Assembly: GCF_009708005.2 (NCBI RefSeq)
Contig: NZ_CP052757.1
Span: forward strand, 744,001-808,000
Origin: Cellulosimicrobium protaetiae
Lineage (GTDB): Bacteria > Actinomycetota > Actinomycetes > Actinomycetales > Cellulomonadaceae
Direction: 5' to 3'
DNA: 64,000 nt
Shown: positions 1 through 64,000 of the stretch, piece by piece
How the letters are laid out: the number at the start of each line of letters is the position of its first letter
How positions within the stretch are numbered: position 1 is the first letter of the stretch
Notes under the pieces: model-generated
What the model saw: the letters and a program-made list of their open reading frames with translations, nothing else
Told to the model about the DNA's origin: nothing
The model's database searches: none
Position numbers and translations under genes: made by a program

Positions 1-1102
1 ACCTGCCGAGGCGGTGCTCGTGCTTCTCGCGCTCCGTGACCAGTTCCGGGTAGACCCCCGCCGAGAAGGTGTTGAGCACGGTCCTCGGCGGCCCGTCCTG
101 CCCGTCGACCTCGAGGTCCGCGACGTCGATCGTCACGCCCGAGCCCGTGCGCACGGCCGCGATCGTGGCGCCCATCGAGGTGAGGTCGGCGGCCCGTGCG
201 AAGTGGTTCAGGGTGCCCCCAGGGAAGACGGCGAGCGGCAGGTCGTGCGCGCGGGCCGCCGCCGCGGCGGTGGAGACGGTCCCGTCGCCGCCGCTGATCC
301 CGAGCGCCCGGGCGCCCCGCCCGGCAGCCTCGTCGAAGAGGTGCCGGAGGTCGTCGCCCTCACCGAGCACGTGCACCTCGGCACGCGGCAGATCCGCCCG
401 CAGTGCGGCGACGGGGTCCTCCTTGAGCAGACGGCCCGATCCCGCCGCCGGGTTGACGACGACGAACAGCCCCACGCCGTCGTCGAGCGCCGGGACGACG
501 GCGGGCGGCCCGGCGGGCACGTCCGGGCCCCGCTCGGCGCGATCGGGCACGAGGGCCCGGCCGGCGAGCGCCACACCCGCTCCGAGCGCGGCGCCCGCGG
601 CGACGTCGGAGAACCAGTGCGAGCCGGTGTGGAGCCGCGAGTACACGACCGCGCCCGCCAGCGGGGCGAGGGCGAGGCCCAGCGTGGGCCACTCGATCGC
701 GACGCCCGTGACGAACGCTGCTGCCGAGGCCGAGTGGCCGGACGGGAACGACGGCGACGTCGGTGGGTCGGCGAGCCGTCGCCACAGGGGCAGCGGCTCG
801 AGCGACGGGCGCTCGCCGCCGAACACGGTCTTGCCGACGACGTTCGCCAGGAGGCTCGAGACGAGCAGCGAGCCGTAGCCGCGCAGCGCCGCCTCCCGTC
901 CGCGCCGGCCCGTCGTGGCGATCCCCAGGGCCGTCCCGACCCACAGGACGCTGTGGTCGGCCGCCGCGGACAGCCGTGAGAGCGCGGCGTCCGCGCGGGG
1001 GCCGAGCGCTCGACGGTTGGTCCAGTCGTTGATCGCGCGGTCGAGCCGGGCGACGCCGGGGAACGCCTCGTGCGGCTTGACGATCCCGGTGACTCGAGGC
1101 AT
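1..1102 (-). CDS. PAP2 phosphatase / diacylglycerol kinase-like fusion (3' end missing)
   Basis: Two-domain lipid enzyme whose C-terminus runs off the window; 367 codons are visible. The N-terminal half is a PAP2-type acid phosphatase with all three motifs: KX6RP (K91-P99), PSGH (120-123) and SRX5HX3D (S155, R156, H162, D166). From about residue 210 a diacylglycerol-kinase/sphingosine-kinase catalytic domain begins, with GGDGT at 271 and a following PGGTLNHFA segment. Such fusions probably act on membrane lipid phosphates, one domain phosphorylating and the other dephosphorylating; the substrate is not evident. The ATG was chosen because TACGAT (1109-1114, complement) lies 6 nt upstream, suggesting leaderless transcription. 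No reading-frame damage is seen. Confidence 0.88.
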   Translation of the reverse strand, partial: MPRVTGIVKPHEAFPGVARLDRAINDWTNRRALGPRADAALSRLSAAADHSVLWVGTALGIATTGRRGREAALRGYGSLLVSSLLANVVGKTVFGGERPSLEPLPLWRRLADPPTSPSFPSGHSASAAAFVTGVAIEWPTLGLALAPLAGAVVYSRLHTGSHWFSDVAAGAALGAGVALAGRALVPDRAERGPDVPAGPPAVVPALDDGVGLFVVVNPAAGSGRLLKEDPVAALRADLPRAEVHVLGEGDDLRHLFDEAAGRGARALGISGGDGTVSTAAAAARAHDLPLAVFPGGTLNHFARAADLTSMGATIAAVRTGSGVTIDVADLEVDGQDGPPRTVLNTFSAGVYPELVTEREKHEHRLGR

Positions 1103-1218
1103 CTGGCCATCGTAGGAAGCGTCGTCACGGAGGGCGCGTCGGCAGCCGAACTCCGCGAGATCGGCCTCACCGTCGTGGAGCCGACCCTCGAGGGCGGTCT
1201 CGGGAGAGCGGGGTGGGG

Positions 1219-1719
1219 TCAGACCCCGGCGCGGGTCGTCTCGCCGCGGAGGACGTCGATGTGCGCCTGCAGGCGCTCGAGCGCGACGGCGACGCCCTCA
1301 CCGGCGTCGTGCGCGAGGTCGGTCACGTGGCGGAGGTGGGCGGACGCCGCGTCGAGGGCGACCTGCGCGTCGGCCAGAGCGACGGCGGCCCGGCCGTCCG
1401 CGGCCTCGTCGCCGTCGGTCGCGCGGTCGAGCGCGGAGCGGGCCTCGTCGGTCGCGGCCTGGACGGACTCGACGGCGTCGAGCACGTCGTTGCGGAGCAC
1501 CGGGGGGAGTGCGGGGAGCTGGTCGTGGACGCGGTCGAGGTCGTCACCGATGGTCTCGGTCTGCACCTGCGCGTCGGCGATGAGCTGCTGCACCTCGGCC
1601 GCGGTGGCCGTCGTACCGAGCGGGAGCATCATGGCGAGGGCGAGCAGGCTCGCTGCGGCGAACCGGGCGGACGTCCTGGTCCGCTGCGGCCCGCACTGGT
1701 CGCTCGTCCTCGCTGACAT
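1219..1719 (-). CDS. secreted alanine-rich coiled-coil protein, unknown function
   Basis: Protein of 166 residues. A basic N-terminus and hydrophobic stretch ending ATAA at about residue 41 look like a Sec signal peptide with AxA-type cleavage. The mature part is rich in Ala, Asp, Glu and Leu with heptad-like spacing, predicting a helical coiled coil. It begins VQQLIADAQVQTETIGDD, which matches the start of the mature lipoprotein encoded at 27393-27911 (VQQFLDDARTQAESIGDD), and the similarity continues along most of the length. The two are therefore paralogues. It sits between a PAP2/DAGK gene and a metal transporter operon, all on the minus strand, but nothing ties it functionally to them. 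No known family recognised. Confidence 0.7.
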   Translation of the reverse strand: MSARTSDQCGPQRTRTSARFAAASLLALAMMLPLGTTATAAEVQQLIADAQVQTETIGDDLDRVHDQLPALPPVLRNDVLDAVESVQAATDEARSALDRATDGDEAADGRAAVALADAQVALDAASAHLRHVTDLAHDAGEGVAVALERLQAHIDVLRGETTRAGV

Positions 1720-1823
1720 GCCCCCAAGTCTGGTGGGTGTTCCTGAGAAGCACCAGGGAATCGGGCCCGAGTTCATGGAGATTTCGCACACAGCGCACGT
1801 GGGCGACGTGTCCGACCCTTCGC

Positions 1824-2696
1824 TCAGACCCGGACGCGGCGACGACGTCGTGCCGCGGCGACGCGGGAACCGATCAGGCCGTGGCGCGGGCTGAACAGGT
1901 ACGCGAGCGCGAACGCGATGCCGAGCGCGACGACGACCGTGCCACCCGAGGCCGTGTCGAGGTAGTAGCTCACGTAGATGCCCACGACCCCGCACACCGC
2001 CGCGACGAGCGGCGAGATCCACAGCATGCGGGAGAACCGGTCGGTGAGCAGGTAGGCCGTCGCGCCGGGAGTGATGAGCAGCGCGACGACGAGCACGACG
2101 CCGACCGCCTGGAGCGCGACGACGACGGTCAGCGCGAGCAGGCCGAGCAGCAGCGCACCGAGCCGCCGCGGCGACAGCCCGATCGCGTGCGCGTGCGTCG
2201 GGTCGAACGCGTAGAGCGTGAGGTCGCGCCGCTTGAGGACGACGACCGCCAGCGTCACCGCGCCGAGGACCAGCACCTGCACCAGGTCCGCGCGCGACAC
2301 CCCGAGGAGGTTGCCGAACAGGATGTGGTTGAGGTCCGTCTGGCTCGGCGTCACGGAGATGAGCACGAGGCCCAGCGCGAACAGCGTGGTGAACACGACC
2401 CCGATCGCGGCGTCCTCCTTGACGCGTGACGTGTCCCGGACCGCGCCGATGAGCAGGACGGCGAGCAGCCCGAACACGAGCGCCCCGAGCGCGAACGGCG
2501 CTCCCACCACGTACGCGAGCACGACGCCGGGCAGCACGGCGTGCGAGACGGCGTCGCCCATGAGCGACCAGCCGACGAGCACGAGCCAGCACGACAGCAC
2601 GCCGCACACGATCCCCGCGGTGACCGTGACCGCGAGGGCCGTGCGCAGGAACTCGAACGACAGCGGCTCGGTGAGCACGGCGAGGAGGTCGGTCAC
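1824..2696 (-). CDS. metal ABC transporter permease (Mn/Fe/Zn, ABC-3 family)
   Basis: Polytopic membrane protein of 290 residues with about 8-9 hydrophobic segments. It carries the family signature around GWSLMGDAVSHAVLPGVVLAY and the DLNHILFGN segment typical of the TroC/SitC/ZnuB permease family. It should form the transmembrane channel for the substrate-binding protein and ATPase encoded just upstream. The GTG start overlaps the ATPase stop by four bases (GTGA), indicating translational coupling. It ends with a run of arginines and valines. Last gene of a three-gene operon. Confidence 0.92.
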   Translation of the reverse strand: MTDLLAVLTEPLSFEFLRTALAVTVTAGIVCGVLSCWLVLVGWSLMGDAVSHAVLPGVVLAYVVGAPFALGALVFGLLAVLLIGAVRDTSRVKEDAAIGVVFTTLFALGLVLISVTPSQTDLNHILFGNLLGVSRADLVQVLVLGAVTLAVVVLKRRDLTLYAFDPTHAHAIGLSPRRLGALLLGLLALTVVVALQAVGVVLVVALLITPGATAYLLTDRFSRMLWISPLVAAVCGVVGIYVSYYLDTASGGTVVVALGIAFALAYLFSPRHGLIGSRVAAARRRRRVRV

Positions 2697-3457
2697 GGGG
2701 CCACCTCCACGCCGAACGCGAGCGCGAGGTTCTCGGGCCGCAGGACCTCCTCGGGCGTCGAGTGCAGCAGGACGCGCTGCTGGAGCAGCACAGCCTCGTC
2801 CGCGAGGGCGGGCAGGGCGTGCAGGTCGTGGGTCGAGACGAGCACGGTCGCACCACCGGCGGCGAGCTCGCGCAGCAGCGCGGTGATCGTCGCCTCGGTG
2901 CGCTTGTCGACGCCCGCGAACGGCTCGTCGAGCAGCAGGATCGTGGCCCCCTGCGCGAGCCCGCGCGCGACGAACGCGCGCTTGCGCTGCCCGCCCGAGA
3001 GCGCGCCGATCTGCCGGTCGGCGAGGTCCGTCAGCTCGACGCGCTCGAGCGCGTGCGCGACCGCCTCGCGGTCGGCGGGGCGTGTGCGCCGCGTGAACCC
3101 CTGGTAGCCGTAGCGCCCGGTCATGACGACGTCGCGCACGCTCAGCGGGAACGCCCAGTCGACGTCCTCGCTCTGCGGCACGTACCCCACGGCCTGGGCG
3201 CGCCGGGCGCGCGCGGGCGGTGCGCCGTCGACCAGCACGGTGCCGCGGTCCGGGCGGACCATGCCCATGACCGCCTTGAACAGCGTCGACTTCCCCGAGC
3301 CGTTCATCCCGACCAGCCCGCACACGGTCCCCGGTCCGTGCGCCGACCCCAGGGCGAGGGTCGCGCCGTCGAGCGCGAGGACGTCGCCGTAGTGGACGGT
3401 GAGGTCGCGCACGTCGATCGCGGGCGTGCCCGACGGCGCGCGCTCGCCCGCGCTCAC
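2693..3457 (-). CDS. metal ABC transporter ATP-binding protein
   Basis: ATPase of 254 residues for the metal importer. Walker A GMNGSGKST is at about 50-58, followed by a Q-loop segment (VPQSEDVDW), the signature LSGGQRKR, Walker B ILLLDEP and an H-loop in STHDLHAL. The segment VDWAFPLSVRDVVMTGRYG is typical of Mn/Fe-type (SitB/MntB-like) ATPases. The start is a GTG overlapping the stop of the binding-protein gene by four bases (GTGA), and its own stop overlaps the permease start the same way. The three genes therefore appear tightly translationally coupled. Confidence 0.93.
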   Translation of the reverse strand: MSAGERAPSGTPAIDVRDLTVHYGDVLALDGATLALGSAHGPGTVCGLVGMNGSGKSTLFKAVMGMVRPDRGTVLVDGAPPARARRAQAVGYVPQSEDVDWAFPLSVRDVVMTGRYGYQGFTRRTRPADREAVAHALERVELTDLADRQIGALSGGQRKRAFVARGLAQGATILLLDEPFAGVDKRTEATITALLRELAAGGATVLVSTHDLHALPALADEAVLLQQRVLLHSTPEEVLRPENLALAFGVEVAP

Positions 3458-4404
3458 GCGTCGCCCTCGGTCGCGCCGGTGAGGCCCGCCACGATCGTGT
3501 CGACGTCGTGCCGGAGGAGGTCGAGGTACGTCGGCACGGGGCCGTCGGGCTCGGAGAGCGAGTCGACGTAGAGCGTGCCGCCGAACGCCGCACCGGACTC
3601 CAGCGCGACCTGGCGCATCGCCTTGTCCGAGACGGTGGACTCGCAGAACACCGCCGGGACGTCGTTCTCCTCGACGAACTCGATGGTGCCCGCGACGGAC
3701 TGCGGTGTCGCCTGCTGCTCGGCGTTGACGGCCCACAGGTACTGCTCGGTGAGGCCGGCGTCACGGGCGAGGTAGGAGAACGCGCCCTCGCACGAGACGA
3801 GCGCGCGGTGGTTCTCGGGAAGGGTGTCGAGCGCGGTCGTCAGCTCGTCGTGGACGGTCGCGAGCTCGGCCGAGTACGCCGCGGCGTTCGCCGCGTAGTC
3901 GTCGGCGTGCGCCGGGTCGAGCTCGGCGAACGCGTCGGCCATGTTCTGCGCGTAGAGCTGTCCGTTCACGGGCGACATCCACGCGTGCGGGTTGTCCTCG
4001 CCCTGGTACTCCTCGGCGGTGTCGTCGCCGAGCGCGATCGGCTCCACGCCCTCGCTCACGACGACGTGCGGCACGTCCAGCCCGTCGACGAACCGCCCGA
4101 ACCACGCCTCGAGCCCCATGCCGTTGTCGAGGATCAGGTCCGCGTCCGCCGCCCTGCGGAGGTCTCCCGGCGTCGGCTCGTAACCGTGGATCTCTGCCCC
4201 GACCTTCGTGATCGACTCGACCCGGAGGTGCTCGCCCGCGACGTTCTGCGCCATGTCCGCGAGCACGGTGAACGTCGTGAGCACGACCGGCCGCCCGTCG
4301 TCGACGGTGGTCTCGCCGCCCGCGTCCGTCCCGGCGGAGCACCCGGCGAGCGTCAGCGCGACGACGCCCGCCGCGACGGTCAGGAGCGGCGCCCGGGCAT
4401 GCAT
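3454..4404 (-). CDS. metal ABC transporter substrate-binding lipoprotein (SitA/PsaA-like, probably Mn/Fe)
   Basis: Lipoprotein of 316 residues with lipobox LTLAGC (Cys22 is the likely lipidated residue). By comparison with the PsaA/TroA family the metal ligands are His73 (EIHGYEPTPGD), His140 (NPHAWMSP), Glu206 (SCEGAFSYL) and Asp281 (YVDSLS). The absence of a His-rich loop between the two His ligands argues against a ZnuA-type zinc protein and for Mn/Fe, though this is inference. It heads an operon with the ATPase and permease. A perfect inverted repeat at 4426-4439, next to a TAGATT -10-like box, suggests DtxR/MntR-type metal repression. Confidence 0.92.
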   Translation of the reverse strand: MHARAPLLTVAAGVVALTLAGCSAGTDAGGETTVDDGRPVVLTTFTVLADMAQNVAGEHLRVESITKVGAEIHGYEPTPGDLRRAADADLILDNGMGLEAWFGRFVDGLDVPHVVVSEGVEPIALGDDTAEEYQGEDNPHAWMSPVNGQLYAQNMADAFAELDPAHADDYAANAAAYSAELATVHDELTTALDTLPENHRALVSCEGAFSYLARDAGLTEQYLWAVNAEQQATPQSVAGTIEFVEENDVPAVFCESTVSDKAMRQVALESGAAFGGTLYVDSLSEPDGPVPTYLDLLRHDVDTIVAGLTGATEGDA

Positions 4405-4425
4405 TCCGGCATCCGGGAATCAAAG

Positions 4426-4439
4426 TTCGGCACACCGAA
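4426..4439. promoter_or_regulatory. palindromic operator candidate for metal transporter operon
   Basis: The sequence TTCGG-CACA-CCGAA is a perfect 5-bp inverted repeat with a 4-nt spacer, 22 bp upstream of the binding-protein start. On the minus strand the -10-like TAGATT (4441-4446) abuts it, so a bound repressor would block transcription initiation. A DtxR/MntR-family regulator is the natural guess for a Mn/Fe importer; no such gene is in this window. Confidence 0.5.
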
Positions 4440-4473
4440 GAATCTAGTCCGGACGCCCTCCTCGCGCAACGCC

Positions 4474-4997
4474 CCGAGGCACCCCCCGGGTCCGCCGAGG
4501 TAGAACCCTGGTCCCGCGAGATTGAACCGTGGTCGCGCGAGATAGAACCTCGGTCCGCTGAGGTAGAACCGTGGTTGTGCGAGATCGAACCGTGGTCATG
4601 CCCGACGGCGGACCGTGGTACCTGTCGAAAGGCGCGAGGCTGTGTCGATCGGATGGGCGACGCGGGGTGGTTCAGCGGGGCGGCCGATCCCGCGCGGCTG
4701 GGACGCCGCGGAACGGACGACGCGGGGGTCAGCACGGGTGGGCGAAGACCAGGGCGAGACGACGCCGGGCGGGGTGGGTGGTGGTGCCGCGTCGTGGCGG
4801 GCCTGGCGGGAGCCGCGAGGAACGAGCGGCGGATGGTAGACGCGGCACCACCACCCACCCCGACCACCCAACGCGACCACACGCCGTCGGGCACGACCAC
4901 GGTTCTACTTCGGCGGACCGAGGTTCTATCTCGCGGGACCAGGGTTCTACCTCGGCGGACCGGGGGGCTGCTTCGGGGGAACGGGGTGCTCCCTCGC
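4474..4997. repeat. nested inverted-repeat element made of 21-nt modules
   Basis: This fills the gap between the metal operon and the IclR gene. The left arm holds six head-to-tail modules of exactly 21 nt (4474-4599) with core CGAGRTAGAACCSTGGTC, ended by GCCCGACGGCG. The right arm holds five modules in opposite orientation (4893-4997), also ended by GCCCGACGGCG (4882-4892, complement). Inside lies a perfect 23-bp inverted repeat, 4771-4793 with 4839-4861. The rightmost modules run into the IclR coding end and supply its stop codon. Reading frames through it give only 7-residue repeats and are not credible genes. No transposase is present. Confidence 0.85.
4771..4861. repeat. 23-bp perfect inverted repeat with conserved 45-nt loop
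   Basis: Arms 4771-4793 and 4839-4861 are exact reverse complements. The 45-nt loop (starting GTGGCGGGCCTGGCGGGAGC, ending GGATGGTA) closely resembles the loop of a second hairpin, in opposite orientation, at 59026-59095 inside the helicase gene. There the arm sequences differ but remain complementary. Confidence 0.8.
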
Positions 4998-5750
4998 GCC
5001 GAGGCGGCGGCTCACCTCGGTGGCGGCGCGGCCGACGGCGGCGGCGAGCTCGGCGCGTCGGGCGGGCGGGGCGTCGTCAGCCCAGAACGTGAGGGCGATG
5101 CCGGCCACCGGGAGGCCGGTGTGGTCCACCGCCGCGTGGGCGACGGACGCGAGTCCGGGGGTGACCTCGCCGTCCTCCTCGGCCCAGCCGCGCTGTCGGA
5201 CGCCGCGCAGGACCTCGCGCAGCGCGCCCAGGGACTGCGGCCCGACGCCGGTCCGGTCGGCGAACGCGGCGGCGCTGGGGAAGAGGGCGCGGACCTGGGC
5301 GGCGGGCAGGCCCGCGAGGACCGCACGCCCGCTCGCGGTGAGGTGGGCGGGGAGGCGGACGTCGACGTCGGTCACGAGCGTGGGGCGGCGCGGTGCGCGC
5401 TGCTCGACGAGGTAGAGGACCTCGCGCCCGTTGAGGACGGCGAGGTGGGCGCTCTCTCCCGTCGACTCGACGAGGCGTGCGACGACGGGTCGCGCGAGGC
5501 GGGCGAGCGGTGCCTGCCGCGCGTAGGCGGAGCCGAGCGCGAGGGACGCCGTCCCGAGCCCGTAGCGGTGCTCCTCCGGCAGGTGGGTCACGAACCCCTC
5601 GTCCACGAGGACGGACAGCAGGTGGTAGACGGTCGACCGGGGGAGCCCGAGGCCCTGCGCGACGGCGGCCGCGGGCGACGGGCCGGCCTGGGCGGCGAGG
5701 TAGGTGAGCACGCGGACGGCCTGGCGCGCGGCGGGGACGTCGCTCGGCAT
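4947..5750 (-). CDS. IclR-family transcriptional regulator
   Basis: Protein of 267 residues with an N-terminal winged helix (about 1-65, including LGLPRSTVYHLLSVLVDEGFV) and a C-terminal IclR effector-binding domain (HLTASGRAVLAG, GWAEEDGEVTPGLASVA). IclR proteins usually regulate catabolic genes; the hut genes 4 kb away are one possible target, but there is no direct evidence. The ATG is 7 nt from TACCGT (5758-5763, complement). It is divergent from the AraC-type gene. Oddity: the last 16 residues (AREHPVPPKQPPGPPR) are encoded by in-frame 21-nt repeat modules, so the repeat has replaced or extended the natural C-terminus and provides the TAG stop. Confidence 0.9.
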   Translation of the reverse strand: MPSDVPAARQAVRVLTYLAAQAGPSPAAAVAQGLGLPRSTVYHLLSVLVDEGFVTHLPEEHRYGLGTASLALGSAYARQAPLARLARPVVARLVESTGESAHLAVLNGREVLYLVEQRAPRRPTLVTDVDVRLPAHLTASGRAVLAGLPAAQVRALFPSAAAFADRTGVGPQSLGALREVLRGVRQRGWAEEDGEVTPGLASVAHAAVDHTGLPVAGIALTFWADDAPPARRAELAAAVGRAATEVSRRLGAREHPVPPKQPPGPPR

Positions 5751-5784
5751 GGAGACCACGGTAGGGCCGTGGCACGATCGAGGC

Positions 5785-6348
5785 GTGACGACCCTGCCCG
5801 ACGACCAGCGCCTGCGCGACCTCGCGCGGCTGCGGAGCGTGCGCGACCGGATCGACCGCGAGTACGCGCAACCGCTCGACGTCGCGGCGCTCGCGGCCGG
5901 CGTGCACGTGTCGGCCGGGCACCTGAGCCGGGAGTTCAAGGCCGCGTACGGGGAGTCGGTGTACGCGTACCTCATGACGCGACGCATCGAGCGCGCGAAG
6001 GCGCTGCTGCGGCGTGGTGACCTGAGCGTCACGGACGTGTGCTTCGCGGTCGGGTGCTCGTCGCTGGGGACGTTCAGCACGCGCTTCACCGAGCTCGTGG
6101 GAGTGCCGCCGAGCGTGTACCGACGTCGGGCGGCCGAGTCCGACGCCGCGGCACGGTCGAGCACGGAGCTTCGCGCGACCGCCACGGCGGGGACGGGCCC
6201 CAGGGCCGCGGACGTCGTGTCCGGCAGGGTTCCGGCCGCCGGGCAGGACCCGGGTGCCGAGCGGCTGGACGGGATACCGGCGTGCGTCGCGCGGCGCGTC
6301 ACGCGACCGGTCAGGAATCGAGAAGCGCGCTCCGGGCGACCGTCCTAG
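5785..6348 (+). CDS. AraC-family helix-turn-helix regulator
   Basis: Protein of 187 residues. The two AraC helix-turn-helix motifs occupy about residues 10-115 (AALAAGVHVSAGHLSREFK and VTDVCFAVGCSSLGTFSTRF, ending GVPPSVYRR). The remaining C-terminal 70 residues are low-complexity and unrecognised. There is no N-terminal ligand-binding domain, so this is the short, DNA-binding-first type. It ends 10 nt before a VOC-family gene on the same strand; such AraC-VOC pairs are common in actinobacteria and the VOC protein is the likely target. The GTG start follows CACGAT by 6 nt. Confidence 0.85.
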   Translation: MTTLPDDQRLRDLARLRSVRDRIDREYAQPLDVAALAAGVHVSAGHLSREFKAAYGESVYAYLMTRRIERAKALLRRGDLSVTDVCFAVGCSSLGTFSTRFTELVGVPPSVYRRRAAESDAAARSSTELRATATAGTGPRAADVVSGRVPAAGQDPGAERLDGIPACVARRVTRPVRNREARSGRPS

Positions 6349-6358
6349 CGTCGTTCGC

Positions 6359-6769
6359 ATGAACCTCACCATCAACTCCAGCTTCCTGCCCCAGACCGAC
6401 CCCGACGCCTCGCTGGCCTTCTACCGCGACGTCCTCGGCTTCGAGATCCGCAACGACGTCGGCTACGAGGGGATGCGGTGGATCACCGTGGGCCCGGCCG
6501 ACCAGCCGGACACCGCGATCGTGCTGCACCCGCCGGCCGCGACGCCGGGTCTCAGCGACGGGGACAAGCGCGCGCTCCTGGAGATCGTCGCGAAGGGCGC
6601 CTACTTCGGGGTGAACCTCGCGACGGCGGACGTCGACGAGACGTTCGCCCGGATCGAGGCCGCGGGGGCGGAGGTCGTGCAGGAGCCGATCGACCAGCCG
6701 TACGGCGTGCGCGACTGCGCGTTCCGCGACCCGGCGGGCAACGAGATCCGCATCCAGCAGCGGTCCTGA
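6359..6769 (+). CDS. VOC-superfamily (glyoxalase/bleomycin-resistance-like) protein
   Basis: Protein of 136 residues with two beta-alpha-beta-beta-beta modules. Features include the DASLAFYRDVLGFEIRNDV start of module 1, FGVNLATADVDETFARIEAAGAEV of module 2, and the closing DPAGNEIRIQQ with the metal-ligand Glu. VOC proteins cover glyoxalases, dioxygenases and antibiotic-binding proteins; the substrate cannot be told. It directly follows the AraC-type regulator. TAGCGT (6346-6351) lies 7 nt before the ATG, consistent with its own leaderless promoter even though the regulator gene is adjacent. Confidence 0.88.
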   Translation: MNLTINSSFLPQTDPDASLAFYRDVLGFEIRNDVGYEGMRWITVGPADQPDTAIVLHPPAATPGLSDGDKRALLEIVAKGAYFGVNLATADVDETFARIEAAGAEVVQEPIDQPYGVRDCAFRDPAGNEIRIQQRS

Positions 6770-7135
6770 GCCCACGACGTCGGAGGACGACGACGAGCAT
6801 CGGCGGCAGCGCGTCGCCGCGGAGCAGCCCCGCATCGCGCGGTACCAGGACAGTGCCGGGCGCCAGTACCCGCTCGTACGACGCACGCCGCGGTGACTCC
6901 CGTCAGACGGTGCATGCCCCGATGAGTCCTGCCCGCGCGGCCGGTCCCGACACCCGGGACGGCCGCGCGGGCGCAAAGCACGCGCCGTCGCGACCGTCGA
7001 TCGGGCAGACTGCACGCAGCCGACCCGGTCGGTCCGCGCGTCGCCGCGTGGTGCGGCGGCTCGCCGGCACGACGCTCGGCCCGGTACGACGCTCGACAGG
7101 ACGACCCGACCCGACGCCCTACCCGAGGAGACATC
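6770..7135. other. intergenic region with strong hairpin, no gene
   Basis: A 366-nt gap. It contains the strong hairpin annotated at 6931-6972 and a Shine-Dalgarno (GAGGAG) just before the next ATG. No supported coding region and no confident promoter were found. Confidence 0.5.
6931..6972. terminator. hairpin terminator candidate after VOC gene
   Basis: GCCCGCGCGGCC...GGCCGCGCGGGC forms a 12-bp stem extended by GTCCC/GGGAC after a single bulged G, with a 7-nt loop. There is no U-tract, as is usual for high-GC actinobacterial terminators. Confidence 0.55.
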
Positions 7136-9520
7136 ATGAGCACGGCAACGACGACTCAGGCGCGGGCCACGGAGCGGCGCGACGCGGACGGGCACGACGT
7201 CATCCGCGTCCAGGGGGCGCGGTCGAACAACCTGCAGGACGTGAGCGTCGAGATCCCCAAGCGGCGCCTCACGGTGTTCACGGGGGTCTCCGGGTCCGGC
7301 AAGAGCTCGCTCGTGTTCGACACGATCGCGGCGGAGTCGCAGCGCCTCATCAACGAGACGTACCCGGCGTTCCTGCAGGGCTTCATGCCGACGCTCGACC
7401 GCCCGGACGTCGACGTCCTCGACGGGCTCACGACGGCGATCGTCGTGGACCAGGAGCGCCTGGGGGCGAACCCGCGTTCCACCGTGGGCACGGTGACCGA
7501 CGCCAACGCGATCCTGCGGGTCCTGTTCAGCCGGTTCGGGGAGCCGCAGATCGGGCCTCCGCCCGCGTTCTCGTTCAACGTCCCGGCCCGCAAGGCGAGC
7601 GGCATCATGACGTCCGCGACGGGCGAGAAGACGATCGTGCGCAACGCGATCTACCACGGCGGCATGTGCCCGCGGTGCGAGGGTCGCGGCTCCGTCTCGG
7701 ACCTCGACCTCACCGAGATCTTCGACGACTCGAAGTCCCTGCTCGACGGCGCGATCAAGGTCCCGGGGTACACGGCCGACGGCTGGATGGTGCGCGGGTT
7801 CGTCGAGTCCGGGTTCTTCCCGGGCGACAAGCCGGTCCGCGAGTTCACCGAGAAGCAGCTCCAGGACTTCCTCTACAAGGAGCCCACCAAGATCAAGGCG
7901 GCGGGCATCAACCTCACGTACGAGGGCCTGATCCCCAAGATCCAGAAGTCGATGTTCTCCAAGGACGTCGACTCGCTCCAGCCGCACGTCCGGGCGTTCG
8001 TCGAGCGCGCGGCGACGTTCGCGGCGTGCCCCGACTGCGGCGGGACGCGGCTCTCGGAGTCGGCGCGCTCGTCGAAGATCCGCGGCGTCAACATCGCGGA
8101 CCTGTGCGCGATGCAGATCACCGACCTGGCCGCCTGGATCAGGGACCTCGACGACCCGGACATGGCACCCGTCGTCAACGCGCTCGGCCACAACCTCGCG
8201 TCGTTCGTCGAGCTCGGGCTGGGGTACCTCAGCCTCGACCGGCCGTCGGGCACGCTGTCGGGCGGCGAGTCGCAGCGCATCAAGATGCTGCGTCACCTCG
8301 GGTCGTCGCTCACGGACGTCACGTACGTCTTCGACGAGCCGACGATCGGCCTGCACCCGCACGACATCGACCGCATGAACGGCCTCCTGCTCCAGCTGCG
8401 CGACAAGGGCAACACGGTCCTCGTCGTCGAGCACAAGCCGGAGACGATCACGATCGCCGACCACGTCGTCGACCTCGGGCCGGGCGCGGGGACGGCCGGC
8501 GGGCACGTGACGTTCGAGGGCACGGTGGACGGGCTCCGGGCGAGCGACACCGTGACGGGCCGCCACCTCGACGACCGGGCGACGCTCAAGGACGAGGTGC
8601 GGTCGCCGTCGGGCGCGCTGGAGGTGCGTGGCGCGGACGCGCACAACCTCCAGGACGTCGACGTCGACATCCCGCTCGGCGTGCTCGTCGTCGTGACGGG
8701 CGTGGCCGGGTCGGGCAAGAGCTCCCTGATCGAGGGCTCGGTGTCGCGGCGCGAGGACGTCGTGACGATCGACCAGGGCGCGGTGCGGGGGTCGCGCCGC
8801 AGCAACCCCGCGACGTACACGGGGCTGCTGGAGCCCATCCGCAAGGCGTTCGCCAAGGCCAACGGGGTCAAGCCCGCGCTGTTCAGCGCGAACTCCGAGG
8901 GCGCGTGCCCCGAGTGCAAGGGCGCGGGCGTCATCTACACCGAGCTCGGCTTCATGGAGACCGTCTCGACCCCGTGCGAGGACTGCGGGGGCCGGCGGTT
9001 CCAGGCCGCGGTGCTCGACTACACGCTCGGCGGCCTGAACATCGCCGACGTGCTCGACCTCCCGGTCTCGAAGGCGCGCGAGTTCTTCTCCGCGGGTGAG
9101 TCCAAGGTGCCCGCCGCGAAGGCGATCCTCGAGCGGCTCGACGACGTCGGCCTCGGGTACGTGAGCCTCGGCCAGCCGCTCACCACGCTGTCCGGCGGCG
9201 AGCGCCAGCGCCTCAAGCTCGCGACGCACCTGGGCGACAAGGGCGGCGTGATCGTCCTCGACGAGCCGACGACGGGCCTGCACCTCGCCGACGTGCAGAA
9301 CCTCCTCGGCCTGCTCGACCGGATCGTCGACTCCGGCAAGTCCGTGATCGTCATCGAGCACCACCAGGCGGTCATGGCGCACGCGGACTGGATCGTCGAC
9401 CTCGGCCCGGGCGCCGGGCACGACGGCGGTCGCGTCGTCTTCGAGGGCACCCCGGCCGACCTCGTGGCGGCCCGGTCCACGCTCACGGGCGAGCACCTGG
9501 CGTCGTACGTCGGCGCCTGA
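7136..9520 (+). CDS. UvrA paralogue (UvrA2/DrrC-like ABC ATPase)
   Basis: Protein of 794 residues with two ABC ATPase halves of the UvrA type. Half 1 has Walker [10 protein letters not shown], zinc-finger-like CPRCEGRG and CPDCGGTR, signature [11 protein letters not shown] and Walker [12 protein letters not shown]. Half 2 has [17 protein letters not shown] and [19 protein letters not shown] and [10 protein letters not shown]. It is about 150 residues shorter than housekeeping UvrA (about 950), consistent with UvrA2-type proteins that lack the UvrB-binding insert. Such proteins are linked to drug or DNA-adduct tolerance (e.g. DrrC) rather than core excision repair. It has a good GAGGAG ribosome site and is monocistronic. 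Confidence 0.9.
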
Positions 9521-9562
9521 AGCCCGCTCACCCGCCCACACCCCAACCACCCCCCGCCCGTC

Positions 9563-9644
9563 GCCGAACAGGCGATCGTGGCGCGTCCTGGTCGACGGAC
9601 GCGCCACGAGCGCCTGCTCGGCCGGCCAGGATCGCCTGGTCGGC
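9563..9644. repeat. nested palindrome after uvrA2
   Basis: The inner hairpin CGTGGCGCGTCC (9577-9588) / GGACGCGCCACG (9597-9608) is a perfect 12-bp stem with an 8-nt loop. The outer arms GCCGAACAGGCGATC (9563-9577) and GATCGCCTGGTCGGC (9630-9644) pair at 14 of 15 positions. A third related unit (CGCCTGCTCGGC, 9611-9622) lies within. It may terminate the uvrA2 transcript, but its modular build resembles the other gene-end arrays in the window. Confidence 0.65.
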
Positions 9645-9785
9645 GGCAGCGGGGGGTCTCCGTGCGGCGGGGGGCGGCGGGGCGGGGGGCGGGGGGTGGC
9701 GAGGATCCCGTGCTTGTCTGGGATCCCAGACTGAACTCGCGCCGGCAGGCTCCCGGTACGCCCGGCTGCGGTGTGTGCTGGCGGC

Positions 9786-11531
9786 ATGGCAGCGACGACG
9801 CACTCCCCGGCCGCCCCCGGCCGGCCCGGTCCGGGCGCCCTCACCCCCCGCACACCGACACCAGCCGACCCCGGCACGACGGCGGGGCTCGCGCGCGACC
9901 CCGCCCGTGCCACGCGTGTGGTCGTCGTGGGCGACGGCCCGTTGACGATCGACGACGTGGTCGACGTCGCGCGCCACGACGCGCGCGTCCGGCTGGCCGA
10001 CGCGGCGCTCGACGCGATGGCCGCGAGCCGCGCCGTCGTCGAGGGGCTCGCGGACGACGACCGCCCGCACTACGGCGTCTCGACCGGGTTCGGCGCGCTC
10101 GCCCGCCGCCACATCCCGGTCGAGCGGCGTGCGCAGCTCCAGCTCAGCCTCGTGCGGTCGCACGCGGCGGGGTCGGGGGCCGAGGTCGAGCGCGAGGTCG
10201 TGAGGGCGCTCCAGCTCCTGCGGCTCGCGACCCTGGCGACCGGGCGGACCGGGGCGCGCCCCGTCGTCGCACAGACGTACGCCGCGATGCTCGACGCCGG
10301 GATCACCCCCGTGGTGCGCGAGTTCGGCTCGCTCGGCTGCTCGGGCGACCTCGCGCCGCTCGCACACGTGGCGCTCGCTGCGCTCGGGGAGGGCGAGGTA
10401 CGGGACGCCACGGGCGCGCTGCGACCCGCGGCCGACGCGCTCGACGAGGCCGGGATCGCTCCGCTCGTGCTGCGCGAGAAGGAGGGGCTCGCGCTCATCA
10501 ACGGCACCGACGGCATGCTCGGCATGCTGTGCCTCGCGCTCCACGACCTCCGGTCCCTGCTCACGACCGCCGACGTCGCGGCCGCCGCGAGCGTCGAGGC
10601 GTTGCTCGGCTCGGACGCGCCGTTCGCGGCGGACCTCGTGGCGATGCGACCGCACCCCGGCCAGGCGGCGTCGGCCGCGAACCTGCGCGCCCTGCTCGAC
10701 GGCTCGCCCGTCGTCGCGAGCCACCGCACGCTCGACCCCCAGGGCCGCCCGGAGTGCACGCGCGTGCAGGACGCGTACTCGCTGCGGTGCGCGCCCCAGG
10801 TCCACGGCGCGGCGCGCGACACGCTCGACCACGCGGCCGTCGTCGCGCGCCGCGAGCTCGCGTCGGCGATCGACAACCCGGTCGTCACCCTGGACGGGCG
10901 CGTCGAGTCGAACGGCAACTTCCACGGCGCCCCGGTCGCGTACGTGCTCGACTTCCTCGCGATCGCCGCGGCCGACGTCGCGAGCATGAGCGAGCGCCGC
11001 ACCGACCGGTTCCTCGACAAGGCCCGCAACGAGGGTCTGCCGCCGTTCCTCGCCGACGACCCGGGTGTCGACTCCGGCCTGATGATCGCGCAGTACACCG
11101 CGGCGGGGATCGTCTCGGAGCTCAAGCGCCTCGCGGTGCCGGCGAGCGTCGACTCGATCCCGTCGTCGGCGATGCAGGAGGACCACGTCTCGATGGGGTG
11201 GGCCGGGGCGCGCAAGCTCCGCCGCGCCGTCGACGGCCTCGGCCGCGTCCTGGCCATCGAGCTCCTCACGGCCACGCGCGCCCTCGACCTGCGCTGCGCC
11301 CCCGACCGGTCAGCCCGCCACGGGACCCCGGACCCGTCCGCTGCGGACAGCTCGGTGATCGCGCTGGCGCCCGCGCGGGGGACCGGAGCCGTGCGGGACC
11401 TCGTCCGCACCGTCGTCGACGGTCCCGGCCCGGACCGCTACCTCTCGCCCGACATCGAGGCCGTGTCCCACCTCGTCACGAGCGGGGCCGTGGCCGCGGC
11501 GGCGAGCGCCGCCGTCGGGCACCTGGCCTGA
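9786..11531 (+). CDS. hutH: histidine ammonia-lyase
   Basis: Deaminates L-histidine to urocanate, the first step of histidine catabolism. It is 581 residues from the ATG (a GTG at 9771 is a possible alternative), longer than the usual 500-520 because of about 45 extra low-complexity N-terminal residues. The cofactor-forming region reads [14 protein letters not shown], so the MIO triad is Cys-Ser-Gly (185-187) rather than Ala-Ser-Gly. The catalytic Tyr lies in HYGVSTGFG (Tyr96). Other family blocks are [20 protein letters not shown](V/I)HGA and [10 protein letters not shown]. hutU follows 40 nt downstream. Confidence 0.95.
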
Positions 11532-11571
11532 CCCCCGACCGCCCGACCTCACCCCGAAGGAGCGAGACGCC

Positions 11572-13248
11572 ATGGCCCACGAGCCGACCCACCGACTCGG
11601 CACCCCCGTGCCCGTCCGCGCGCCGCGCGGCACGACCCTCACCGCGCGGTCGTGGCAGACCGAGGCGCCGCTGCGGATGCTCATGAACAACCTCGACCCG
11701 GAGGTCGCGGAGCGCCCTGACGACCTCGTCGTCTACGGCGGCACCGGCCGCGCGGCCCGTGACTGGCCGAGCTACCACGCCATCGTCCGCACGCTCACGA
11801 CGCTGGCCGACGACGAGACGCTCCTCGTGCAGTCGGGCAAGCCCGTCGGGGTGCTGCGGACGCAGGAGTGGGCACCGCGCGTCCTGCTCGCGAACAGCAA
11901 CCTCGTGGGGGACTGGGCGACGTGGCCCGAGTTCCGGCGTCTCGAGGCGATGGGCCTGACGATGTACGGGCAGATGACGGCCGGGTCGTGGATCTACATC
12001 GGCGCGCAGGGCATCCTCCAGGGCACGTACGAGACGCTCGCCGCGGTCGCCGCGAAGCGGTTCGGAGGCACGCTCGCCGGGACGCTCACCCTCACCGGCG
12101 GGTGCGGCGGGATGGGTGGCGCCCAGCCGCTCGCGGTGACGCTCAACGGCGGTGCGTGCCTCGTGGTCGACGTCGACCGGTCGCGCCTCGACCGCCGCGT
12201 CCGCGAGCGGTACCTCGACGTGGTCGCCGACGACCTCGACGCCGCGGTGCGGCTCGTCGAGGACGCGCGGCGCGAGCGCCGGGCGCTGTCGGTGGGGGTC
12301 GAGGGGAACAGCGCGGCGGTCGTGCCGGAGCTGCTGCGGCGCGGGGTCGAGGTCGACGTCGTCACGGACCAGACGTCGGCGCACGACCCGCTGTCGTACC
12401 TGCCGGTCGGGGTGTCGGTCGACGAGTGGGCCGACTATGCCGCCGCGAAGCCCGACGAGTTCACCGACCGCGCGCGCGAGTCCATGGCGCGGCACGTCGA
12501 GGGCATGGTCGGGTTCCTGGATGCGGGCGCCGAGGTGTTCGACTACGGCAACTCGATCCGTGATGAGGCCCGCCGCGGCGGGTACGACCGCGCGTTCGAC
12601 TTCCCCGGGTTCGTGCCCGCGTACATCCGGCCGCTGTTCGCGCAGGGCAAGGGGCCGTTCCGGTGGGCCGCGCTGTCCGGCGACCCGCGCGACATCGCCG
12701 CGACCGACGCCGCCGTCCTCGACCTGTTCGACGACGACCACCTCCACCGCTGGATCCGCGCCGCCCAGGAGCGGGTCGCGTTCCAGGGTCTGCCCGCGCG
12801 CATCTGCTGGCTCGGGCACGGCGAGCGCGACCGCGCGGGCCTCGCGTTCAACGACCTCGTGGCGTCAGGCGCCGTCAGCGCGCCGGTCGTCATCGGTCGA
12901 GACCACCTCGACGCCGGGTCCGTCGCGTCGCCGTACCGCGAGACGGAGGCCATGGCCGACGGCTCCGACGCGATCGCCGACTGGCCGCTGCTCAACGCGC
13001 TGACCGCCGCGTCGTCGGGCGCGACGTGGGTCTCGATCCACCATGGCGGCGGCGTCGGCATGGGCCGGTCGATCCACGCGGGCCAGGTGTCCGTCGCGGA
13101 CGGCACGCCGCTCGCCGCGGCGAAGCTCGCGCGCGTGCTGTCCAACGACCCGGGCCTCGGCGTGCTGCGCCACGTCGACGCCGGCTACGACGACGCGGTC
13201 ACGGCGGCAGAGCGCGGCGGCCTCCGCGTCCCGACGCGGGAGTCCTGA
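11572..13248 (+). CDS. hutU: urocanate hydratase (urocanase)
   Basis: Converts urocanate to 4-imidazolone-5-propionate using tightly bound NAD. At 558 residues it is full length. Recognisable blocks are [11 protein letters not shown] near the N-terminus, [17 protein letters not shown], the NAD-binding glycine-rich [26 protein letters not shown], and the C-terminal [15 protein letters not shown]. It is preceded by AAGGAG ribosome site and follows hutH by 40 nt; its TGA overlaps the ATG of hutI (TGATG), so the three genes form a coupled operon. No missing blocks. Confidence 0.96.
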
Positions 13249-14603
13249 TGGACCACCCCTCGGCGCCAACCCCGGGGTCGTTCCCCACGGAGGGCCGGTC
13301 CTGGGGAGAGACCCCGGGCTCGGCAGCGTCCGGGAGGGGAGCGATCCCGGGTCCGGCGGGCGGGTCGACGCTCCTCACCGGGATCGGGGAGCTGACGACG
13401 AACGTGCCCGGCGGGCCCGGGACGCGCGAGGGCGACCCGACCGGGCTGGTGACGGACGCCGTCGTGCTGCTCGACGGCGGCCGGGTCGCCTGGACGGGTC
13501 CCGCCCGCGAGGTGCGCGACGCCGTCGGGCGCGCGCTGGGTGGGCGCGCGCCCGACGCCACCGTCGACGCGGGCGGGCGCGCCGTGATCCCGGGCTTCGT
13601 CGACTCGCACACCCACCTCCTGTTCGCGGGCGCCCGCGCCGCCGAGTTCGAGGCGCGCATGGCCGGGCGCCCGTACGAGGCCGGCGGCATCCGGTCCACC
13701 GTCGCGGCGACGCGCGCGGCGTCCGACGACGCGCTCCGGGCCGGTCTGGCCCGGCACCTCGACGAGGCGGCGCGGCAGGGCACGACCACGGTCGAGGTGA
13801 AGAGCGGGTACGGGCTCACGGTCGCCGACGAGGAGCGCGCCGCGCGGCTCGCGCGCGAGGTCACGCCGGAGGTGACGTTCCTCGGGGCCCACGTGGTGCC
13901 CGCCGAGTACGCGGGCCGCGCGGACGAGTACGTCGACCTCGTGCGCGGCGACATGCTCGCCGCGTGCGCCCCGTACGCGCGGTGGGTCGACGTGTTCTGC
14001 GAGACCGGCGCGTTCACGCCGGAGCAGTCGCGCCGGGTCCTCGAGGCCGGGGCCGCCGCGGGACTCGGCGTGCGCGTCCACGCGAACCAGCTCGGCCCGG
14101 GCGAGGGCGTGCGCCTCGCCGTCGCGCTGGGCGCGGCCGCCGTCGACCACTGCACCTACCTCACCGACGACGACGTCGCGGCGCTCGCGGGCTCGTGGTC
14201 GGGGGCGGCGGGCGCAGCGCCCGGGACCGTGGCGACCCTGCTCCCCGGTGTGGAGTTCTCCACGCGGCAGCCCTACCCGGACGCACGGCGCCTGCTCGAC
14301 GCGGGCGCCGTCGTCGCGCTCGCGAGCGACTGCAACCCCGGGTCGAGCTACACGTCGTCGATGCCGCTGTGCGTCGCGCTCGCGGTGCGCGAGATGCGGA
14401 TGACCGTGGCCGAGGCGGTGTGGTCCGCGACCGCGGGCGGGGCGCTCGCCCTGCGCCGGGACGACGTCGGGCACCTCGCCCCGGGTGCGCGGGCCGACGT
14501 CGTGCTGCTCGACGCCCCGAGCCGCGTCCACCTCGCGTACCGCCCGGGCGTCCCGCTCGTCGGGGCGGTCTGGAAGGACGGCGTCCGCCTCCCGCCGAGG
14601 TAG
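13248..14603 (+). CDS. hutI: imidazolonepropionase
   Basis: Hydrolyses imidazolonepropionate to N-formimino-L-glutamate. It has 451 residues of the amidohydrolase fold with metal-binding DSHTHLLF, substrate block [17 protein letters not shown] and the metal Asp in [10 protein letters not shown]. The start ATG overlaps the hutU stop by one base. Two oddities are seen. Residues about 5-35 are a Gly/Pro/Ser-rich insertion with no counterpart expected in the family, encoded by GC-rich, repeat-like DNA (13258-13345). The final codons (CCG AGG TAG) are the start of a 21-nt repeat module that continues past the stop. Confidence 0.94.
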
Positions 14604-14672
14604 AGCCCCCGGTTCTTCGAGGGAGAGCCCCGGGGGGCCGAGGGAGAGACCCTGGTCGTGCCCGACGGGGGT
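14595..14672 (+). repeat. 21-nt module array at hutI 3' end
   Basis: Three head-to-tail 21-nt modules (14595-14615, 14616-14636, 14637-14657), followed by GTGCCCGACGG, have the same layout as the array at 4474-4997. The first module provides the hutI stop codon at module positions 7-9, the same position as in the IclR gene. The array lies between the convergent hutI and response-regulator genes. Confidence 0.75.
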
Positions 14673-14687
14673 GCGTTCGCCCGGCGG

Positions 14688-15308
14688 TCAGGTGAGCAGG
14701 CGGCGGCGGTACCCCTCGGCGACCGCCGAGGCCCGGTCGCGGACACCGAGCTTGTCGTAGACGTGCTGCAGGTGGGTCTTGATGCTCGCCTCGCCGATGA
14801 ACAACGCCGCCGCGGCCTCCCGGTTCGAGCTGCCGTTCGCGACCAGCTGCAGCACCTGCTTCTCCCGGTCGGTCAGGGTCCCGGCGCCCGGCCGCCGGAC
14901 CTGTCCCATGAGGTGCTGCGTCACCGACGGCGCGAGCACGGACTCCCCGCGCGCCGCGGCGCGGACCGCTCGCATGAGGTCGTCGGGGAGCGCGTCCTTC
15001 AGCAGGTAGCCGGTCGCGCCCGCCTCGATCGCGGGCAGCACGTCGCTCTCGCTGTCGAAGGTGGTCAGGATCAGCACGCGGGCGTCCGGAGCCCGGGCGC
15101 GCAGAGCAGCGGTCGCCGTGACGCCGTCCGTCCCGGGCATGCGCAGGTCCATGAGCACGACGTCCGCGGCCAGCTCGGTCGCGCGCTCGACGCCCTCGGC
15201 GCCGTCGCCGGCCTCGCCGACCACGACGATGTCCTCGGCCCCCGCGAAGGTGTCGCGCAGACCGCCCCGCACGACCGGGTGGTCGTCGACGATCACGACT
15301 CGGATCAT
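14688..15308 (-). CDS. NarL/LuxR-family response regulator
   Basis: Protein of 206 residues. The receiver domain has phospho-acceptor Asp54 (VLMDLRMPG), an acidic pocket at VDD (8-9) and a conserved Lys in YLLKDALP. The C-terminal LuxR helix-turn-helix contains LTDREKQVLQLVANGSSN and ASIKTHLQHVYDKLG. Its ATG overlaps the stop of the partner kinase gene by four bases (ATGA). It is the last gene of an ABC transporter-kinase-regulator operon and probably controls that transporter in response to envelope stress or a drug; the signal is unknown. Confidence 0.92.
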   Translation of the reverse strand: MIRVVIVDDHPVVRGGLRDTFAGAEDIVVVGEAGDGAEGVERATELAADVVLMDLRMPGTDGVTATAALRARAPDARVLILTTFDSESDVLPAIEAGATGYLLKDALPDDLMRAVRAAARGESVLAPSVTQHLMGQVRRPGAGTLTDREKQVLQLVANGSSNREAAAALFIGEASIKTHLQHVYDKLGVRDRASAVAEGYRRRLLT

Positions 15309-16648
15309 CGGTCGATCATCCCTTCTGTACCCGTCCCGCCGGGAGCGATCGCCGGGACGCGCGCGCTGACGGACGTCCCCTCTCCCGGTGCGCTCTGCAC
15401 CTCGACGTGCCCACCGACCCCGCGGATGCGCTGGCGCATGCTCGTCAGGCCGAAGCCGGTGCCGTCCTGCCTCCCGAAGCCGCGTCCGTCGTCCCGCACG
15501 TCGAGCAGCACCTCGGCGCCGGTGTACGACAGCGTGACGCCCACGCGGGTGGCTCCCGCGTGCTTCGCCACGTTCGTGAGCGACTCCTGCGCGACGCGGA
15601 ACAGGGACACCTCGATCGCCGGGCTCAGGGGCTCGCGGTCGCCCGTGACCTCGACCTGCGCGCTGATCCCCTGGTCCTGGGACCACCGCTCGGTCAACGT
15701 GCGCAGCGCGTCGGGGAGGTGCGCCCGCCCCAGCTCCTGGGGAGCGAGCGCCTGCACGGACCGCCGCGCCTCGGTCAGGCTGCTGCGTGCGAGCCGCAGC
15801 GCACGCGCCACCTGCTCCCGCGCCTCGCCCCGCACGTCCGCGGAACGCTCCGCCGCCTGGAGCTGCGTGATGATGCCGGCGAGCCCCTGGGCGAGCGTGT
15901 CGTGGATCTCCCCGGCCAGCCGTTGCCGCTCGTCCTGGGCCCCGGACTCCCGCGCCTGCGCGACGAGCTGCGCGTGGAGCCCCGCGTTCTCGTGCAGCGC
16001 CTCCTCGAGGCGCTCGACGAGCTCCTCCCGCTTGCGCTCCTCCGGCTCGCTCCGAGCCGTCAGCAGGATGCCCGCCCCGATCGCCGCGGTCTGCACGGCG
16101 ACGATGAGGAGGAACTCGCCGAGCACCTCCGGGCTCGGGTCGTCCCACACGTGCATCGCCGCGCCGTTGAGGACCACGGAGGTCGCCAGGACCCCGAGCA
16201 CCCCCACGGGCCACGGCCGGAGCAGGTACGCCTGGAAGAAGCCCGAGATGGTGAAGACGAGGAACACCTCGGAGTAGGTCATGAGGACGACGCACAGCGT
16301 CAGCAGCCCGACGAGGTAGAGGCTCGCGGGCACGGGCCGCAGCGTCCTCCTCCGCAGCGGCAGCGTCTGCCCGACCAGCACCCACAGCGCCGAGGCCGCC
16401 ACCAGCCCCAGCACGGGGGCACCCTCGGGCCAGAAGGGCTCTCCCGACCCCGTGAGCTCCTGCGACAGGTAGATCACCGTCGAGGTCGTCAGGAGCAGCC
16501 ACGGGGCGACCAGCTGCAGGAGGTCCCAGACCCGGAGCTGCTCCGCCCTCCAGGCCAGCCGCGAGCGGTGCACGTTCTCGGCGTCCTCCGCGACCGCTGA
16601 GCCGGGCGCGCCGACGCCGGGGTGGCCGGTCCCCGAGTCCCGCATCAT
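15305..16648 (-). CDS. HisKA_3-type sensor histidine kinase
   Basis: Protein of 447 residues. Residues about 45-200 contain six hydrophobic segments without an obvious extracellular domain, so the signal is probably sensed in the membrane. A short coiled coil leads to the HisKA_3 dimerisation domain with phospho-His249 (LAGEIHDTLAQGLAG), then a HATPase domain (SLTNVAKHAGA, DDGRGFG). Start: the ATG at 16648 lies 9 nt after GGGAG; an upstream GTG (16654) would be too close to that site. It is coupled to the response regulator by an ATGA overlap and follows the permease gene directly. Confidence 0.91.
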   Translation of the reverse strand: MMRDSGTGHPGVGAPGSAVAEDAENVHRSRLAWRAEQLRVWDLLQLVAPWLLLTTSTVIYLSQELTGSGEPFWPEGAPVLGLVAASALWVLVGQTLPLRRRTLRPVPASLYLVGLLTLCVVLMTYSEVFLVFTISGFFQAYLLRPWPVGVLGVLATSVVLNGAAMHVWDDPSPEVLGEFLLIVAVQTAAIGAGILLTARSEPEERKREELVERLEEALHENAGLHAQLVAQARESGAQDERQRLAGEIHDTLAQGLAGIITQLQAAERSADVRGEAREQVARALRLARSSLTEARRSVQALAPQELGRAHLPDALRTLTERWSQDQGISAQVEVTGDREPLSPAIEVSLFRVAQESLTNVAKHAGATRVGVTLSYTGAEVLLDVRDDGRGFGRQDGTGFGLTSMRQRIRGVGGHVEVQSAPGEGTSVSARVPAIAPGGTGTEGMIDR

Positions 16649-16654
16649 CGACAC

Positions 16655-17419
16655 CTACTCCCAGCGGAAGAGCTTCGCGGCGATCGCGGTCGTGATCACG
16701 GCGATGGCCGCCATTATGGCAATCTGCAGCCAGAACGGCTGCCCGCCGGCCGCGGCGGTGACCTCCCCCGCCGCGGGGGACCACGCCGCGGTGAGCGCCT
16801 GCAGCCCGGGCGGGACGAACTCTCCGACGGTGCGCAGCGCGTCGGGCATGACGGCACGGGGGAGGAAGGCCCCGCCGAAGAACATCAGCGCGATGAAGAG
16901 GACGGTGCCGACCTGGTTCGCGGCGCTGCTCGTGCGGACCACGGCCGCGGAGACCAGGCCGATCCCGAGGAGTGCCGCATAGCCGACGACGAACGCGGCG
17001 ACGAACTCCAACGGCCGCTCGGGCGGCGCGATGCCCAGCACCGCCCACGCGGCGAGGACCAGGAGCGTCGCCGAGACCACCACGGAGGCGAACGCGACGG
17101 TCATCTGCGCGAGCAGGACGTTGCGCGGGTGCGCAGGAGTGGTCGACAGCCTGCGCAGGATGCCGCGCTCGCGATACGTCGCGATCACCGACGGGACGTG
17201 CTGCACGGCGATCATCACCATCCCGAACACCAGGGCGGTCGGCGCCCACACGTCGACGGACCGGAGCCCGTCGGTCCCCGATATCGGCTCCTGGAGAGCG
17301 GGCACGGAGCCCAGCCCGAGCAGGAGCGCCGTCGGGAAGAGCACACCGAAGACGACGGTGGCGGAGTCACGGAGGAAGAGCTTCGTCTCGACCTCGACCA
17401 GCTGCAGACCGGCGTGCAT
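16655..17419 (-). CDS. ABC-2 type transporter permease
   Basis: Membrane protein of 254 residues with six hydrophobic segments and the ABC-2 features (RERGILRRLSTTP in the first cytoplasmic loop; FFGGAFLPRAVMP and FVPPGLQALTAAW near the end). It forms the membrane part of an exporter of lipids, antibiotics or polysaccharide precursors; the cargo cannot be deduced. Its ATG overlaps the TGA of the ATPase gene (TGATG) and it is followed at once by the sensor kinase. This arrangement (ATPase, permease, kinase, regulator) is typical of self-regulated drug-response exporters. Confidence 0.9.
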   Translation of the reverse strand: MHAGLQLVEVETKLFLRDSATVVFGVLFPTALLLGLGSVPALQEPISGTDGLRSVDVWAPTALVFGMVMIAVQHVPSVIATYRERGILRRLSTTPAHPRNVLLAQMTVAFASVVVSATLLVLAAWAVLGIAPPERPLEFVAAFVVGYAALLGIGLVSAAVVRTSSAANQVGTVLFIALMFFGGAFLPRAVMPDALRTVGEFVPPGLQALTAAWSPAAGEVTAAAGGQPFWLQIAIMAAIAVITTAIAAKLFRWE

Positions 17420-18354
17420 CAGCGAGCCCTCCGCTCGGAGGGCGACGGCGATGCCGGGACACGTCCCGTCAGGGCCACGAACGCGTCGTCGAGGGTGCGC
17501 TGGGCGACGCGGAGGTCCTCCGCCACGACCTGCTCCCGGGCGAGAGCTCCTGCGACGCTGCTCAGGAGCTGTCCCTCCCCGGTGACGAGCCAGCGGTCGT
17601 CGACGACCTCGACCCGGGTCACCTCGGGAAGGGCGGTCAGGACGCTCTCGTCCAGCGGCCGGCTCGCGCGGAACCGGATCTGCTGCCCGGCGCTCGCCTG
17701 CGCGATCAGTCCTGCCGGTGTGCCCACGGCCGCGACGCGGCCGCCGTCGACGACGGCGACCCGGTCGCTGAGGCGCTCCGCCTCGTCCATGAAGTGCGTG
17801 ACGAGGAGGACCGTCACGCCCGCGTCACGGACCCGCTCGACGAGGTCCCAGGTGTCGCGCCTCGCCTGCGGGTCGAGCCCCGTCGTGAGCTCGTCGAGGA
17901 TCGCGACCTTCGGGTTGCCGACCAGGGCGACCGCGATCGAGAGCCGCTGCTTCTGCCCGCCGGAGAGCGCCTTGTACCGGGTGCCGCGCTTCTCGGCGAG
18001 CCCGAGCATCTCCAGGAGCTCGCGCGGGTCGGCCGGTCGCCGGTAGAAGGAGGCGTAGAGGTCGAGCGCCTCGGCGACCGTGATCGCGTCGGGGAAGCTG
18101 CTCTCCTGGAGCTGCACCCCGAGTCGTTCACGCACCTGGGCCCGGTCCGTGGTGGGGTCGAACCCCAGCACGGAGATCGAGCCCGAGTCGGGTGTGCGCA
18201 GGCCCGCGATGCTCTCGACCGTCGTCGTCTTGCCGGCGCCGTTCGGCCCGATGATGCCGAAGATCTCCCCCTCCTCGACGTCGAAGGAGACGTCGTCGAC
18301 GGCGACGTGCCGCCCGTAGCGCTTGTGCAGGTGTCGTACTTCCAACGCGTTCAT
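17419..18354 (-). CDS. ABC transporter ATP-binding protein (DrrA-like)
   Basis: Protein of 311 residues: Walker A GPNGAGKTT, Q-loop VQLQESSF, signature LSGGQKQR, Walker B VAILDELTTGLDP and an H-loop in VTHFMDEAE. The Walker B continuation has Leu where Pro is usual ([10 protein letters not shown]), while the catalytic Glu is intact. A C-terminal extension of about 80 residues (from FRASRPLDES) is the DUF4162-type regulatory domain of DrrA-like exporters. It heads the four-gene operon. TAGCCT lies 6 nt upstream of the ATG (18361-18366, complement), a leaderless-type promoter. Confidence 0.93.
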   Translation of the reverse strand: MNALEVRHLHKRYGRHVAVDDVSFDVEEGEIFGIIGPNGAGKTTTVESIAGLRTPDSGSISVLGFDPTTDRAQVRERLGVQLQESSFPDAITVAEALDLYASFYRRPADPRELLEMLGLAEKRGTRYKALSGGQKQRLSIAVALVGNPKVAILDELTTGLDPQARRDTWDLVERVRDAGVTVLLVTHFMDEAERLSDRVAVVDGGRVAAVGTPAGLIAQASAGQQIRFRASRPLDESVLTALPEVTRVEVVDDRWLVTGEGQLLSSVAGALAREQVVAEDLRVAQRTLDDAFVALTGRVPASPSPSERRAR

Positions 18355-18469
18355 GCTGCGAGGCTAGGGACGGGTCGTGCCGTGCCACATCGACCGTGGC
18401 TGTGGCGGTGCGGTGGACTCGCGCCTCCACCGATCGGTCGATGCCGGGCGCCGTCGGGCGGGCTCGCGA

Positions 18470-19543
18470 CTACACGGTCCGGGGCGTCGCGCGCAGGGCG
18501 AGGCCGGCGGCGAGCTCGAGGACGCAGAGCGCGGCGAGGCGGACGGTGCGGCCGTCGGGGGCGTCGGCGGTGGCGTCGACCTCGACGACGTCGGCAGAGC
18601 GCAGCCGGGCGTCGCGAGCCGCTGCGCGGACGAGGGCGCGCAGCTCCCAGGCCGCGATCCCGCCCGGGACGCTCGCGGGGCAGCCGGGGGCCACGGACCG
18701 GTCGCACACGTCGACGTCGACGTCGAGGTGCACCGGCCCGCCCGCGGCGCCCGCGACCTCGAGCGCCGCACGCATCACGTCCTCCGGGCCGCGTCGACGC
18801 AGCTCGTCGACGTGCACGACCGTGATCCCGAGCTCGACCGCCCGGCGCGCGTACTCGGCGGAGTTCGCGAAGTCGGCGATGCCGACCTGCACGACCCGCG
18901 CCGGGTCGAGCCCGGCCTCGACCAGCCGCCGCACGGGCGACCCGTTCGACACGCCGTCGCGCAGGTCGTGGTGGGCGTCGAGCGTGACGAGGCCCGCCGT
19001 GCCGAGGTCGTCGCCCCACGCCCCGAGCGCCGTCGCGACGGTCACGGAGTTGTCGCCGCCGAGCGCGACGAGCAGGCGGGCGCGCTCCAGCGCCGCGCGG
19101 ACCGTTGCGCGCGTCCGGGCCTCGCCCTCCTCGCCGTCCGGCTCGTCGACGTCGCCGAGGTCCGCGAACGCCAGGCCGGCGAGGTCGACCGGCCCGCTGC
19201 GGTCCGACGACGCGCCGGTCCTGTCGGAGATCCCCTCGCCCGGGGTGGGCCGACCGCCCGAGGCTGCTCCGCCGACGACGGGACCCGGCGCGACGGCGGG
19301 CCGCACGCGGGCGGAGGGCCCGCCGTCGGGCAGGGGACGGTCGGGGACGAGGGCGGGACTGAACCGGCGCAGCGCGTCGCGCACGGCCGCGGGTGTCGCG
19401 TGCGCGCCGGTGGGGGAGAGCGACGTGCGCCAGGCCGGGACGCCGAGGACCGCGACGTCGACCGTGTCCCTGTCGAGCGGCGGCCAGCCGCCCGCCCGCG
19501 GCCAGGACGGGTCGTGGGACAGGGGCTGTGCGGCGCTGCTCAC
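18470..19543 (-). CDS. hutG: formimidoylglutamase (arginase/ureohydrolase family)
   Basis: Completes histidine degradation by hydrolysing N-formimino-L-glutamate to glutamate and formamide; this assignment is inferred from family and proximity to hutHUI. It has 357 residues with Mn-binding motifs LVALGGDNSVT, TLDAHHDLRD and DVDVDVCDRSVAPGCPAS. The usual GGDHS His is Asn here, and an Arg-Ser occupies the usual Asp-Pro after the last Asp. A 50-residue low-complexity insertion lies at about 85-135. The GTG start is 6 nt from TACGGT (19550-19555, complement). It is separated from hutHUI by the exporter/two-component operon. Agmatinase is the main alternative. Confidence 0.8.
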   Translation of the reverse strand: MSSAAQPLSHDPSWPRAGGWPPLDRDTVDVAVLGVPAWRTSLSPTGAHATPAAVRDALRRFSPALVPDRPLPDGGPSARVRPAVAPGPVVGGAASGGRPTPGEGISDRTGASSDRSGPVDLAGLAFADLGDVDEPDGEEGEARTRATVRAALERARLLVALGGDNSVTVATALGAWGDDLGTAGLVTLDAHHDLRDGVSNGSPVRRLVEAGLDPARVVQVGIADFANSAEYARRAVELGITVVHVDELRRRGPEDVMRAALEVAGAAGGPVHLDVDVDVCDRSVAPGCPASVPGGIAAWELRALVRAAARDARLRSADVVEVDATADAPDGRTVRLAALCVLELAAGLALRATPRTV

Positions 19544-19583
19544 TCCTCGACCGTAGCAACGCCCCGCCGGGCCGAGCACCGGG

Positions 19584-19961
19584 TCAGGACGCGAGGGTCG
19601 CGAGGAGCGTCGCGAGCCCTAGCCCGGACTGCCCGAGGGTCCCGGTCCACAGCCGGTGGTCGGAGATCCACAGGACGACGCCGCCGAGCGTCATGAACCC
19701 CGCGGTGTACAGGACGAGGGTCCGCCCCTCGTCCACGAGGCCGTTCGCGGCGAGCACGACGCCGAGCACCGTGCCGGCGCCGAGGAACATGTTGTAGAAC
19801 GCGACGTTGAACGCCCACAACGTGACCTCGCGCGGCGACGAGCGCGTGCGCAGCAGGAACTGCTGGGCCCAGGGTCGGTGGAAGAAGAAGGCCTCGACGA
19901 CCCCGACGCCGACGTGCAGCACGCCGGCGGCGACGGCGAGGACCTGGGCGAGCGTGCTCAT
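19584..19961 (-). CDS. DUF1304-family membrane protein
   Basis: Protein of 125 residues with four transmembrane segments and the family pattern VLHVGVGVVEAFFFHRPWAQ and NVAFYNMFLGAG. Its function is not established for the family. Its ATG overlaps the stop of the mycothiol-type protein gene by four bases (ATGA), so the two are co-transcribed and probably controlled by the divergent MarR regulator. Confidence 0.86.
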   Translation of the reverse strand: MSTLAQVLAVAAGVLHVGVGVVEAFFFHRPWAQQFLLRTRSSPREVTLWAFNVAFYNMFLGAGTVLGVVLAANGLVDEGRTLVLYTAGFMTLGGVVLWISDHRLWTGTLGQSGLGLATLLATLAS

Positions 19962-20647
19962 GGGAGCTCCTCCCGGTCGTGCGGCGCGAGCGAGCGGGCG
20001 AGGCGGCGGGCGCCGTCACCGTCCAGGTGGGCGAGGGCCGCGGGTCGCCCGGTGAGCAGCAGGAGCAGGGCGGTCATGGACCCGGTCACCTGCTGACCCT
20101 CGCCGCGTCGCCAGGACACGTCGGCGGCGACGAGGCGGAACCCGGCGAGCCGTTGTCGCGCGCGGAAGGGGAAGGACACGGCCCACACGCGCTCGGCCGC
20201 CTCCCGCGCCGCGACGGGCGGGGCGGGGGCGTCGATCCCGAGCGCGACGGCGACGTCCTGCGTGTGGACGAGCGCGTCGACGAGCGCGACGCGCGGGGTC
20301 GTCCCGGGGGCGAGGTGGTGCGACCCGACGGCCGCGTGCAGGGCGGCCAGGATCTCCTCGCGCGGACGCGTCCCCGCGTCCCGGGTCAGGATGTCCATCA
20401 TCCCGTCGAAGCTCGCGCGGCCCCGGAGGAGCGCCCGGGCGAACCCGAGGGCGAGCGCCGCCCGCGAGGAGGTGGGGGCGAGGGTGAGGTGCGCGGCGAC
20501 GTCGTGCACGCGCCACCCCGTGCACAGGCTGGGGCGCTCCCAGTCGGCGGGGTCGAGACCGGCGACGAGGTCCACGAAGGAGTTCCGGGCGGTCGCGATG
20601 GCCGCCCACACGTCCTCCTCCGCCATCCAGTAGTCGGGTGCACTCAT
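19958..20647 (-). CDS. maleylpyruvate isomerase-family mycothiol-dependent (DinB-like) protein
   Basis: Protein of 229 residues. The N-terminal DinB/MDMPI helical-bundle domain has the segment DWERPSLCTGWRVHDVAAHLT, whose His residues contribute to a metal site together with a later His in VDALVHTQDVAVALG. Proteins of this family use mycothiol or act as small-molecule S-transferases; substrate unknown. It is divergent from a MarR gene with three palindromes between them, which suggests induction by a toxic compound. Paired with DUF1304 by overlap. Confidence 0.85.
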   Translation of the reverse strand: MSAPDYWMAEEDVWAAIATARNSFVDLVAGLDPADWERPSLCTGWRVHDVAAHLTLAPTSSRAALALGFARALLRGRASFDGMMDILTRDAGTRPREEILAALHAAVGSHHLAPGTTPRVALVDALVHTQDVAVALGIDAPAPPVAAREAAERVWAVSFPFRARQRLAGFRLVAADVSWRRGEGQQVTGSMTALLLLLTGRPAALAHLDGDGARRLARSLAPHDREELP

Positions 20648-20676
20648 CGGAGCGCCTCCAGAACTGATACGATGAT

Positions 20677-20710
20677 CTGACTACTTTAGTCAGTTGCACT
20701 GACGATCGTC
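20677..20710. promoter_or_regulatory. cluster of palindromic operators between marR and its divergent operon
   Basis: Three palindromes overlap or abut: CTGACTA-CTT-TAGTCAG (20677-20693), GTCAGT-TGC-ACTGAC (20689-20703) and GACGATCGTC (20701-20710). The region is conspicuously AT-richer than its surroundings. It lies between both start codons, so a MarR dimer bound here could repress both directions. Confidence 0.7.
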
Positions 20711-20738
20711 AACCCCTCGACGACCCGACGGAGGCACC

Positions 20739-21179
20739 GTGAGCGAGCAGGGCGAGCTCAACACCGGGCTGCTCCTGTTCATCCCCTACCGCGCTCTCGA
20801 GCTCCGGGTCTACACCGCGGTCCGCGAGGCCGGCTTCGACGACGCGACGCCTGCCCAGCTCCGGGTCTTCCAGCGGGTCGGGCCGCGCGGCACGCGCCTG
20901 ACCGAGCTCGCGGAGGCGGCAGAGATCACCAAGCAGACGGCAGGGTTCCTCGTCGACCAGCTCGAGGCCGCGGGGTACGTCGAGCGAGTTCCCGACCCCG
21001 CGGACCGGCGGGCGCGACTCGTGCGCGTCACGGCCCGCGGCGAGGCCGCGTCGCGCGTCGCCGCCGCGGAGCTCGCCCGCGTCGAGGCCGAGTGGACCGC
21101 GCACCTCGGGGCGCGCGGCATGGCGGCCCTGCGGCGTCAGCTCGCACGCCTGCGCGAGATCACCGATCCCTGGGCCTGA
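20739..21179 (+). CDS. MarR-family transcriptional regulator
   Basis: Protein of 146 residues with the winged helix-turn-helix at about 40-105 (LTELAEAAEITKQTAGFLVDQLEAAGYVERVPDPADRRARLV), including the DxR wing motif. It has a GTG start with GGAGG 5 nt upstream. It is divergent from the DinB-like/DUF1304 operon, with palindromic sites in the shared 91-nt region, so autoregulation and control of that operon are likely. Ligand unknown. Confidence 0.9.
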   Translation: MSEQGELNTGLLLFIPYRALELRVYTAVREAGFDDATPAQLRVFQRVGPRGTRLTELAEAAEITKQTAGFLVDQLEAAGYVERVPDPADRRARLVRVTARGEAASRVAAAELARVEAEWTAHLGARGMAALRRQLARLREITDPWA

Positions 21180-21189
21180 CGGCGAGCGA

Positions 21190-22089
21190 TCAGCCCTTGC
21201 TCGCGTGCACGACGGCGACCGGGTGCGTCGCGTGGTGCAGCACCTGCTGGCTCACGGAGCCGAGCACCATGCCGCGCAGGTCGCCGCGCCCGCGCGAGCC
21301 GACGACGGTCAGCGCGGCGCCGGCCGCGGCCTCCCGGATCGCGACGGACGGCTCGCGGTCCACGACGAACGTCTCGACGAGGACGTCGTCGTGCTCGGGG
21401 GCGCGCACGCGGTCGAGCGCCGCCTCGACGGTGCGCGACGCCTCGGCCCGTGCGTCGCGCTCGGCCGACGTGTAGAACGACGGGTTCTCCTCCCACAGCG
21501 GCCCGACCGGCAGGCGCCACGCGCACACCGCGACGACGCGCGACCGGGTGCGGGCGGCCTCGTCGAGCGCGAACCGCAGCGCGGCGTCGCCGTGCACGGA
21601 CCCGTCGACGCCGACCACGACGTCCGTCGTCCGCTCGCTCCGCTCCACGACGGGCGGCACGACGACGACGGGTACGGGCGACCGCGCGGCGAGCCGAGTC
21701 CCGACGGAACCGAAGAACATGGAGCCCACCGAGCCCAGGCCGCGCGACCCGACCACGACGAGGTCGGCGTCCTTGGCCTCGTCGAGCAGCGCCTCCGCGG
21801 GCGGGCCGGACCGCAGCGTGGTGCGCACGGGGACCGTGGGGTCGACGTGCGCCGCACGCTCGGCGGCGGCCGACAGGATGGGGCCGGCGATCTCACCGAG
21901 CTCCTCGACGCTCGGGTAGTACGCGCCGCCGACGAACGGCGTCGCGACCACCGGGACGTACGCCACGTGCAGCACGCGGAGCTCGGCGCCCCGACGCGCC
22001 GCCTCCCGCACGGCCCAGTCCAGGGCCTTGCCGCTCGTCGTGCTGCCGTCCACGCCGACCAGCACCACCTGGGTCGTCGAGTCGCTCAC
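21190..22089 (-). CDS. tandem universal stress protein (USP)
   Basis: Protein of 299 residues with two UspA domains. Each carries the ATP-binding pattern: VGVDGSTTSGKALDWAV with VVGSRGLGSVGSMFFGSVGTRL..SPVPVVVV in the first, and VGVDGSVHGDAALRFAL with VVGSRGRGDLRGMVLGSVSQQVLHHATHPVAVV in the second. Divergent from the DosR-like regulator gene, with a DosR-box-like palindrome between them (22227-22240). In Mycobacterium tuberculosis the USP gene Rv3134c also sits next to dosR, supporting membership of a hypoxia/redox regulon. The GTG start gives VSDSTTQVVLVGVDGS. Confidence 0.92.
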   Translation of the reverse strand: MSDSTTQVVLVGVDGSTTSGKALDWAVREAARRGAELRVLHVAYVPVVATPFVGGAYYPSVEELGEIAGPILSAAAERAAHVDPTVPVRTTLRSGPPAEALLDEAKDADLVVVGSRGLGSVGSMFFGSVGTRLAARSPVPVVVVPPVVERSERTTDVVVGVDGSVHGDAALRFALDEAARTRSRVVAVCAWRLPVGPLWEENPSFYTSAERDARAEASRTVEAALDRVRAPEHDDVLVETFVVDREPSVAIREAAAGAALTVVGSRGRGDLRGMVLGSVSQQVLHHATHPVAVVHASKG

Positions 22090-22226
22090 CGTGACCACCT
22101 CGGTCCGTCGTCCCCGTCGCGGCCGGGGGTCGCCCGCCGCCTGCACACCTCCTGGATACTCCTCGCGCCCGGCCTGCCGCACCCCACGACCGCCCCCGGC
22201 CTCCGGGACCCTCGCCTCGAAGCCGG

Positions 22227-22240
22227 GGGACGAAGGTCCC
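22227..22240. promoter_or_regulatory. DosR-box-like palindrome between usp and dosR-like genes
   Basis: GGGAC-GAAG-GTCCC has both 5-nt half-sites and the 4-nt spacing of the core of the mycobacterial DosR box (GGGAC-N4-GTCCC). It lies 64 nt before the regulator start and 138 nt before the USP start. Confidence 0.6.
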
Positions 22241-22303
22241 GCACCCGGGTCACGACGCCCTCGCGCGCGCGAGAATCCGTTTCCGACGGGCTAGGTTGAG
22301 GCC

Positions 22304-23032
22304 ATGGGCTCTCCCCACCCGATCCGTGTGTTCCTGCTCGACGACCACGAGGTGGTCCGGCGCGGCGTGGCCGCGCTGCTCGAGGCGGCCGGTGACATCA
22401 CCGTCGTCGGCGAGGCGGGCACCGCAGCCTCCGCGCTCGCGCGCATCAAGGCGACGCGGCCCGACGTCGCGATCCTCGACGTGCGCCTGCCCGACGGCTC
22501 CGGCGTCGAGGTGTGCCGCGAGGTGCGCTCCGAGCTCCCCGAGGTCGGCTGCCTCATGCTCACGTCGTTCGCCGACGACGAGGCGCTGTTCCAGGCCGTG
22601 CTCGCCGGGGCGTCGGGCTACGTGCTCAAGCAGATTCACGGCTCCGACCTCGTCGGCGCGGTCCGCACCGTCGCGGCGGGCGGGTCGCTCCTCGACCCGG
22701 CCAGCACCGCGCGCGTGCTGGAGCGTCTGCGGCACGCCGCGGACGAGACCCCGGACCGTCTCGAGGGCCTGTCCCAGCAGGAGCGCCAGATCGTCGCGCT
22801 CATCGGCGAGGGGCTGACGAACCGCGAGATCGGCAAGCGCCTCTACCTCGCGGAGAAGACGGTGAAGAACTACGTCTCGCACGTCCTCGCGACGCTCGGG
22901 CTCCAGCGACGCACCCAGGTCGCGGTGCTCGCGACCGAGATGCGCCAGGACGAGGCGTCGCGTCAGGGCACCCCGGGCGCGGGCGCGCCGGCGGGGGACC
23001 GGCAGCACGGTGGCCAGCCCTTCCGCCCCTGA
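22304..23032 (+). CDS. devR: DosR/DevR-like response regulator
   Basis: Protein of 242 residues. The receiver has phospho-acceptor Asp59 (AILDVRLPDGSGVEVCRE) and LTSFADDEALFQAVLAGASG. The C-terminal helix-turn-helix reads EGLTNREIGKRLYLAEKTVK, continuing NYVSHVLATLGLQRRTQVAV. These blocks are the ones that characterise mycobacterial DosR more than generic NarL regulators. DosR responds to hypoxia, NO and CO through DosS/DosT. The ATG follows TAGGTT (22292-22297) by 6 nt. A low-complexity tail of about 25 residues ends the protein. The likely kinase partner is at 24224-25411. Confidence 0.88.
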   Translation: MGSPHPIRVFLLDDHEVVRRGVAALLEAAGDITVVGEAGTAASALARIKATRPDVAILDVRLPDGSGVEVCREVRSELPEVGCLMLTSFADDEALFQAVLAGASGYVLKQIHGSDLVGAVRTVAAGGSLLDPASTARVLERLRHAADETPDRLEGLSQQERQIVALIGEGLTNREIGKRLYLAEKTVKNYVSHVLATLGLQRRTQVAVLATEMRQDEASRQGTPGAGAPAGDRQHGGQPFRP

Positions 23033-23128
23033 CGGCGACGCCGGGGCGATGCGTCCCGGGAGGCCCGAGGGCTCGTCGCCGGACGGACCGGGGGCCGACG
23101 GCGAAGGTCCGGGCGACCGCGCGCCGTC

Positions 23129-23142
23129 GGGACCTTCGGCTC
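23129..23142 (+). promoter_or_regulatory. degenerate DosR-box-like site
   Basis: GGGAC-CTTC-GGCTC keeps one full half-site and three of five positions of the other, 36 nt upstream of the PPOX-family start. Weak on its own; noted because of the neighbouring sites. Confidence 0.25.
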
Positions 23143-23177
23143 TCGCCGATCTGACACCGCGGCGCGACGATGGCGAC

Positions 23178-23651
23178 ATGGACACAGTCGAGCGGACCGG
23201 GACAGGGGCACCGGTGGCAGGAGCGGGGCCCATGACGGCCGAACGCCCCCGCGCCTCGGCAGGGCTCTCGGAGCTCACGCCGGAGGAGAGCTACGCGCTC
23301 CTCGCGACCGTCCCCGTGGGCAGGATCGTCTACACCGACCACGCGCTGCCGGCTATCCAGCCGGTGAACTTCGTCCTCGACGGGCCCGACGTCGTGTTCC
23401 GTACCGCCGAGGGTTCCAAGCTTGCGGTCGCGGCGAGCCGCGCCGTCGTCGCGTTCGAGGTGGACCAGTTCGACGCCGAGGCGCGTTCCGGCTGGTCCGT
23501 CGTGCTCGTGGGCCGCACGTTCGAGGTCACCGAGCCGGTGGAGCGTGCACGGCTGCTCGCCCTCCCGCTCGTGACGTTCGTGCCGGGCGTGCGCGACCGG
23601 GTCATCAAGGTCGTCCCGCGCATCGTCACCGGGCGGCGGATACTGCGCTGA
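23178..23651 (+). CDS. pyridoxamine 5'-phosphate oxidase-family (flavin/F420-binding) protein
   Basis: Protein of 157 residues (a start at 23232 giving MTAERPRAS is possible). It has the split-barrel fold signature LTPEESYALLATVPVGRIVY, PAIQPVNFVLDGPDVVFRT and EGSKLAVAA, as in small PPOX-like proteins that bind FMN or F420. Function of such proteins is mostly redox or unknown. Members of this family are in the M. tuberculosis DosR regulon, which fits its place directly after the DosR-like gene. The reading frame overlaps the end of that gene if the longest start is used, so a start at 23178 is preferred. Confidence 0.85.
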   Translation: MDTVERTGTGAPVAGAGPMTAERPRASAGLSELTPEESYALLATVPVGRIVYTDHALPAIQPVNFVLDGPDVVFRTAEGSKLAVAASRAVVAFEVDQFDAEARSGWSVVLVGRTFEVTEPVERARLLALPLVTFVPGVRDRVIKVVPRIVTGRRILR

Positions 23652-23682
23652 GGCGGACGCCCGGCCCGGCTACGCTCGCCGG

Positions 23683-24207
23683 ATGACCGAGACGACCGAG
23701 GTGCGCGACGCGACGCCCGAGGACTGGCCGGGCATGTGGCGGGCCTTGGAGCCCGTCTTCCGCGCCGGTGAGACGTACACCTACCCGCGCGACATCAGCG
23801 AGGCCGACGCCCGCGCCGCCTGGACCGGCTCGCCCGGTGCCCGGGTCCTCGTCGCGGTCTCCACGGACCCCGACGCCACGGGCGTGGCGCAGGGGGCGGT
23901 GCTGGGCACGGCGAAGTACCTGCCCAACCACCCGGGTGCCGGGTCGCACGTCGCGAACGCGAGCTTCGTCGTCGGGCCCGACGGCGCGGGGCGGGGCGTG
24001 GGTCGCGCGCTCGCCCGCGCGGTGCTCGACGGGGCGCGCGGCGACGGCTACCGGGCGATGCAGTTCAACGCCGTCGTGGAGACGAACGAGCGCGCCGTGC
24101 GGCTCTGGGAGTCGCTCGGCTTCGCGATCCTCGCGACGGTGCCCGAGGCCTTCGACCACCCCGTGCAGGGTCTCGTGGGCCTGCACGTCATGCACCGCGC
24201 CCTCTGA
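23683..24207 (+). CDS. GNAT-family N-acetyltransferase
   Basis: Protein of 174 residues with a GNAT core: substrate-side region GETYTYPRDISEADARAAW, acetyl-CoA-binding GPDGAGRGVGRALARAVLDGA, and the later NAVVETNERAVRLWESLGF typical of the phosphinothricin/YncA-like subgroup. The acceptor is unknown. It has its own leaderless-type promoter: TACGCT at 23671-23676, 6 nt before the ATG. Convergent with the GAF kinase gene 16 nt downstream. Confidence 0.88.
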   Translation: MTETTEVRDATPEDWPGMWRALEPVFRAGETYTYPRDISEADARAAWTGSPGARVLVAVSTDPDATGVAQGAVLGTAKYLPNHPGAGSHVANASFVVGPDGAGRGVGRALARAVLDGARGDGYRAMQFNAVVETNERAVRLWESLGFAILATVPEAFDHPVQGLVGLHVMHRAL

Positions 24208-24223
24208 GCCGCGGCGCGCCGGG

Positions 24224-25411
24224 TCAGACGAGCGGCACCCACCACTCGAGCCGCGTGCCGCCGTCGGGCAGCGCGGTCGCTGTGCTCGACCCGCCCAGTG
24301 CCGCCGCGCGCGCCTGCATGTTGCGCAGGCCCGAGCGGCGCCCGCCGGGCTGGATGCCGACGCCGTCGTCGGTGACCATGAGGCGCGCCTCGTGCGCGGT
24401 CACGGACAGGTGCACGACGACGTGGCTCGCCTGCGCGTGCCGCGCCACGTTGGTCAGGGACTCGCCCAGCACGACGACGAGCTGGTCGGCGACCTCGGCG
24501 GGCAGGCTCGGGCCGCCGTCCGACACGCCGGCTCCCGACCCCTCGGCCGCGACCTCGACGCTCACCTCCGGCGCGAAGCCCAGGACCGTCGTCGCGGCCT
24601 CGGCCTGGGCGCGGAACCGGTCCTCGATCGACGGCGCGTCCGGGTCGGTCGCCGTGTGCAGGGCGAAGATCGTCGAGCGGATCTGCCGGATCGTCTCGTC
24701 GAGGTCGGAGACGGTCTCCTCGATGCGGGTCCGGGCGTTCGGGTCGGCGACGAGCGGCTGCACGCTCATGAGGGTCATGGCGGACGCGAACAGGCGCTGG
24801 ATCACGACGTCGTGCAGGTCGCGCGCGATGCGGTCGCGGTCCTCGAGCACGCCCACCTGCTTGGCCCGCCCGTAGAGCCGCGCGTTCTCGATCGCGACGC
24901 CCGCGGCGGCGGCGAGCGCGATCACGGCCGCCTCGTCCTCCGCCGTGAACTCGGTCGTGGAGTGCTCTCCGCCCGCCCCGGGCACCCGCTTGTCCGTCAG
25001 GTAGAGGTTGCCGAACACCGTCTCGCGCACCCGGACCGGGACGCCGAGGAACGTGTGCATCGGCGGGTGGCCCTCGGGGAAGCCTGCGGAGCGGACGTCG
25101 TCGGCGATCTCCGGGACGCGGATGGGCTCCGGGTGGTCGATCAGCTCCCCGAGCAGGCCCTCGCCGTGCGGCCAGTGGTCGATCGCGGCGACCTCGTCGT
25201 CCGAGAGCCCGAGCGGGATGAACTGCGCGAGGCGCTCGCGCCCCGAGGCGTCGAGCACACCGAGCGCGCCGTACCGGGCCCCCGTGAGCTCCATCGCCGC
25301 CTCGACGATGCGCCGCAGCACCTGCGGGAGGTCGAGGTCGCTCGTCACCGCCACGACGGCGTCCAGCACGCGTTGCCCGACGGCGGTCGGCAGGTCGGTC
25401 GTTCCGCTCAC
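24224..25411 (-). CDS. devS: DosS/DevS-like GAF-domain sensor histidine kinase
   Basis: Cytosolic kinase of 395 residues with no membrane segments. A single GAF domain (about 15-180) contains GFPEGHPPMHTFLGVPVRVR and VFGNLYLTDK, very like the heme-binding GAF-A of DosS. HisKA_3 follows with phospho-His200 in DRIARDLHDVVIQRLFA, then HATPase (GESLTNVARHA, DDGVGI). Mycobacterial DosS (about 578 residues) has two GAF domains, so this is a shorter form. Whether it binds heme, and through which His, cannot be told from sequence alone. GTG start with GGGAG 10 nt upstream. Likely partner of the DosR-like regulator 2 kb away. Confidence 0.86.
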   Translation of the reverse strand: MSGTTDLPTAVGQRVLDAVVAVTSDLDLPQVLRRIVEAAMELTGARYGALGVLDASGRERLAQFIPLGLSDDEVAAIDHWPHGEGLLGELIDHPEPIRVPEIADDVRSAGFPEGHPPMHTFLGVPVRVRETVFGNLYLTDKRVPGAGGEHSTTEFTAEDEAAVIALAAAAGVAIENARLYGRAKQVGVLEDRDRIARDLHDVVIQRLFASAMTLMSVQPLVADPNARTRIEETVSDLDETIRQIRSTIFALHTATDPDAPSIEDRFRAQAEAATTVLGFAPEVSVEVAAEGSGAGVSDGGPSLPAEVADQLVVVLGESLTNVARHAQASHVVVHLSVTAHEARLMVTDDGVGIQPGGRRSGLRNMQARAAALGGSSTATALPDGGTRLEWWVPLV

Positions 25412-25609
25412 CCGATGCAGTCTCCCAGACACCGCGCCCCCGGCGGCACCCGGCCTGACGTGGGGGTGTGACGTGGGTGACACCCCCGCGCTATCGTGCG
25501 TCCACATCTCGGGACGTCCGACGCCGTCCTGCCGGTCGCCCGCCGCGCCCGGCCCGGCGCGAGCCGACCGAGGCCGCCGACGCAGGGGGCCGAAGGGACA
25601 CGGTGCCGC

Positions 25610-26392
25610 ATGCCGACCACCGACCAGGGCACGGGCCCCGCCGCGGCGACCGCGCTCGCAGACCTGCGCGCCGCCGTCGGGCACCTGCACCCCGACGACC
25701 CCGCCGAGCTCGTCGCCATCGCCGACGACCTGCGCGCCCTCGGCAGTCCCGCCGCCGCGGTGCCGTTCTACGAGGCGGCGGTCGAGCACGGGGTCCCCGG
25801 GGCGGTGTACCGGCTGGGCGTCGCGCACCACGAGGCGGGAGACGCCGCCGAGGCCTTCCGCTGCTTCGAGCTCGCCGGTCTCGCGGGCGACGTGCTCGGG
25901 GCGTTCATGGCCGCGCAGGTCGCGACCGAGCGGGGCGACCTGCACGCCGCCCGGCGGTGGTACGAGCAGGCGCTGGAGGTCGAGGGAGCCTCCGTGAGGC
26001 TCGCGCAGGTGCTGGCCGACCTGGGGGAGCGCGACGCCGCCGACGGCCTCCTCGCGACGGCCTCGGGCGAGAGCTGGGAGGCGGCCGTCGAGCTCGTGCG
26101 CGGCGGCGCGCTCACGGCCGACGAGGCCGTGGCCCTCCTGGAGGGCTGGGCCGAGGCGGGAGAGGCGCGGGTCGTGGTGGCGCTCGCGGACCTCTACGTC
26201 CGCGCTGGTCGCGCCCTCGCCGCGGAGGACCTGCTGGAGCAGGCCGCGCTCGCGGGCGAGCCGACCGCGCGCACGAGCCTCGGCGTCCTGCGGCTGCGCG
26301 CCGGACGGGTCGCGGAGGCGATGGCGCTGTGGCGCGAGTCCGCCGGCCAGGGCGACCCGCAGGCGGCGGAGCTGCTCGCCCGGTTCGGCTGA
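25610..26392 (+). CDS. TPR/Sel1-like repeat protein
   Basis: Protein of 260 residues made of helical repeats of about 35 residues, e.g. AAVPFYEAAVEHGVPGAVYRLGVAHHEAGDAAEAFRCFE, read as AVPFYEAAVEHGVPGAVYRL then GVAHHEAGDAAEAFRCFE, and again near the C-terminus (EDLLEQAALAGEPTARTSLG). The repeats resemble Sel1/TPR units that mediate protein-protein contacts. No enzyme domain, signal peptide or membrane segment. The ATG was chosen because AAGGGA lies about 10 nt upstream and the sequence before it is low-complexity. Partner unknown; it lies between the DosS-like kinase (divergent) and DoxX gene (convergent). Confidence 0.75.
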   Translation: MPTTDQGTGPAAATALADLRAAVGHLHPDDPAELVAIADDLRALGSPAAAVPFYEAAVEHGVPGAVYRLGVAHHEAGDAAEAFRCFELAGLAGDVLGAFMAAQVATERGDLHAARRWYEQALEVEGASVRLAQVLADLGERDAADGLLATASGESWEAAVELVRGGALTADEAVALLEGWAEAGEARVVVALADLYVRAGRALAAEDLLEQAALAGEPTARTSLGVLRLRAGRVAEAMALWRESAGQGDPQAAELLARFG

Positions 26393-26449
26393 CGCGCGGC
26401 GAGCACGGACGGTGGCCCGCCCTCCTCGCGACCGCCCGAGACGAGAAAG

Positions 26450-26500
26450 GCGCCCGGCGGGCGACCTGCTCCGTCGAGCGTCGGTCGCCCTGCCGGGCGC
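26450..26500. terminator. hairpin between convergent TPR and DoxX genes
   Basis: GCGCCCGGC-GGGCGACC pairs with GGTCGCCCTGCCGGGCGC across a 16-nt loop, with one unpaired T. Positioned to terminate transcripts from both sides. Confidence 0.6.
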
Positions 26501-26507
26501 GAGGGGC

Positions 26508-26545
26508 GGGACGTGCGGGTGGTCTCCCCACCGCCCGCACGTCCC
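26508..26545. terminator. second hairpin between convergent genes
   Basis: GGGACGTGCGGG (26508-26519) and CCCGCACGTCCC (26534-26545) form a perfect 12-bp stem, followed by TCTTCCC on the plus strand. With the neighbouring hairpin it makes a double, bidirectional terminator. Confidence 0.65.
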
Positions 26546-26645
26546 TCTTCCCCCGGGAGCGACTCCCTGCAGCGACGGCCTCAGAATCGTCGCGCGGTAC
26601 CGGTCGCCCCGTCGGCCCGCCGCACACGGCGGGCGGTCGGAACCG

Positions 26646-27218
26646 TCAGACCAGCCAGGGGAGGCGCTGGACCAGCGGGAGCTTCTTCCACGTCCTGCCG
26701 AGACCCAGGACGTCGCCGGCGCCGATGAGCGCGAGGGCGATGATCGTCAGGGCCATCGTGAGGTGGTCGTCGAGGATCGGGTTCGTCGTCATGGGCAGCG
26801 ACGCGAGGTACATGAACAGCAGGAGCGCCGTGCCGCTGACGGCCGCGACGCGCATGCCGATCCCGAGGATCAGCGCGAGCCCGATGCCGAGGAGGCCGAG
26901 CATGAACAGCACGTCGGCCCAGGCGGCGCCGGCCATGCCGTTGAAGAACCCGGCGAAGGGGCCCTCGACCCCCGACAGGTAGCCGGTCGTGGGGCTGCCG
27001 CCGTTGATCCAGGCGCGCTCCGACGGGGTGGAGAACCCGAGACCGAACGTCTTGTCGAGGAAGGCCCACAGGAAGTAGAACCCGAGCGCGATCCGCAGCA
27101 CGCCGAGGACGACCTGTGCAGGTCGGCTTGCCCGTGCGGCGAGGCTGAGGGTCTCCGGCTCGTGGCCTTCGACCGTGGGGAGCGGCGCGTTGGCGTTCCG
27201 CTCGATCGTCCCCTTCAT
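26646..27218 (-). CDS. DoxX-family membrane protein
   Basis: Protein of 190 residues with four transmembrane segments and the DoxX pattern LGVLRIALGFYFLWAFLDKTFGLGF. A periplasmic-type loop (STPSERAWINGGSPTTGYLS) separates segments 1 and 2. DoxX proteins are linked to quinone or thiosulfate redox chemistry and, in mycobacteria, to a membrane oxidoreductase complex; the exact role here is unknown. The ATG at 27218 follows GAGGGGA. A perfect DosR-box-like palindrome lies 102-115 nt upstream, which places the gene in the putative DosR regulon. Confidence 0.87.
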   Translation of the reverse strand: MKGTIERNANAPLPTVEGHEPETLSLAARASRPAQVVLGVLRIALGFYFLWAFLDKTFGLGFSTPSERAWINGGSPTTGYLSGVEGPFAGFFNGMAGAAWADVLFMLGLLGIGLALILGIGMRVAAVSGTALLLFMYLASLPMTTNPILDDHLTMALTIIALALIGAGDVLGLGRTWKKLPLVQRLPWLV

Positions 27219-27319
27219 CACTGTCCCCTCTCGTCGACCCGGCCGGTGCGGTCGGGCTCCTGACATCAAGAGAACCCTGTGAAGGAAGGGTGGACGTCGG
27301 GCAAAGGTCGCCGGGCCCG

Positions 27320-27333
27320 GGGACCTAGGTCCC
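27320..27333. promoter_or_regulatory. DosR-box-like palindrome upstream of doxX
   Basis: GGGAC-CTAG-GTCCC is a perfect palindrome with the half-sites and spacing of the DosR-box core. It lies within the longer palindrome CCGGGGACCTAGGTCCCCGG, so a terminator role for the gene at 27393 cannot be excluded, although that gene ends toward it on the same strand. Confidence 0.55.
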
Positions 27334-27392
27334 CGGTGCGCCGCGGCGGCCCCTGACGGCGACCCGGCGACGGCCGGGCGGTGGTCACGACG

Positions 27393-27911
27393 TCAGGAGC
27401 CGGTCGAGCCCTCCAGGTCCGCCCGGAGGGCGTCGACCTGCGTGCGCAGGCCCTCGATCGCGTCCCGGACGGCGGCGTCGGCGCCGGAGAGCGACTCGCC
27501 CACCGCCTCCAGGTCGGCCGACGCGTCCTCCAGCGCCGTCTCCGCGTCCGCGAGCCGCTGCTCGGCGTCCGCACGCGTCTCGTCGGTCGCGGCGGCGAGC
27601 TCGTCCGCGGCTGCGCGGGCCTCGTCGGCGGCCTCCTGCGCGCCGGTGACGGCGTCCTCGGCGCGCGTGCGCGCGTCGTCCGGGAGGGAGCCCAGGTCGT
27701 CCGTGATCGACCGGACGTCGTCGCCGATGGACTCCGCCTGGGTGCGGGCGTCGTCGAGGAACTGCTGCACCTGGTCGCCCGTGAGGGTGAATTCGGGCAC
27801 GCTCACGGACCCGTCCTCCGCGCAGCCGCCGAGCGCGACGGTCGCGGCGAGCACGGAGCCGAGGACGAGTGCGCGGGACGTTGACCTGCGGTGACGTGTC
27901 GGTGAACTCAT
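27393..27911 (-). CDS. coiled-coil lipoprotein, paralogue of the 1.2-kb protein
   Basis: Protein of 172 residues with a clear lipoprotein signal peptide (VALGGC, Cys30 as lipidated residue). The mature part is almost entirely Ala/Asp/Glu/Leu heptad-like sequence, predicting a long coiled coil. Residues from VQQFLDDARTQAESIGDD through GLRTQVDALRADLEG align with the secreted protein at 1219-1719 over nearly full length. No family recognised. It would be anchored to the outer face of the membrane and may act as a structural spacer or a binding partner for cell-wall components; this is speculation. Confidence 0.75.
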   Translation of the reverse strand: MSSPTRHRRSTSRALVLGSVLAATVALGGCAEDGSVSVPEFTLTGDQVQQFLDDARTQAESIGDDVRSITDDLGSLPDDARTRAEDAVTGAQEAADEARAAADELAAATDETRADAEQRLADAETALEDASADLEAVGESLSGADAAVRDAIEGLRTQVDALRADLEGSTGS

Positions 27912-28108
27912 GGCGCCATTCTCCCTCGCGAACATGAGACGGGGGTGAGAGCCTCGTGGAGGCGGTGTACGGTAGGCGGACGAGGGCACTGTGGCGTGCA
28001 GCACACCGACCGGTGGGCGTGCGCAGCCGTGACGTCGGGCGCGACGACGCGCTGAACGGCGTGCGGGACCGCAGGTCCGTGGCAGGGCACGAAGCACGGG
28101 AGTGAGCG

Positions 28109-30133
28109 GTGAGCACCACGGCTGAGCACGAGGGCGCGACGGACGACGTGCCCGAGACGCCTGAGCCCGCAGCGCCCGCACCCGGGCCGTCGCCGACCTT
28201 CGTGCGACGGGCGCGCACCGTCTCCCACGTCCTCATCTCCTCCGCGCTCGCGATCACGCTGGCGGCCGCGCTCGCGGGGAGCGTCGAACCCCGACCGGGC
28301 GCGTCGTTCTTCTCCGCGGAGGGTGCGACCGCGACGCAGGTCTCGTCGCTGTCGAGCACGCTCGGTGCCGGTCTCGACGAGGACCAGCAGCTCGACGGGG
28401 CGATCGAGGTCCTCGCCACGGCGAACGCGCTCGAGGACGGCCAGGTCACCGCACCCGTGGAGCAGGCGCGCGCGGAGCTCGGCATGCTCCTCGCCACGTA
28501 CCTCGCCCAGCAGGACGCCGCACGCCGCGTGCCCGTCCAGGTCGTCCCCGACGGCGGGCTCGACCTCGACGGGTCGCTCGACGACACCGAGGTTCCTGAG
28601 CTCCCCGAGCCGCTCGACCCGGGCACGGACCTCGACGACACGGACCGTCCCGGCGCGGACGAGCAGGGGACGACAGGCCCCGAGCGCCGCGCGCAGCAGC
28701 CCGCGTCCGTGGACGCCGCGGGAGACGCGGACGCGGTGCGCACGTCCGCCGTGCGCACGGTGCCGTCCCCCGGCCCGAGCGCCGAGCCCGGTGCGTCCCC
28801 GAGCCCGAGCGGGGCGCCGAGCCCGTCGCCGTCGGGCGACGCTCGGACAGGACCGACGGCGCCCGGCACCACCGGGGGCTCCGCGGGAGACCGCACGCTG
28901 CCCGAGGACGCCGTCCCGGCCCCCGACGGCGTCGCGCCGGGCGAGCTCGGTGGGACGCAGGGGGACCTGGACGACCCGTCGGGTGACAGCGGTGACGGCG
29001 AGCACGCCGAGGACGACGACCACGCCCACGGCGACGTGACGCTCGAGGACGTCGTCGTCTCGGCGACGCACCTCGCCGACCTGCTCGGCACGGACTTCTC
29101 CCCGGTCGGCGTCGTCCCGGCGGCCGGTGCGACCGCGCTCGCGGGGACGACGCTCGCGGAGCGCCTCGCCGAGGTCGTCGCGAAGTACGCCGGCTCGACC
29201 GCGCAGTACCAGAACGGGCGCATCCCGCCCGAGGCGCTGTGCGCGCTCGACTTCGCGCCCGGCAAGACGCTGCGCTGCGACGCGGCGGAGCAGCTCGAGG
29301 CACTGGCCGCCGAGTTCCAGAAGGAGTTCGGGTACGCGCTCAAGATCACCGACGCATACCGCCCCTACGACGACCAGGTGCGGCTCAAGGCCATCAAGCC
29401 GTACCTCGCGGCGGTGCCGGGGACGTCCCAGCACGGCTGGGGTCTCGCGATCGACATCGGCGGCAACGTCCCGTCGGGGACGTCGCGCGAGTACGTGTGG
29501 CTCCGCATGCACGGCCCGGACTACGGCTGGGACAACCCCGCGTGGGCGCGGCCGAACGGGTCCAAGCCCGAGCCGTGGCACTTCGAGTTCTTCGCCGCGG
29601 GCAAGATGCCGACGCGCTACACGCCGTCCGAGGGCACGGCGCCGTCGTCCCCGCAGAAACCCTCGACCCCGGGGACGCCGGCCCCGGCGCCGCAGCCCAC
29701 GCCGACCGAGCCCCCGAAGCCGACCGAACCCACCACGCCCACCGAGCCGACGACGCCGACGGAGCCCACGGAACCGACCGAGCCCACGACGGTCGCCGTG
29801 CCGGCCGGGCTCGTCGGCCGGTCGCAGGCCGAGGTCGAGGCCGCGCTCGCGAAGGCCGGGCTCAAGGTCGGCGTGACGACCAAGGAGGACGCCGCCGCGG
29901 CGGGCACCGTGCTCGCGGTCAACCCCGGCTCCGGCACCCAGGTCGCGCCGGGGAGCACGGTGACGATCGTCGTCTCCTCCGGGCCCGCCGACCCCGAGCC
30001 CCCGGTGGACCCCGAGCCACCGGTCGACCCTGAGCCCACGCCGAACCCCACCCCGACCGAGCCGACGCCTGAGCCCACGGCCACGGTCGCGCCCGAGCCG
30101 ACCGACCCCGCGACCGAGCAGACCGCACCCTGA
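28109..30133 (+). CDS. VanY-like D-Ala-D-Ala carboxypeptidase (M15B) fused to a PASTA domain
   Basis: Protein of 674 residues. A cytoplasmic N-terminal stretch is followed by one transmembrane helix (about 38-58), then a helical region, a long Pro/Ser/Asp-rich linker (about 150-310), the M15B peptidase (about 350-505), a Pro/Thr/Glu-rich repeat region, one PASTA domain (about 570-630: VPAGLVGRSQAEVEAALAKA, VLAVNPGSGTQVAPGSTVTI) and a Pro-rich tail. Zinc ligands: the His and Asp of SQHGWGLAID (His about 442) and the His of PWHFEF (about 491). It should trim peptidoglycan stem peptides outside the membrane, with PASTA giving wall binding. This domain combination is unusual. Confidence 0.85.
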   Translation: MSTTAEHEGATDDVPETPEPAAPAPGPSPTFVRRARTVSHVLISSALAITLAAALAGSVEPRPGASFFSAEGATATQVSSLSSTLGAGLDEDQQLDGAIEVLATANALEDGQVTAPVEQARAELGMLLATYLAQQDAARRVPVQVVPDGGLDLDGSLDDTEVPELPEPLDPGTDLDDTDRPGADEQGTTGPERRAQQPASVDAAGDADAVRTSAVRTVPSPGPSAEPGASPSPSGAPSPSPSGDARTGPTAPGTTGGSAGDRTLPEDAVPAPDGVAPGELGGTQGDLDDPSGDSGDGEHAEDDDHAHGDVTLEDVVVSATHLADLLGTDFSPVGVVPAAGATALAGTTLAERLAEVVAKYAGSTAQYQNGRIPPEALCALDFAPGKTLRCDAAEQLEALAAEFQKEFGYALKITDAYRPYDDQVRLKAIKPYLAAVPGTSQHGWGLAIDIGGNVPSGTSREYVWLRMHGPDYGWDNPAWARPNGSKPEPWHFEFFAAGKMPTRYTPSEGTAPSSPQKPSTPGTPAPAPQPTPTEPPKPTEPTTPTEPTTPTEPTEPTEPTTVAVPAGLVGRSQAEVEAALAKAGLKVGVTTKEDAAAAGTVLAVNPGSGTQVAPGSTVTIVVSSGPADPEPPVDPEPPVDPEPTPNPTPTEPTPEPTATVAPEPTDPATEQTAP

Positions 30134-30138
30134 CGGTC

Positions 30139-30192
30139 CGTCGTCGCTCTGCGGTCCCGGTCCGGGTCCACCAGAACCGGACGCAGCGACGG
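30139..30192. terminator. imperfect hairpin after VanY-PASTA gene
   Basis: TCGTCGCTCTGCGGTCCCGG can pair, with bulges, with CCGGACGCAGCGACGG (30177-30192). Six nt after the stop codon; plausible terminator. Confidence 0.4.
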
Positions 30193-30358
30193 CTCCGCGA
30201 AAAGAGGTGTACCTCGGACGTGGCGGCGGCGTAGCCTCGTCGACGATGTGATCCTCACCTGCCCCGACCGCTCCGTCCCGTCGAGCCCGTCGTCGTGGCC
30301 CCCGCGCCGTACCCGGCGCGCGTGCGTGCCGCCCGGGCACCCTGGTAGGTGATCACCC

Positions 30359-32107
30359 ATGGCCCGTTCCACCCCTGTCCTGCGTGCGTCCGACGTCCGC
30401 GTGTCCTTCGCAGGCCGCCCCGTGCTGCGGGGCGTCGACCTCGCCGTCGACCCCGGCCACCGCACGGGCCTCGTCGGCGAGAACGGCGTCGGCAAGTCCA
30501 CCCTGCTGCGCGTGCTCGCGGGCACGCTCGCGCCCGACGACGGGGCCGTGGCCCGGCCCGCCGACCTCGGGTTCCTGCACCAGGAGTTCCCCTACCCGCC
30601 GTCGACGACGGTCCGCACCGTCGTCGACGACGCGCTGGCGCGCGTCCGGGCGATCGAGCGCGAGCTCGAGGAGGCCGCGCTCGCCCTCGCGGGCCCGGAC
30701 GGCGCCGAACCCGCCGCGGGGGCCGACGAGGCGTACGCGCGCGCCCTCGACCGGGCCGAGCTCGCGGACGTGTGGGACGCCGACGCAAGGGCCGCGCGCA
30801 CGCTCGCCGGGCTGGGGCTCGACGTCGACGGCGTCGCCGGTCGCGAGGTCGGGTCGCTGTCGGGCGGGCAGCGCACGCGCCTCGGGCTCGCCGCGCTGCT
30901 CGTGCGCCAGCCGGGCGCGCTGCTGCTCGACGAGCCGACGAACCACCTCGACGACGGCGCCGCCGAGTTCCTCGCCGGGGCGCTGCGCGCGCTCCCGGGA
31001 GCGGTCGTGCTCGCGAGCCACGACCGGGTCTTCCTCGACGAGGTGTGCACCGAGATCCTCGACCTCGACCCGGTCGCCGAGCCGCTGCGGGGCGCCGCGA
31101 CCGGGAGCCCGCGCGGCGGCGGGGGCGCGGCCACCCTGTACGGCGGCACGTACAGCGACTACCTGGAGGCGAAGCGCGTCGAGCGCGAGCGCTGGGAGCA
31201 GCGGTTCGAGGCCGAGCAGGCGGAGCTCGTCGAGCTGCGCCGGTCCGTCGCGGTCACCGCGCGCGACGTCTCGAAGGACCGCGAGCGCGGCAACCAGGCG
31301 AAGATCCTCTACGACTTCAAGGGCGAGCGCGTCCAGAGCCAGGTGTCGCGGCGCGTGCGCAACGCGCAGCAGCGGCTCGACACCCTGGAGCGCGACCAGG
31401 TGCGCAAGCCTCCGCCGCCGCTGCGCTTCGCCCCGCCGAGCGGCAGTGGCGTCGTGACCCCTGGTGGGGGCGACGTCGTCGCCTGGGCGCGGGGCGTCGT
31501 CGTGCGCCGACCCGCAGGCCCGGGCGAGGGGGTCGCGCCGGGCGAGCGCCCGGATCGGCTCGACATGGCGGCGTCGGGCGTGCCCTCGATCGAGGTCGCG
31601 CGCGGCACGCGACTGCTCGTCACGGGCGCCAACGGCGCCGGGAAGTCGACCCTGCTGCACGTCCTCGCGGGCGACCTCGCACCCGACGCGGGCACGGTCG
31701 GGCGGGCGCGCGGGGCGCGCGTCGGCCTGCTGGAGCAGGACGTCCACCTGCACGACGACGACCGCACCCCGCGCGAGCTCCTCGCCCTCGCGCAGGGCTG
31801 GGACCCCGCGGACCGGGCGGGAGCTCGCGAGGCCGCGGTGGACGCGCACGGGCTCCTCGCCCCGCGCGACCTCGGGCGCCCGCTCGCGGAGCTGTCCGTG
31901 GGTCAGCGGCGGCGCGTCGTGCTCGCCATGCTCGTGACGCAGGCGCCGGACGTGCTGCTCCTCGACGAGCCGACGAACCACGTGTCGCTCACGCTCGCCG
32001 GGGAGCTCATGGAGGCCGTCGAGGAGTGGCCGGGCGCCGTCGTCGTCGCGTCGCACGACCGGTGGCTGCGGCAGCGCTGGACGGGCGACGTCGTGCACCT
32101 CGCGTGA
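30359..32107 (+). CDS. ABC-F family ATPase (possible ribosome-protection/antibiotic-resistance type)
   Basis: Protein of 582 residues with two ABC domains and no membrane segment. ABC1: GENGVGKST, signature LSGGQRTR, LLLDEPTNHLDD. An interdomain linker with many charged residues (RVERERWEQRFEAEQ...) includes the ABC-F stalk. ABC2: GANGAGKST, a divergent signature (LSVGQRRR), LLLDEPTNHVSL. ABC-F proteins act on the ribosome's E site; many actinobacterial members resist macrolides, lincosamides or pleuromutilins, but housekeeping EttA-like members exist too, and the spectrum cannot be read here. The palindrome GGTGATCACC (30348-30357) lies immediately before the ATG. Confidence 0.88.
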   Translation: MARSTPVLRASDVRVSFAGRPVLRGVDLAVDPGHRTGLVGENGVGKSTLLRVLAGTLAPDDGAVARPADLGFLHQEFPYPPSTTVRTVVDDALARVRAIERELEEAALALAGPDGAEPAAGADEAYARALDRAELADVWDADARAARTLAGLGLDVDGVAGREVGSLSGGQRTRLGLAALLVRQPGALLLDEPTNHLDDGAAEFLAGALRALPGAVVLASHDRVFLDEVCTEILDLDPVAEPLRGAATGSPRGGGGAATLYGGTYSDYLEAKRVERERWEQRFEAEQAELVELRRSVAVTARDVSKDRERGNQAKILYDFKGERVQSQVSRRVRNAQQRLDTLERDQVRKPPPPLRFAPPSGSGVVTPGGGDVVAWARGVVVRRPAGPGEGVAPGERPDRLDMAASGVPSIEVARGTRLLVTGANGAGKSTLLHVLAGDLAPDAGTVGRARGARVGLLEQDVHLHDDDRTPRELLALAQGWDPADRAGAREAAVDAHGLLAPRDLGRPLAELSVGQRRRVVLAMLVTQAPDVLLLDEPTNHVSLTLAGELMEAVEEWPGAVVVASHDRWLRQRWTGDVVHLA

Positions 32108-32116
32108 GCCCTGCAC

Positions 32117-32157
32117 CTGTCAGCGCCCACGCGCCCGGACCCGTGGGGCGCTGACAG
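32117..32157. terminator. terminator hairpin after ABC-F gene
   Basis: CTGTCAGCGCCCAC pairs with GTGGGGCGCTGACAG (one bulged G) around a 12-nt loop, 10 nt after the stop codon. Confidence 0.65.
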
Positions 32158-32198
32158 CTCGCTGGTCCTGTTCACCGCGCGGTGCGTAGGGTCGGTGG

Positions 32199-32732
32199 GT
32201 GGACGTCGAGCAGACCGGTGCCGCGGCACCGGACAACGCGTGGAAGCAGGTCGTCGCGTCGCTCGCGGACGCGGGCCGGCTCGAGGTGCTCGCGCGCGTC
32301 GTGACGGAGAGACCCGCCGAGGCCGTGCTCTCGACGGACGAGCGGCGGCGGCTCGCGCCGCTCCTCGCGTCGGGTGTGGTCGTGCGGGACGAGACGGGGT
32401 TCCTGCGCGCCGCGCCCGAGCGGTTCGCCGCGCTGCTCGCGACGGTTCCCACACCCCGGCCGACCGGCCCCGAGCGGTTCCTCGTCGACGGTCGCCTGCT
32501 GCGCTCGCCCAAGCGGTTGCGCGACCGCGAGCTCGTCGTGCGGTACCTGGCGGCGCAGGTGCTGCCCCTGGAGGAGCCTGTCACCGAGCTCACGTTGACC
32601 AAGCGGCTCGCGGCCCGTGCCGCGGACCCGGTGTCGCTGCGGCGCGCGATGGTCGACGGCGGTCTCGTGCACCGCACGCGTGACGGCGCCGAGTACTGGC
32701 GCACGGTCGTCACGGAGTTCGACGACGTCTGA
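32199..32732 (+). CDS. DUF2087-domain protein
   Basis: Protein of 177 residues. The N-terminal part resembles a small winged-helix-like region (LADAGRLEVLARVVTERPAEAV, LAPLLASGVV); the C-terminal block FLVDGRLLRSPKRLRDRELVVRYLA, ERLTKRLAARAADPVSLRRAMVDGGLVHRTRDGAEYWR is the DUF2087 pattern seen fused to regulators (shown here in parts). Its function is unknown, probably regulatory. The GTG start is 6 nt after TAGGGT (32187-32192), so a leaderless mRNA is likely. Confidence 0.78.
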   Translation: MDVEQTGAAAPDNAWKQVVASLADAGRLEVLARVVTERPAEAVLSTDERRRLAPLLASGVVVRDETGFLRAAPERFAALLATVPTPRPTGPERFLVDGRLLRSPKRLRDRELVVRYLAAQVLPLEEPVTELTLTKRLAARAADPVSLRRAMVDGGLVHRTRDGAEYWRTVVTEFDDV

Positions 32733-32792
32733 CCCCGGGCTCCCGGGGTGCGCGGCGGTGGGCGTCGGACCCGGCGGCTAGGGTCGGGTCCC

Positions 32793-33326
32793 ATGAGCAG
32801 CGAGCGCGCCCTGGCGGCGCTGGAGGCGTCGGGCATCGACTACACCGTCACGCGGCACGGCCGGGTGGGGTCGCTCGAGGAGGCCGCCGCGGCCCGTGGT
32901 GTGGACCCGTCGCAGGTCCTCAAGACGATCGTCGTGCGGCGCGGCGAGGACGACTACCTGTTCGTGCTCGTCCCGGGCGACCGCCAGATCTCCTGGCCCA
33001 AGCTGCGCGCGCTCCTCGGCGTCTCGCGCCTGTCGATGCCGGACAAGGACGTGGCGCGCGACGTCACGGGCTACGAGCGCGGCACCATCACGCCGTTCGG
33101 CTCGACGCACGCGTGGCCGGTGGTCGCGGACGCACGGGTCGTCGCCGGGCCGGGGGAGGGTGACGGCGTCGCGGGCGACGCGGGCGAGCAGGGCGCCGAG
33201 CCCGACGCGGCGGCACGCCTCGTCTCGATCGGCGGTGGCGCGCACGGTGTCGCCGCGACGGTGGACGGCCAGGCTCTCGTCGGGGCGCTCGGCGCCCAGG
33301 TCGCGGACGTCACCGACCCGCTGTAG
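32793..33326 (+). CDS. YbaK/EbsC-type aminoacyl-tRNA deacylase
   Basis: Protein of 177 residues of the YbaK/ProX editing fold: EEAAAARGVDPSQVLKTIVV with the catalytic-pocket Lys, LVPGDRQISWPKLRALLG, GYERGTITPFGS (the GxxxP loop) and ISIGGGAHG-like VSIGGGAHG near the end. Such proteins hydrolyse mischarged tRNAs such as Cys-tRNA(Pro). There is a 15-residue insertion around GEGDGVAGDAGEQGAEPD. The ATG was chosen over an upstream in-frame start because TAGGGT lies 8 nt before it (32779-32784). Confidence 0.87.
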   Translation: MSSERALAALEASGIDYTVTRHGRVGSLEEAAAARGVDPSQVLKTIVVRRGEDDYLFVLVPGDRQISWPKLRALLGVSRLSMPDKDVARDVTGYERGTITPFGSTHAWPVVADARVVAGPGEGDGVAGDAGEQGAEPDAAARLVSIGGGAHGVAATVDGQALVGALGAQVADVTDPL

Positions 33327-33541
33327 CGCACGCGGCCCGTCCGGGCCGGAACCTGCCCGAGGTTTGTGTGGGTTCGGAGGAAGGTCGCGCGCGACCCTCG
33401 CGGGGGGTGGTGTGCGTCGCGCGTCGGGTGCAGACTCTTTCTGCTCCGGTCACGGTCGCCCGGTGCGCCCCGTCACCCGACGGCGGCGCACGCGACCCGT
33501 ACGGAGCCTCGCGGGGGCGCGCGGGGAACAGGCCGTCATCG

Positions 33542-33557
33542 CCGGACGTTCGTCCGG
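33542..33557. promoter_or_regulatory. small perfect hairpin upstream of the STAS gene
   Basis: CCGGAC-GTTC-GTCCGG, in the 284-nt gap 33327-33610. It could be an operator or an attenuator; nothing else recognisable was seen in the gap. Confidence 0.3.
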
Positions 33558-33610
33558 AGGGGCGGCCGACAGCACGCAGGACGACTCGAGAGAGACGGTG
33601 AGCGGGAACC

Positions 33611-33985
33611 GTGGACACAGGCAGCGCGATCGACCGGACGAGCGGGATCGTCTACGCCCCGGCGGACGGCGGCGTGGTCGTGACGATGTGGGGGGAGATC
33701 GACGCGGCGCTGCGCGACCGCGCGAGCGAGGCGATGTCGTACGTGCTCGACACGCGAGGTCGTGTCGTGGTCGACGTCGCCGACGTGACCTTCATCGACT
33801 CCTCGGGCATCGCGTTCATCATCCAGCTCTACATGCTCGGCGAGGAGGACGGTCGGGACGTCGTGCTCCGCGACCCGTCGCCCAGCATCGTCGAGCTGCT
33901 CGACATGATCGGCATGGGCGGGCGCATCCCCGTCGAACGCAGCGGCGCGTCGACGGGCCCGATCGAGGTCGTCGGCGCGGTCTGA
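33611..33985 (+). CDS. STAS-domain anti-sigma factor antagonist
   Basis: Protein of 124 residues, a single STAS domain: VVVTMWGEIDAALRDRASE, then VVVDVADVTFIDSSGIAFII, where the second Ser of DSSG is the usual phosphorylation site, then the LRDPSPSIVELLDMIGM helix. Such proteins bind and neutralise an anti-sigma kinase (SpoIIAB/RsbW type), thus freeing a stress sigma factor; no partner kinase is in the window. GTG start, modest ribosome site. Confidence 0.9.
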   Translation: MDTGSAIDRTSGIVYAPADGGVVVTMWGEIDAALRDRASEAMSYVLDTRGRVVVDVADVTFIDSSGIAFIIQLYMLGEEDGRDVVLRDPSPSIVELLDMIGMGGRIPVERSGASTGPIEVVGAV

Positions 33986-33986
33986 C

Positions 33987-34229
33987 TCAGGCCGACCCGT
34001 AGGGCGGGTCGTCGCGGCGGTCGGGTGCGTCCTGCGCGGCAGGTGCACCGGTGCCGTGCGGGGGGTTCTGCGCCGGGAGCTTCTGGCGCAGCGCCGCCCA
34101 GTAGAGGGCGTTGAGCATGGCGCCGACGACGGCGACCGGCACGAGCGCGTCCTTGAACCACAGCGCGGAGCACGCCAGGAGCGCCCCGTACACGATCGGT
34201 ACCGCGAGGTCGAGGGTGCGCCTGTCCAT
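33987..34229 (-). CDS. small membrane protein, unknown
   Basis: Protein of 80 residues: two predicted transmembrane helices (LAVPIVYGALLACSALWF and ALVPVAVVGAMLNALYWAAL) and a polar Pro/Asp-rich C-terminal tail of 28 residues. GGAGG lies 5 nt before the ATG. Convergent with and almost touching the STAS gene, divergent from sbcD. No family recognised. Confidence 0.72.
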   Translation of the reverse strand: MDRRTLDLAVPIVYGALLACSALWFKDALVPVAVVGAMLNALYWAALRQKLPAQNPPHGTGAPAAQDAPDRRDDPPYGSA

Positions 34230-34377
34230 GGTTCCTCCGTCGGTGGGGCGCCCGTGCGGGCGCCGTGCGGCTCGCACCCTACCGGGGGACGGGTGCGGGT
34301 CGACGCGTCGCGCCGCGGGTCGGACCGCACCGCCGTCGGTCCTCCGGCCTGTGGGTCGCGGTCGGTACGGTGCGATC

Positions 34378-35670
34378 ATGCGCATCCTGCACACGTCCGA
34401 CTGGCACCTCGGGCGCACGCTGCACGGGGTCGACCTGCTGGAGCACCAGGCCGCGCACCTCGACCACCTCGTCGAGCTGACCCGCACCGAGTCCGTCGAC
34501 GCCGTCGTGGTCGCGGGCGACGTGTACGACCGCGCGATCCCACCGGTCGACGCAGTCTCGCTGCTGTCCGACTCGCTGACGCGCCTCGCGGAGCGCGCGC
34601 ACGTCGTCGTCACGCCGGGGAACCACGACTCCGCGGTCCGGCTCGGGTTCGGGGACCGCGTGATGCGGCCGGGCGTGCACCTGCGCGCGCGGCTGTCCGA
34701 CGTCGGGGAGCCGGTCGTGCTCGCGTCAGGGGGGAGCAGCGTGGACGAGGGCGGCGCGCCGCTGCTCGTCTACGCCCTGCCGTACCTCGACCCGGACACG
34801 GCGCGCCACGTGCTCGCCGACGACGCTGGTCACCCGCGGGCGGACCGGGGCGCGGAGCAGGCCACGGGCGGCCGGCGGGCGCCGCTCGCCAGGTCGCACG
34901 AGGCGGTCATGGGTGCCGCGATGCGGCGCGTCGGGGCCGACCTCGCGCGCCGCCGCGCGCAGGACCCGGCCGCCCGCGCGGTCGTCGTGGGGCACGCGTT
35001 CGTCGTCGGCGGCCTCGCCTCGGAGTCCGAGCGCGACATCCGTGTGGGCGGGGTCGATGCCGTGCCCGCCGCCACGTTCGGGGGCTGGGGGGTCGACTAC
35101 GTCGCGCTCGGGCACCTGCACGGGCCGCAGCGCGTCCCTGTGCCCGATGTTTCACGTGAAACCGCAGGTCACGGCAGCGGGACGAAGACGGTCGCGCGCT
35201 ACTCCGGCTCCCCGCTCGCCTTCTCCTTCTCGGAGCTGCACCAGCGCAAGTCCACGGCGCTCGTCGATCTCGACCGGCTCGGCGCGGACCCGGACGCGGC
35301 GGTCGAGCTCGTTCCCGCGCCCGTGCCGCGGCGGCTCGCCGAGGTCACGGGGACGCTCGACGACCTCCTCGGGGCGGCGGGCGAGCCGCACGTCGACGAC
35401 TGGCTCCGGGTCGTCGTGACCGACGTCGTGCGCCCGGCCGAGCTCTACGGGCGCGTCCGGGCGCGCTTCCCCCACGCGCTCCAGGTGACCCACCGGCCGC
35501 CGCGACCCGCCGAGCGGGAGGTCGTGACCGCCGTCGGGCCGGGGCGCGACCCGCTCGACGTCGCGCGGGACTTCGTCCGGGACGTGTCCGGGCAGGCGCC
35601 GAGCGACGCGGAGGTCGCCGTGCTGCGCGAGGCGTTCGAGCTCGCGCTCGCGGAGGAGCGGAGCGCCTGA
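34378..35670 (+). CDS. sbcD: exonuclease SbcCD, subunit D (Mre11-like nuclease)
   Basis: Protein of 430 residues. The calcineurin-type phosphoesterase motifs are in order: DWHLGR, GDVYDR, GNHDS, VVGHAFV and ALGHLHG. With SbcC it cleaves hairpins and protein-blocked DNA ends and processes palindromes, using Mn2+. The ATG is 6 nt after TACGGT (34366-34371). Its TGA overlaps the sbcC ATG (TGATG). Oddity: codons for DVSRET at 35146-35163 contain a parS site and use GTT, TCA, CGT and GAA, A/T-ending codons that are rare elsewhere in the gene. Confidence 0.96.
   Translation: MRILHTSDWHLGRTLHGVDLLEHQAAHLDHLVELTRTESVDAVVVAGDVYDRAIPPVDAVSLLSDSLTRLAERAHVVVTPGNHDSAVRLGFGDRVMRPGVHLRARLSDVGEPVVLASGGSSVDEGGAPLLVYALPYLDPDTARHVLADDAGHPRADRGAEQATGGRRAPLARSHEAVMGAAMRRVGADLARRRAQDPAARAVVVGHAFVVGGLASESERDIRVGGVDAVPAATFGGWGVDYVALGHLHGPQRVPVPDVSRETAGHGSGTKTVARYSGSPLAFSFSELHQRKSTALVDLDRLGADPDAAVELVPAPVPRRLAEVTGTLDDLLGAAGEPHVDDWLRVVVTDVVRPAELYGRVRARFPHALQVTHRPPRPAEREVVTAVGPGRDPLDVARDFVRDVSGQAPSDAEVAVLREAFELALAEERSA
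35148..35163. other. parS (ParB-binding) site inside sbcD
   Basis: TGTTTCACGTGAAACC matches the bacterial parS consensus TGTTTCACGTGAAACA at 15 of 16 positions, and its 14-bp core GTTTCACGTGAAAC is perfectly palindromic. It stands out from the very GC-rich context. In most bacteria such sites cluster near the replication origin and nucleate ParB spreading for chromosome segregation. Confidence 0.88.
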
Positions 35671-38600
35671 TGCACCTGCACTCGCTGACCTTCCAGGCGA
35701 TCGGGCCGTTCGCGGGCCTCCACCACGTCGACCTCGCGTCCCTCGGCGCGTCGGGGATCTTCCTGCTCGACGGGCCGACCGGCGCGGGCAAGTCCACGGT
35801 CATCGACGCGATCGTCTTCGCGCTGTACGGCAAGGTCGCCTCCGACGCCGCGAGCGACGACCGTCTCCGCTCGGCGTTCGCGGCCCCCGAGGTCGAGTCG
35901 TTCGTCGACCTCGTGCTGGAGGTCCCCTCGGGTGTCTACCGCGTGCGCCGCACGCCCGAGTACCGCCGTCCCAAGAAGCGCGGCACCGGCACGACGACCC
36001 AGCAGGCCTCGGTCCGGCTCTGGCGACTGGCGGAGGTGCCCTCCGCGGAGGCCGTCGCCGGGGTCGACGGCCCTCCGGGCGAGCTGCTCTCGGCGCGGCT
36101 CGACGAGGCCGGGGACGAGATCCGCCGGATCGTGGGTCTCGACCGTCGCCAGCTCGTGCAGACCGTCGTGCTGCCGCAGGGCGAGTTCGCGACGTTCCTG
36201 CGCGCCAAGCCCGAGGACCGGGCCGTGCTGCTCCAGAAGGTGTTCGGCACCGAGCTCTACCACCGCGCGGCGGTGCGGCTGGCCGAGCTGGCGCGCACGG
36301 CGCGCGCACGGTCGGACGCAGCGCGGCAGGGCGTCCGCGGCGCGGTCGAGCGGTTCGCCGGGGCGGCGGGGCTCGTTCCCGACGACGCGCGGCGGCTGCG
36401 CGAGGCCGCGCAGGACGACGCGCTGCTGCGCCGGGCCGACGAGGCCGCCGGACCGGCGAGCGGCGACGGCTCGTCCGCGTCGGCGGGGGTCCACGCGCTC
36501 GCGGTGGCGCACGTCGGGCGGCTCGCCACCGAGGCGGACGTCCTGGCGGAGCGTGAGGTGGCGGCGAACGCGACCCTCGTCGCGGCGCAGGACCACCTCG
36601 AGTCCGAGCGCGAGCTGGCGGACGCCGTGACGAGGCGTGCGCGGCTGCGCGCCGAGGCGGCCCGCCTCGCCGAGGAGGAGCCGCAGGTCGCCGCCGACCG
36701 GCGACGCGTCGACGCCGCGACCCGTGCCGCCGTCGTCGCGCCCGCCGCGCAGGGCCTCGCTCGCGCGCAGCAGGGCGTCGCCGCGGCGCAGGAGCGGCTC
36801 GTGCTCGCCCGGACGGGAGCGCCTGCGGACCTCGCCGACGCCGACGCGACGACGCTCGAGGCGCTGCGTGCCGGCGTCGCGACGGCCGCGGTGCGCGCGA
36901 CGCGGCTGCTCCCGGTCGGGGCGTCGCTCCCGGTCCGCGAGCGGGAGGTGGCCGACGGTCGCAAGGACGTCGCGCAGGCGAGCGAGGAGCGAGGGCGCGT
37001 CCTCGACGAGCTCGCCGCGCGGCCGGCGCACCGCGAGGCGCTGCGCACGCGGCTGGCGGCGCTGGCCGAGACCGCAGGGACGCTCGGGGCGCTCCAGGAG
37101 CGGGCGCTCCGTGCCCGCGCGGTCGAGCGGGCGGCGCGACAGGCCGACGCCCTCGCCGGCGAGGAGGAGACGGCGCGTGCCGAGCGGGCGCGGGCCGCGG
37201 CGCTCGCCCGGGACGCCGTCGAGCACGAGGCGCGCGTCCGGGCGGCGCGCATCGCGGGGCTCGCGGGCGAGCTCGCGGCGGGGCTCACGGCGTCGTCGCC
37301 GTGCCCGGTGTGCGGTGGCACGGACCACCCGGCGCCGGCGCCGCTCGCGGACGGCCACCCCACCGCGGAGGACGTCGAGGACGCGGAACGTCGCCGCGCC
37401 GAGGCAGAGCGCGCGCTGCACGACGCCTCGGCGCGCGTCGAGGTGCTCGCCGAGCGGCTGACCGCGCGTCGCCGGGACGCCGAGGGTCTGACGCCGGACG
37501 AGGCCGTGGCGCAGGTCGCCGCCGTCGACGCGTCGGTCGCGGGTGCGCGGGCGGCGGCCCACGAGCGTGCGGACGCCGAGCGCGAGCTCGACGCCCTCGA
37601 CGCCGCGACGGGCGCGCTCCAGGAGCGCGCCGCCGCGCTCGCGGAGACGATCGCCGGGACGACGGCGCGGCTCGGGGAGCTCGAGGCGGCGCTCGACGCC
37701 GACCGGGCCGAGATCCGCGCGGAGCTGGCTGCCGCCGGCCCGCTCGTGGAGCGGGTCGACCTGCCCGACCCGCTCGCGGGCGAGGGCGGCCCGCGCAACC
37801 CGGTCGCCGTCCTCGTCGCCGCGCTCGAGGAGCGGGTCCGCACGATCGACGCGCTCGCCGACGCGGGCGCCGCCCTCGCCACGTCGAGGAGCGCGGTCGA
37901 CGAGCGTGCGGCCGAGCTCGGTGCGCTCGTCGACCGGTCCGGGTTCACGGACGCCGCCGAGGCGCTGGACGCGGTCCTCGACGAGCAGGACCGCCTCACG
38001 CTCTCGCGGCGCGTCGCCGAGCACGAGGCCGCGGGCGCCACCACCACGGCGGGGCTCGCCGACCCCGCCCTCGCGGACCTTCCCGAGGACGCGCGCCCCG
38101 ACGTCGCCGCGGCGCGGGCCGCGGTCGCCGCGGCGGAGGCGTCGGCGCGGTCCGCGGCCCGCCGGCACGAGCTCGTCGCCCGGCAGGCGCAGGCGGCGGA
38201 CGTCGCGGCGGAGGGGATCGGCACGGCCGTCGACGAGTGGGCCGGGGCGCGAGAGGCAGCGGGCCCGGTCGCCCGCATGGCGGCGCTGGCGTCCGGCTCC
38301 GGCGACAACGAGCACGCCCTCACGCTCGCCACGTACGTCCTCGTCCAGCGGTTCGAGGACGTCGTCGCGGCGGCGAACGAGCGCCTCGCGGAGATGTCGT
38401 CGGGCCGGTACGAGCTCGTGCGCAGCGCGACGCGCGAGGACGTGCGCGCGCACAAGCGCGGTCTCGCGATGAAGGTCCTCGACCACGTCACCGAGCGCGA
38501 GCGCGACCCGCGCACGCTGTCCGGCGGCGAGACGTTCTACGTGTCGCTGTGCCTGGCCCTCGGGCTCGCGGACGTCGTCACGGCGGAGGCGGGCGGCGTC

Positions 38601-38810
38601 GAGCTCGGGACGCTCTTCGTCGACGAGGGTTTCGGCAGCCTCGACCCCGAGACGCTCGACGCCGTGCTCACGGCCCTCGGTCGGCTCCGGGCGGGTGGGC
38701 GCGTCGTCGGCGTCGTGTCCCACGTCGAGGCCCTCAAGCAGGCCGTCGCGGAGCGGATCGAGGTTCGGCGCGCGCCCGGGGGCGGGAGCACGCTCACCGT
38801 GCGCGCGTGA
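35670..38810 (+). CDS. sbcC: exonuclease SbcCD, subunit C (Rad50-like SMC ATPase)
   Basis: Protein of 1046 residues. N-terminal Walker A DGPTGAGKST (about 36); Q-loop region TVVLPQGEFATFLRAK; two very long Ala/Arg/Glu-rich coiled-coil arms; zinc hook CPVC at about 545-548 that dimerises two molecules; C-terminal signature LSGGETFYVSL (about 950) and Walker B LFVDEGFGSLD (about 980). It is the ATP-driven partner of SbcD. Translationally coupled to sbcD. Full length and intact. Confidence 0.96.
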   Translation: MHLHSLTFQAIGPFAGLHHVDLASLGASGIFLLDGPTGAGKSTVIDAIVFALYGKVASDAASDDRLRSAFAAPEVESFVDLVLEVPSGVYRVRRTPEYRRPKKRGTGTTTQQASVRLWRLAEVPSAEAVAGVDGPPGELLSARLDEAGDEIRRIVGLDRRQLVQTVVLPQGEFATFLRAKPEDRAVLLQKVFGTELYHRAAVRLAELARTARARSDAARQGVRGAVERFAGAAGLVPDDARRLREAAQDDALLRRADEAAGPASGDGSSASAGVHALAVAHVGRLATEADVLAEREVAANATLVAAQDHLESERELADAVTRRARLRAEAARLAEEEPQVAADRRRVDAATRAAVVAPAAQGLARAQQGVAAAQERLVLARTGAPADLADADATTLEALRAGVATAAVRATRLLPVGASLPVREREVADGRKDVAQASEERGRVLDELAARPAHREALRTRLAALAETAGTLGALQERALRARAVERAARQADALAGEEETARAERARAAALARDAVEHEARVRAARIAGLAGELAAGLTASSPCPVCGGTDHPAPAPLADGHPTAEDVEDAERRRAEAERALHDASARVEVLAERLTARRRDAEGLTPDEAVAQVAAVDASVAGARAAAHERADAERELDALDAATGALQERAAALAETIAGTTARLGELEAALDADRAEIRAELAAAGPLVERVDLPDPLAGEGGPRNPVAVLVAALEERVRTIDALADAGAALATSRSAVDERAAELGALVDRSGFTDAAEALDAVLDEQDRLTLSRRVAEHEAAGATTTAGLADPALADLPEDARPDVAAARAAVAAAEASARSAARRHELVARQAQAADVAAEGIGTAVDEWAGAREAAGPVARMAALASGSGDNEHALTLATYVLVQRFEDVVAAANERLAEMSSGRYELVRSATREDVRAHKRGLAMKVLDHVTERERDPRTLSGGETFYVSLCLALGLADVVTAEAGGVELGTLFVDEGFGSLDPETLDAVLTALGRLRAGGRVVGVVSHVEALKQAVAERIEVRRAPGGGSTLTVRA

Positions 38811-38879
38811 CGACGGCGGCACGCGCCGGGTACCGGCGCGCCCGGCCTCGCCAGGGGTGCGGGCGCACGCGGGCGGGCG

Positions 38880-39581
38880 TCATCGCGGGGGGAGCGGCGC
38901 GCACACCCGGTCCACGAGCTCGGTGACGGCCGCACGCACGGCGTGCGGCGGGGCCCCGCCGTCGAGCGCGAGCGCGGCCCGGTCGAACACGGCCGAGAGC
39001 AGGAGCGTGAGCGCGTCGAGACGGTCGTCGTGCGCGACGTCGTCGTCGACGCGCCCCGCCGCCGGCAGGTCGTCCCGCGCGCCGCGAGCGGTGTCGAGCG
39101 CCGCTCCGAGACCGGCGCGCAGCGTGCGACGGGCGTGCCGTGCGTCGAGCGCGTCGGCCTCGGTGGCGCCGAGCACGGCCGGGGCGTCGACGAGCAGCAG
39201 CCGTGTCCGGCCGGGCACCGCCATGGCGTCGAGGTAGGCGCGCGCGCCCTCGACGAGCATCGCGCGCGCGTCGGGCTCGCCCGACACCGCAGGAGATCCG
39301 GCTGCGGCCGCGGCTGCGGGTGCGGTGCGGTGCGGCTCGGTCCGCTCCTCGATCTCGCGGGCGACGGCCTCCGCCTCGGCCTCGACGACGGCCCGGAACA
39401 GGTCCCGCTTGTCCGCGTAGTGGTGGTAGAGCGCGCCGCGCGTGACGTGCGCGGCCGCGGCGATCTGCGGCGTCGACGTCGCGGCGTACCCCGCGTCGAC
39501 GAACAGGTCGCGCGCGGCGGTGACGAGCGCGGTCCGGGTGGCGCGCGTGCGGTCGGCATTGGTGCGACGAGGCTCTTGCAT
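38880..39581 (-). CDS. TetR-family transcriptional regulator
   Basis: Protein of 233 residues. The N-terminal helix-turn-helix reads TRTALVTAARDLFVDAGYAA then TSTPQIAAAAHVTRGALYHH, followed by YADKRDLFRAVVE. The C-terminal ligand-binding domain is Ala-rich with an insertion at about 85-105. Divergent from a VOC-family gene whose promoter region carries an inverted repeat, so it probably represses that gene and itself. Ligand unknown. Confidence 0.92.
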   Translation of the reverse strand: MQEPRRTNADRTRATRTALVTAARDLFVDAGYAATSTPQIAAAAHVTRGALYHHYADKRDLFRAVVEAEAEAVAREIEERTEPHRTAPAAAAAAGSPAVSGEPDARAMLVEGARAYLDAMAVPGRTRLLLVDAPAVLGATEADALDARHARRTLRAGLGAALDTARGARDDLPAAGRVDDDVAHDDRLDALTLLLSAVFDRAALALDGGAPPHAVRAAVTELVDRVCAPLPPR

Positions 39582-39585
39582 ACCG

Positions 39586-39622
39586 ACAGACTGTAGGTCA
39601 TTCTAGGAAACATGCAGTCTGT
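39586..39622. promoter_or_regulatory. inverted repeat between tetR and VOC genes (operator candidate)
   Basis: ACAGACTG (39586-39593) and CAGTCTGT (39615-39622) are perfect inverted repeats with centres 29 bp apart. A further small palindrome TTC-TAG-GAA (39601-39609) lies between. The stretch is AT-rich relative to the genome, fitting a shared promoter/operator. Confidence 0.6.
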
Positions 39623-39669
39623 TTGTTAGTGGTCGGTGACCGCCGGCCCCGGACCAGGAGGAGAAGACC

Positions 39670-40098
39670 GTGCGCATCACGAGCTGGTACCCGGTGATCA
39701 TGACCGGCGACGTCGCGGGGACGACGGCGTTCTACGTCGAGCACCTCGACCTCCGGCCGCTCTTCACGAGCGACTGGTACGTGCACCTGCAGTCCGCGGA
39801 CGACGAGGACGTGAACCTCGCCGTGCTGGACGGCGACCACGAGACCATCCCCGAGAGCGGGCGGGGGAGGGCCGGGGGGCTCCTGCTCAACCTCGAGGTC
39901 GAGGACGTCGACGCCGTCCACGCGCGCTTCGTCGCGGCGGGCCTGCCGATCCTGCGCTCGTTGCGCGACGAGGCGTTCGGGCAGCGCCACTTCATCACCG
40001 CGGACCCGAACGGCGTCCTGATCGACGTCATCACGCCCATCCCGCCGACGGGCGAGTTCGTCGAGCAGTACGAGGAGTCCGCGCTCCCGACGGGGTAG
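39670..40098 (+). CDS. VOC-superfamily protein (glyoxalase/bleomycin resistance)
   Basis: Protein of 142 residues with the pattern [20 protein letters not shown] (module 1) and [20 protein letters not shown] (module 2), ending [16 protein letters not shown]. The tail [14 protein letters not shown] is typical of a subgroup of uncharacterised actinobacterial VOC proteins. GTG start, preceded by AGGAGGAGAAG. Probable target of the divergent TetR regulator; likely binds or converts the same small molecule. Confidence 0.88.
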
Positions 40099-40278
40099 CG
40101 GACCGGCGCCGCGCCGCTCCACCGCCGCGCGACCACCGCGCTCACCGACGTGCTCCGCGACGGATGTCACGAACCGGGACCGCGGCCGTCCCTCCTACGG
40201 GGGCAGGGCGACGACCGACCGCGGTCGTCGAGCGTCAACGCCGGGACCGTCGCCCGGTGCCGTCGAAGGAGAGCAGCA

Positions 40279-40443
40279 ATGTCAGCAGCATCGTCCCCGC
40301 TCGAGCGAGAGCTGCGGCGCATGGAGGTCATCGCGCGCCGGGAGCAGATCCGGCTCGTGGGCCGCGCCCTGCCGCGCGTGGCGGAGCGCCGTCGCTGGGC
40401 CGACGCCCCGCGACGCCAGTCCCCGACGACCGCAGCCCGGTAG
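40279..40443 (+). CDS. small basic protein, unknown
   Basis: Protein of 54 residues, 12 Arg and few hydrophobics except in the middle helix (LERELRRMEVIARREQIRLV). Supported mainly by a strong ribosome site (GAAGGAG, 8 nt before the ATG). Nothing similar recognised. The 180-nt region before it has no other feature seen. May be a DNA- or RNA-binding peptide, which is a guess from charge alone. Confidence 0.5.
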   Translation: MSAASSPLERELRRMEVIARREQIRLVGRALPRVAERRRWADAPRRQSPTTAAR

Positions 40444-40458
40444 GCGCCGGCAGGAGCG

Positions 40459-41280
40459 TCAGCCTGCGCCGAGCCCGGCGAGGTCGCGCGCCCGCAGGAG
40501 CACGTCGTCGAGCATCTGCGGCGTGAGCCGCCCGGTGAAGGTGTTCTGCTGGCTCACGTGGAAGCACCCCAGGAGCGTGAGGGTCTGCTCCGGGGCCGCG
40601 TGCCCGCCGTCGGCCGGCTCGCGCCCGGGCCCTCCGGTCGCGGCACCGCCCGCCGGAGGGGGAGCCGCACGGAGCAGCGTCACCTCCGCGCCGTGCGCGA
40701 ACCGAGGCCGGGGCCGCGGGACGTCCCAGCCCTGCTCGGCGAGCGTGGACAGGAGCGCCTGCCACCCGAACCCGCCGAGGACGACGGCGACGCGCACGGT
40801 GTCCCCGAGCAGCTCGACCTCGCGCGCGAGGTACGGCCCGCAGCGGTGCCGCTCCTCGGGCGTCGGCTTGTTGTCGGGCGGGGCGCACCGCACCGGGGCG
40901 GTGACGCGGATCCCGGTGAGGAGCAGTCCGTCGTCGGCGGACACGGACGTCGCCTGGTTGGCCAGGCCCGTGCGGTGCACGGACGCGAAGAGGAAGTCGC
41001 CGCTGCGGTCGCCCGTGAACATGCGGCCGGTGCGGTTGGCCCCGTGCGCGGCGGGCGCGAGCCCGACGACGAGGATGCCTGCGCGCTCGTCGCCGAACCC
41101 GGGGACGGGGCGGGCCCAGTAGTCGTCGTCGCGGAACGACGCACGTTTCACGTCGGCGACGTGCTCACGCCACGCGACGAGCCGCGGGCACGCGCGGCAC
41201 TCGACAAGGCGAGCGTCGAGCGCCGCGAGCGTCGGCGCGGTGCGCGCCGCGAGCGGATAGTCGGGGTCGTCGGGCGTCAC
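40459..41280 (-). CDS. uracil-DNA glycosylase, family 5 (UdgB-like)
   Basis: Protein of 273 residues. The family-5 active-site block is VVGLAPAAHGANRTGRMFTG and the later motif is LLGCFHVSQQNTFTGR. Cysteines of CRACPRL (28, 31), of APVRCAPP and of the final block GCFH can bind the 4Fe-4S cluster typical of family 4/5 enzymes. It removes uracil and deaminated purines from DNA. A 25-residue low-complexity insertion (PPAGGAATGG...) precedes the last motif. The GTG start is preceded by GAGAAT at 6 nt. Confidence 0.9.
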   Translation of the reverse strand: MTPDDPDYPLAARTAPTLAALDARLVECRACPRLVAWREHVADVKRASFRDDDYWARPVPGFGDERAGILVVGLAPAAHGANRTGRMFTGDRSGDFLFASVHRTGLANQATSVSADDGLLLTGIRVTAPVRCAPPDNKPTPEERHRCGPYLAREVELLGDTVRVAVVLGGFGWQALLSTLAEQGWDVPRPRPRFAHGAEVTLLRAAPPPAGGAATGGPGREPADGGHAAPEQTLTLLGCFHVSQQNTFTGRLTPQMLDDVLLRARDLAGLGAG

Positions 41281-41325
41281 CCGCCCATTCTCCGCGCGGT
41301 CGTGCTCGGCGGGGAGCCCGGCCGG

Positions 41326-42732
41326 TCAGGCGCCGCGGTCCGTGAGCACCGTCGCCTCGGCGAGCGCCGCGGCGTCGTCGGGGACGTCGACGGCGCCCGC
41401 GTGACCGGGCTGGTCGGCGGCGCCCGCGGTGAGGGCGTCCGCCGCGTCGTCCGGGACGGGTGCGCCGAACGTGTGCCGCAGGCCGAGCAGGACCGCCCCC
41501 GCGACGACGACGACGCCGAACATCACCGCGGCCATCGTCACGGGCGGCGACCCGCCGAGCAGGCCGGTGACCGGCGCGACGACCGCGCCGACGCCGAACT
41601 GGAACGCCCCGATGAGCGCCGCCGCGCTCCCGGCGCGGTGCGCGTTGCGCTCGAGCGCGATGGCCGGCACGGACGGCATGACGAAGCCCGCGGTGCCGAG
41701 CGTGAGGACGATGAGCGGGACGAGCCACGCGAGACCGCCGCCGGCCAGCGCCGCGACGAGCAGCCCGCCTGACAGCACGAAGCCCGCGGCGACCGCGCCC
41801 TGCAGGATGCGCTCGGGCGCCACGCGGCCCACGAGCGCGCCGTTGATCTGGCTGCCCGCCGTCACGGACACCGCGCCGACGCCGAACACGATCGCGTACT
41901 GCTGCGCGGACATGCCGAAGAAGTCCTGGAACACGAACGTCGACGCGGAGATGTACGTGAACATCGCGGCCATGTAGAAGCCCGCGATGAGCGCGAGCCC
42001 GATGAACGACCAGTCGCCCAGCAGCGAGCCGTAGGAGCGGAGGGCGGCGGCGGTCCCGCCGGAGCGGCGCCGTTCCGCGGGCAGCGTCTCGCGCAGGCGC
42101 AGCAGCACGAGCACGAACAGCACCGCGCCGACCACGGCGAGCGCGACGAACATGCCGCGCCACGACCCGAGCCGCAGGAACTGGGCGCCGATGGTCGGCG
42201 CGAGGATCGGCGCGACGCCCACGACGAGCATGAGGCGCGCGATGACCTTGCCGATCTGGAAGCCCTCGAACGAGTCGCGCACGATCGCCATGGAGAGCAC
42301 CATGCCGGCGGCCGCGGCGAGGCCCTGGACGAACCGCAGGCCGGTGAGCGCGGCCACCGACCCGGCGAACACGATGCCCGCGGACGCGGCGACGTACACC
42401 GCGAGCGAGACCAGCAGCGGCGTACGTCGGCCGATCGCGTCGGAGACCGACCCGATGAGGAGCTGGCCGATCGCGAGCCCGGCGAGCGTCGCGGTGAGCG
42501 TGAGCTGGACGCGGGACTCGGTCGTGCCGAGCTCGTCGACGATGCGCGGGAAGGCGGAGAGGTAGAGGTCGATCGTCAGCGGACCGATCGCGGTGAGCGC
42601 GGAGAGCAGGAGGACGAGCCCCGCGCTGACGCGCCCGGGTCGGGCGGGAGCGGCGGGGCTCGTGGAGCCGGCGCCCGGCGGGGCGGCGACGGGCGCGGTC
42701 GGCGCCGGGGTCGCGGGGGGAGTGGAGGCCAT
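41326..42732 (-). CDS. Bcr/CflA-type MFS drug efflux transporter
   Basis: Protein of 468 residues with 12 predicted transmembrane helices and the DHA1 drug/H+ antiporter signatures: TIDLYLSAFPRIVDELGTTE in helix 1, QLLIGSVSDAIGRRTPLL (motif A) and RFVQGLAAAAGMVLSMAIVRD (motif C-like). A 30-residue Ala/Pro-rich N-terminus and a 50-residue acidic C-terminal tail lie in the cytoplasm. Bcr-type pumps export bicyclomycin, chloramphenicol or peptides; substrate not evident. Monocistronic. Confidence 0.9.
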   Translation of the reverse strand: MASTPPATPAPTAPVAAPPGAGSTSPAAPARPGRVSAGLVLLLSALTAIGPLTIDLYLSAFPRIVDELGTTESRVQLTLTATLAGLAIGQLLIGSVSDAIGRRTPLLVSLAVYVAASAGIVFAGSVAALTGLRFVQGLAAAAGMVLSMAIVRDSFEGFQIGKVIARLMLVVGVAPILAPTIGAQFLRLGSWRGMFVALAVVGAVLFVLVLLRLRETLPAERRRSGGTAAALRSYGSLLGDWSFIGLALIAGFYMAAMFTYISASTFVFQDFFGMSAQQYAIVFGVGAVSVTAGSQINGALVGRVAPERILQGAVAAGFVLSGGLLVAALAGGGLAWLVPLIVLTLGTAGFVMPSVPAIALERNAHRAGSAAALIGAFQFGVGAVVAPVTGLLGGSPPVTMAAVMFGVVVVAGAVLLGLRHTFGAPVPDDAADALTAGAADQPGHAGAVDVPDDAAALAEATVLTDRGA

Positions 42733-42856
42733 GACAGGCGCAACCCCGGGCGGGGCACCGCATGTTCCCGGACGCCGTACGCGATCGGATGCTGAGACGG
42801 CGGGCGGCCCGGGCCACCCGCCGTCTCGACGGGGATCGCGGCGTCGCTCCCTGGGG

Positions 42857-43642
42857 TCAGCCCTGCGCGTCGCGCCAGGCGACCCACTCGCGCACGAGCG
42901 AGAGGTCGTAGTCGGGACCGCTCGTGCCGACGGTGAACAGCGTCGCGCCGGCGGCGACGAGCGCGTCCGACGACTCCGCCGGCGGCCGCGAAACGCCGAC
43001 CGACCGCTCGACGAGCGCGGCGGTGTCGCGACCGACGGCCTCGCCGTGCTCGTCGAGGATCGCGCTCTTGCGCGCGAGCGTCCCGGCGTCGCCGAACGAG
43101 TGCCACACGTCGGCGTGCTCGGCCACGACGCGCAGGGTCTTGCGCTCCCCGCCGCCACCGATCAGGACGGGGATGTCACGCGTCGGCGCGGGGCTCGACT
43201 CCGCCCAGCGGGCCTTGATCCGGGGCAGGGCCGCGGCGAGGTCGGCGATGCGCCCGCCGGCGGTGCCGAACTCGTAGCCGAACCGGTCGTAGTCCTTCTC
43301 GAACCAGCCCGCCCCGATCCCGAGGATCAGCCGCCCGCCGCTGATGTGGTCCACCGTCCGCGCCATGTCGGCCAGGAGGTCGGGGTTGCGGTAGCTGTTG
43401 CACGTCACGAGGGCGCCGATCTCGACGCGCTCGGTCTGCTCGGCCCACGCGCCGAGCATGGTCCAGCACTCGAAGTGCTTGCCGTCCGGGTCGCCGGTGA
43501 GCGGGAAGAAGTGGTCCCAGTTGAAGACGACGTCGACGCCGAGGTCCTCCGCGCGCAGCACGGCGTCGCGGACCTGGGCGTAGTCGGCGTGCTGCGGCTG
43601 GAGCTGGACGCCGATGCGGTACGGGTGCCGGGGTGAGGTCAT
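42857..43642 (-). CDS. LLM-class (F420-dependent) oxidoreductase
   Basis: Protein of 261 residues, TIM-barrel of the luciferase-like monooxygenase family: VVFNWDHFFPLTGDPDGKHF, IGALVTCNSYRNPDLLADMA, DHISGGRLILGIGAGWFEKD and GGGGERKTLRVVAEHADVWH are hallmarks of the F420-dependent actinobacterial subgroup. The electron carrier F420 is inferred from family. Substrate unknown. TAGATT lies 7 nt upstream of the ATG (43650-43655, complement), consistent with leaderless expression. Confidence 0.9.
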   Translation of the reverse strand: MTSPRHPYRIGVQLQPQHADYAQVRDAVLRAEDLGVDVVFNWDHFFPLTGDPDGKHFECWTMLGAWAEQTERVEIGALVTCNSYRNPDLLADMARTVDHISGGRLILGIGAGWFEKDYDRFGYEFGTAGGRIADLAAALPRIKARWAESSPAPTRDIPVLIGGGGERKTLRVVAEHADVWHSFGDAGTLARKSAILDEHGEAVGRDTAALVERSVGVSRPPAESSDALVAAGATLFTVGTSGPDYDLSLVREWVAWRDAQG

Positions 43643-43759
43643 GCGAAGCAATCTACGTCGACCGAGGACGACGACACCCCGGGTCGAGCACGACCGTGCC
43701 GTCGCCGCGAGCAGGAGAACGACAGCACGATCCGGCCCGGCGGACCTAGGGTGGGGCGC

Positions 43760-44449
43760 ATGAAGCGACTGGTGGGCCTGCTCGTGACGCTCCTGGCGAT
43801 CGTGGCGGTCGTCGTCGTCGCGGACCGGGTCGCGGTCGGCGCTGCGGAGCGCGGCGCCGTGACGGCGTTCGAGGAGCAGGCGGACGACGTCACCGGGGCG
43901 CAGCTCGACATCACGGGGTTCCCGTTCCTCACGCAGCTCGCGCGCGGCGAGCTCACGCACGTCACGGGCTCGGCGGACTCCGCCTCGTTCGGCGGCTACG
44001 CGATCTCCGACCTGCAGGTCGAGGCCGACGGTGTGAGCACGTCGGAGCCCCACCGCATCGCGTCCGGGACGGCGTCGGGGGTGATCGCCGCCGACTCCCT
44101 GCAGCAGGTCGTCGCCGAGCAGAGCGGCCTCGACGTGGGGCTGACGGCGTCCGGGGGCGTCCTGTCGCTGGCGTTCGACCTGCTGGGTGCGACGATCACG
44201 GTCGACGTGACCCCGCGCGTCTCCGGGCCGGCCGAGCTCGCGGTGGACGTCGTGGCGGTCCGCACGGGCCTCGGGACGGTGTCGGTCGAGGACCTGCCGT
44301 CGGGGATCGCGGGCGCGCTGTCCGACCTGCGGGTCCCGCTCGACCTGCCCGACGGCGTCGCGCTCGACTCCGTGGCCGTCGTCGAGGGCGGGGTGCGCGT
44401 CGCGGTGACGGGCACCGACGTCGTCGCCGAGGACCTGGTGGCGTCGTGA
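43760..44449 (+). CDS. DUF2993-family membrane-anchored protein
   Basis: Protein of 229 residues: an N-terminal transmembrane anchor (LVGLLVTLLAIVAVVVVADRVA) and an extracytoplasmic part with the DUF2993 pattern DITGFPFLTQLARGELTHVT and SDLQVEADGV. Family members are thought to be lipid-binding-like (LmeA of mycobacteria, involved in mannosylated lipid maturation), so a role in envelope lipid handling is possible. Start at MKRLVG because TAGGGT precedes it by 7 nt (43747-43752). Confidence 0.85.
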   Translation: MKRLVGLLVTLLAIVAVVVVADRVAVGAAERGAVTAFEEQADDVTGAQLDITGFPFLTQLARGELTHVTGSADSASFGGYAISDLQVEADGVSTSEPHRIASGTASGVIAADSLQQVVAEQSGLDVGLTASGGVLSLAFDLLGATITVDVTPRVSGPAELAVDVVAVRTGLGTVSVEDLPSGIAGALSDLRVPLDLPDGVALDSVAVVEGGVRVAVTGTDVVAEDLVAS

Positions 44450-44471
44450 CCTCGGGGGCCGGGCGGTAGGG

Positions 44472-45626
44472 ATGGACGAGCGGGCGGTCGACGAGCGTCA
44501 CGTCCTCGCGGCGCGCCTCGCCGCGCACCGCCTGCGGTCGCCCGACCTGCCCGACGTGCCGACCGCCGTCGGGCACCTGCTCGCCGTGCAGGGGCAGGAG
44601 TTCCACCCGTCGCTGTGGGGCCTCACGCGGCGGCTGCGGCCCGAGGCGCGACCCGGTGCGGCGGGAGCGGTCGCCGCGTGCGACCGGGGCGAGATGGTGC
44701 GCACCCACGTCCTGCGGCCCACGTGGCACCTCGTCCGGTCCGACGACGTCCGCTGGCTCCTCGAGCTGAGCGCGCCCCGGGTGCACCGGGCCAACGGCAC
44801 GATGTACCGGCAGGTGGGTACCGACGGGCACGCGGCCGAGGTCGACCTCGTCGTCGCGTCCGTGGCTGAGCGGCCCCGGACGCGCCGCGAGCTCGCGGGG
44901 CTGCTCGCCGCCCAGGGTCGCCCGCTCGACGGCATGGCCCTCGGCTACGTGCTCATGCAGGCCGAGCTCGACCGGCTGCTGGTCAGCGGGCCCCTCGACG
45001 GGAAGCAGCAGACGTACGCCGCGTTCGACGACCGCGTCCCGGCGGGCTACGGGCCGCTCGGGGAGCGGTTCGACCGGGACGCCGCCCTCGTGGAGCTGCT
45101 GCGCCGCTACCTCGCCGGCCGCGCGTACGCGACGGTCAAGGACGTCGCGCAGTGGTCGGGCTTCACGCTCACCGACGTGCGGCACGCGCTCGACCTCCTC
45201 GGGGAGGACGTCGTGGCGGTACCGGGCGCGGGCACGCTGGAGGGCGCGACCCTGTGGCGGCTCGCGGACGCCGACGCCCGCGTGGTGGACCCCGGGCCGT
45301 TCGTGGGCGCCCTCGCGCCCGACGGCGACCCGGGCCGCCCGGTCGTCGACCTGCTGCAGAGCTACGACGAGCTCTTCATGTCCTACGGCGAGACGCGCGC
45401 GCTCGTCGTCGCGGAGGGTGTCGACCTGGGCGACCGGCTCGGGTCGTTCATCCACGGGCTCGCGGTCGACGGCGTGGTCGTCGGGCGGTGGCGCTGGGTC
45501 GTCGGGACGCGGGACGTCGTCGTCGAGCCGCAGTGGCGCCGCGCGCCCACGCCCGCGGAGACGGCGGCGTTCGACGAGCAGGTCGCCGCCGTCTCCGCGC
45601 ACTGGGGCCGCACCCGGACCACCTGA
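44472..45626 (+). CDS. winged-helix DNA-binding protein, AlkZ/YcaQ-like DNA glycosylase family (HTH_42)
   Basis: Protein of 384 residues with three winged-helix units of the HTH_42 family. The segment LLAVQGQEFHPSLWGLTRR has the QxQ motif (Gln40, Gln42) that in AlkZ is needed for base excision. Later blocks: HVLRPTWHLV, PRTRRELAGLLA, ATVKDVAQWSGF. AlkZ proteins excise bulky or cross-linked bases and are sometimes linked to genotoxin self-resistance. No biosynthetic cluster is adjacent, so the lesion is unknown. Possibly an AZL-type enzyme rather than true AlkZ. Confidence 0.82.
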   Translation: MDERAVDERHVLAARLAAHRLRSPDLPDVPTAVGHLLAVQGQEFHPSLWGLTRRLRPEARPGAAGAVAACDRGEMVRTHVLRPTWHLVRSDDVRWLLELSAPRVHRANGTMYRQVGTDGHAAEVDLVVASVAERPRTRRELAGLLAAQGRPLDGMALGYVLMQAELDRLLVSGPLDGKQQTYAAFDDRVPAGYGPLGERFDRDAALVELLRRYLAGRAYATVKDVAQWSGFTLTDVRHALDLLGEDVVAVPGAGTLEGATLWRLADADARVVDPGPFVGALAPDGDPGRPVVDLLQSYDELFMSYGETRALVVAEGVDLGDRLGSFIHGLAVDGVVVGRWRWVVGTRDVVVEPQWRRAPTPAETAAFDEQVAAVSAHWGRTRTT

Positions 45627-45670
45627 GCCGGGACGCGCCCGCGGCCTCGGCCCGGGCGGCCCGGCGCGCG

Positions 45671-46267
45671 TCAGCCCTCGGCGGGGCCGGTGAGCACCTC
45701 GAGGCCCGCGGCGGCGCACGCCTCGTCGGCCATGCCGTCGGGAGCCCCGCCGACGCCGATCCCCGCGATCGTGGCGCCGTCGATCTTCACCGGGACGGCG
45801 CCCGGGAGGAACAGCGTGCCCGGCAGGTCGGCGACCGTCGCGCCGTCGCCCACCGCGCGCGGCGCGAGCTCGCTCGTCGCGGCGCCGAACGCCGCGGACG
45901 TGTACGCCTTGGCCTGCGCGGCCTCGAGCGTGTGCACCGCAGCCCCGTCGCCGCGCACGAGCGCCTGGACCTGTCCCGCGCGGTCGACGACCGCCACGCT
46001 GACGAAGCCGAGCCCCTCGGCCTGGCACGCGGCGAGCGCCGCGCCCGCGGCCTCCTGCGCCGCGGCCACGGAGAGCCGCCCGACCTGCACCACGTCCTCG
46101 GTGGTGACGTCGGCGACCGCGACGGCGTCGGGCTGCCCGGGCTGCTCAGCCTGGTCGGCGGCCGTGCCGTCGCTCCCGGACGCGCCGGCGGTGCAGGCGG
46201 TGAGCGTGAGGGCGGTCGCGAGCGCGACGGCGGTGAGGGTCAGCGGGCGGAGGCGCGAGGCGGCCAT
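45671..46267 (-). CDS. HbpS/GlcG-family heme-binding lipoprotein
   Basis: Protein of 198 residues. Lipobox LTLTAC (Cys25) marks a lipoprotein. The GlcG/HbpS domain (about 55-195) has VSVAVVDRAGQVQALVRGDG, HTLEAAQAKAYTSAAF, LPGTLFLPGAVPVKIDGATI and GIGVGGAPDGMADEACAAAG. In Streptomyces reticuli HbpS binds heme and senses oxidative stress, signalling to the SenS kinase. Here the gene is divergent from a kinase/regulator pair, matching that partnership. Unlike secreted HbpS it appears lipid-anchored. Heme binding not demonstrable from sequence. Confidence 0.85.
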   Translation of the reverse strand: MAASRLRPLTLTAVALATALTLTACTAGASGSDGTAADQAEQPGQPDAVAVADVTTEDVVQVGRLSVAAAQEAAGAALAACQAEGLGFVSVAVVDRAGQVQALVRGDGAAVHTLEAAQAKAYTSAAFGAATSELAPRAVGDGATVADLPGTLFLPGAVPVKIDGATIAGIGVGGAPDGMADEACAAAGLEVLTGPAEG

Positions 46268-46442
46268 GGTGGTGCCTTTCTCGGAGTGGTCGGACGCGGT
46301 CGTCCGGGGTCGTGACCAGTCTTCGCGGCGGGCCGGTGCGTCCGCGTCGGCGGTTCGGGGCCGGCCCGCTGCCCCGTCCGGCGCGGCGCGTCTCGTCCGA
46401 TCGGCTGATGTGCCGCGCCCGGTCCGCACCTACCGTGGTCCG

Positions 46443-47717
46443 GTGCCCACCGACCCGACCGCGCCCGCGGGGACCGCCGACGCGCGAGCCGATTCGCGCG
46501 CGGCCGAGGCGCGGGTCGGAGGCCTGCGGGCGCTCGACGTCGGGGTGCACGCGACGTTCCTCGCGCTCGTGGCGACGTCCACGACGCGGTACGTGGTGCG
46601 GCACGGCGCGGACGACCGCTGGCAGCTCGTGGTGGCGCTCGCGGCGGTGACCGTCGTCGCGTACGGGGCGCTCCTCGTGGCGTCGCGGCGGGCATCGGCA
46701 CGCTCCGTCCCGGCGCGCTCGGCGACGCTCGTGCTCCTCGCGACGTGGTCCGTGCTCGCGCTGCTGGCCCCGAGCTTCGCGTGGTGCGCGCTCCCGCTGT
46801 TCTTCGTGTGCCGCGGCGCGTTCCGGCCGCCGTGGTCGCACGTGCTCGTCGGGGAGGTCGCGGTCGTGACGTCGGTCGCGCTGCTGCGCCTCTCGGACGG
46901 GACGGACTGGGCGGCGCTCGTCGGCCCGCCGTGCGTCGCGGTCCTGCTGACGCTCGTGACCGACCGGGTCGAGCGCGACGCCGCCGCGCGCGTCCGGCTC
47001 CAGGAGCAGATCGCGGACGCGCAGGCCCGCCTCGCGCGGTCGGAGCGCGAAGCGGGGGTCGTGGCCGAGCGCGAGCGCCTCGCACGCGAGATCCACGACA
47101 CGGTGACGCAGGGGCTCGCGAGCGGTGTCCTCCTGCTGGAGGCGGCCGACCAGACGTGGGAGACCGCGCCCGACGACGCCCGGTCCGCCGTCCGCCGCGC
47201 GGCCGTGGCCGTGCGCGCGAGCCTCGCAGACACGCGCAACCTCGTCCACGACCTCGCGTCCGCACGCGTCGACCCGCACGGGTTCCACGCGTCGCTGCTC
47301 GCCGCCGCGCAGGGCCAGGTGCCGGGAGCGTCCCTCACGACGTGGGGCGACGCGCGCGCCGTCGCGCCCGAGGTCGCGCACGCGCTGCTGCGGGTCACGC
47401 AGAGCGCGGCGGCGAACGTCGCGCAGCACGCCGCCGCGGACCGCCTCGACGTGACGCTCACGTACCTGCCCGGCGCGGTCGCGCTCGACCTGTACGACGA
47501 CGGCGTCGGCTTCGACCCCGAGGCGGTCGCCGCGCCGTCGAGCACCGGCGGGTACGGGCTGCGCGCGATGCGCCGCCGGGTCGCGCAGCTCGGCGGCACG
47601 GTCACGGTGGAGAGCGCGCCCGGCGAGGGGACCGTGGTCGCGGCGCAGGTCCCGACCCACGACGACGCACCCGCGACGAACTCCCTGGCGACCGACCCCG
47701 TGGAGGGATCCCGATGA
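46443..47717 (+). CDS. SenS-like HisKA_3 sensor kinase
   Basis: Protein of 424 residues. Residues about 30-190 hold five hydrophobic segments; a coiled coil leads to HisKA_3 with the phospho-His in ERLAREIHDTVTQGLASGV, then HATPase (QSAAANVAQHA, YDDGVGFDP, GGYGLRAMRRRV). It sits opposite the HbpS-like gene and is coupled to a regulator gene by ATGA overlap, the same arrangement of functions as SenS/SenR. GTG start; TACCGT at 46431-46436 lies 6 nt before it, so the mRNA is probably leaderless. Confidence 0.86.
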   Translation: MPTDPTAPAGTADARADSRAAEARVGGLRALDVGVHATFLALVATSTTRYVVRHGADDRWQLVVALAAVTVVAYGALLVASRRASARSVPARSATLVLLATWSVLALLAPSFAWCALPLFFVCRGAFRPPWSHVLVGEVAVVTSVALLRLSDGTDWAALVGPPCVAVLLTLVTDRVERDAAARVRLQEQIADAQARLARSEREAGVVAERERLAREIHDTVTQGLASGVLLLEAADQTWETAPDDARSAVRRAAVAVRASLADTRNLVHDLASARVDPHGFHASLLAAAQGQVPGASLTTWGDARAVAPEVAHALLRVTQSAAANVAQHAAADRLDVTLTYLPGAVALDLYDDGVGFDPEAVAAPSSTGGYGLRAMRRRVAQLGGTVTVESAPGEGTVVAAQVPTHDDAPATNSLATDPVEGSR

Positions 47718-48352
47718 CCGACGCCGCACTCGTCGCCGTCCTGCTCGTGGACGACCAGCCGGTCGTGCGCGCCGGGCTGCGCGCGCTCCTGGAGTCGCAG
47801 CCCGACCTGCGGGTCGTCGCCGAGGCGGGGTCCGGCGAGGACGGGCTCGCACTGGTCGAGGGCGCCGCGCCCGACGTCGTCATGATGGACCTCGAGCTCG
47901 GCGACGGCATGGACGGGATCGACGCGACCCGGCGCCTGCGGGCCGCGCACCCCCGGGTCCCCGTGCTCGTGTTCACCACGTACGACACGGACGCCGACAT
48001 CGTGCGCGTCATCGACGCGGGTGCGACCGGGTACCTGCTCAAGGACGCGCAGCCGCACGAGATCTTCGCCGCGGTCCGGGCAGCGGCCGCCGGGCGCAGC
48101 GTGCTCTCGCCGCCCGTGGCGTCGCGGCTCATGCACTCGATGCAGCACCCCGGCACCGCGCTCACGCCGCGCGAGGCCGAGCTCCTCACGCTGCTCGCCG
48201 ACGGGCTGTCGAACCGCGAGCTCGGCCGCCGGCTCCACATCAGCGAGGCGACCGTGAAGACGCACCTCGCGCACGTCTACGCCAAGCTCGGCGTGGAGAC
48301 GCGCGCTGCGGCCGTCGCGCACGCACTGCGCGCCCGGGGCGTGCGTCGCTGA
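47714..48352 (+). CDS. SenR-like NarL-family response regulator
   Basis: Protein of 212 residues. Receiver: VDDQPVVRAGLRALL, phospho-Asp59 (VVMMDLELGDGMDGIDATR), YLLKDAQPHEI. Output: LTPREAELLTLLADGLSNRE, then LHISEATVKTHLAHVYAKLG. Overlaps the kinase gene by four bases. The inserted GDGM in the loop after the Asp is slightly longer than usual. Probable targets are the divergent heme-binding protein gene and its own operon, by analogy with SenR. Confidence 0.9.
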   Translation: MTDAALVAVLLVDDQPVVRAGLRALLESQPDLRVVAEAGSGEDGLALVEGAAPDVVMMDLELGDGMDGIDATRRLRAAHPRVPVLVFTTYDTDADIVRVIDAGATGYLLKDAQPHEIFAAVRAAAAGRSVLSPPVASRLMHSMQHPGTALTPREAELLTLLADGLSNRELGRRLHISEATVKTHLAHVYAKLGVETRAAAVAHALRARGVRR

Positions 48353-48422
48353 CACCGCCCGCGCGCCGGTAGGGTGCGGGCACCCGCGGAGCGGCGGGCC
48401 ATGCAGGGTGACAGGGGGAACC

Positions 48423-49049
48423 ATGCACGAGGCAGCGACCGAGGACGAGAACCGCACCCGACGAGACGACACCGGGACGGGGCGAGGCCCCCGTGCGCGA
48501 GCCCTGCTCGTGGGTGGGGCGCTCGTCGTCGCCGTCCTCGGTGTCGGGGTCGCAGCGGCCCTGACCGGCCGCGCGGCAGGGACCGAGCCGAGCGACGCCG
48601 TCGGCGGCGCACCCGTCGCGGAGGCACCCGAGGACGACCCGGCGGTCGCCGCCGAGACCCCGTCGTCGGCACCCGTCGAGACGAACGGGGTGCAGCAGTG
48701 CACCTTCGTCGGCTTCGAGGGCACGCCGATCCAGGTGCGGGGCGACGACGGCGAGCCGGAGGAGCTCGGCGGGCTCGAGGGCTGGTGGAACAGCACGCCG
48801 GTGAGCGACGCCGGGGGGTGGCTCGACGTCGAGAGGTGGCCGCGTCAGATTCTCGACCACCCCGCCACGGTCACCGTCGAGACCACGACGGGCACCGTGC
48901 TGGAGTCCTTCGACCGCCGTACCTGCACGGGTGTCGCCGACTGGACGGCCCCGGACCTGTCCGCGCTCCCGCCGTCGACCGTCGTCGTGCTCGACGCCGA
49001 GACGGGCGAGGTGCTCGCCGAGCACCCCGTGGAGCTCGTCGAGCCCTGA
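48423..49049 (+). CDS. membrane-anchored extracytoplasmic protein, unknown
   Basis: Protein of 208 residues: short basic cytoplasmic N-terminus, one transmembrane helix (ALLVGGALVVAVLGVGVAAAL), an acidic Pro/Ala linker, and a compact outer domain of about 120 residues with two Cys (VQQCTFVGFEG and RRTCTGVADW) that could form a disulfide. No family recognised. Start ATG chosen for the GGGGGA ribosome site; a GTG 15 nt upstream is in frame. Follows the SenR-like gene by 70 nt on the same strand but with its own TAGGGT-like box earlier (48370-48375). Confidence 0.7.
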   Translation: MHEAATEDENRTRRDDTGTGRGPRARALLVGGALVVAVLGVGVAAALTGRAAGTEPSDAVGGAPVAEAPEDDPAVAAETPSSAPVETNGVQQCTFVGFEGTPIQVRGDDGEPEELGGLEGWWNSTPVSDAGGWLDVERWPRQILDHPATVTVETTTGTVLESFDRRTCTGVADWTAPDLSALPPSTVVVLDAETGEVLAEHPVELVEP

Positions 49050-49070
49050 CGCGGACGGGCCCCGGGCTGG

Positions 49071-49934
49071 TCAGGGTCGGGGCGCGCCCGGGCGCGTGAC
49101 GAGGTGGATCAGCACCGCCGTCACCACGATCACCCCGACGTACACCGCCATCGCGACGGGGGAGGTGACGGCGAGGACCGTCAGCGCGACGTTCCCCACG
49201 AGGTGCAGCGCGACGGCGGCAGGCACGCCGCCCCGCAGGCGCTCGCTGACCAGCCAGTACGCGCTGGACAGCGGGATCATCGCGAGCAGGAACAGCATCG
49301 CCTCGACGCTCGCGAGGCCGAGCGACGACTGCCAGGTCCCGGTGAGCGCGAACAGCGGCAGGTGCCAGACCCCCCACACCGCGCCGAGCACGACCGACGT
49401 CGCGAGCGGCGAGAGCCGACGACGCAGGCGCGGCTGGGCGTAGCCGCGCCACCCGAACTCCTCCGAGAGCGGCCCCGCACACAGCGAGACGAGGGCGAAC
49501 AGGAGCGGGCCGCCCGACCCGGCGACGGCGGCCGCGCCGGCCGACAGGTCCGCCGTCGGGCCGCCGAGGAGCGGGACGACGAGCGCCGTGAGGACGGCGG
49601 GCGCGGCACCGATCCCGACCGCGGCCGGGAGCCACCGCCCGGCCGCGCCCCAGCGTGCGGCCCGCGGGCTGCGACGACCCGCGCACCGCAGCACGAGCGC
49701 GGCGAGGCTCGGCCCGAACCCGGCGAACGCGTAGAGGGCGAACACCCGCGGATCGGCGAGGTCGCCACCGAGCAGGCTGGCGGCGCCCCACGACACCCAG
49801 GACAGCCCGAAGGCGAGCGCCCAGAACGTGGCGAGCCCGCCGCGCAGGGGTCGGCCGGGCGAGCCGGGGGACGACGTGGGGGAGACGCGTCGCGAGCGCG
49901 AGGCGACGGGGAGAGGGTGAGCGCTGGTCGTCAT
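49071..49934 (-). CDS. CPBP-family intramembrane metalloprotease (Abi/CAAX type)
   Basis: Protein of 287 residues with 7-8 hydrophobic segments. Active-site motifs: EEFGWRGYAQPRL (EExxxR), WGVWHLPLF (HxxxF-like) and a third His in ALHLVGN. Family members process prenylated or other membrane peptides and confer bacteriocin immunity or unknown functions. Substrate unknown. The first 35 residues are polar. Convergent with the unknown membrane protein gene. Confidence 0.87.
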   Translation of the reverse strand: MTTSAHPLPVASRSRRVSPTSSPGSPGRPLRGGLATFWALAFGLSWVSWGAASLLGGDLADPRVFALYAFAGFGPSLAALVLRCAGRRSPRAARWGAAGRWLPAAVGIGAAPAVLTALVVPLLGGPTADLSAGAAAVAGSGGPLLFALVSLCAGPLSEEFGWRGYAQPRLRRRLSPLATSVVLGAVWGVWHLPLFALTGTWQSSLGLASVEAMLFLLAMIPLSSAYWLVSERLRGGVPAAVALHLVGNVALTVLAVTSPVAMAVYVGVIVVTAVLIHLVTRPGAPRP

Positions 49935-50153
49935 GTCTCGATCCCACCGGTTCGTCCGGTGCGGCGGAGCCCGGGACGCCGCCGCGGGACGGTGGGGACA
50001 ACCCCCGTCGGCCCGGTCCGGGCGCGCTCCGCTCGCCCGGGAGCCTGGCCCTCGCTACCGTCGGACGAGTACCGGAGTGACCGGACGACCTATCGGCCCG
50101 TCGTCGTGCCGCCCGTCTCGGGCGCGCGGGCGGGCACCGGGACGAGGAGGACC

Positions 50154-51740
50154 GTGACGACGACCGGAGCGACCGGCGGGGCACCGACGGCCGAGGCACC
50201 GCGCGAGGAGTGGACCGGGCAGGTCGGCTTCATCATCGCCGCCATCGGCTCGGCCGTGGGGCTGGGCAACATCTGGCGCTTCCCCGGGGTGGCGTACGAG
50301 AACGGGGGCGGGGCGTTCCTCGTGCCCTACCTCGTCGCCCTCCTCACGGCGGGCATCCCGATCCTGTTCCTCGACTACGCGATCGGGCACCGGTTCCGCG
50401 GCTCGGCGCCCACGGCGTTCCGGCGGCTGCGGACGTGGCTCGAGGGCCTCGGCTGGTTCCAGGTGATGATCTGCTTCGTCATCGCGCTCTACTACACGGC
50501 CGTCATCGCGTGGGCCGTGAGCTTCTTCGTCTTCTCGTTCGACCTGCGGTGGGGCGACGACCCGGCCGCGTTCTTCACCGGCGAGTACCTGCAGCTCGGC
50601 GAGCCCGGCGTGAGCCTCGACTTCGTGCCCGCCGTGCTCATCCCGCTCGTCGCGGTGTGGGTCGTGACGATCGTCGTCCTCGCGGCGGGCGTCGCGAAGG
50701 GCGTGCAGCGCGCGAACACGGTCTTCCTGCCGCTGCTCGTGGTCGCGTTCCTCGTGCTCGTCGTGCGGTCGCTGTTCCTGGAGGGTGCGGCGGACGGGCT
50801 GAACGCGCTGTTCACGCCCGACTGGTCCGCGCTCGGCGACGCGAACGTGTGGATCGCGGCCTACAGCCAGATCTTCTTCTCGCTGTCGATCGCGTTCGGG
50901 ATCATGATCACCTACGCGTCCTACCGCAAGCGTCGGGCCAACCTCACGACGCCGGGCCTCGTCGTCGCGTTCTCCAACTCGTCGTTCGAGATCCTCGCGG
51001 GCATCGGCGTCTTCGCGACGCTCGGCTTCCTGGCGCACGAGCAGGGGATCGGCGTGGGCGAGCTCGAGGGCATCAGCGGGCCGATCCTGTCGTTCGTCAC
51101 GTTCCCCGCGATCGTGTCCCAGATGCCGGGCGGGCCGATCTTCGGCGCGCTGTTCTTCGGCTCGCTCGCCATGGCCGGGTTCACGTCGCTCCTGTCGATC
51201 CTCCAGGTCGTCTCGGCGGGCTTCCAGGAGAAGTTCGGGTGGACGCCGCGACAGGCGTCGGTGCGGCTCGGCGTCGTCAGCGCCGTGATCTCCGTGCTGC
51301 TCTTCTCCACGACGACCGGTCTCATCGCGCTCGACACGGCCGACCAGTGGGCCAACAACGTCGGCATCGTCGGGTCGGCGGTGCTCATGACCGTGCTCGT
51401 GCTGTGGGTGCTGCGGCGAGGCCCGGAGCTGCGGTACCACCTCAACGCGGTCTCGACCTTCCGCGTCGGCGCGTGGTGGCAGGTGCTCGTCGCCGTGCTC
51501 GCCCCGCTCGTGCTCGGGTACATGCTCGTGTCGCGCATCGTCACGCTCCTCGTCGAGGGGTACGAGGGGTACCCGGGCTGGTACCTCGCGCTCGTCGGGT
51601 GGGGCACGATCGCCTTCGTCGTCCTGGCAGCGCTCGTGCTCACCGCGATGCGCTGGCGGCGCAGCCCCGACGACTTCGTCCCGTGGCCGCCCTACCCGCC
51701 GGTCGAGCGGGACGCCCGCGGTGCGGAGGTGACCCGATGA
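50154..51740 (+). CDS. neurotransmitter:sodium symporter (MetP-like methionine/alanine importer)
   Basis: Protein of 528 residues with about 12 transmembrane helices. The NSS signature opens helix 1: GFIIAAIGSAVGLGNIWRFP, then GVAYENGGGAFLVPY. Later Na+/substrate-site segments: SQIFFSLSIAFGIMITYASY and NSSFEILAGIGVF. The identity as MetP rests on the overlapping small-subunit gene, as in Corynebacterium glutamicum MetPS. The GTG start follows GAGGAGG by 3-5 nt. Confidence 0.9.
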   Translation: MTTTGATGGAPTAEAPREEWTGQVGFIIAAIGSAVGLGNIWRFPGVAYENGGGAFLVPYLVALLTAGIPILFLDYAIGHRFRGSAPTAFRRLRTWLEGLGWFQVMICFVIALYYTAVIAWAVSFFVFSFDLRWGDDPAAFFTGEYLQLGEPGVSLDFVPAVLIPLVAVWVVTIVVLAAGVAKGVQRANTVFLPLLVVAFLVLVVRSLFLEGAADGLNALFTPDWSALGDANVWIAAYSQIFFSLSIAFGIMITYASYRKRRANLTTPGLVVAFSNSSFEILAGIGVFATLGFLAHEQGIGVGELEGISGPILSFVTFPAIVSQMPGGPIFGALFFGSLAMAGFTSLLSILQVVSAGFQEKFGWTPRQASVRLGVVSAVISVLLFSTTTGLIALDTADQWANNVGIVGSAVLMTVLVLWVLRRGPELRYHLNAVSTFRVGAWWQVLVAVLAPLVLGYMLVSRIVTLLVEGYEGYPGWYLALVGWGTIAFVVLAALVLTAMRWRRSPDDFVPWPPYPPVERDARGAEVTR

Positions 51741-51904
51741 GCGCGCCCGCCGTCGTCCTGCTGGTCCTCGCGATCACCGTCGTGTGGGGCGGGCTGATCG
51801 CGGCGATCCTGCTCCTGCGCGCGCAGCCCGAGCGCACCGACCTGCCGCCGGGCGGCGACGACGACCACCGCGAGGACACGGCCCCGATCGAGCGCGACAC
51901 GTAA
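51737..51904 (+). CDS. metS: MetS-like small subunit of NSS transporter
   Basis: Protein of 55 residues: one transmembrane helix (AVVLLVLAITVVWGGLIAAILLL) and a short acidic tail containing Pro-Gly-Gly-Asp-Asp-Asp. Overlaps the transporter gene by four bases (ATGA). Matches the methionine/alanine import small-subunit family in size, topology and context, including the Trp-Gly-Gly in the helix. In MetPS the small subunit is required for transport. Confidence 0.85.
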   Translation: MSAPAVVLLVLAITVVWGGLIAAILLLRAQPERTDLPPGGDDDHREDTAPIERDT

Positions 51905-51926
51905 CCCGCCCCGCACGGTCGAACAT

Positions 51927-51967
51927 GACATGAGGGTCGTTAAGGGACGATTAGCGCCTCTCATGTC
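51927..51967. promoter_or_regulatory. inverted repeat upstream of amino-acid ABC operon
   Basis: GACATGAG (51927-51934) and CTCATGTC (51960-51967) are perfect inverted repeats 25 nt apart in an unusually AT-rich stretch (GTCGTTAAGGGACGATTAG). Could be an operator or distal promoter for the binding-protein gene at 52194. A nearer -10-like TACGCT lies at 52150-52155. Confidence 0.4.
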
Positions 51968-52193
51968 GACTTCGTCGTGCGGGTTCGTCACGGTTCGGCG
52001 TCGAAAGGGGCCCCGGTTTGGCGAGCGGGGCACTGCGGGCCCACACTTCTGCGCAGGTGCCGCGCACCGCCGGGTCCTCTGTTCCCCGTACGTTCCCCGG
52101 GCTTCACACGCCTGGGTGCCGACGTAACACGACGGAGACGATCGGTGTCTACGCTGCCCCCTGCCCGGCCCGAAAACCCGATCGGAGAACCCG

Positions 52194-53141
52194 ATGCGTA
52201 CCTCGCGCAAGCTCCCCCTCACCGGCCTCGTCGCGCTCGCCGCGACCAGCGCCCTCCTTCTCACCGCGTGCACCGACGCGTCCCAGACCGGGACGGACGG
52301 CAGCACCGCGGGCTCCGACGGCGAGACGTCGGCCGCCCCGTCGTTCGACCCGTCGACCATCGAGGTCGACGAGGCCGCGGCCGCGCTCCTGCCCGAGGAC
52401 ATCGCGTCCGCCGGCACGCTCACCGTCGGCTCGAACCTGGAGTACGCGCCCGCGGAGTTCGTCGACACGGACGGGCAGACCCCGATCGGGTTCGACATCG
52501 ACGTCATCAAGGCCGTCGGGGCGACGCTCGGCCTCGAGGTCGACGTCCAGTCCGCCGACTTCCCGGCGATCATCCCCGCGCTCGGCACCAAGTTCGACGC
52601 CGGCATCTCCTCGTTCACGATCACCGAGGAGCGCATGCAGGAGTCGAACATGATCTCCTTCCTCAGCGCCGGCTCGGCCTACGCGGTCGCGTCGGGCAAC
52701 CCCGACGACATCGACCCCTCGAGCCTGTGCGGGCTCACCGTCGCCGTGCAGACGGGCACGATCCAGGACGAGGACATCGCCGTGCAGAGCCAGGCGTGCA
52801 CGGACGCGGGCGAGGAGGAGATCGACATCCTCCAGTACGACTCGCAGGCGGACGCCACCACGAACCTCGTCGGTGGCAAGGCCCAGGTGATGTACGCGGA
52901 CTCCCCGGTCGTCGGCTACGCGATCGAGCAGACGGGCGACCAGATCGAACAGCTCGGCGACGTGTTCGACAGCGCGCCCCAGGGCATCGTCGTCGCGAAG
53001 GACGCGACCGACCTCGCCGCCGCGATCCAGGCGGCGCTGCAGTCGCTCATGGACAGCGGCCAGCTCGTCGAGGTGCTCGACGGCTGGGGCAGCGGTGACG
53101 CCGCTCTCGACACGGCCGAGATCAACCCGTCCGTCGGCTGA
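52194..53141 (+). CDS. polar amino-acid ABC transporter substrate-binding lipoprotein
   Basis: Protein of 315 residues. Lipobox LLLTAC (Cys26). After a Gly/Ser/Thr-rich linker the SBP family-3 domain begins (TLTVGSNLEYAPAEFVD), with GFDIDVIKAVGATLG, ISSFTITEERMQ and VAVQTGTIQDED, typical of glutamine/glutamate/cystine-type binding proteins. It delivers the ligand to the permease/ATPase encoded downstream. GGAG lies 8 nt before the ATG. A strong hairpin follows the gene, presumably making the binding protein more abundant than the membrane parts. Confidence 0.92.
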   Translation: MRTSRKLPLTGLVALAATSALLLTACTDASQTGTDGSTAGSDGETSAAPSFDPSTIEVDEAAAALLPEDIASAGTLTVGSNLEYAPAEFVDTDGQTPIGFDIDVIKAVGATLGLEVDVQSADFPAIIPALGTKFDAGISSFTITEERMQESNMISFLSAGSAYAVASGNPDDIDPSSLCGLTVAVQTGTIQDEDIAVQSQACTDAGEEEIDILQYDSQADATTNLVGGKAQVMYADSPVVGYAIEQTGDQIEQLGDVFDSAPQGIVVAKDATDLAAAIQAALQSLMDSGQLVEVLDGWGSGDAALDTAEINPSVG

Positions 53142-53170
53142 CCCCGGCACGACCTGACACGACCCGCCGC

Positions 53171-53206
53171 GTCGTGGGCGCCCGCCGTACGACGGGCGCC
53201 CGCGAC
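53171..53206 (+). terminator. partial (attenuating) terminator between binding protein and permease
   Basis: GTCGTGGGCGCCCG pairs with CGGGCGCCCGCGAC (13 of 14) around an 8-nt loop. Lying inside the operon, it likely reduces readthrough to the permease and ATPase genes. Confidence 0.6.
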
Positions 53207-53286
53207 CGGCACACTGGTCGTCAGCGGAGGTGACGGCGCCCCGCGACGGCCGCTCCTGCCCGGAGCCCGAGACCCCGAGGTGGACC

Positions 53287-54312
53287 ATGTCCCGACCTGA
53301 CGCGGCCGACGATCCCGCACCCGATCGCTCCGTCACGACCGCCGACCCGGTCCCGGACCGCATCCACGCCCGGCCTGTCCCCCGGCCGGGACGGTGGATC
53401 TCCGCCGTCGTGCTCCTCGTCCTGGGAGCCATGGCCGTCAACGCCCTGGTGACGAACGAGAAGTTCCGGTGGGACGTCGTCTGGCTGTACTTCCGCGACG
53501 TCACGGTCGTGCGCGGCGTGGGCTGGACGCTCGTGCTGACGTTCGGCTCGATGGCGATCGCGATCGTCCTCGCCGTCCTGCTCGCGATCATGCGACGCTC
53601 GAACAACCCGGTGATGACCTCCGTCGCGTGGGGCTACATCTGGTTCTTCCGCGGCACCCCCATCTACACGCAGCTCGTGTTCTGGGGTCTCATCTCGGTG
53701 CTCTACCCGAGGCTGAGCCTCGGCATCCCGTTCGGGCCCGAGTTCTTCGAGTTCCGCACGGCGGACCTGTTCACCGCGTTCGTGTGCGCGCTCGTGGGCC
53801 TCGCGCTCAACGAGGCGGCCTACCTCGCGGAGATCGTGCGCGCCGGCCTCGGGTCGGTGGACCCGGGGCAGACCGAGGCGGCGAAGGCCCTCGGTATGAA
53901 GGACGGCAAGATCCTCATGCGGATCGTCCTGCCGCAGGCGATGCGCGTCATCGTGCCGCCCACGGGCAACGAGACCATCTCCATGCTCAAGACGACGTCC
54001 CTCGTCCTCGCGGTGCCGTTCACGCTCGACCTGCAGTACTCGACGAACGCGATCGGGAACCGGACGTTCCTCCCGATCCCGCTCCTCATGGTGGCGGCGA
54101 TCTGGTACCTGCTCATCACGAGCATCCTCATGATCGGCCAGCACTACATCGAGCGGTACTACGGCCGCGGCTTCGGCACGCAGACCTCGTCCCGACGCCG
54201 CGGGCGCGGGCCGGGCGGGCGGGGCGGCGGCCGCAAGAAGCCGAGCAGGCAGGACCTCATCGCGGCGTCCGGCACGACGAAGGACGACCCCTTCCTGGAG
54301 GTGACCCCGTGA
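53287..54312 (+). CDS. amino-acid ABC transporter permease
   Basis: Protein of 341 residues of the HisM/GlnP family: five core transmembrane segments, the TM pattern [38 protein letters not shown], and the EAA loop [20 protein letters not shown], followed by [12 protein letters not shown] 45-residue polar N-terminus and a basic, Gly/Arg-rich C-terminal tail ([16 protein letters not shown]) are extra. Its TGA overlaps the GTG of the ATPase gene by four bases (GTGA). Confidence 0.92.
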
Positions 54313-55148
54313 GCGGGACCCACGACGCGACGTCCTCGACGGCCGGTGCCACGCCGGACCGGTCCGAGCCCACCGGGACCCCCATGGTCCAGGTCGAGGG
54401 CCTGCACAAGATGTTCGGCGACCTCCACGTGCTCAAGGGCGTGGACCTCGTGGTCCCGCGCGGGTCGGTGTGCGTCGTGCTGGGGCCCTCCGGCTCGGGC
54501 AAGTCGACCCTCCTGCGCTGCGTCAACGAGCTCGAGGAGATCACCGGCGGTCGCATCCGTGTCGACGGCGAGCTCATGGGCTACCGCGAGGTCACGAAGG
54601 ACGGGCGCTCGCGACTGTTCCGCCTGCACCCCAAGGTCGTCGCGCGCCAGCGCTCGCGCATCGGGATGGTGTTCCAGCGCTTCAACCTGTTCCCGCACAT
54701 GACCGCGCTCGAGAACGTCGCCGAGGCGCCCGTGCAGGTCCGCGGGCTCGGCAAGGCGCAGGCCCGGGCGCGGGCCACGGAGCTCCTGGAGCGCGTGGGC
54801 CTCTCCGACCGGGCCGGCCACTACCCGGCGCAGCTCTCCGGCGGCCAGCAGCAGCGCGTCGCCATCGCGCGGGCGCTCGCGATGGACCCCGAGCTCATGC
54901 TGTTCGACGAGCCGACGTCGGCGCTCGACCCCGAGCTCGTCGGCGAGGTCCTCGCCGTCATGCGCGACCTCGCGCGGTCCGGCATGACGATGATGGTCGT
55001 GACGCACGAGATCGGGTTCGCGCGCGAGGTCGCGGACACCGTCGTCTTCATGGACGAGGGCGTCATCGTCGAGCAGGGCACGCCCGAGCAGGTGCTCGGC
55101 GACCCGCAGCACGAGCGCACGCGGTCGTTCCTCGCGCACGTGCTGTAG
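54309..55148 (+). CDS. amino-acid ABC transporter ATP-binding protein
   Basis: Protein of 279 residues of the GlnQ/HisP family: Walker [11 protein letters not shown]-loop [16 protein letters not shown], signature LSGGQQQR, Walker [16 protein letters not shown]-loop VVTHEIGFA. An N-terminal extension of 25 polar residues precedes the core. About 20 extra residues between the first strands and the Q-loop ([18 protein letters not shown]) are seen in some actinobacterial members. Last gene of the operon. Confidence 0.94.
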
Positions 55149-55155
55149 GAGCGGG

Positions 55156-55377
55156 TCAGCCCGCGCGACGGCGGCGCGGGAGCGCGGGTGCGCCGTGCGC
55201 CGGGGCGAGGCGCGGTGAGAGGCCCGTGGGGCGTGCGACCGTGACCATCTCCCCGCTGAGCGCCCGGCCCAGGTGCACGAGCGGCAGCATGTTCTCGTGC
55301 TCGACCACGAGCGCGTCGTAGATCGGGGTCTCGCTGTCGGTGGCGTGGGAGTGGGATCGCGTCAGCACGCCTCCCAC
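55156..55377 (-). CDS. small hypothetical protein
   Basis: Protein of about 73 residues. The front half (ATDSETPIYDALVVEHENML, then PLVHLGRALSGEMV) has a balanced amino-acid composition unlike a random GC-rich frame; the back half is Pro/Arg-rich. GTG starts are possible at 55377 or 55368; GGGAGG just before the latter is too close to serve it well. No family recognised. Convergent with the ABC ATPase gene. Confidence 0.5.
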   Translation of the reverse strand: MGGVLTRSHSHATDSETPIYDALVVEHENMLPLVHLGRALSGEMVTVARPTGLSPRLAPAHGAPALPRRRRAG

Positions 55378-55580
55378 TGTCGGCGAGGGACGTGCGTTCC
55401 GCGACCGGAAGCGGTGACGTGTCCGTGAGACGTTCGTGGAGACCGCGGGTGCGCTCGGCGGGCCGACGCCGCCTCCCGGCCCGGACGACCGGGGCGACCG
55501 GTGGCGCGGTCGGCGGGGCAGCGGTTCAATGCACCCTGACAGGTGTCGGTCACCGCGTCCCGTCGCGCCGGGAGGACCCC

Positions 55581-56021
55581 ATGAGCCTCGCCCCGATCGT
55601 CCACGAGCTGCGGCTCGCGTGCTCCGTCGAGGTCGCCTTCGACACCTACGTCGACCGGATCGCCGAGTGGTGGCCGCCCGCGCACACGGCCGACGCCGCG
55701 TCGTTCAGCGGGATCGTCGTCGAGCCCGTGGTCGGCGGCCGCGTGGTCGCCTCGCACGGGGCGACCGAGGAGGTGTGGGGGCGCGTCACGCTCTGGGAGC
55801 GTGCGACCCACCTCGCGCACACGTTCACGCCAGGCCAGCCACCGGGCCGCGGGTCGCTCGTGCGGCTCGACCTGAGGCCGAGCGCGACCGGGACGGCCGT
55901 GCGGCTGGAGCACGGGGGCTGGGCGCCGGGGAGCGAGCGCGTGCGGTCGCGCTTCACGGGGTGGCCGCGGATCCTCAGCCGCTACGCCCGCCTCGCGGAG
56001 CACCCCGACCCGGAGAAGTGA
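55581..56021 (+). CDS. SRPBCC / AHSA1-like domain protein
   Basis: Protein of 146 residues with the START/Bet v1-like fold pattern: VHELRLACSVEVAFDTYVDR, EWWPPAHT, EPVVGGRVVASHGATEEVWG, LWERATHLAHTFTPG and AVRLEHGGW. Such AHSA1-type proteins bind hydrophobic small molecules; ligand unknown. GGGAGG lies 6 nt before the ATG. Upstream codons of the longer frame are unlikely to be translated. Confidence 0.85.
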   Translation: MSLAPIVHELRLACSVEVAFDTYVDRIAEWWPPAHTADAASFSGIVVEPVVGGRVVASHGATEEVWGRVTLWERATHLAHTFTPGQPPGRGSLVRLDLRPSATGTAVRLEHGGWAPGSERVRSRFTGWPRILSRYARLAEHPDPEK

Positions 56022-56036
56022 GCGGGACCGGCTCGC

Positions 56037-57023
56037 TCACCAGCCCCAGTCGCCCCAGCCCCAGCTCCCGTCGTTCCCCTCGTTCCCGTTGTTCCCGCCG
56101 TTCCCGTTGCCGGGCTGGTTCTGCTCCTCGTCGCGGTCGTCCTGCTCCTTCTGCCGGTCGTCGAGCTCCTGCGACCGCTTCGAGGCGTCCTCCTCCGCCT
56201 TCGCGACGGCCGCCTCGCGCTCGGTGAGCTGCGTCGTCGCGGCGTCGAGCTCGGCGCGCTGCGCCTCCAGGTCGGCCCGCTCGGACTCGAGCTGCTCGCG
56301 CGCGGCCGCGACCTCGCTCTGCACGCGCTGCGCCTCCGCCTTCTCGCGCTGCGCCTCACCCTGCGCGGAGAGCGTCAGGCCGATGCCGACGAGCAGGCCG
56401 ACGGCGACGCCCGCGAGACCGACCGCGGTGGGGACGAGCCACCGACGTCCGCGGTCCGGTGTCGGCTCGTCGTCGTCGTCCGCGGCACGCAGCCCGAGCG
56501 GGCCGACGGTCCCGGCGCGGGGCGTCGGGCCGGACGTGGGAGCCGACGGCGGCCCGGACGGGACGGGCCCGACGGGCACGACGCCGGACCGGGCCGCACC
56601 GGGCGAGACCGACGGGCTCACCGCCGGGGCGGCGGGTCGAGCCCCGGGGTCCTCGAGCATCCCGCCGAGCGCGGGGAGGATCATCGTCGAGCTGGACACC
56701 GGGTGGTCGTCGACGACGCTCGTCGCCACCGGGGCGATCGTCGCGACGTGCGTCGCGTCCGGGTGCCGGTCGACCGCGGGCGTCGCGCCCGACGAGCGCT
56801 CCCGCAGGGACCGGCGCGTCGGGGCCGCCCCGGTCCCGGAGGGCAGCGGCTCGGTCGAGCGCAGGACGGGGGCGTCCGGGACAGGCGCCGCGGGCGCGGC
56901 GTCGTCCCAGAAGACCCAGCCCGGGGGCGGCGGAGGCCAGGACGGGTCCGGGTGCCAGTCGGTCGTCGGGGTGAAGCCCTCGGGGACGGGCCACCCCGGG
57001 GGCGGTACGAACCGCACGGCCAT
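56037..57023 (-). CDS. membrane protein with coiled coil and Gly/Asn/Trp tail
   Basis: Protein of 328 residues. N-terminus: Pro/Trp-rich VRFVPPPGWPVPEGFTPTTD, WHPDPSWPPPPPGW (a DUF2510-like segment). Then a long disordered region, one transmembrane helix (about 220-240: VGLAGVAVGLLVGIGLTLSA), an extracellular Glu/Ala/Arg coiled coil of about 75 residues, and a tail of Gly, Asn and Trp ending GDWGW. AGGAGG lies 4 nt upstream of the ATG. Function unknown; looks like an envelope sensor or scaffold. Confidence 0.75.
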   Translation of the reverse strand: MAVRFVPPPGWPVPEGFTPTTDWHPDPSWPPPPPGWVFWDDAAPAAPVPDAPVLRSTEPLPSGTGAAPTRRSLRERSSGATPAVDRHPDATHVATIAPVATSVVDDHPVSSSTMILPALGGMLEDPGARPAAPAVSPSVSPGAARSGVVPVGPVPSGPPSAPTSGPTPRAGTVGPLGLRAADDDDEPTPDRGRRWLVPTAVGLAGVAVGLLVGIGLTLSAQGEAQREKAEAQRVQSEVAAAREQLESERADLEAQRAELDAATTQLTEREAAVAKAEEDASKRSQELDDRQKEQDDRDEEQNQPGNGNGGNNGNEGNDGSWGWGDWGW

Positions 57024-57286
57024 GGGTCCTCCTTCGGTGGCGCGCTCCTCACGGCGGAGGCGCGGAGCTCGACGGGACGCGGGGTCCGACGGGAAGAGTA
57101 GGGGAGTTCCGGTCCTCGGCACGAATCGCGCCGCCGTTCGTCCCGTCGCCGCTCGCGCCACGTGGAGCGGCGGGCACGCGGGCCGGGCCGCGTGGGTGGG
57201 CGCTGGTAGAAACGGGTGCAGACCGACGTGGCGGACCGGCGACGGCCCCGGCTCGGCGGTGACCGACTTCTGACCCGGAGGTGTGC

Positions 57287-60200
57287 GTGTTCCTCGTCGA
57301 CGAGCCGGTGCTGCGGGTCCCGGCGGCTGATCCGGGACCGGTCGCCGCGGGCGCCGCTCCGGTGGCCGAACCCGTCCTCGTGCACTCGGCGAGCGACCTC
57401 GTCGTCGCGGCCGACTGCGAGTACCGGCTCCTGTGCCGGCTCGACGAGCAGCTCGGCCGGGCCTCGCGCCGGGACACCGGGGAGGACCCGATGCTCGTGC
57501 GCGCCGCCGCGCTCGGCGAGCGGCACGAGCGCGACGTCCTCGCACGCTACGAGGCCGAGCACGGCCCGTTCGACCCCGCGACGGGTCGGGGCGTCCTTCG
57601 CGTCGAGCCCCCGCGCCGGGCGTCCTGGGACGAGCTCGTCGCCGCCGCGGACCGGACGCTGGCCGCCCTCGAGACGGGGGCCGACGTCGTGCACCAGGCG
57701 AGCTTCTTCGACGGGGCCTTCCACGGGCGCGCCGACTTCCTCGTGCGCACCGGGACGGACGACGCGGGGGCGGCGCGGTACGCCGTCGTCGACACCAAGC
57801 TCGCGCGCCGGGCCAAGGTGCCCGCCCTGCTCCAGCTCGCCGCCTACGGCGACCAGCTCCTCGCGGCGGGCGTCCCGGTCGACCCGGACGTCTCGCTCGT
57901 CCTCGGCACGCGCGAGCGCACGTCGCACCGCCTCGCGGACCTCCTGCCCGTCTTCCGGGACCGCCGCGACAGGCTGGTCCGGATCACGACGGAGCACGTC
58001 GCGCGCGACGGCCGCGCCCCCTGGGACGACCCCGACGTGCGTGCGTGCGGGCGCTGCGACGACTGCCGCGCGCAGATCGAGGCCCGCCGCGACGTGCTCC
58101 TCGTGGGCGGGGTGTACGAGTCGCAGCGCGCGCGGCTGCGCGCGGCGGGGATCCGCACGATCGACGAGCTCGCCGCCGCCACCGACGAGACGCCCGTGCC
58201 CGACGGCATGAGCCGCTCCGCGTTCGCGAAGGTCCGGCGCCAGGCCGCGCTCCAGCTCGGCACCGGGCCGTCCGACGGCACGGTCGTGTGGGCCGACGCG
58301 TCGGGGCCGCACGAGCTCTCGTGGCGCATCGACGACCCCGACCCCGTGCTCGCTCTGCCCCCGCCGAGCCCTGGCGACGTGTTCTTCGACTTCGAGGGCG
58401 ACCCGCTGTGGACGGACGCCGCCGGCACGAGCTGGGGCCTCGACTACCTGTTCGGCTGGGTCGAGCGCCCCACCGGGCCCGACGACCGGCCGCCCTTCCA
58501 CGCGCTGTGGGCCCACGACCTCGCGGCGGAGCGCGACGCGCTCGTCGCGTTCGTCGACCACGTCAACGCGCGCCGCCGCACGTACCCGGACCTGCACGTC
58601 TACCACTACGCCGACTACGAGCGCGCGCACCTGCTCGCGATCGCCGCGCGGCACGGGGTGTACGAGGAGGAGGTCGACGACCTCCTGCGCGACGGCGTCC
58701 TCGTGGACCTGTACGCCGTCGTGCGGCAAGCCCTGCACGTCTCCGACAAGTCCCGCTCGATCAAGAAGCTCGAGCCGCTCTACATGGGCGACGAGCTGCG
58801 CACTGGCGACGTGACCACCGCCGCGGCGTCCGTCGTCGCGTACGCCGAGTACACCGCGCTGCGCGAGGCGCGCCGGGACGACGAGGCGGACGAGCTGCTC
58901 CGCGGGATCGCGGACTACAACCGCTACGACTGCGTGTCGACGCTGCGGCTGGCGGACTGGTTGCGGCATGCGGTCGCCTCTCGTGACGACGCGGTGGCTG
59001 GCCTGGGTGCGGGGTCGGGGGACGTGCGCGCCGTCTACCATCCGCGCCGCTCGTCCCTCGCGGCGCTCCCGCCAGACCCGACCACGACGGCGCGCACGTC
59101 CCCCGACCCCGCTGCGTCCGTCGCCTCTCCCTGCGGTGCGACCTCGACGGGGCGCGCGTTCCAGGGCACTGCTGCTTCCGTCGCCACTCCCTCGGGCGAG
59201 ATCCTTGCCGACCGGGCTGCTGCGGCCGTCGCGGGGGAGGTCGGGCCGCGGGAGCGGCCGTCGGCGGTGGTGCTGGAGGAGGAGATCCGGCAGGCGGTGG
59301 GGGAGGACCGGGCACGGCGCGGTGCGGACGAGCGGGCGCTCGCGCTGTACGGCGCGGCGGCCGGGTACTTCCGGCGCGAGGCCAAGCCCTTCTGGCACGA
59401 GCACTACTCGCGGCTCTCGCTCCCGACGGACGAGTGGCTGGGCCGGCGCAACGCGTTCCTCGTCGAGCAGGCCGAGGTCGTGTCGGGCTGGGAGGTGGAG
59501 CCGGGGCGGCGCACCTGGTCGCGCCGCCTCGAGCTCGTGGGCCGGCTCCCCGAGGGGAGCGACCTGCGCGTCGGCGTCGCGCCGTACGCGCTCTACGACC
59601 CGCCTCTGCCGCCCTGCGCGAAGACCGCCGTCGACGGTGTGCGGGGCTGGCTCACGGGGGCGTCGATCATCGACGCGGCGCGCCGCGCCACGCCCGCCGG
59701 CGAGCGGGACGTGCTGGTCGTGCGCGAGCAGCTCCCGACCGGGGCGGAGCCGTTCGACGCGACCCCCGTCGCGCTCACGCCGTCGCCCGGCCCGAGCGCG
59801 AGCTCCCTGGAGGCGGCGGCGGAGGCCGCAGCCCGGAACGCGTTCGGGTCGTGGCGGGCGACGGGCACGCTGCCGCGCGACGCCGCGACCGACGTCCTCC
59901 TGCGGCGACCCCCGCGGCTCGTGCCGGTGCCCCCTGCGGACCCTGACGTCCCTGACGTCCCTGACGTCCCGGGCGTCCCGGGCGTCCCGGGAGGCGCCGG
60001 CACGGCGGCCGAGCCCGGGCTGCCGCCCGTCGTGGACGGCGACGTCGTCGCGGCCGTCACGTCCGCCGTCGAGCGGCTCGACGACTCGTACCTCGCGGTC
60101 CAGGGGCCGCCCGGGACGGGCAAGACGTACGTCGGGTCGCGGGTCGTCGCCCGGCTCGTCGAGCAGGGGTGGCGGGTCGGCGTCGTCGCCCAGTCGCACG

Positions 60201-61243
60201 CAGTCGTGGAGAACATGCTGCGCGCGATCGTGCTCGGGGCGGGCGTCCCGCGCGACGCCGTCGCGAAGAAGCTGGCGGCGGACGGCCCGTCACCGCGCGC
60301 CGTGTACGACGAGCTCGACGGCAACCGGCTCGCGGCGTTCGCGACCCGCCCGGGCGGCCGGGTCGTCGGCGGGACCGCGTGGGACTTCGCGGCCGACCGG
60401 CTCCCGGCGGGCACGCTGGACCTGCTCGTCGTGGACGAGGCCGGGCAGTTCTCCCTCGCGAGCACGGTCGCGGTGTCGCGGGCCGCGCGCCGGCTCCTCC
60501 TGCTCGGCGACCCGCAGCAGCTCCCGCAGGTGAGCCAGGGCCGGCACCCGGAGCCCGTCGACCGGTCCGTGCTCGGCTGGCTCGCGGACGGCCACGGCGT
60601 GCTCCCGGCCGGGCGCGGCTACTTCCTGCCCACGACGTGGCGCATGCACCCGCGCCTCGCCCGGGCCGTCTCGACGCTCGCGTACGAGGACCGCCTCCAC
60701 GCGCACCCGTGCACGGCGGAGCGCGAGCTCGACGGCGTCGCGCCTGGGGTCGAGCAGGTGCTCGTGGAGCACGCCGGGAACTCGGTGCGCTCTCCCGAGG
60801 AGGCGGCCGAGGTCGTCCGGCAGGTCGAGCGCGTCCTCGGGCGCACGTGGACGACGACGGTCGACGGGGTCGTGGAGGATCGTCCGCTGGGCCAGGGCGA
60901 CGTCCTCGTCGTCGCGGCGTACAACGCGCAGGTGTGGGCCGTGCGCGGCGCGCTCGAGGCGGCGGGGTACCCGGACGTGCAGGTCGGCACCGTCGACCGG
61001 TTCCAGGGCAAGGAGGCACCCGTCGTCGTCGTGACGCTCGCGGCGTCCTCGGGCCGTGAGGCGTCGCGCGGGCTCGGGTTCCTGCTCTCCCGGCACCGCG
61101 TCAACGTCGCGGTGTCGCGCGCGCAGTGGAGCGCGGTCGTCGTGCGCGCGCCGGGTCTCACCGACCTGCTCCCGCACTCCCCGCGCGGTGTCGAGGAGCT
61201 GGGCGCGTTCCTCGGGCTGACGGGCTCCACGCCCGGCGGCTGA
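57287..61243 (+). CDS. TM0106-type RecB-like nuclease / RNase H-like / SF1 (DNA2-like) helicase
   Basis: Protein of 1318 residues. N-terminal RecB-like nuclease (about 30-290) with Asp/Glu/Lys residues (GRADFLV, AVVDTKLARR) and cysteines of VAADCEYRLLC and ACGRCDDC able to hold an iron-sulfur cluster. Then an RNase H-like exonuclease-type domain (about 365-560: FFDFEGDPLW, YADYERAHL, NRYDCVSTLRLADW). A poorly conserved linker follows, then SF1 helicase (from about 930): GPPGTGKT, VVDEAGQFSL, GDPQQLPQ, VDRFQGKEA, VNVAVSRAQ. It probably processes DNA ends or structured DNA. The linker contains a hairpin repeat and a 9-bp tandem repeat. Start at 57287 fits GGAG at 6 nt. Confidence 0.9.
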   Translation: MFLVDEPVLRVPAADPGPVAAGAAPVAEPVLVHSASDLVVAADCEYRLLCRLDEQLGRASRRDTGEDPMLVRAAALGERHERDVLARYEAEHGPFDPATGRGVLRVEPPRRASWDELVAAADRTLAALETGADVVHQASFFDGAFHGRADFLVRTGTDDAGAARYAVVDTKLARRAKVPALLQLAAYGDQLLAAGVPVDPDVSLVLGTRERTSHRLADLLPVFRDRRDRLVRITTEHVARDGRAPWDDPDVRACGRCDDCRAQIEARRDVLLVGGVYESQRARLRAAGIRTIDELAAATDETPVPDGMSRSAFAKVRRQAALQLGTGPSDGTVVWADASGPHELSWRIDDPDPVLALPPPSPGDVFFDFEGDPLWTDAAGTSWGLDYLFGWVERPTGPDDRPPFHALWAHDLAAERDALVAFVDHVNARRRTYPDLHVYHYADYERAHLLAIAARHGVYEEEVDDLLRDGVLVDLYAVVRQALHVSDKSRSIKKLEPLYMGDELRTGDVTTAAASVVAYAEYTALREARRDDEADELLRGIADYNRYDCVSTLRLADWLRHAVASRDDAVAGLGAGSGDVRAVYHPRRSSLAALPPDPTTTARTSPDPAASVASPCGATSTGRAFQGTAASVATPSGEILADRAAAAVAGEVGPRERPSAVVLEEEIRQAVGEDRARRGADERALALYGAAAGYFRREAKPFWHEHYSRLSLPTDEWLGRRNAFLVEQAEVVSGWEVEPGRRTWSRRLELVGRLPEGSDLRVGVAPYALYDPPLPPCAKTAVDGVRGWLTGASIIDAARRATPAGERDVLVVREQLPTGAEPFDATPVALTPSPGPSASSLEAAAEAAARNAFGSWRATGTLPRDAATDVLLRRPPRLVPVPPADPDVPDVPDVPGVPGVPGGAGTAAEPGLPPVVDGDVVAAVTSAVERLDDSYLAVQGPPGTGKTYVGSRVVARLVEQGWRVGVVAQSHAVVENMLRAIVLGAGVPRDAVAKKLAADGPSPRAVYDELDGNRLAAFATRPGGRVVGGTAWDFAADRLPAGTLDLLVVDEAGQFSLASTVAVSRAARRLLLLGDPQQLPQVSQGRHPEPVDRSVLGWLADGHGVLPAGRGYFLPTTWRMHPRLARAVSTLAYEDRLHAHPCTAERELDGVAPGVEQVLVEHAGNSVRSPEEAAEVVRQVERVLGRTWTTTVDGVVEDRPLGQGDVLVVAAYNAQVWAVRGALEAAGYPDVQVGTVDRFQGKEAPVVVVTLAASSGREASRGLGFLLSRHRVNVAVSRAQWSAVVVRAPGLTDLLPHSPRGVEELGAFLGLTGSTPGG
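59026..59095. repeat. conserved-loop hairpin inserted in helicase gene
   Basis: GCGCGCCGTC (59026-59035) and GACGGCGCGC (59086-59095) are perfect inverted repeats. The 50-nt loop, read on the minus strand (GTGGTCGGGTCTGGCGGGAG to GGATGGTA), matches the loop of the hairpin at 4771-4861 apart from a few indels and substitutions. It stays in frame in the interdomain linker. Confidence 0.75.
59942..59986 (+). repeat. 9-bp tandem repeat in helicase gene
   Basis: Three copies of CCTGACGTC followed by two of CCGGGCGTC, encoding a run of Val-Pro-Asp and Val-Pro-Gly units in the linker before the helicase domain. Length variation here would keep the reading frame. Confidence 0.8.
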
Positions 61244-61247
61244 GCGC

Positions 61248-61370
61248 CGTCCGGCCGGCCGAACGCGTTCCGCCCGGCCGAGCGTGGTTCGCCCGGCCGA
61301 GCCGGGAGCCGTCGAGCCGAGCGCAGGCGCCGCCCGGCCGAGCAGGGGGCAGCCCGGCCGGGCGAGGTGG
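61248..61370 (+). repeat. array of 19-21-nt modules after the helicase gene
   Basis: Five to six imperfect units starting CCCGGCCGAG (e.g. CCCGGCCGAGCGTGGTTCG) run head to tail from just after the helicase stop codon. Convergent gene ends flank it. Period and placement resemble the other gene-end arrays, but the sequence differs. Confidence 0.65.
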
Positions 61371-61387
61371 TACCGGCGGTGCTGGGG

Positions 61388-62134
61388 TCAGAACTCCCCG
61401 AAGCCGCCGCCGAAGTCGTCGAAACCGCCGCCGAAGTCGCCGCCGCCGAAGTCGCTGCCGCCGAAGTCTCCGCCGCCCGAGGGGTCCTCGCCTGCGGCCT
61501 CGACCGCCCCGCCGTCGCCGCCCTCCGCGGCACCGGGGTCCTCGCCGCCCTGCTCGGCCGCGGCGTCCTCCGCGACCGGTTGCGTCGGGTCGGCGAACGC
61601 GGGCCCGAACAGGGCGTTCGCGACGGCCGAGCCGATGACGACGCCCGCGATCGTGCCGAGCAGGCTGGAGCCGACCATGGCGCCGAAGCCGGGTGCGCCC
61701 TGGCCGCGGCCCGCGAAGGTGCGCTCGAGCGTGCCGGGCTGGCGCATCTCGGCGCGCGTCGCCATCCGGGCGAGGTCCTGCGGCGCGTCGGACGGCGCAC
61801 GCTCCGACGCAGGCACCTGCTCACCGAGCTCGGCGAGCACCTGTCGCCGCTGCTCGGGCGTCAGGCGCGCGAACGCCTCGGCGTGCGCCTGCTCGACCTG
61901 GTCCGGCGGGGCGGTGCGCAGCAGGTACCGGTAGCGGTCGACCGCGACCTGGTCGGGGGTGCGGTGCGCGGTCGGGCGGGCGTCCTGCGGGGCGCTGCCG
62001 TACGCGGGCTGGGCGGGGTACTGCGTGGGCTGCCGTGCGGGGTGCTGCGCCTGCGGCGAGCCGTACGGTCCCGCCTGGGTCGGGCCGTACGCGTCGCGCG
62101 GCTCGCGGCCGAGGAGCCGGTCCAGGAATCCCAT
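61388..62134 (-). CDS. membrane protein with Gly/Asp/Phe-rich tail, unknown
   Basis: Protein of 248 residues: MGFLDRLLGREPRDAYG start, a Gln/Pro/Ala/Tyr-rich disordered stretch, a helical domain (about 70-140: VAVDRYRYLLRTAPPDQVEQ, FARLTPEQRRQVLAELGEQV), one hydrophobic helix (MVGSSLLGTIAGVVIGSAVA), an acidic stretch and a tail of repeated GGGDFGGSDF-type units. The central helical part is the best-conserved-looking region and may bind partners. GGAGGACGACCC precedes the ATG. No family assigned with confidence. Confidence 0.75.
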   Translation of the reverse strand: MGFLDRLLGREPRDAYGPTQAGPYGSPQAQHPARQPTQYPAQPAYGSAPQDARPTAHRTPDQVAVDRYRYLLRTAPPDQVEQAHAEAFARLTPEQRRQVLAELGEQVPASERAPSDAPQDLARMATRAEMRQPGTLERTFAGRGQGAPGFGAMVGSSLLGTIAGVVIGSAVANALFGPAFADPTQPVAEDAAAEQGGEDPGAAEGGDGGAVEAAGEDPSGGGDFGGSDFGGGDFGGGFDDFGGGFGEF

Positions 62135-62340
62135 GGGTCGTCCTCCGAGTTCGGTGGCGCGGCGTCGGGCGCTCGCGCGGGGGTCGTGGCCGGTACGGCT
62201 CACTCTCGGACCAACGAGAACTCCCGGCCCGCGGTTCCGCCCGACGCCGAACCCGGGTTCCTTCCTCACCGCGTCCGTCGCGCGAGGAGCTACCCCGGGT
62301 TCGGCAGGGCTCCCGAGGCGCGACCGGCCCCGGACGCACG

Positions 62341-62372
62341 AGTGCCCCCGACCCGGAGGGGTCGGGGGCACT
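62341..62372 (-). terminator. terminator of cold-shock gene
   Basis: AGTGCCCCCGACC and GGTCGGGGGCACT form a 13-bp perfect stem with a 6-nt loop, 54 nt downstream of the cold-shock gene stop. Confidence 0.75.
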
Positions 62373-62425
62373 CGGTGAACGATCGGTCGGCGCGACCCAC
62401 GAGGGTCGTCACCGGGGAGATCGGA

Positions 62426-62629
62426 TCAGATCGCGCGGATGTTCTCCGCCTGCGGGCCCTTCGGGCCCTGCGTCACGTCGAACTCGACGCGCTGGTTCTC
62501 CTCCAGCGTGCGGAAGCCCTGCGACTGGATCGCGGAGTAGTGCGCGAACACGTCGGCCGAGCCGTCCTCGGGGGCGATGAAGCCGTAGCCCTTCTCGCTG
62601 TTGAACCACTTCACGGTTCCGGTAGCCAT
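62426..62629 (-). CDS. cspA: cold-shock protein (CspA family)
   Basis: Protein of 67 residues, a single cold-shock domain. RNP1 [10 protein letters not shown] and RNP2 DVFAHYSAI are intact; start [14 protein letters not shown]; end [19 protein letters not shown]. It binds single-stranded RNA/DNA as an RNA chaperone. The ribosome site GAAGGAG is 7 nt before the ATG. The 274-nt region upstream (62630-62903) has no other gene and is AT-richer near the start, consistent with the long structured 5' leader of csp genes; a TTGACG (62694-62699, complement) is a possible -35. Confidence 0.96.
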
Positions 62630-62903
62630 TGTTACTCCTTCAAGAGTGTGGAAACACCCCCCGCGGGCGCAGGGGAGTACATCACGGTGTTCGTCGTCAA
62701 CTCTTGGGTAACAAGGTCCGCCGGGCGCCCACCAGGCGGTGGTCACATCGACGCGAGGACAAGCGAGGCACTGCAATCTCGGGGTCAACCGTACAGGGTA
62801 GGCCCCATCTTGGCCATGGCTCTCCCCGCTGGTGTCGTCCCCGGTCGTGCGCCGGGTCTCCGGGGCGTCGTGGGGCCCTCCGGGAGCCAGGCTCCGCGGT
62901 GCG

Positions 62904-63380
62904 TCAGGCCGCGGGCACCGTGAGCTCGACGACCGGCACGACACGACGCCAGTCGTCCTCGCCGCGCTCCGTCGCGAGCGGTTCCGCCCACTCGAGGACG
63001 ACCGGCTCCAGCACTTCCCAGGAGCGGGCGTGCTCGGCCGCGTACTCGCGGAGGAACCGCGCTCCGTCCTCGGGCGCCAGGGTGCGGGCGTGGCCGCGCA
63101 CGCCGCGACGGGCGCCCACCCAGAGGAGGACGCGCGGGTCGGCGACGACGTTGCGGTACCACTGAGATCGGGGGCCGAGCCCGGCGACGACGACCCACGT
63201 GCGGGGGTCCGGTCGCCCGGAGACCTCCAGCACGGCGTACCGGGTCTCGCCGGTCGTCCGGCCGCGGTGGCCGAGCAGCAGGAGCCGTCCGCCGAGCAGG
63301 AAGCCGAGCCCGGAGCGGAAGAGGGCGACGGGCGCCCGGACGAACCAGCGCGTGTGCAGGAGGCGGGACGCGAAGGTCAT
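62904..63380 (-). CDS. deazaflavin-dependent nitroreductase (DDN)-family protein
   Basis: Protein of 158 residues with the F420-binding split-barrel pattern: [60 protein letters not shown]. Homologous to Mycobacterium Ddn, which uses F420H2; quinone reduction is the proposed natural role. F420 use is inferred from the family. TACGGT (63387-63392, complement) lies 6 nt before the ATG. Long in-frame upstream extension is not credible. Confidence 0.88.
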
Positions 63381-63618
63381 CCGTCCACCGTACGGCGACA
63401 CCTGAATCGGCACATCCGTACCGTCCACGGAACGAAACGAGACCCTTGCGTTACGAGTCGGTAACAACTCCCTGCGCCCCACGAAATCCGATCCGCCTAC
63501 GTTCGCGTCACCCAGGAACGCGGAGGGCGCCCTCTCCCGCGGATTCGTGGGTCCGGAGCCCTCCGGGATGCCGCGGAGGGCCCCGGACGACACGTCCGCG
63601 AGGAGGTTTCGCCCCCGG

Positions 63619-63632
63619 GTGACCTGTGTCAC
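63619..63632. promoter_or_regulatory. CRP/GlxR-type site
   Basis: GTGA-CCTGTG-TCAC matches the core of the cAMP-receptor/GlxR consensus TGTGA-N6-TCACA at all eight inner positions, 95 nt upstream of the lipoprotein ATG. Confidence 0.6.
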
Positions 63633-63644
63633 TATTCAGCACGC

Positions 63645-63660
63645 AATTCAGTGTTGAATT
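63645..63660. promoter_or_regulatory. AT-rich palindrome upstream of lipoprotein gene
   Basis: AATTCA-GTGT-TGAATT is a perfect inverted repeat in a markedly AT-rich stretch, 67 nt before the ATG and 12 nt after the CRP-type site. Operator or promoter element. Confidence 0.5.
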
Positions 63661-63726
63661 CAGCGATCGACCGCGGGAGAAGCGGCTTCACGGCCCTCCG
63701 CGGGGATCAGGACCACGGAGGTTGGC

Positions 63727-64000
63727 ATGCATCGCACAGCACGACGGGCGAGCGGGGGCGCTGCCCTGCTCCTCGCGGCCACTCTCGTCCTCACCGCCTG
63801 CGGTCCCCAGTCCCAGGGCGGCGGAGACGACGAGACGACCGGGACGTCGACCGAGACCGACGACGGCGGCTCGGCCGAGCTCGCCATCGTCCCGTCGGTC
63901 CAGGTCGACATCGACGGCGCCGAGGTCGAGGCGACCGAGGCCGGCAACCCGGTCGACCCGGCCGGCGACGGCAGCGCCGAGTGCGCCGAGGGCACCTCGA
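63727..64000 (+). CDS. lipoprotein, N-terminal part (gene runs off window)
   Basis: The visible 91 codons give a lipoprotein signal peptide (LVLTAC, Cys25), a Gly/Asp/Thr-rich linker and the beginning of a domain (AELAIVPSVQVDIDGAEVEA). Family cannot be decided from this part; a substrate-binding or other exported protein is possible. GGAGG lies about 7 nt upstream of the ATG. The promoter region carries a CRP-type site and a second palindrome, suggesting nutrient control. Confidence 0.7.
   Translation, partial: MHRTARRASGGAALLLAATLVLTACGPQSQGGGDDETTGTSTETDDGGSAELAIVPSVQVDIDGAEVEATEAGNPVDPAGDGSAECAEGTS

Follow-up and report, generated by a model that had tools for sequence, protein, structure and literature searches.

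The repeats closest to those described here are the REP and BIME elements of the GTAG and CGTC families. In the available parts of the sources, these occur in more than 100 short copies, are intergenic and near stop codons, occupy convergent or codirectional gaps, pair in inverted orientation, and serve as targets of insertion sequences, and our arrays are alike in all of these respects (PMC3733652, PMC2817692, PMC1525189). The same partial sources describe REPs as insertion-sequence targets in other bacteria (PMC1525189) and explain GTAG-type REPs by RAYT transposases (PMC2817692). Regarding Actinomycetota, the accessible part of a 2025 survey gives REP counts for three other species (PMC12306157), and the word Actinobacteria is absent from the accessible part of PMC3733652.

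The locus under study occupies positions 4474–4997 of the window, i.e., the complete 64,000-nt stretch of DNA that was analyzed. It lies between a ZnuA-type gene (3454–4404, minus strand; PF01297, E 8.9e-85) and the open reading frame of an IclR-family regulator (4947–6302, minus strand; PF01614, E 5e-25, and PF09339), and is codirectional by its genes. The true start of the IclR-family gene is probably well inside this reading frame, with domains from residue 195 onward. The left arm (4496–4597, plus strand) comprises five 18-bp cores at 4496, 4517, 4538, 4559, and 4580, which were detected by weight-matrix scan and as repeats with a 21-nt step, and is preceded by a decayed outermost module (4475–4492, plus strand; direct-repeat family D1). 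The right arm (4895–4954, minus strand; weight-matrix scan, direct repeat D2) has three clear cores at 4895, 4916, and 4937, followed by two decayed outer modules at 4958 and 4979 (4958–4996, minus strand), from which the C-terminus of the IclR-type protein would be read. The IclR-type reading frame enters the arm through these two modules and ends on the TAG (4947–4949, minus strand) of the outermost clear module. The six direct and five inverted modules of the initial annotation are reached only when the decayed ones are counted, the clear ones numbering five and three; the shared core was given correctly. As had also been described, the same block borders both arms on their inner side: GCCCGACGGCG was matched at 4600–4610 (plus strand) and, as its reverse complement, at 4882–4892 (minus strand; inverted repeat I10), and it adjoins many arms elsewhere. 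The space between the two arms holds no predicted gene, in agreement with the first description; open reading frames called mechanically cross the element region. The reported inner inverted repeat is present, with 27-nt arms (4767–4793 and 4839–4865) that are 96% complementary. It does not belong to the module system and is the outer stem of a separate structured element with variable stems and constant loops, termed H1 (4774–4858, plus strand; covariance model R1, 100 bits, E 3.6e-15), which is found elsewhere without arrays. Chance as the source of the window modules is excluded, as we obtained eight matches within three mismatches compared to a mean of 0.52 and a maximum of two in shuffled sequence.

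The initial annotation had proposed to look for further copies, their placement, and their variation; copies were found genome-wide and in relatives, they are mostly gene-terminal, and their module number differs between species. In the genome of the window (G000), the core GAGRTHGAACCNYGGT has 213 exact matches and its reversed control has none. A weight-matrix scan of 72 stretches, chosen from 198 of the 213 exact core sites, revealed at least 481 modules in at least 77 array clusters, with further arrays outside these clusters at L193 and L194. The modules are organized in 137 arms, which hold between one and eight modules each. Each unit consists of an 18-nt core plus 3 nt, the core being conserved and the spacer bases variable, and 335 of 344 neighboring module pairs follow a 21-nt step. 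Array edges are sharp, with a trace one step further out in 35% of the 137 arms and two steps out in 6%. Both strands are used at 48 of the 77 loci, where the arms face each other in 47 cases and point outward in one (L065, whose G008 counterpart is likewise outward-pointing), and 29 loci have one arm only. The inner modules of the 47 facing pairs are 0–6 nt apart in 10, 23 and 45 nt apart in two, and 103–759 nt apart in 35. GTAG occurs inside 302 of the 481 modules and ATAG in 56, at no visible stem foot. The center of the closed palindromes, TGGTC-NN-GACCA (e.g., L122:500–538), may resemble a GntR/DasR-type operator. A different small palindromic array, of the GGCGTCGAACCCGGG type, was seen at L224:780–890, which suggests that the genus holds more repeat families of such sort.

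Over the whole unit in G000, modules of the same array resemble each other little more than random modules do (0.788 vs. 0.762), and local slippage was rejected as the sole source of the arrays. At core base 10, however, the likeness of neighbors exceeds chance, most of all in G004 (0.794 vs. 0.51, from 19 arms) and also in G008 (0.712 vs. 0.626) and G000 (0.908 vs. 0.864), a pattern compatible both with local copying and with selection.

Regarding gene context, genes were predicted by our own codon model, independently of annotation. The 71 loci with clean gene calls comprise 32 convergent, 36 tandem, one divergent, and two undetermined gaps. In the same stretches, the gaps of at least 60 nt that lack arrays comprise 17 convergent, 81 tandem, and 66 divergent ones. 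Six of the 77 loci, including the window locus, were set aside from this count due to open reading frame calls overlapping the array (L052, L059, L061, L092, L100, and L104). Of the 101 gene 3' ends that face an array, 42 are separated from its first module by 0–30 nt, and for 21 the stop codon is the TAG of that module itself. One-armed arrays are sense to the nearest gene end in 16 cases and antisense in eight (n = 24), i.e., they lean to sense and follow no firm strand rule.

The excess of convergent gaps and the closeness to stop codons would also suit hairpins acting at the RNA level, where transcripts from either side would fold arm on arm and serve as a two-way terminator or 3'-end stabilizer. 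We consider this explanation somewhat unlikely. It gains from the closed palindromes, which fold far beyond shuffles (z −9.5 to −13.3, seven of seven tried), and from the lean of the one-armed arrays to sense (16 of 24). The innermost modules of closed palindromes, furthermore, match above shuffle (16.27 vs. 15.32 of 18, 37 pairs; p 0.07 for G000 alone, p 0.018 for G008 alone, with a third group whose result is inflated because several species are pooled in it), which may point to pairing in a hairpin or to inverted duplication. However, 29 of the 77 loci are one-armed, and the 20 one-armed arrays of at least three modules, taken together, do not fold (mean z of −0.55 on one strand and −0.51 on the other), the two exceptions being L052, which holds a copy of the second block described below (H2), and L114 on one strand. 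Facing arms are about as alike as random modules (0.769 vs. 0.762) and do not covary at variable positions in 47 pairs; arm-to-arm RNA pairing as a selected feature is thus unsupported, though the innermost closed pairs lie above shuffle. Runs of at least four T were absent from the 25 bases on either side of seven closed palindromes, where an intrinsic terminator would have its U-tract. Pairing inside modules was also rejected, as the mutual information mainly reflects the choice of CG or GC at positions −1 and 0 plus neighboring letters. Since one-armed arrays lack both an RNA fold and a firm strand rule, a DNA-level protein-binding array is favored; fold and strand data together favor DNA recognition and leave room for action as RNA.

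The arrays vary between species both in extent and in sequence. Across 10 species, the znuA–iclR gap ranges from no module (G006 and G009) to seven plus six modules (G004); in G006, the element is absent and 98 bp lie between the aligned gene ends. Both flanks match a G000 array locus for 18 of the 33 G008 array loci fetched, so many sites are old, and module numbers and middles differ between species at these shared loci. One core base (base 10) differs by species, as seen from the counts of GAACC:GAGCC, two search patterns that differ slightly at other letters too. GAACC dominates in G000 (213:7) and G004 (199:99), and the counts are 14:2 in G015 and 6:4 in G013. GAGCC prevails in G005 (26:230), G001 (46:150), G016 (8:136), G011 (6:125), G002 (2:115), G006 (19:79), G008 (7:54), G010 (0:35), and G009 (0:8), and the remaining counts are 0:3 in G007, 0:1 in G003 and G012, and 0:0 in G014. 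By these numbers, G000, G001, G002, G004, G005, G006, G008, G011, and G016 are rich in arrays, and G003, G007, G012, and G014 are poor in them.

Beyond the genus, two-module arrays were found in 18 of 150 family genomes and 6 of 25 genera. The reversed control of this pattern matched in five of the 150 (G002, G019, G426, G502, and G510), which indicates some other repeat there. A stricter pattern, applied to an even sample of the order, matched the own genome only (1 of 396, in a sample without other members of the genus). A closed-palindrome pattern returned eight stretches, five from Cellulosimicrobium cellulans MP1, two from Oerskovia flava, and one from a Chloroflexi draft genome, the last of which may be a chance match; single 16-mer matches in G028, G030, G032, G042, and G049 look like chance. 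Closed palindromes with a 20-nt step occur at loci in Oerskovia (two), G026 (one), and G013 of the own genus (one), so the exact helical phase is not universal. The same 20-nt step, together with the mostly intergenic location of the arrays, led us to reject a coding repeat, which had been suggested by the equality of 21 nt with seven codons.

H1 was recovered by the covariance model in 31 of 35 array interiors of at least 100 nt, and is missing in L081, L083, L084, and L121. Its loops GTGGCGGGYCTGGCGGGA, GAGG[ACG]ACGA, and GGATGGTAG, which served as the search key, are nearly constant, whereas both stems vary. Among 13 non-redundant copies, 98.1% of cells are paired, both sides have changed in 21 of 26 pairs, and the covariation score is 0.698, compared to 0.148 after shuffling and no more than 0.126 after sliding. 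Near-duplicates were left out of this set, as were the 7 of 31 forms that pair at fewer than 12 of the 15 outer positions, and this selection favors pairing. Five of these seven forms contain an internal-loop motif similar to GGATGCGAAGGG/CCCGAGCACC. In 24 H1 forms, which have 19 different outer stems, the outer stem, on the strand as written, has 348 Watson–Crick, nine G–T, one A–C, and two other pairs, and the inner stems have 173, three, two, and six, respectively. The G–T excess of the outer stem hints that the strand as written acts as RNA. Rfam 15 gave no match up to E 1 for window positions 4400–5060, and for four other H1 loci it gave two matches, both of them outside H1 and short of the gathering score. 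In the family, H1 was found in 28 of 150 genomes and 5 of 25 genera, with no match of the control. It is common in array-poor species (40 copies in G003, 36 in G012, 35 in G014, and 28 in G015), although G007 gave no match, and recurs at the same gene gap across species, e.g., in G000, G010, and G005 between genes that we take to be ruvC and yebC. In G004 (C. cellulans MP1), 12 contigs (C2, C5, C7, C8, C9, C11, C12, C13, C17, C18, C20, and C21) start no more than 70 bases from an H1 core, so H1 repeats seem to break assemblies.

H1 is also found inside protein genes. A second copy in the window (59016–59105, minus strand; 81.4 bits, E 9.1e-12) lies in frame in a helicase-nuclease gene (57281–61243, plus strand), and its counterparts in this gene of G008 and G011 have stems that are altered and still paired. 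Further in-frame copies, in different reading frames, occur in HrpA at two different places (L226:3–3038, minus strand; L202:1–2694, plus strand), in an NHL-repeat protein (L215:306–2723, plus strand), and in LigD (L196:3938–6982, minus strand), there between the phosphoesterase and ligase domains. In the alignment to E. coli HrpA, the query skips from residue 467 to residue 541, whereas the E. coli protein advances from 613 to 621 at this point; H1 occupies 484–523. As H1 stands in frame in unrelated genes and in different frames, a nucleic-acid fold is kept and not a peptide. The second block, H2 (about 144 nt), occurs at 20 places in the 72 stretches, and at 15 of these a module lies no more than 60 nt away. 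It is a hairpin-like cassette (e.g., L107:4033–4176) that has the GGATGCGAAGGG/CCCGAGCACC motif in common with some H1 forms. At L105, tandem GAGCCCGCGTGGTTGCGTCCC units lie between the left arm and H2.

The initial annotation had left the choice between a mobile element and a binding array. A dispersed composite repeat that lacks its own gene and may be a binding array is supported to the extent that sequence can tell, and mobility of the arrays is conjectural, as many positions are common to species. A non-autonomous mobile element, with arrayed ends recognized in trans by a putative transposase, is unlikely in our view, despite several points in its favor: at least 34 further H1 units are 87–94% identical to one reference unit (from 40 of 222 first-look candidates scored) and mostly adjoin an arm, the element is absent from the znuA–iclR gap of G006, and 12 G004 contigs begin close to an H1 core. 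It is countered by the 18 of 33 compared array loci common to species and by the lack of a gene inside the window element. Moreover, no Y1/RAYT transposase (PF01797) was detected in any of 17 genus genomes, compared to control matches in 5 of 14, and searches of phage records, plasmid records, and (in two scans) viral contigs gave no match, though records near the host genome were perhaps left out of them. On these grounds, we rejected a phage or plasmid origin as well as a RAYT-made REP, the latter with PF01797 as the sole model sought, so that another enzyme type could act. As gene-end repeats this dense and fast-changing exist in a genus where PF01797 has no match, another maker or keeper should exist. 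Two insertion sequences were found within array arms. One, at L093:4060–5365, is a transposase gene with inverted ends that we take to be IS30-like (rve match of 31.7 bits, just under the cut-off of 32.6), and the other is an IS110-type transposase in a G011 arm (L224:1670–2970), flanked by module pieces.

Tentatively, and with slightly more doubt than belief, we regard the arrays as a genus-level, gene-terminal interspersed repeat that acts like REP/BIME, i.e., a DNA-level protein-binding array that would mark or insulate gene ends. The unit consists of two opposed arrays in which an 18-bp core recurs every 21 bp, close to two turns of the helix, and it lies just behind stop codons. A putative host protein would recognize the arrays as double-stranded DNA, sitting repeatedly along the helix, and its presence would mark or insulate the gene ends. 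Such a protein would hold the core bases and leave the bases between them freer, and a shift in its preference would shift the core genome-wide, to GAACC or GAGCC. Module numbers would change via unequal exchange. The middle of the pair may be a tolerated landing place for H1 and H2, which would have come in separately and then spread with the arrays. Functionless repeats, kept where they are least harmful at gene 3' ends and homogenized by recombination, could account for the free variation of module number at one locus, the likeness of neighbors at core base 10, and the two kinds of insertion sequence that landed in arrays, but are very improbable given the conserved core amid variable spacer bases, the 21-nt step with few exceptions, and the species-wide base difference at shared loci.

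Under the binding-array reading, the change of one core base across whole species offers a direct way to test for a co-evolving binding protein. H1 is a clean case of a structure that is kept while its stem sequence is almost free, both at intergenic sites and in protein genes. It also provides a simple motif with which to search for its function and mover. It is possible, although we hold it with considerable reserve, that two systems not found in print are joined here, namely a species-tuned gene-end binding array found across an actinobacterial genus and H1, a folded mobile element, probably transcribed and with constant loops, that enters arrays and, in frame, genes, its fold kept by compensatory change even in coding sequence. 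The literature searched, without most subscription journals, contained nothing on these repeats, and H1 was found neither there nor in Rfam.

Among known systems, CRISPR arrays share the regular direct repeats. They differ in that our arrays have 3-nt spacers, no stored sequences, and inverted pairs; with an 18-nt core plus 3 nt at a step of 21 and no unique spacers, a CRISPR array was rejected, as the initial annotation had judged. MITEs are similarly gene-less and repeated with inverted ends, whereas the element described here ends in arrays of variable length and has many loci common to species. Plasmid iterons are DNA-binding arrays whose direct repeats are likewise near 21 bp in length, roughly two turns of the helix; unlike these, our arrays are located at dozens of chromosomal loci, and no replication or partition gene lies beside the window element. 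Rickettsia palindromic elements are hairpins placed in frame inside unrelated protein genes in differing frames. H1 resembles them in its manner of insertion and differs in its constant internal loops, free stems, additional occurrence in intergenic arrays, and phylum. Compared to REP/BIME, the arrays are direct tandem repeats at 21 nt, and since no Y1/RAYT was found in 17 of 17 genomes, they are not REPs by membership, in accordance with the initial annotation. A REP unit is a small stem-loop, whereas the 20 one-armed arrays with at least three modules do not fold as a group. The arrays therefore fail REP membership on these two tested features. On the other hand, they show the high copy number and the gene-terminal placement in convergent or unidirectional gaps by which REPs are recognized. 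BIMEs consist of opposed REPs with inter-REP motifs; here, opposed units and inner motifs are present, but the units are not REPs. In their gene-end placement and opposed units, the arrays are REP/BIME-like in behavior, and among gene-end interspersed repeats they represent a variant that is new, at the level of a genus.
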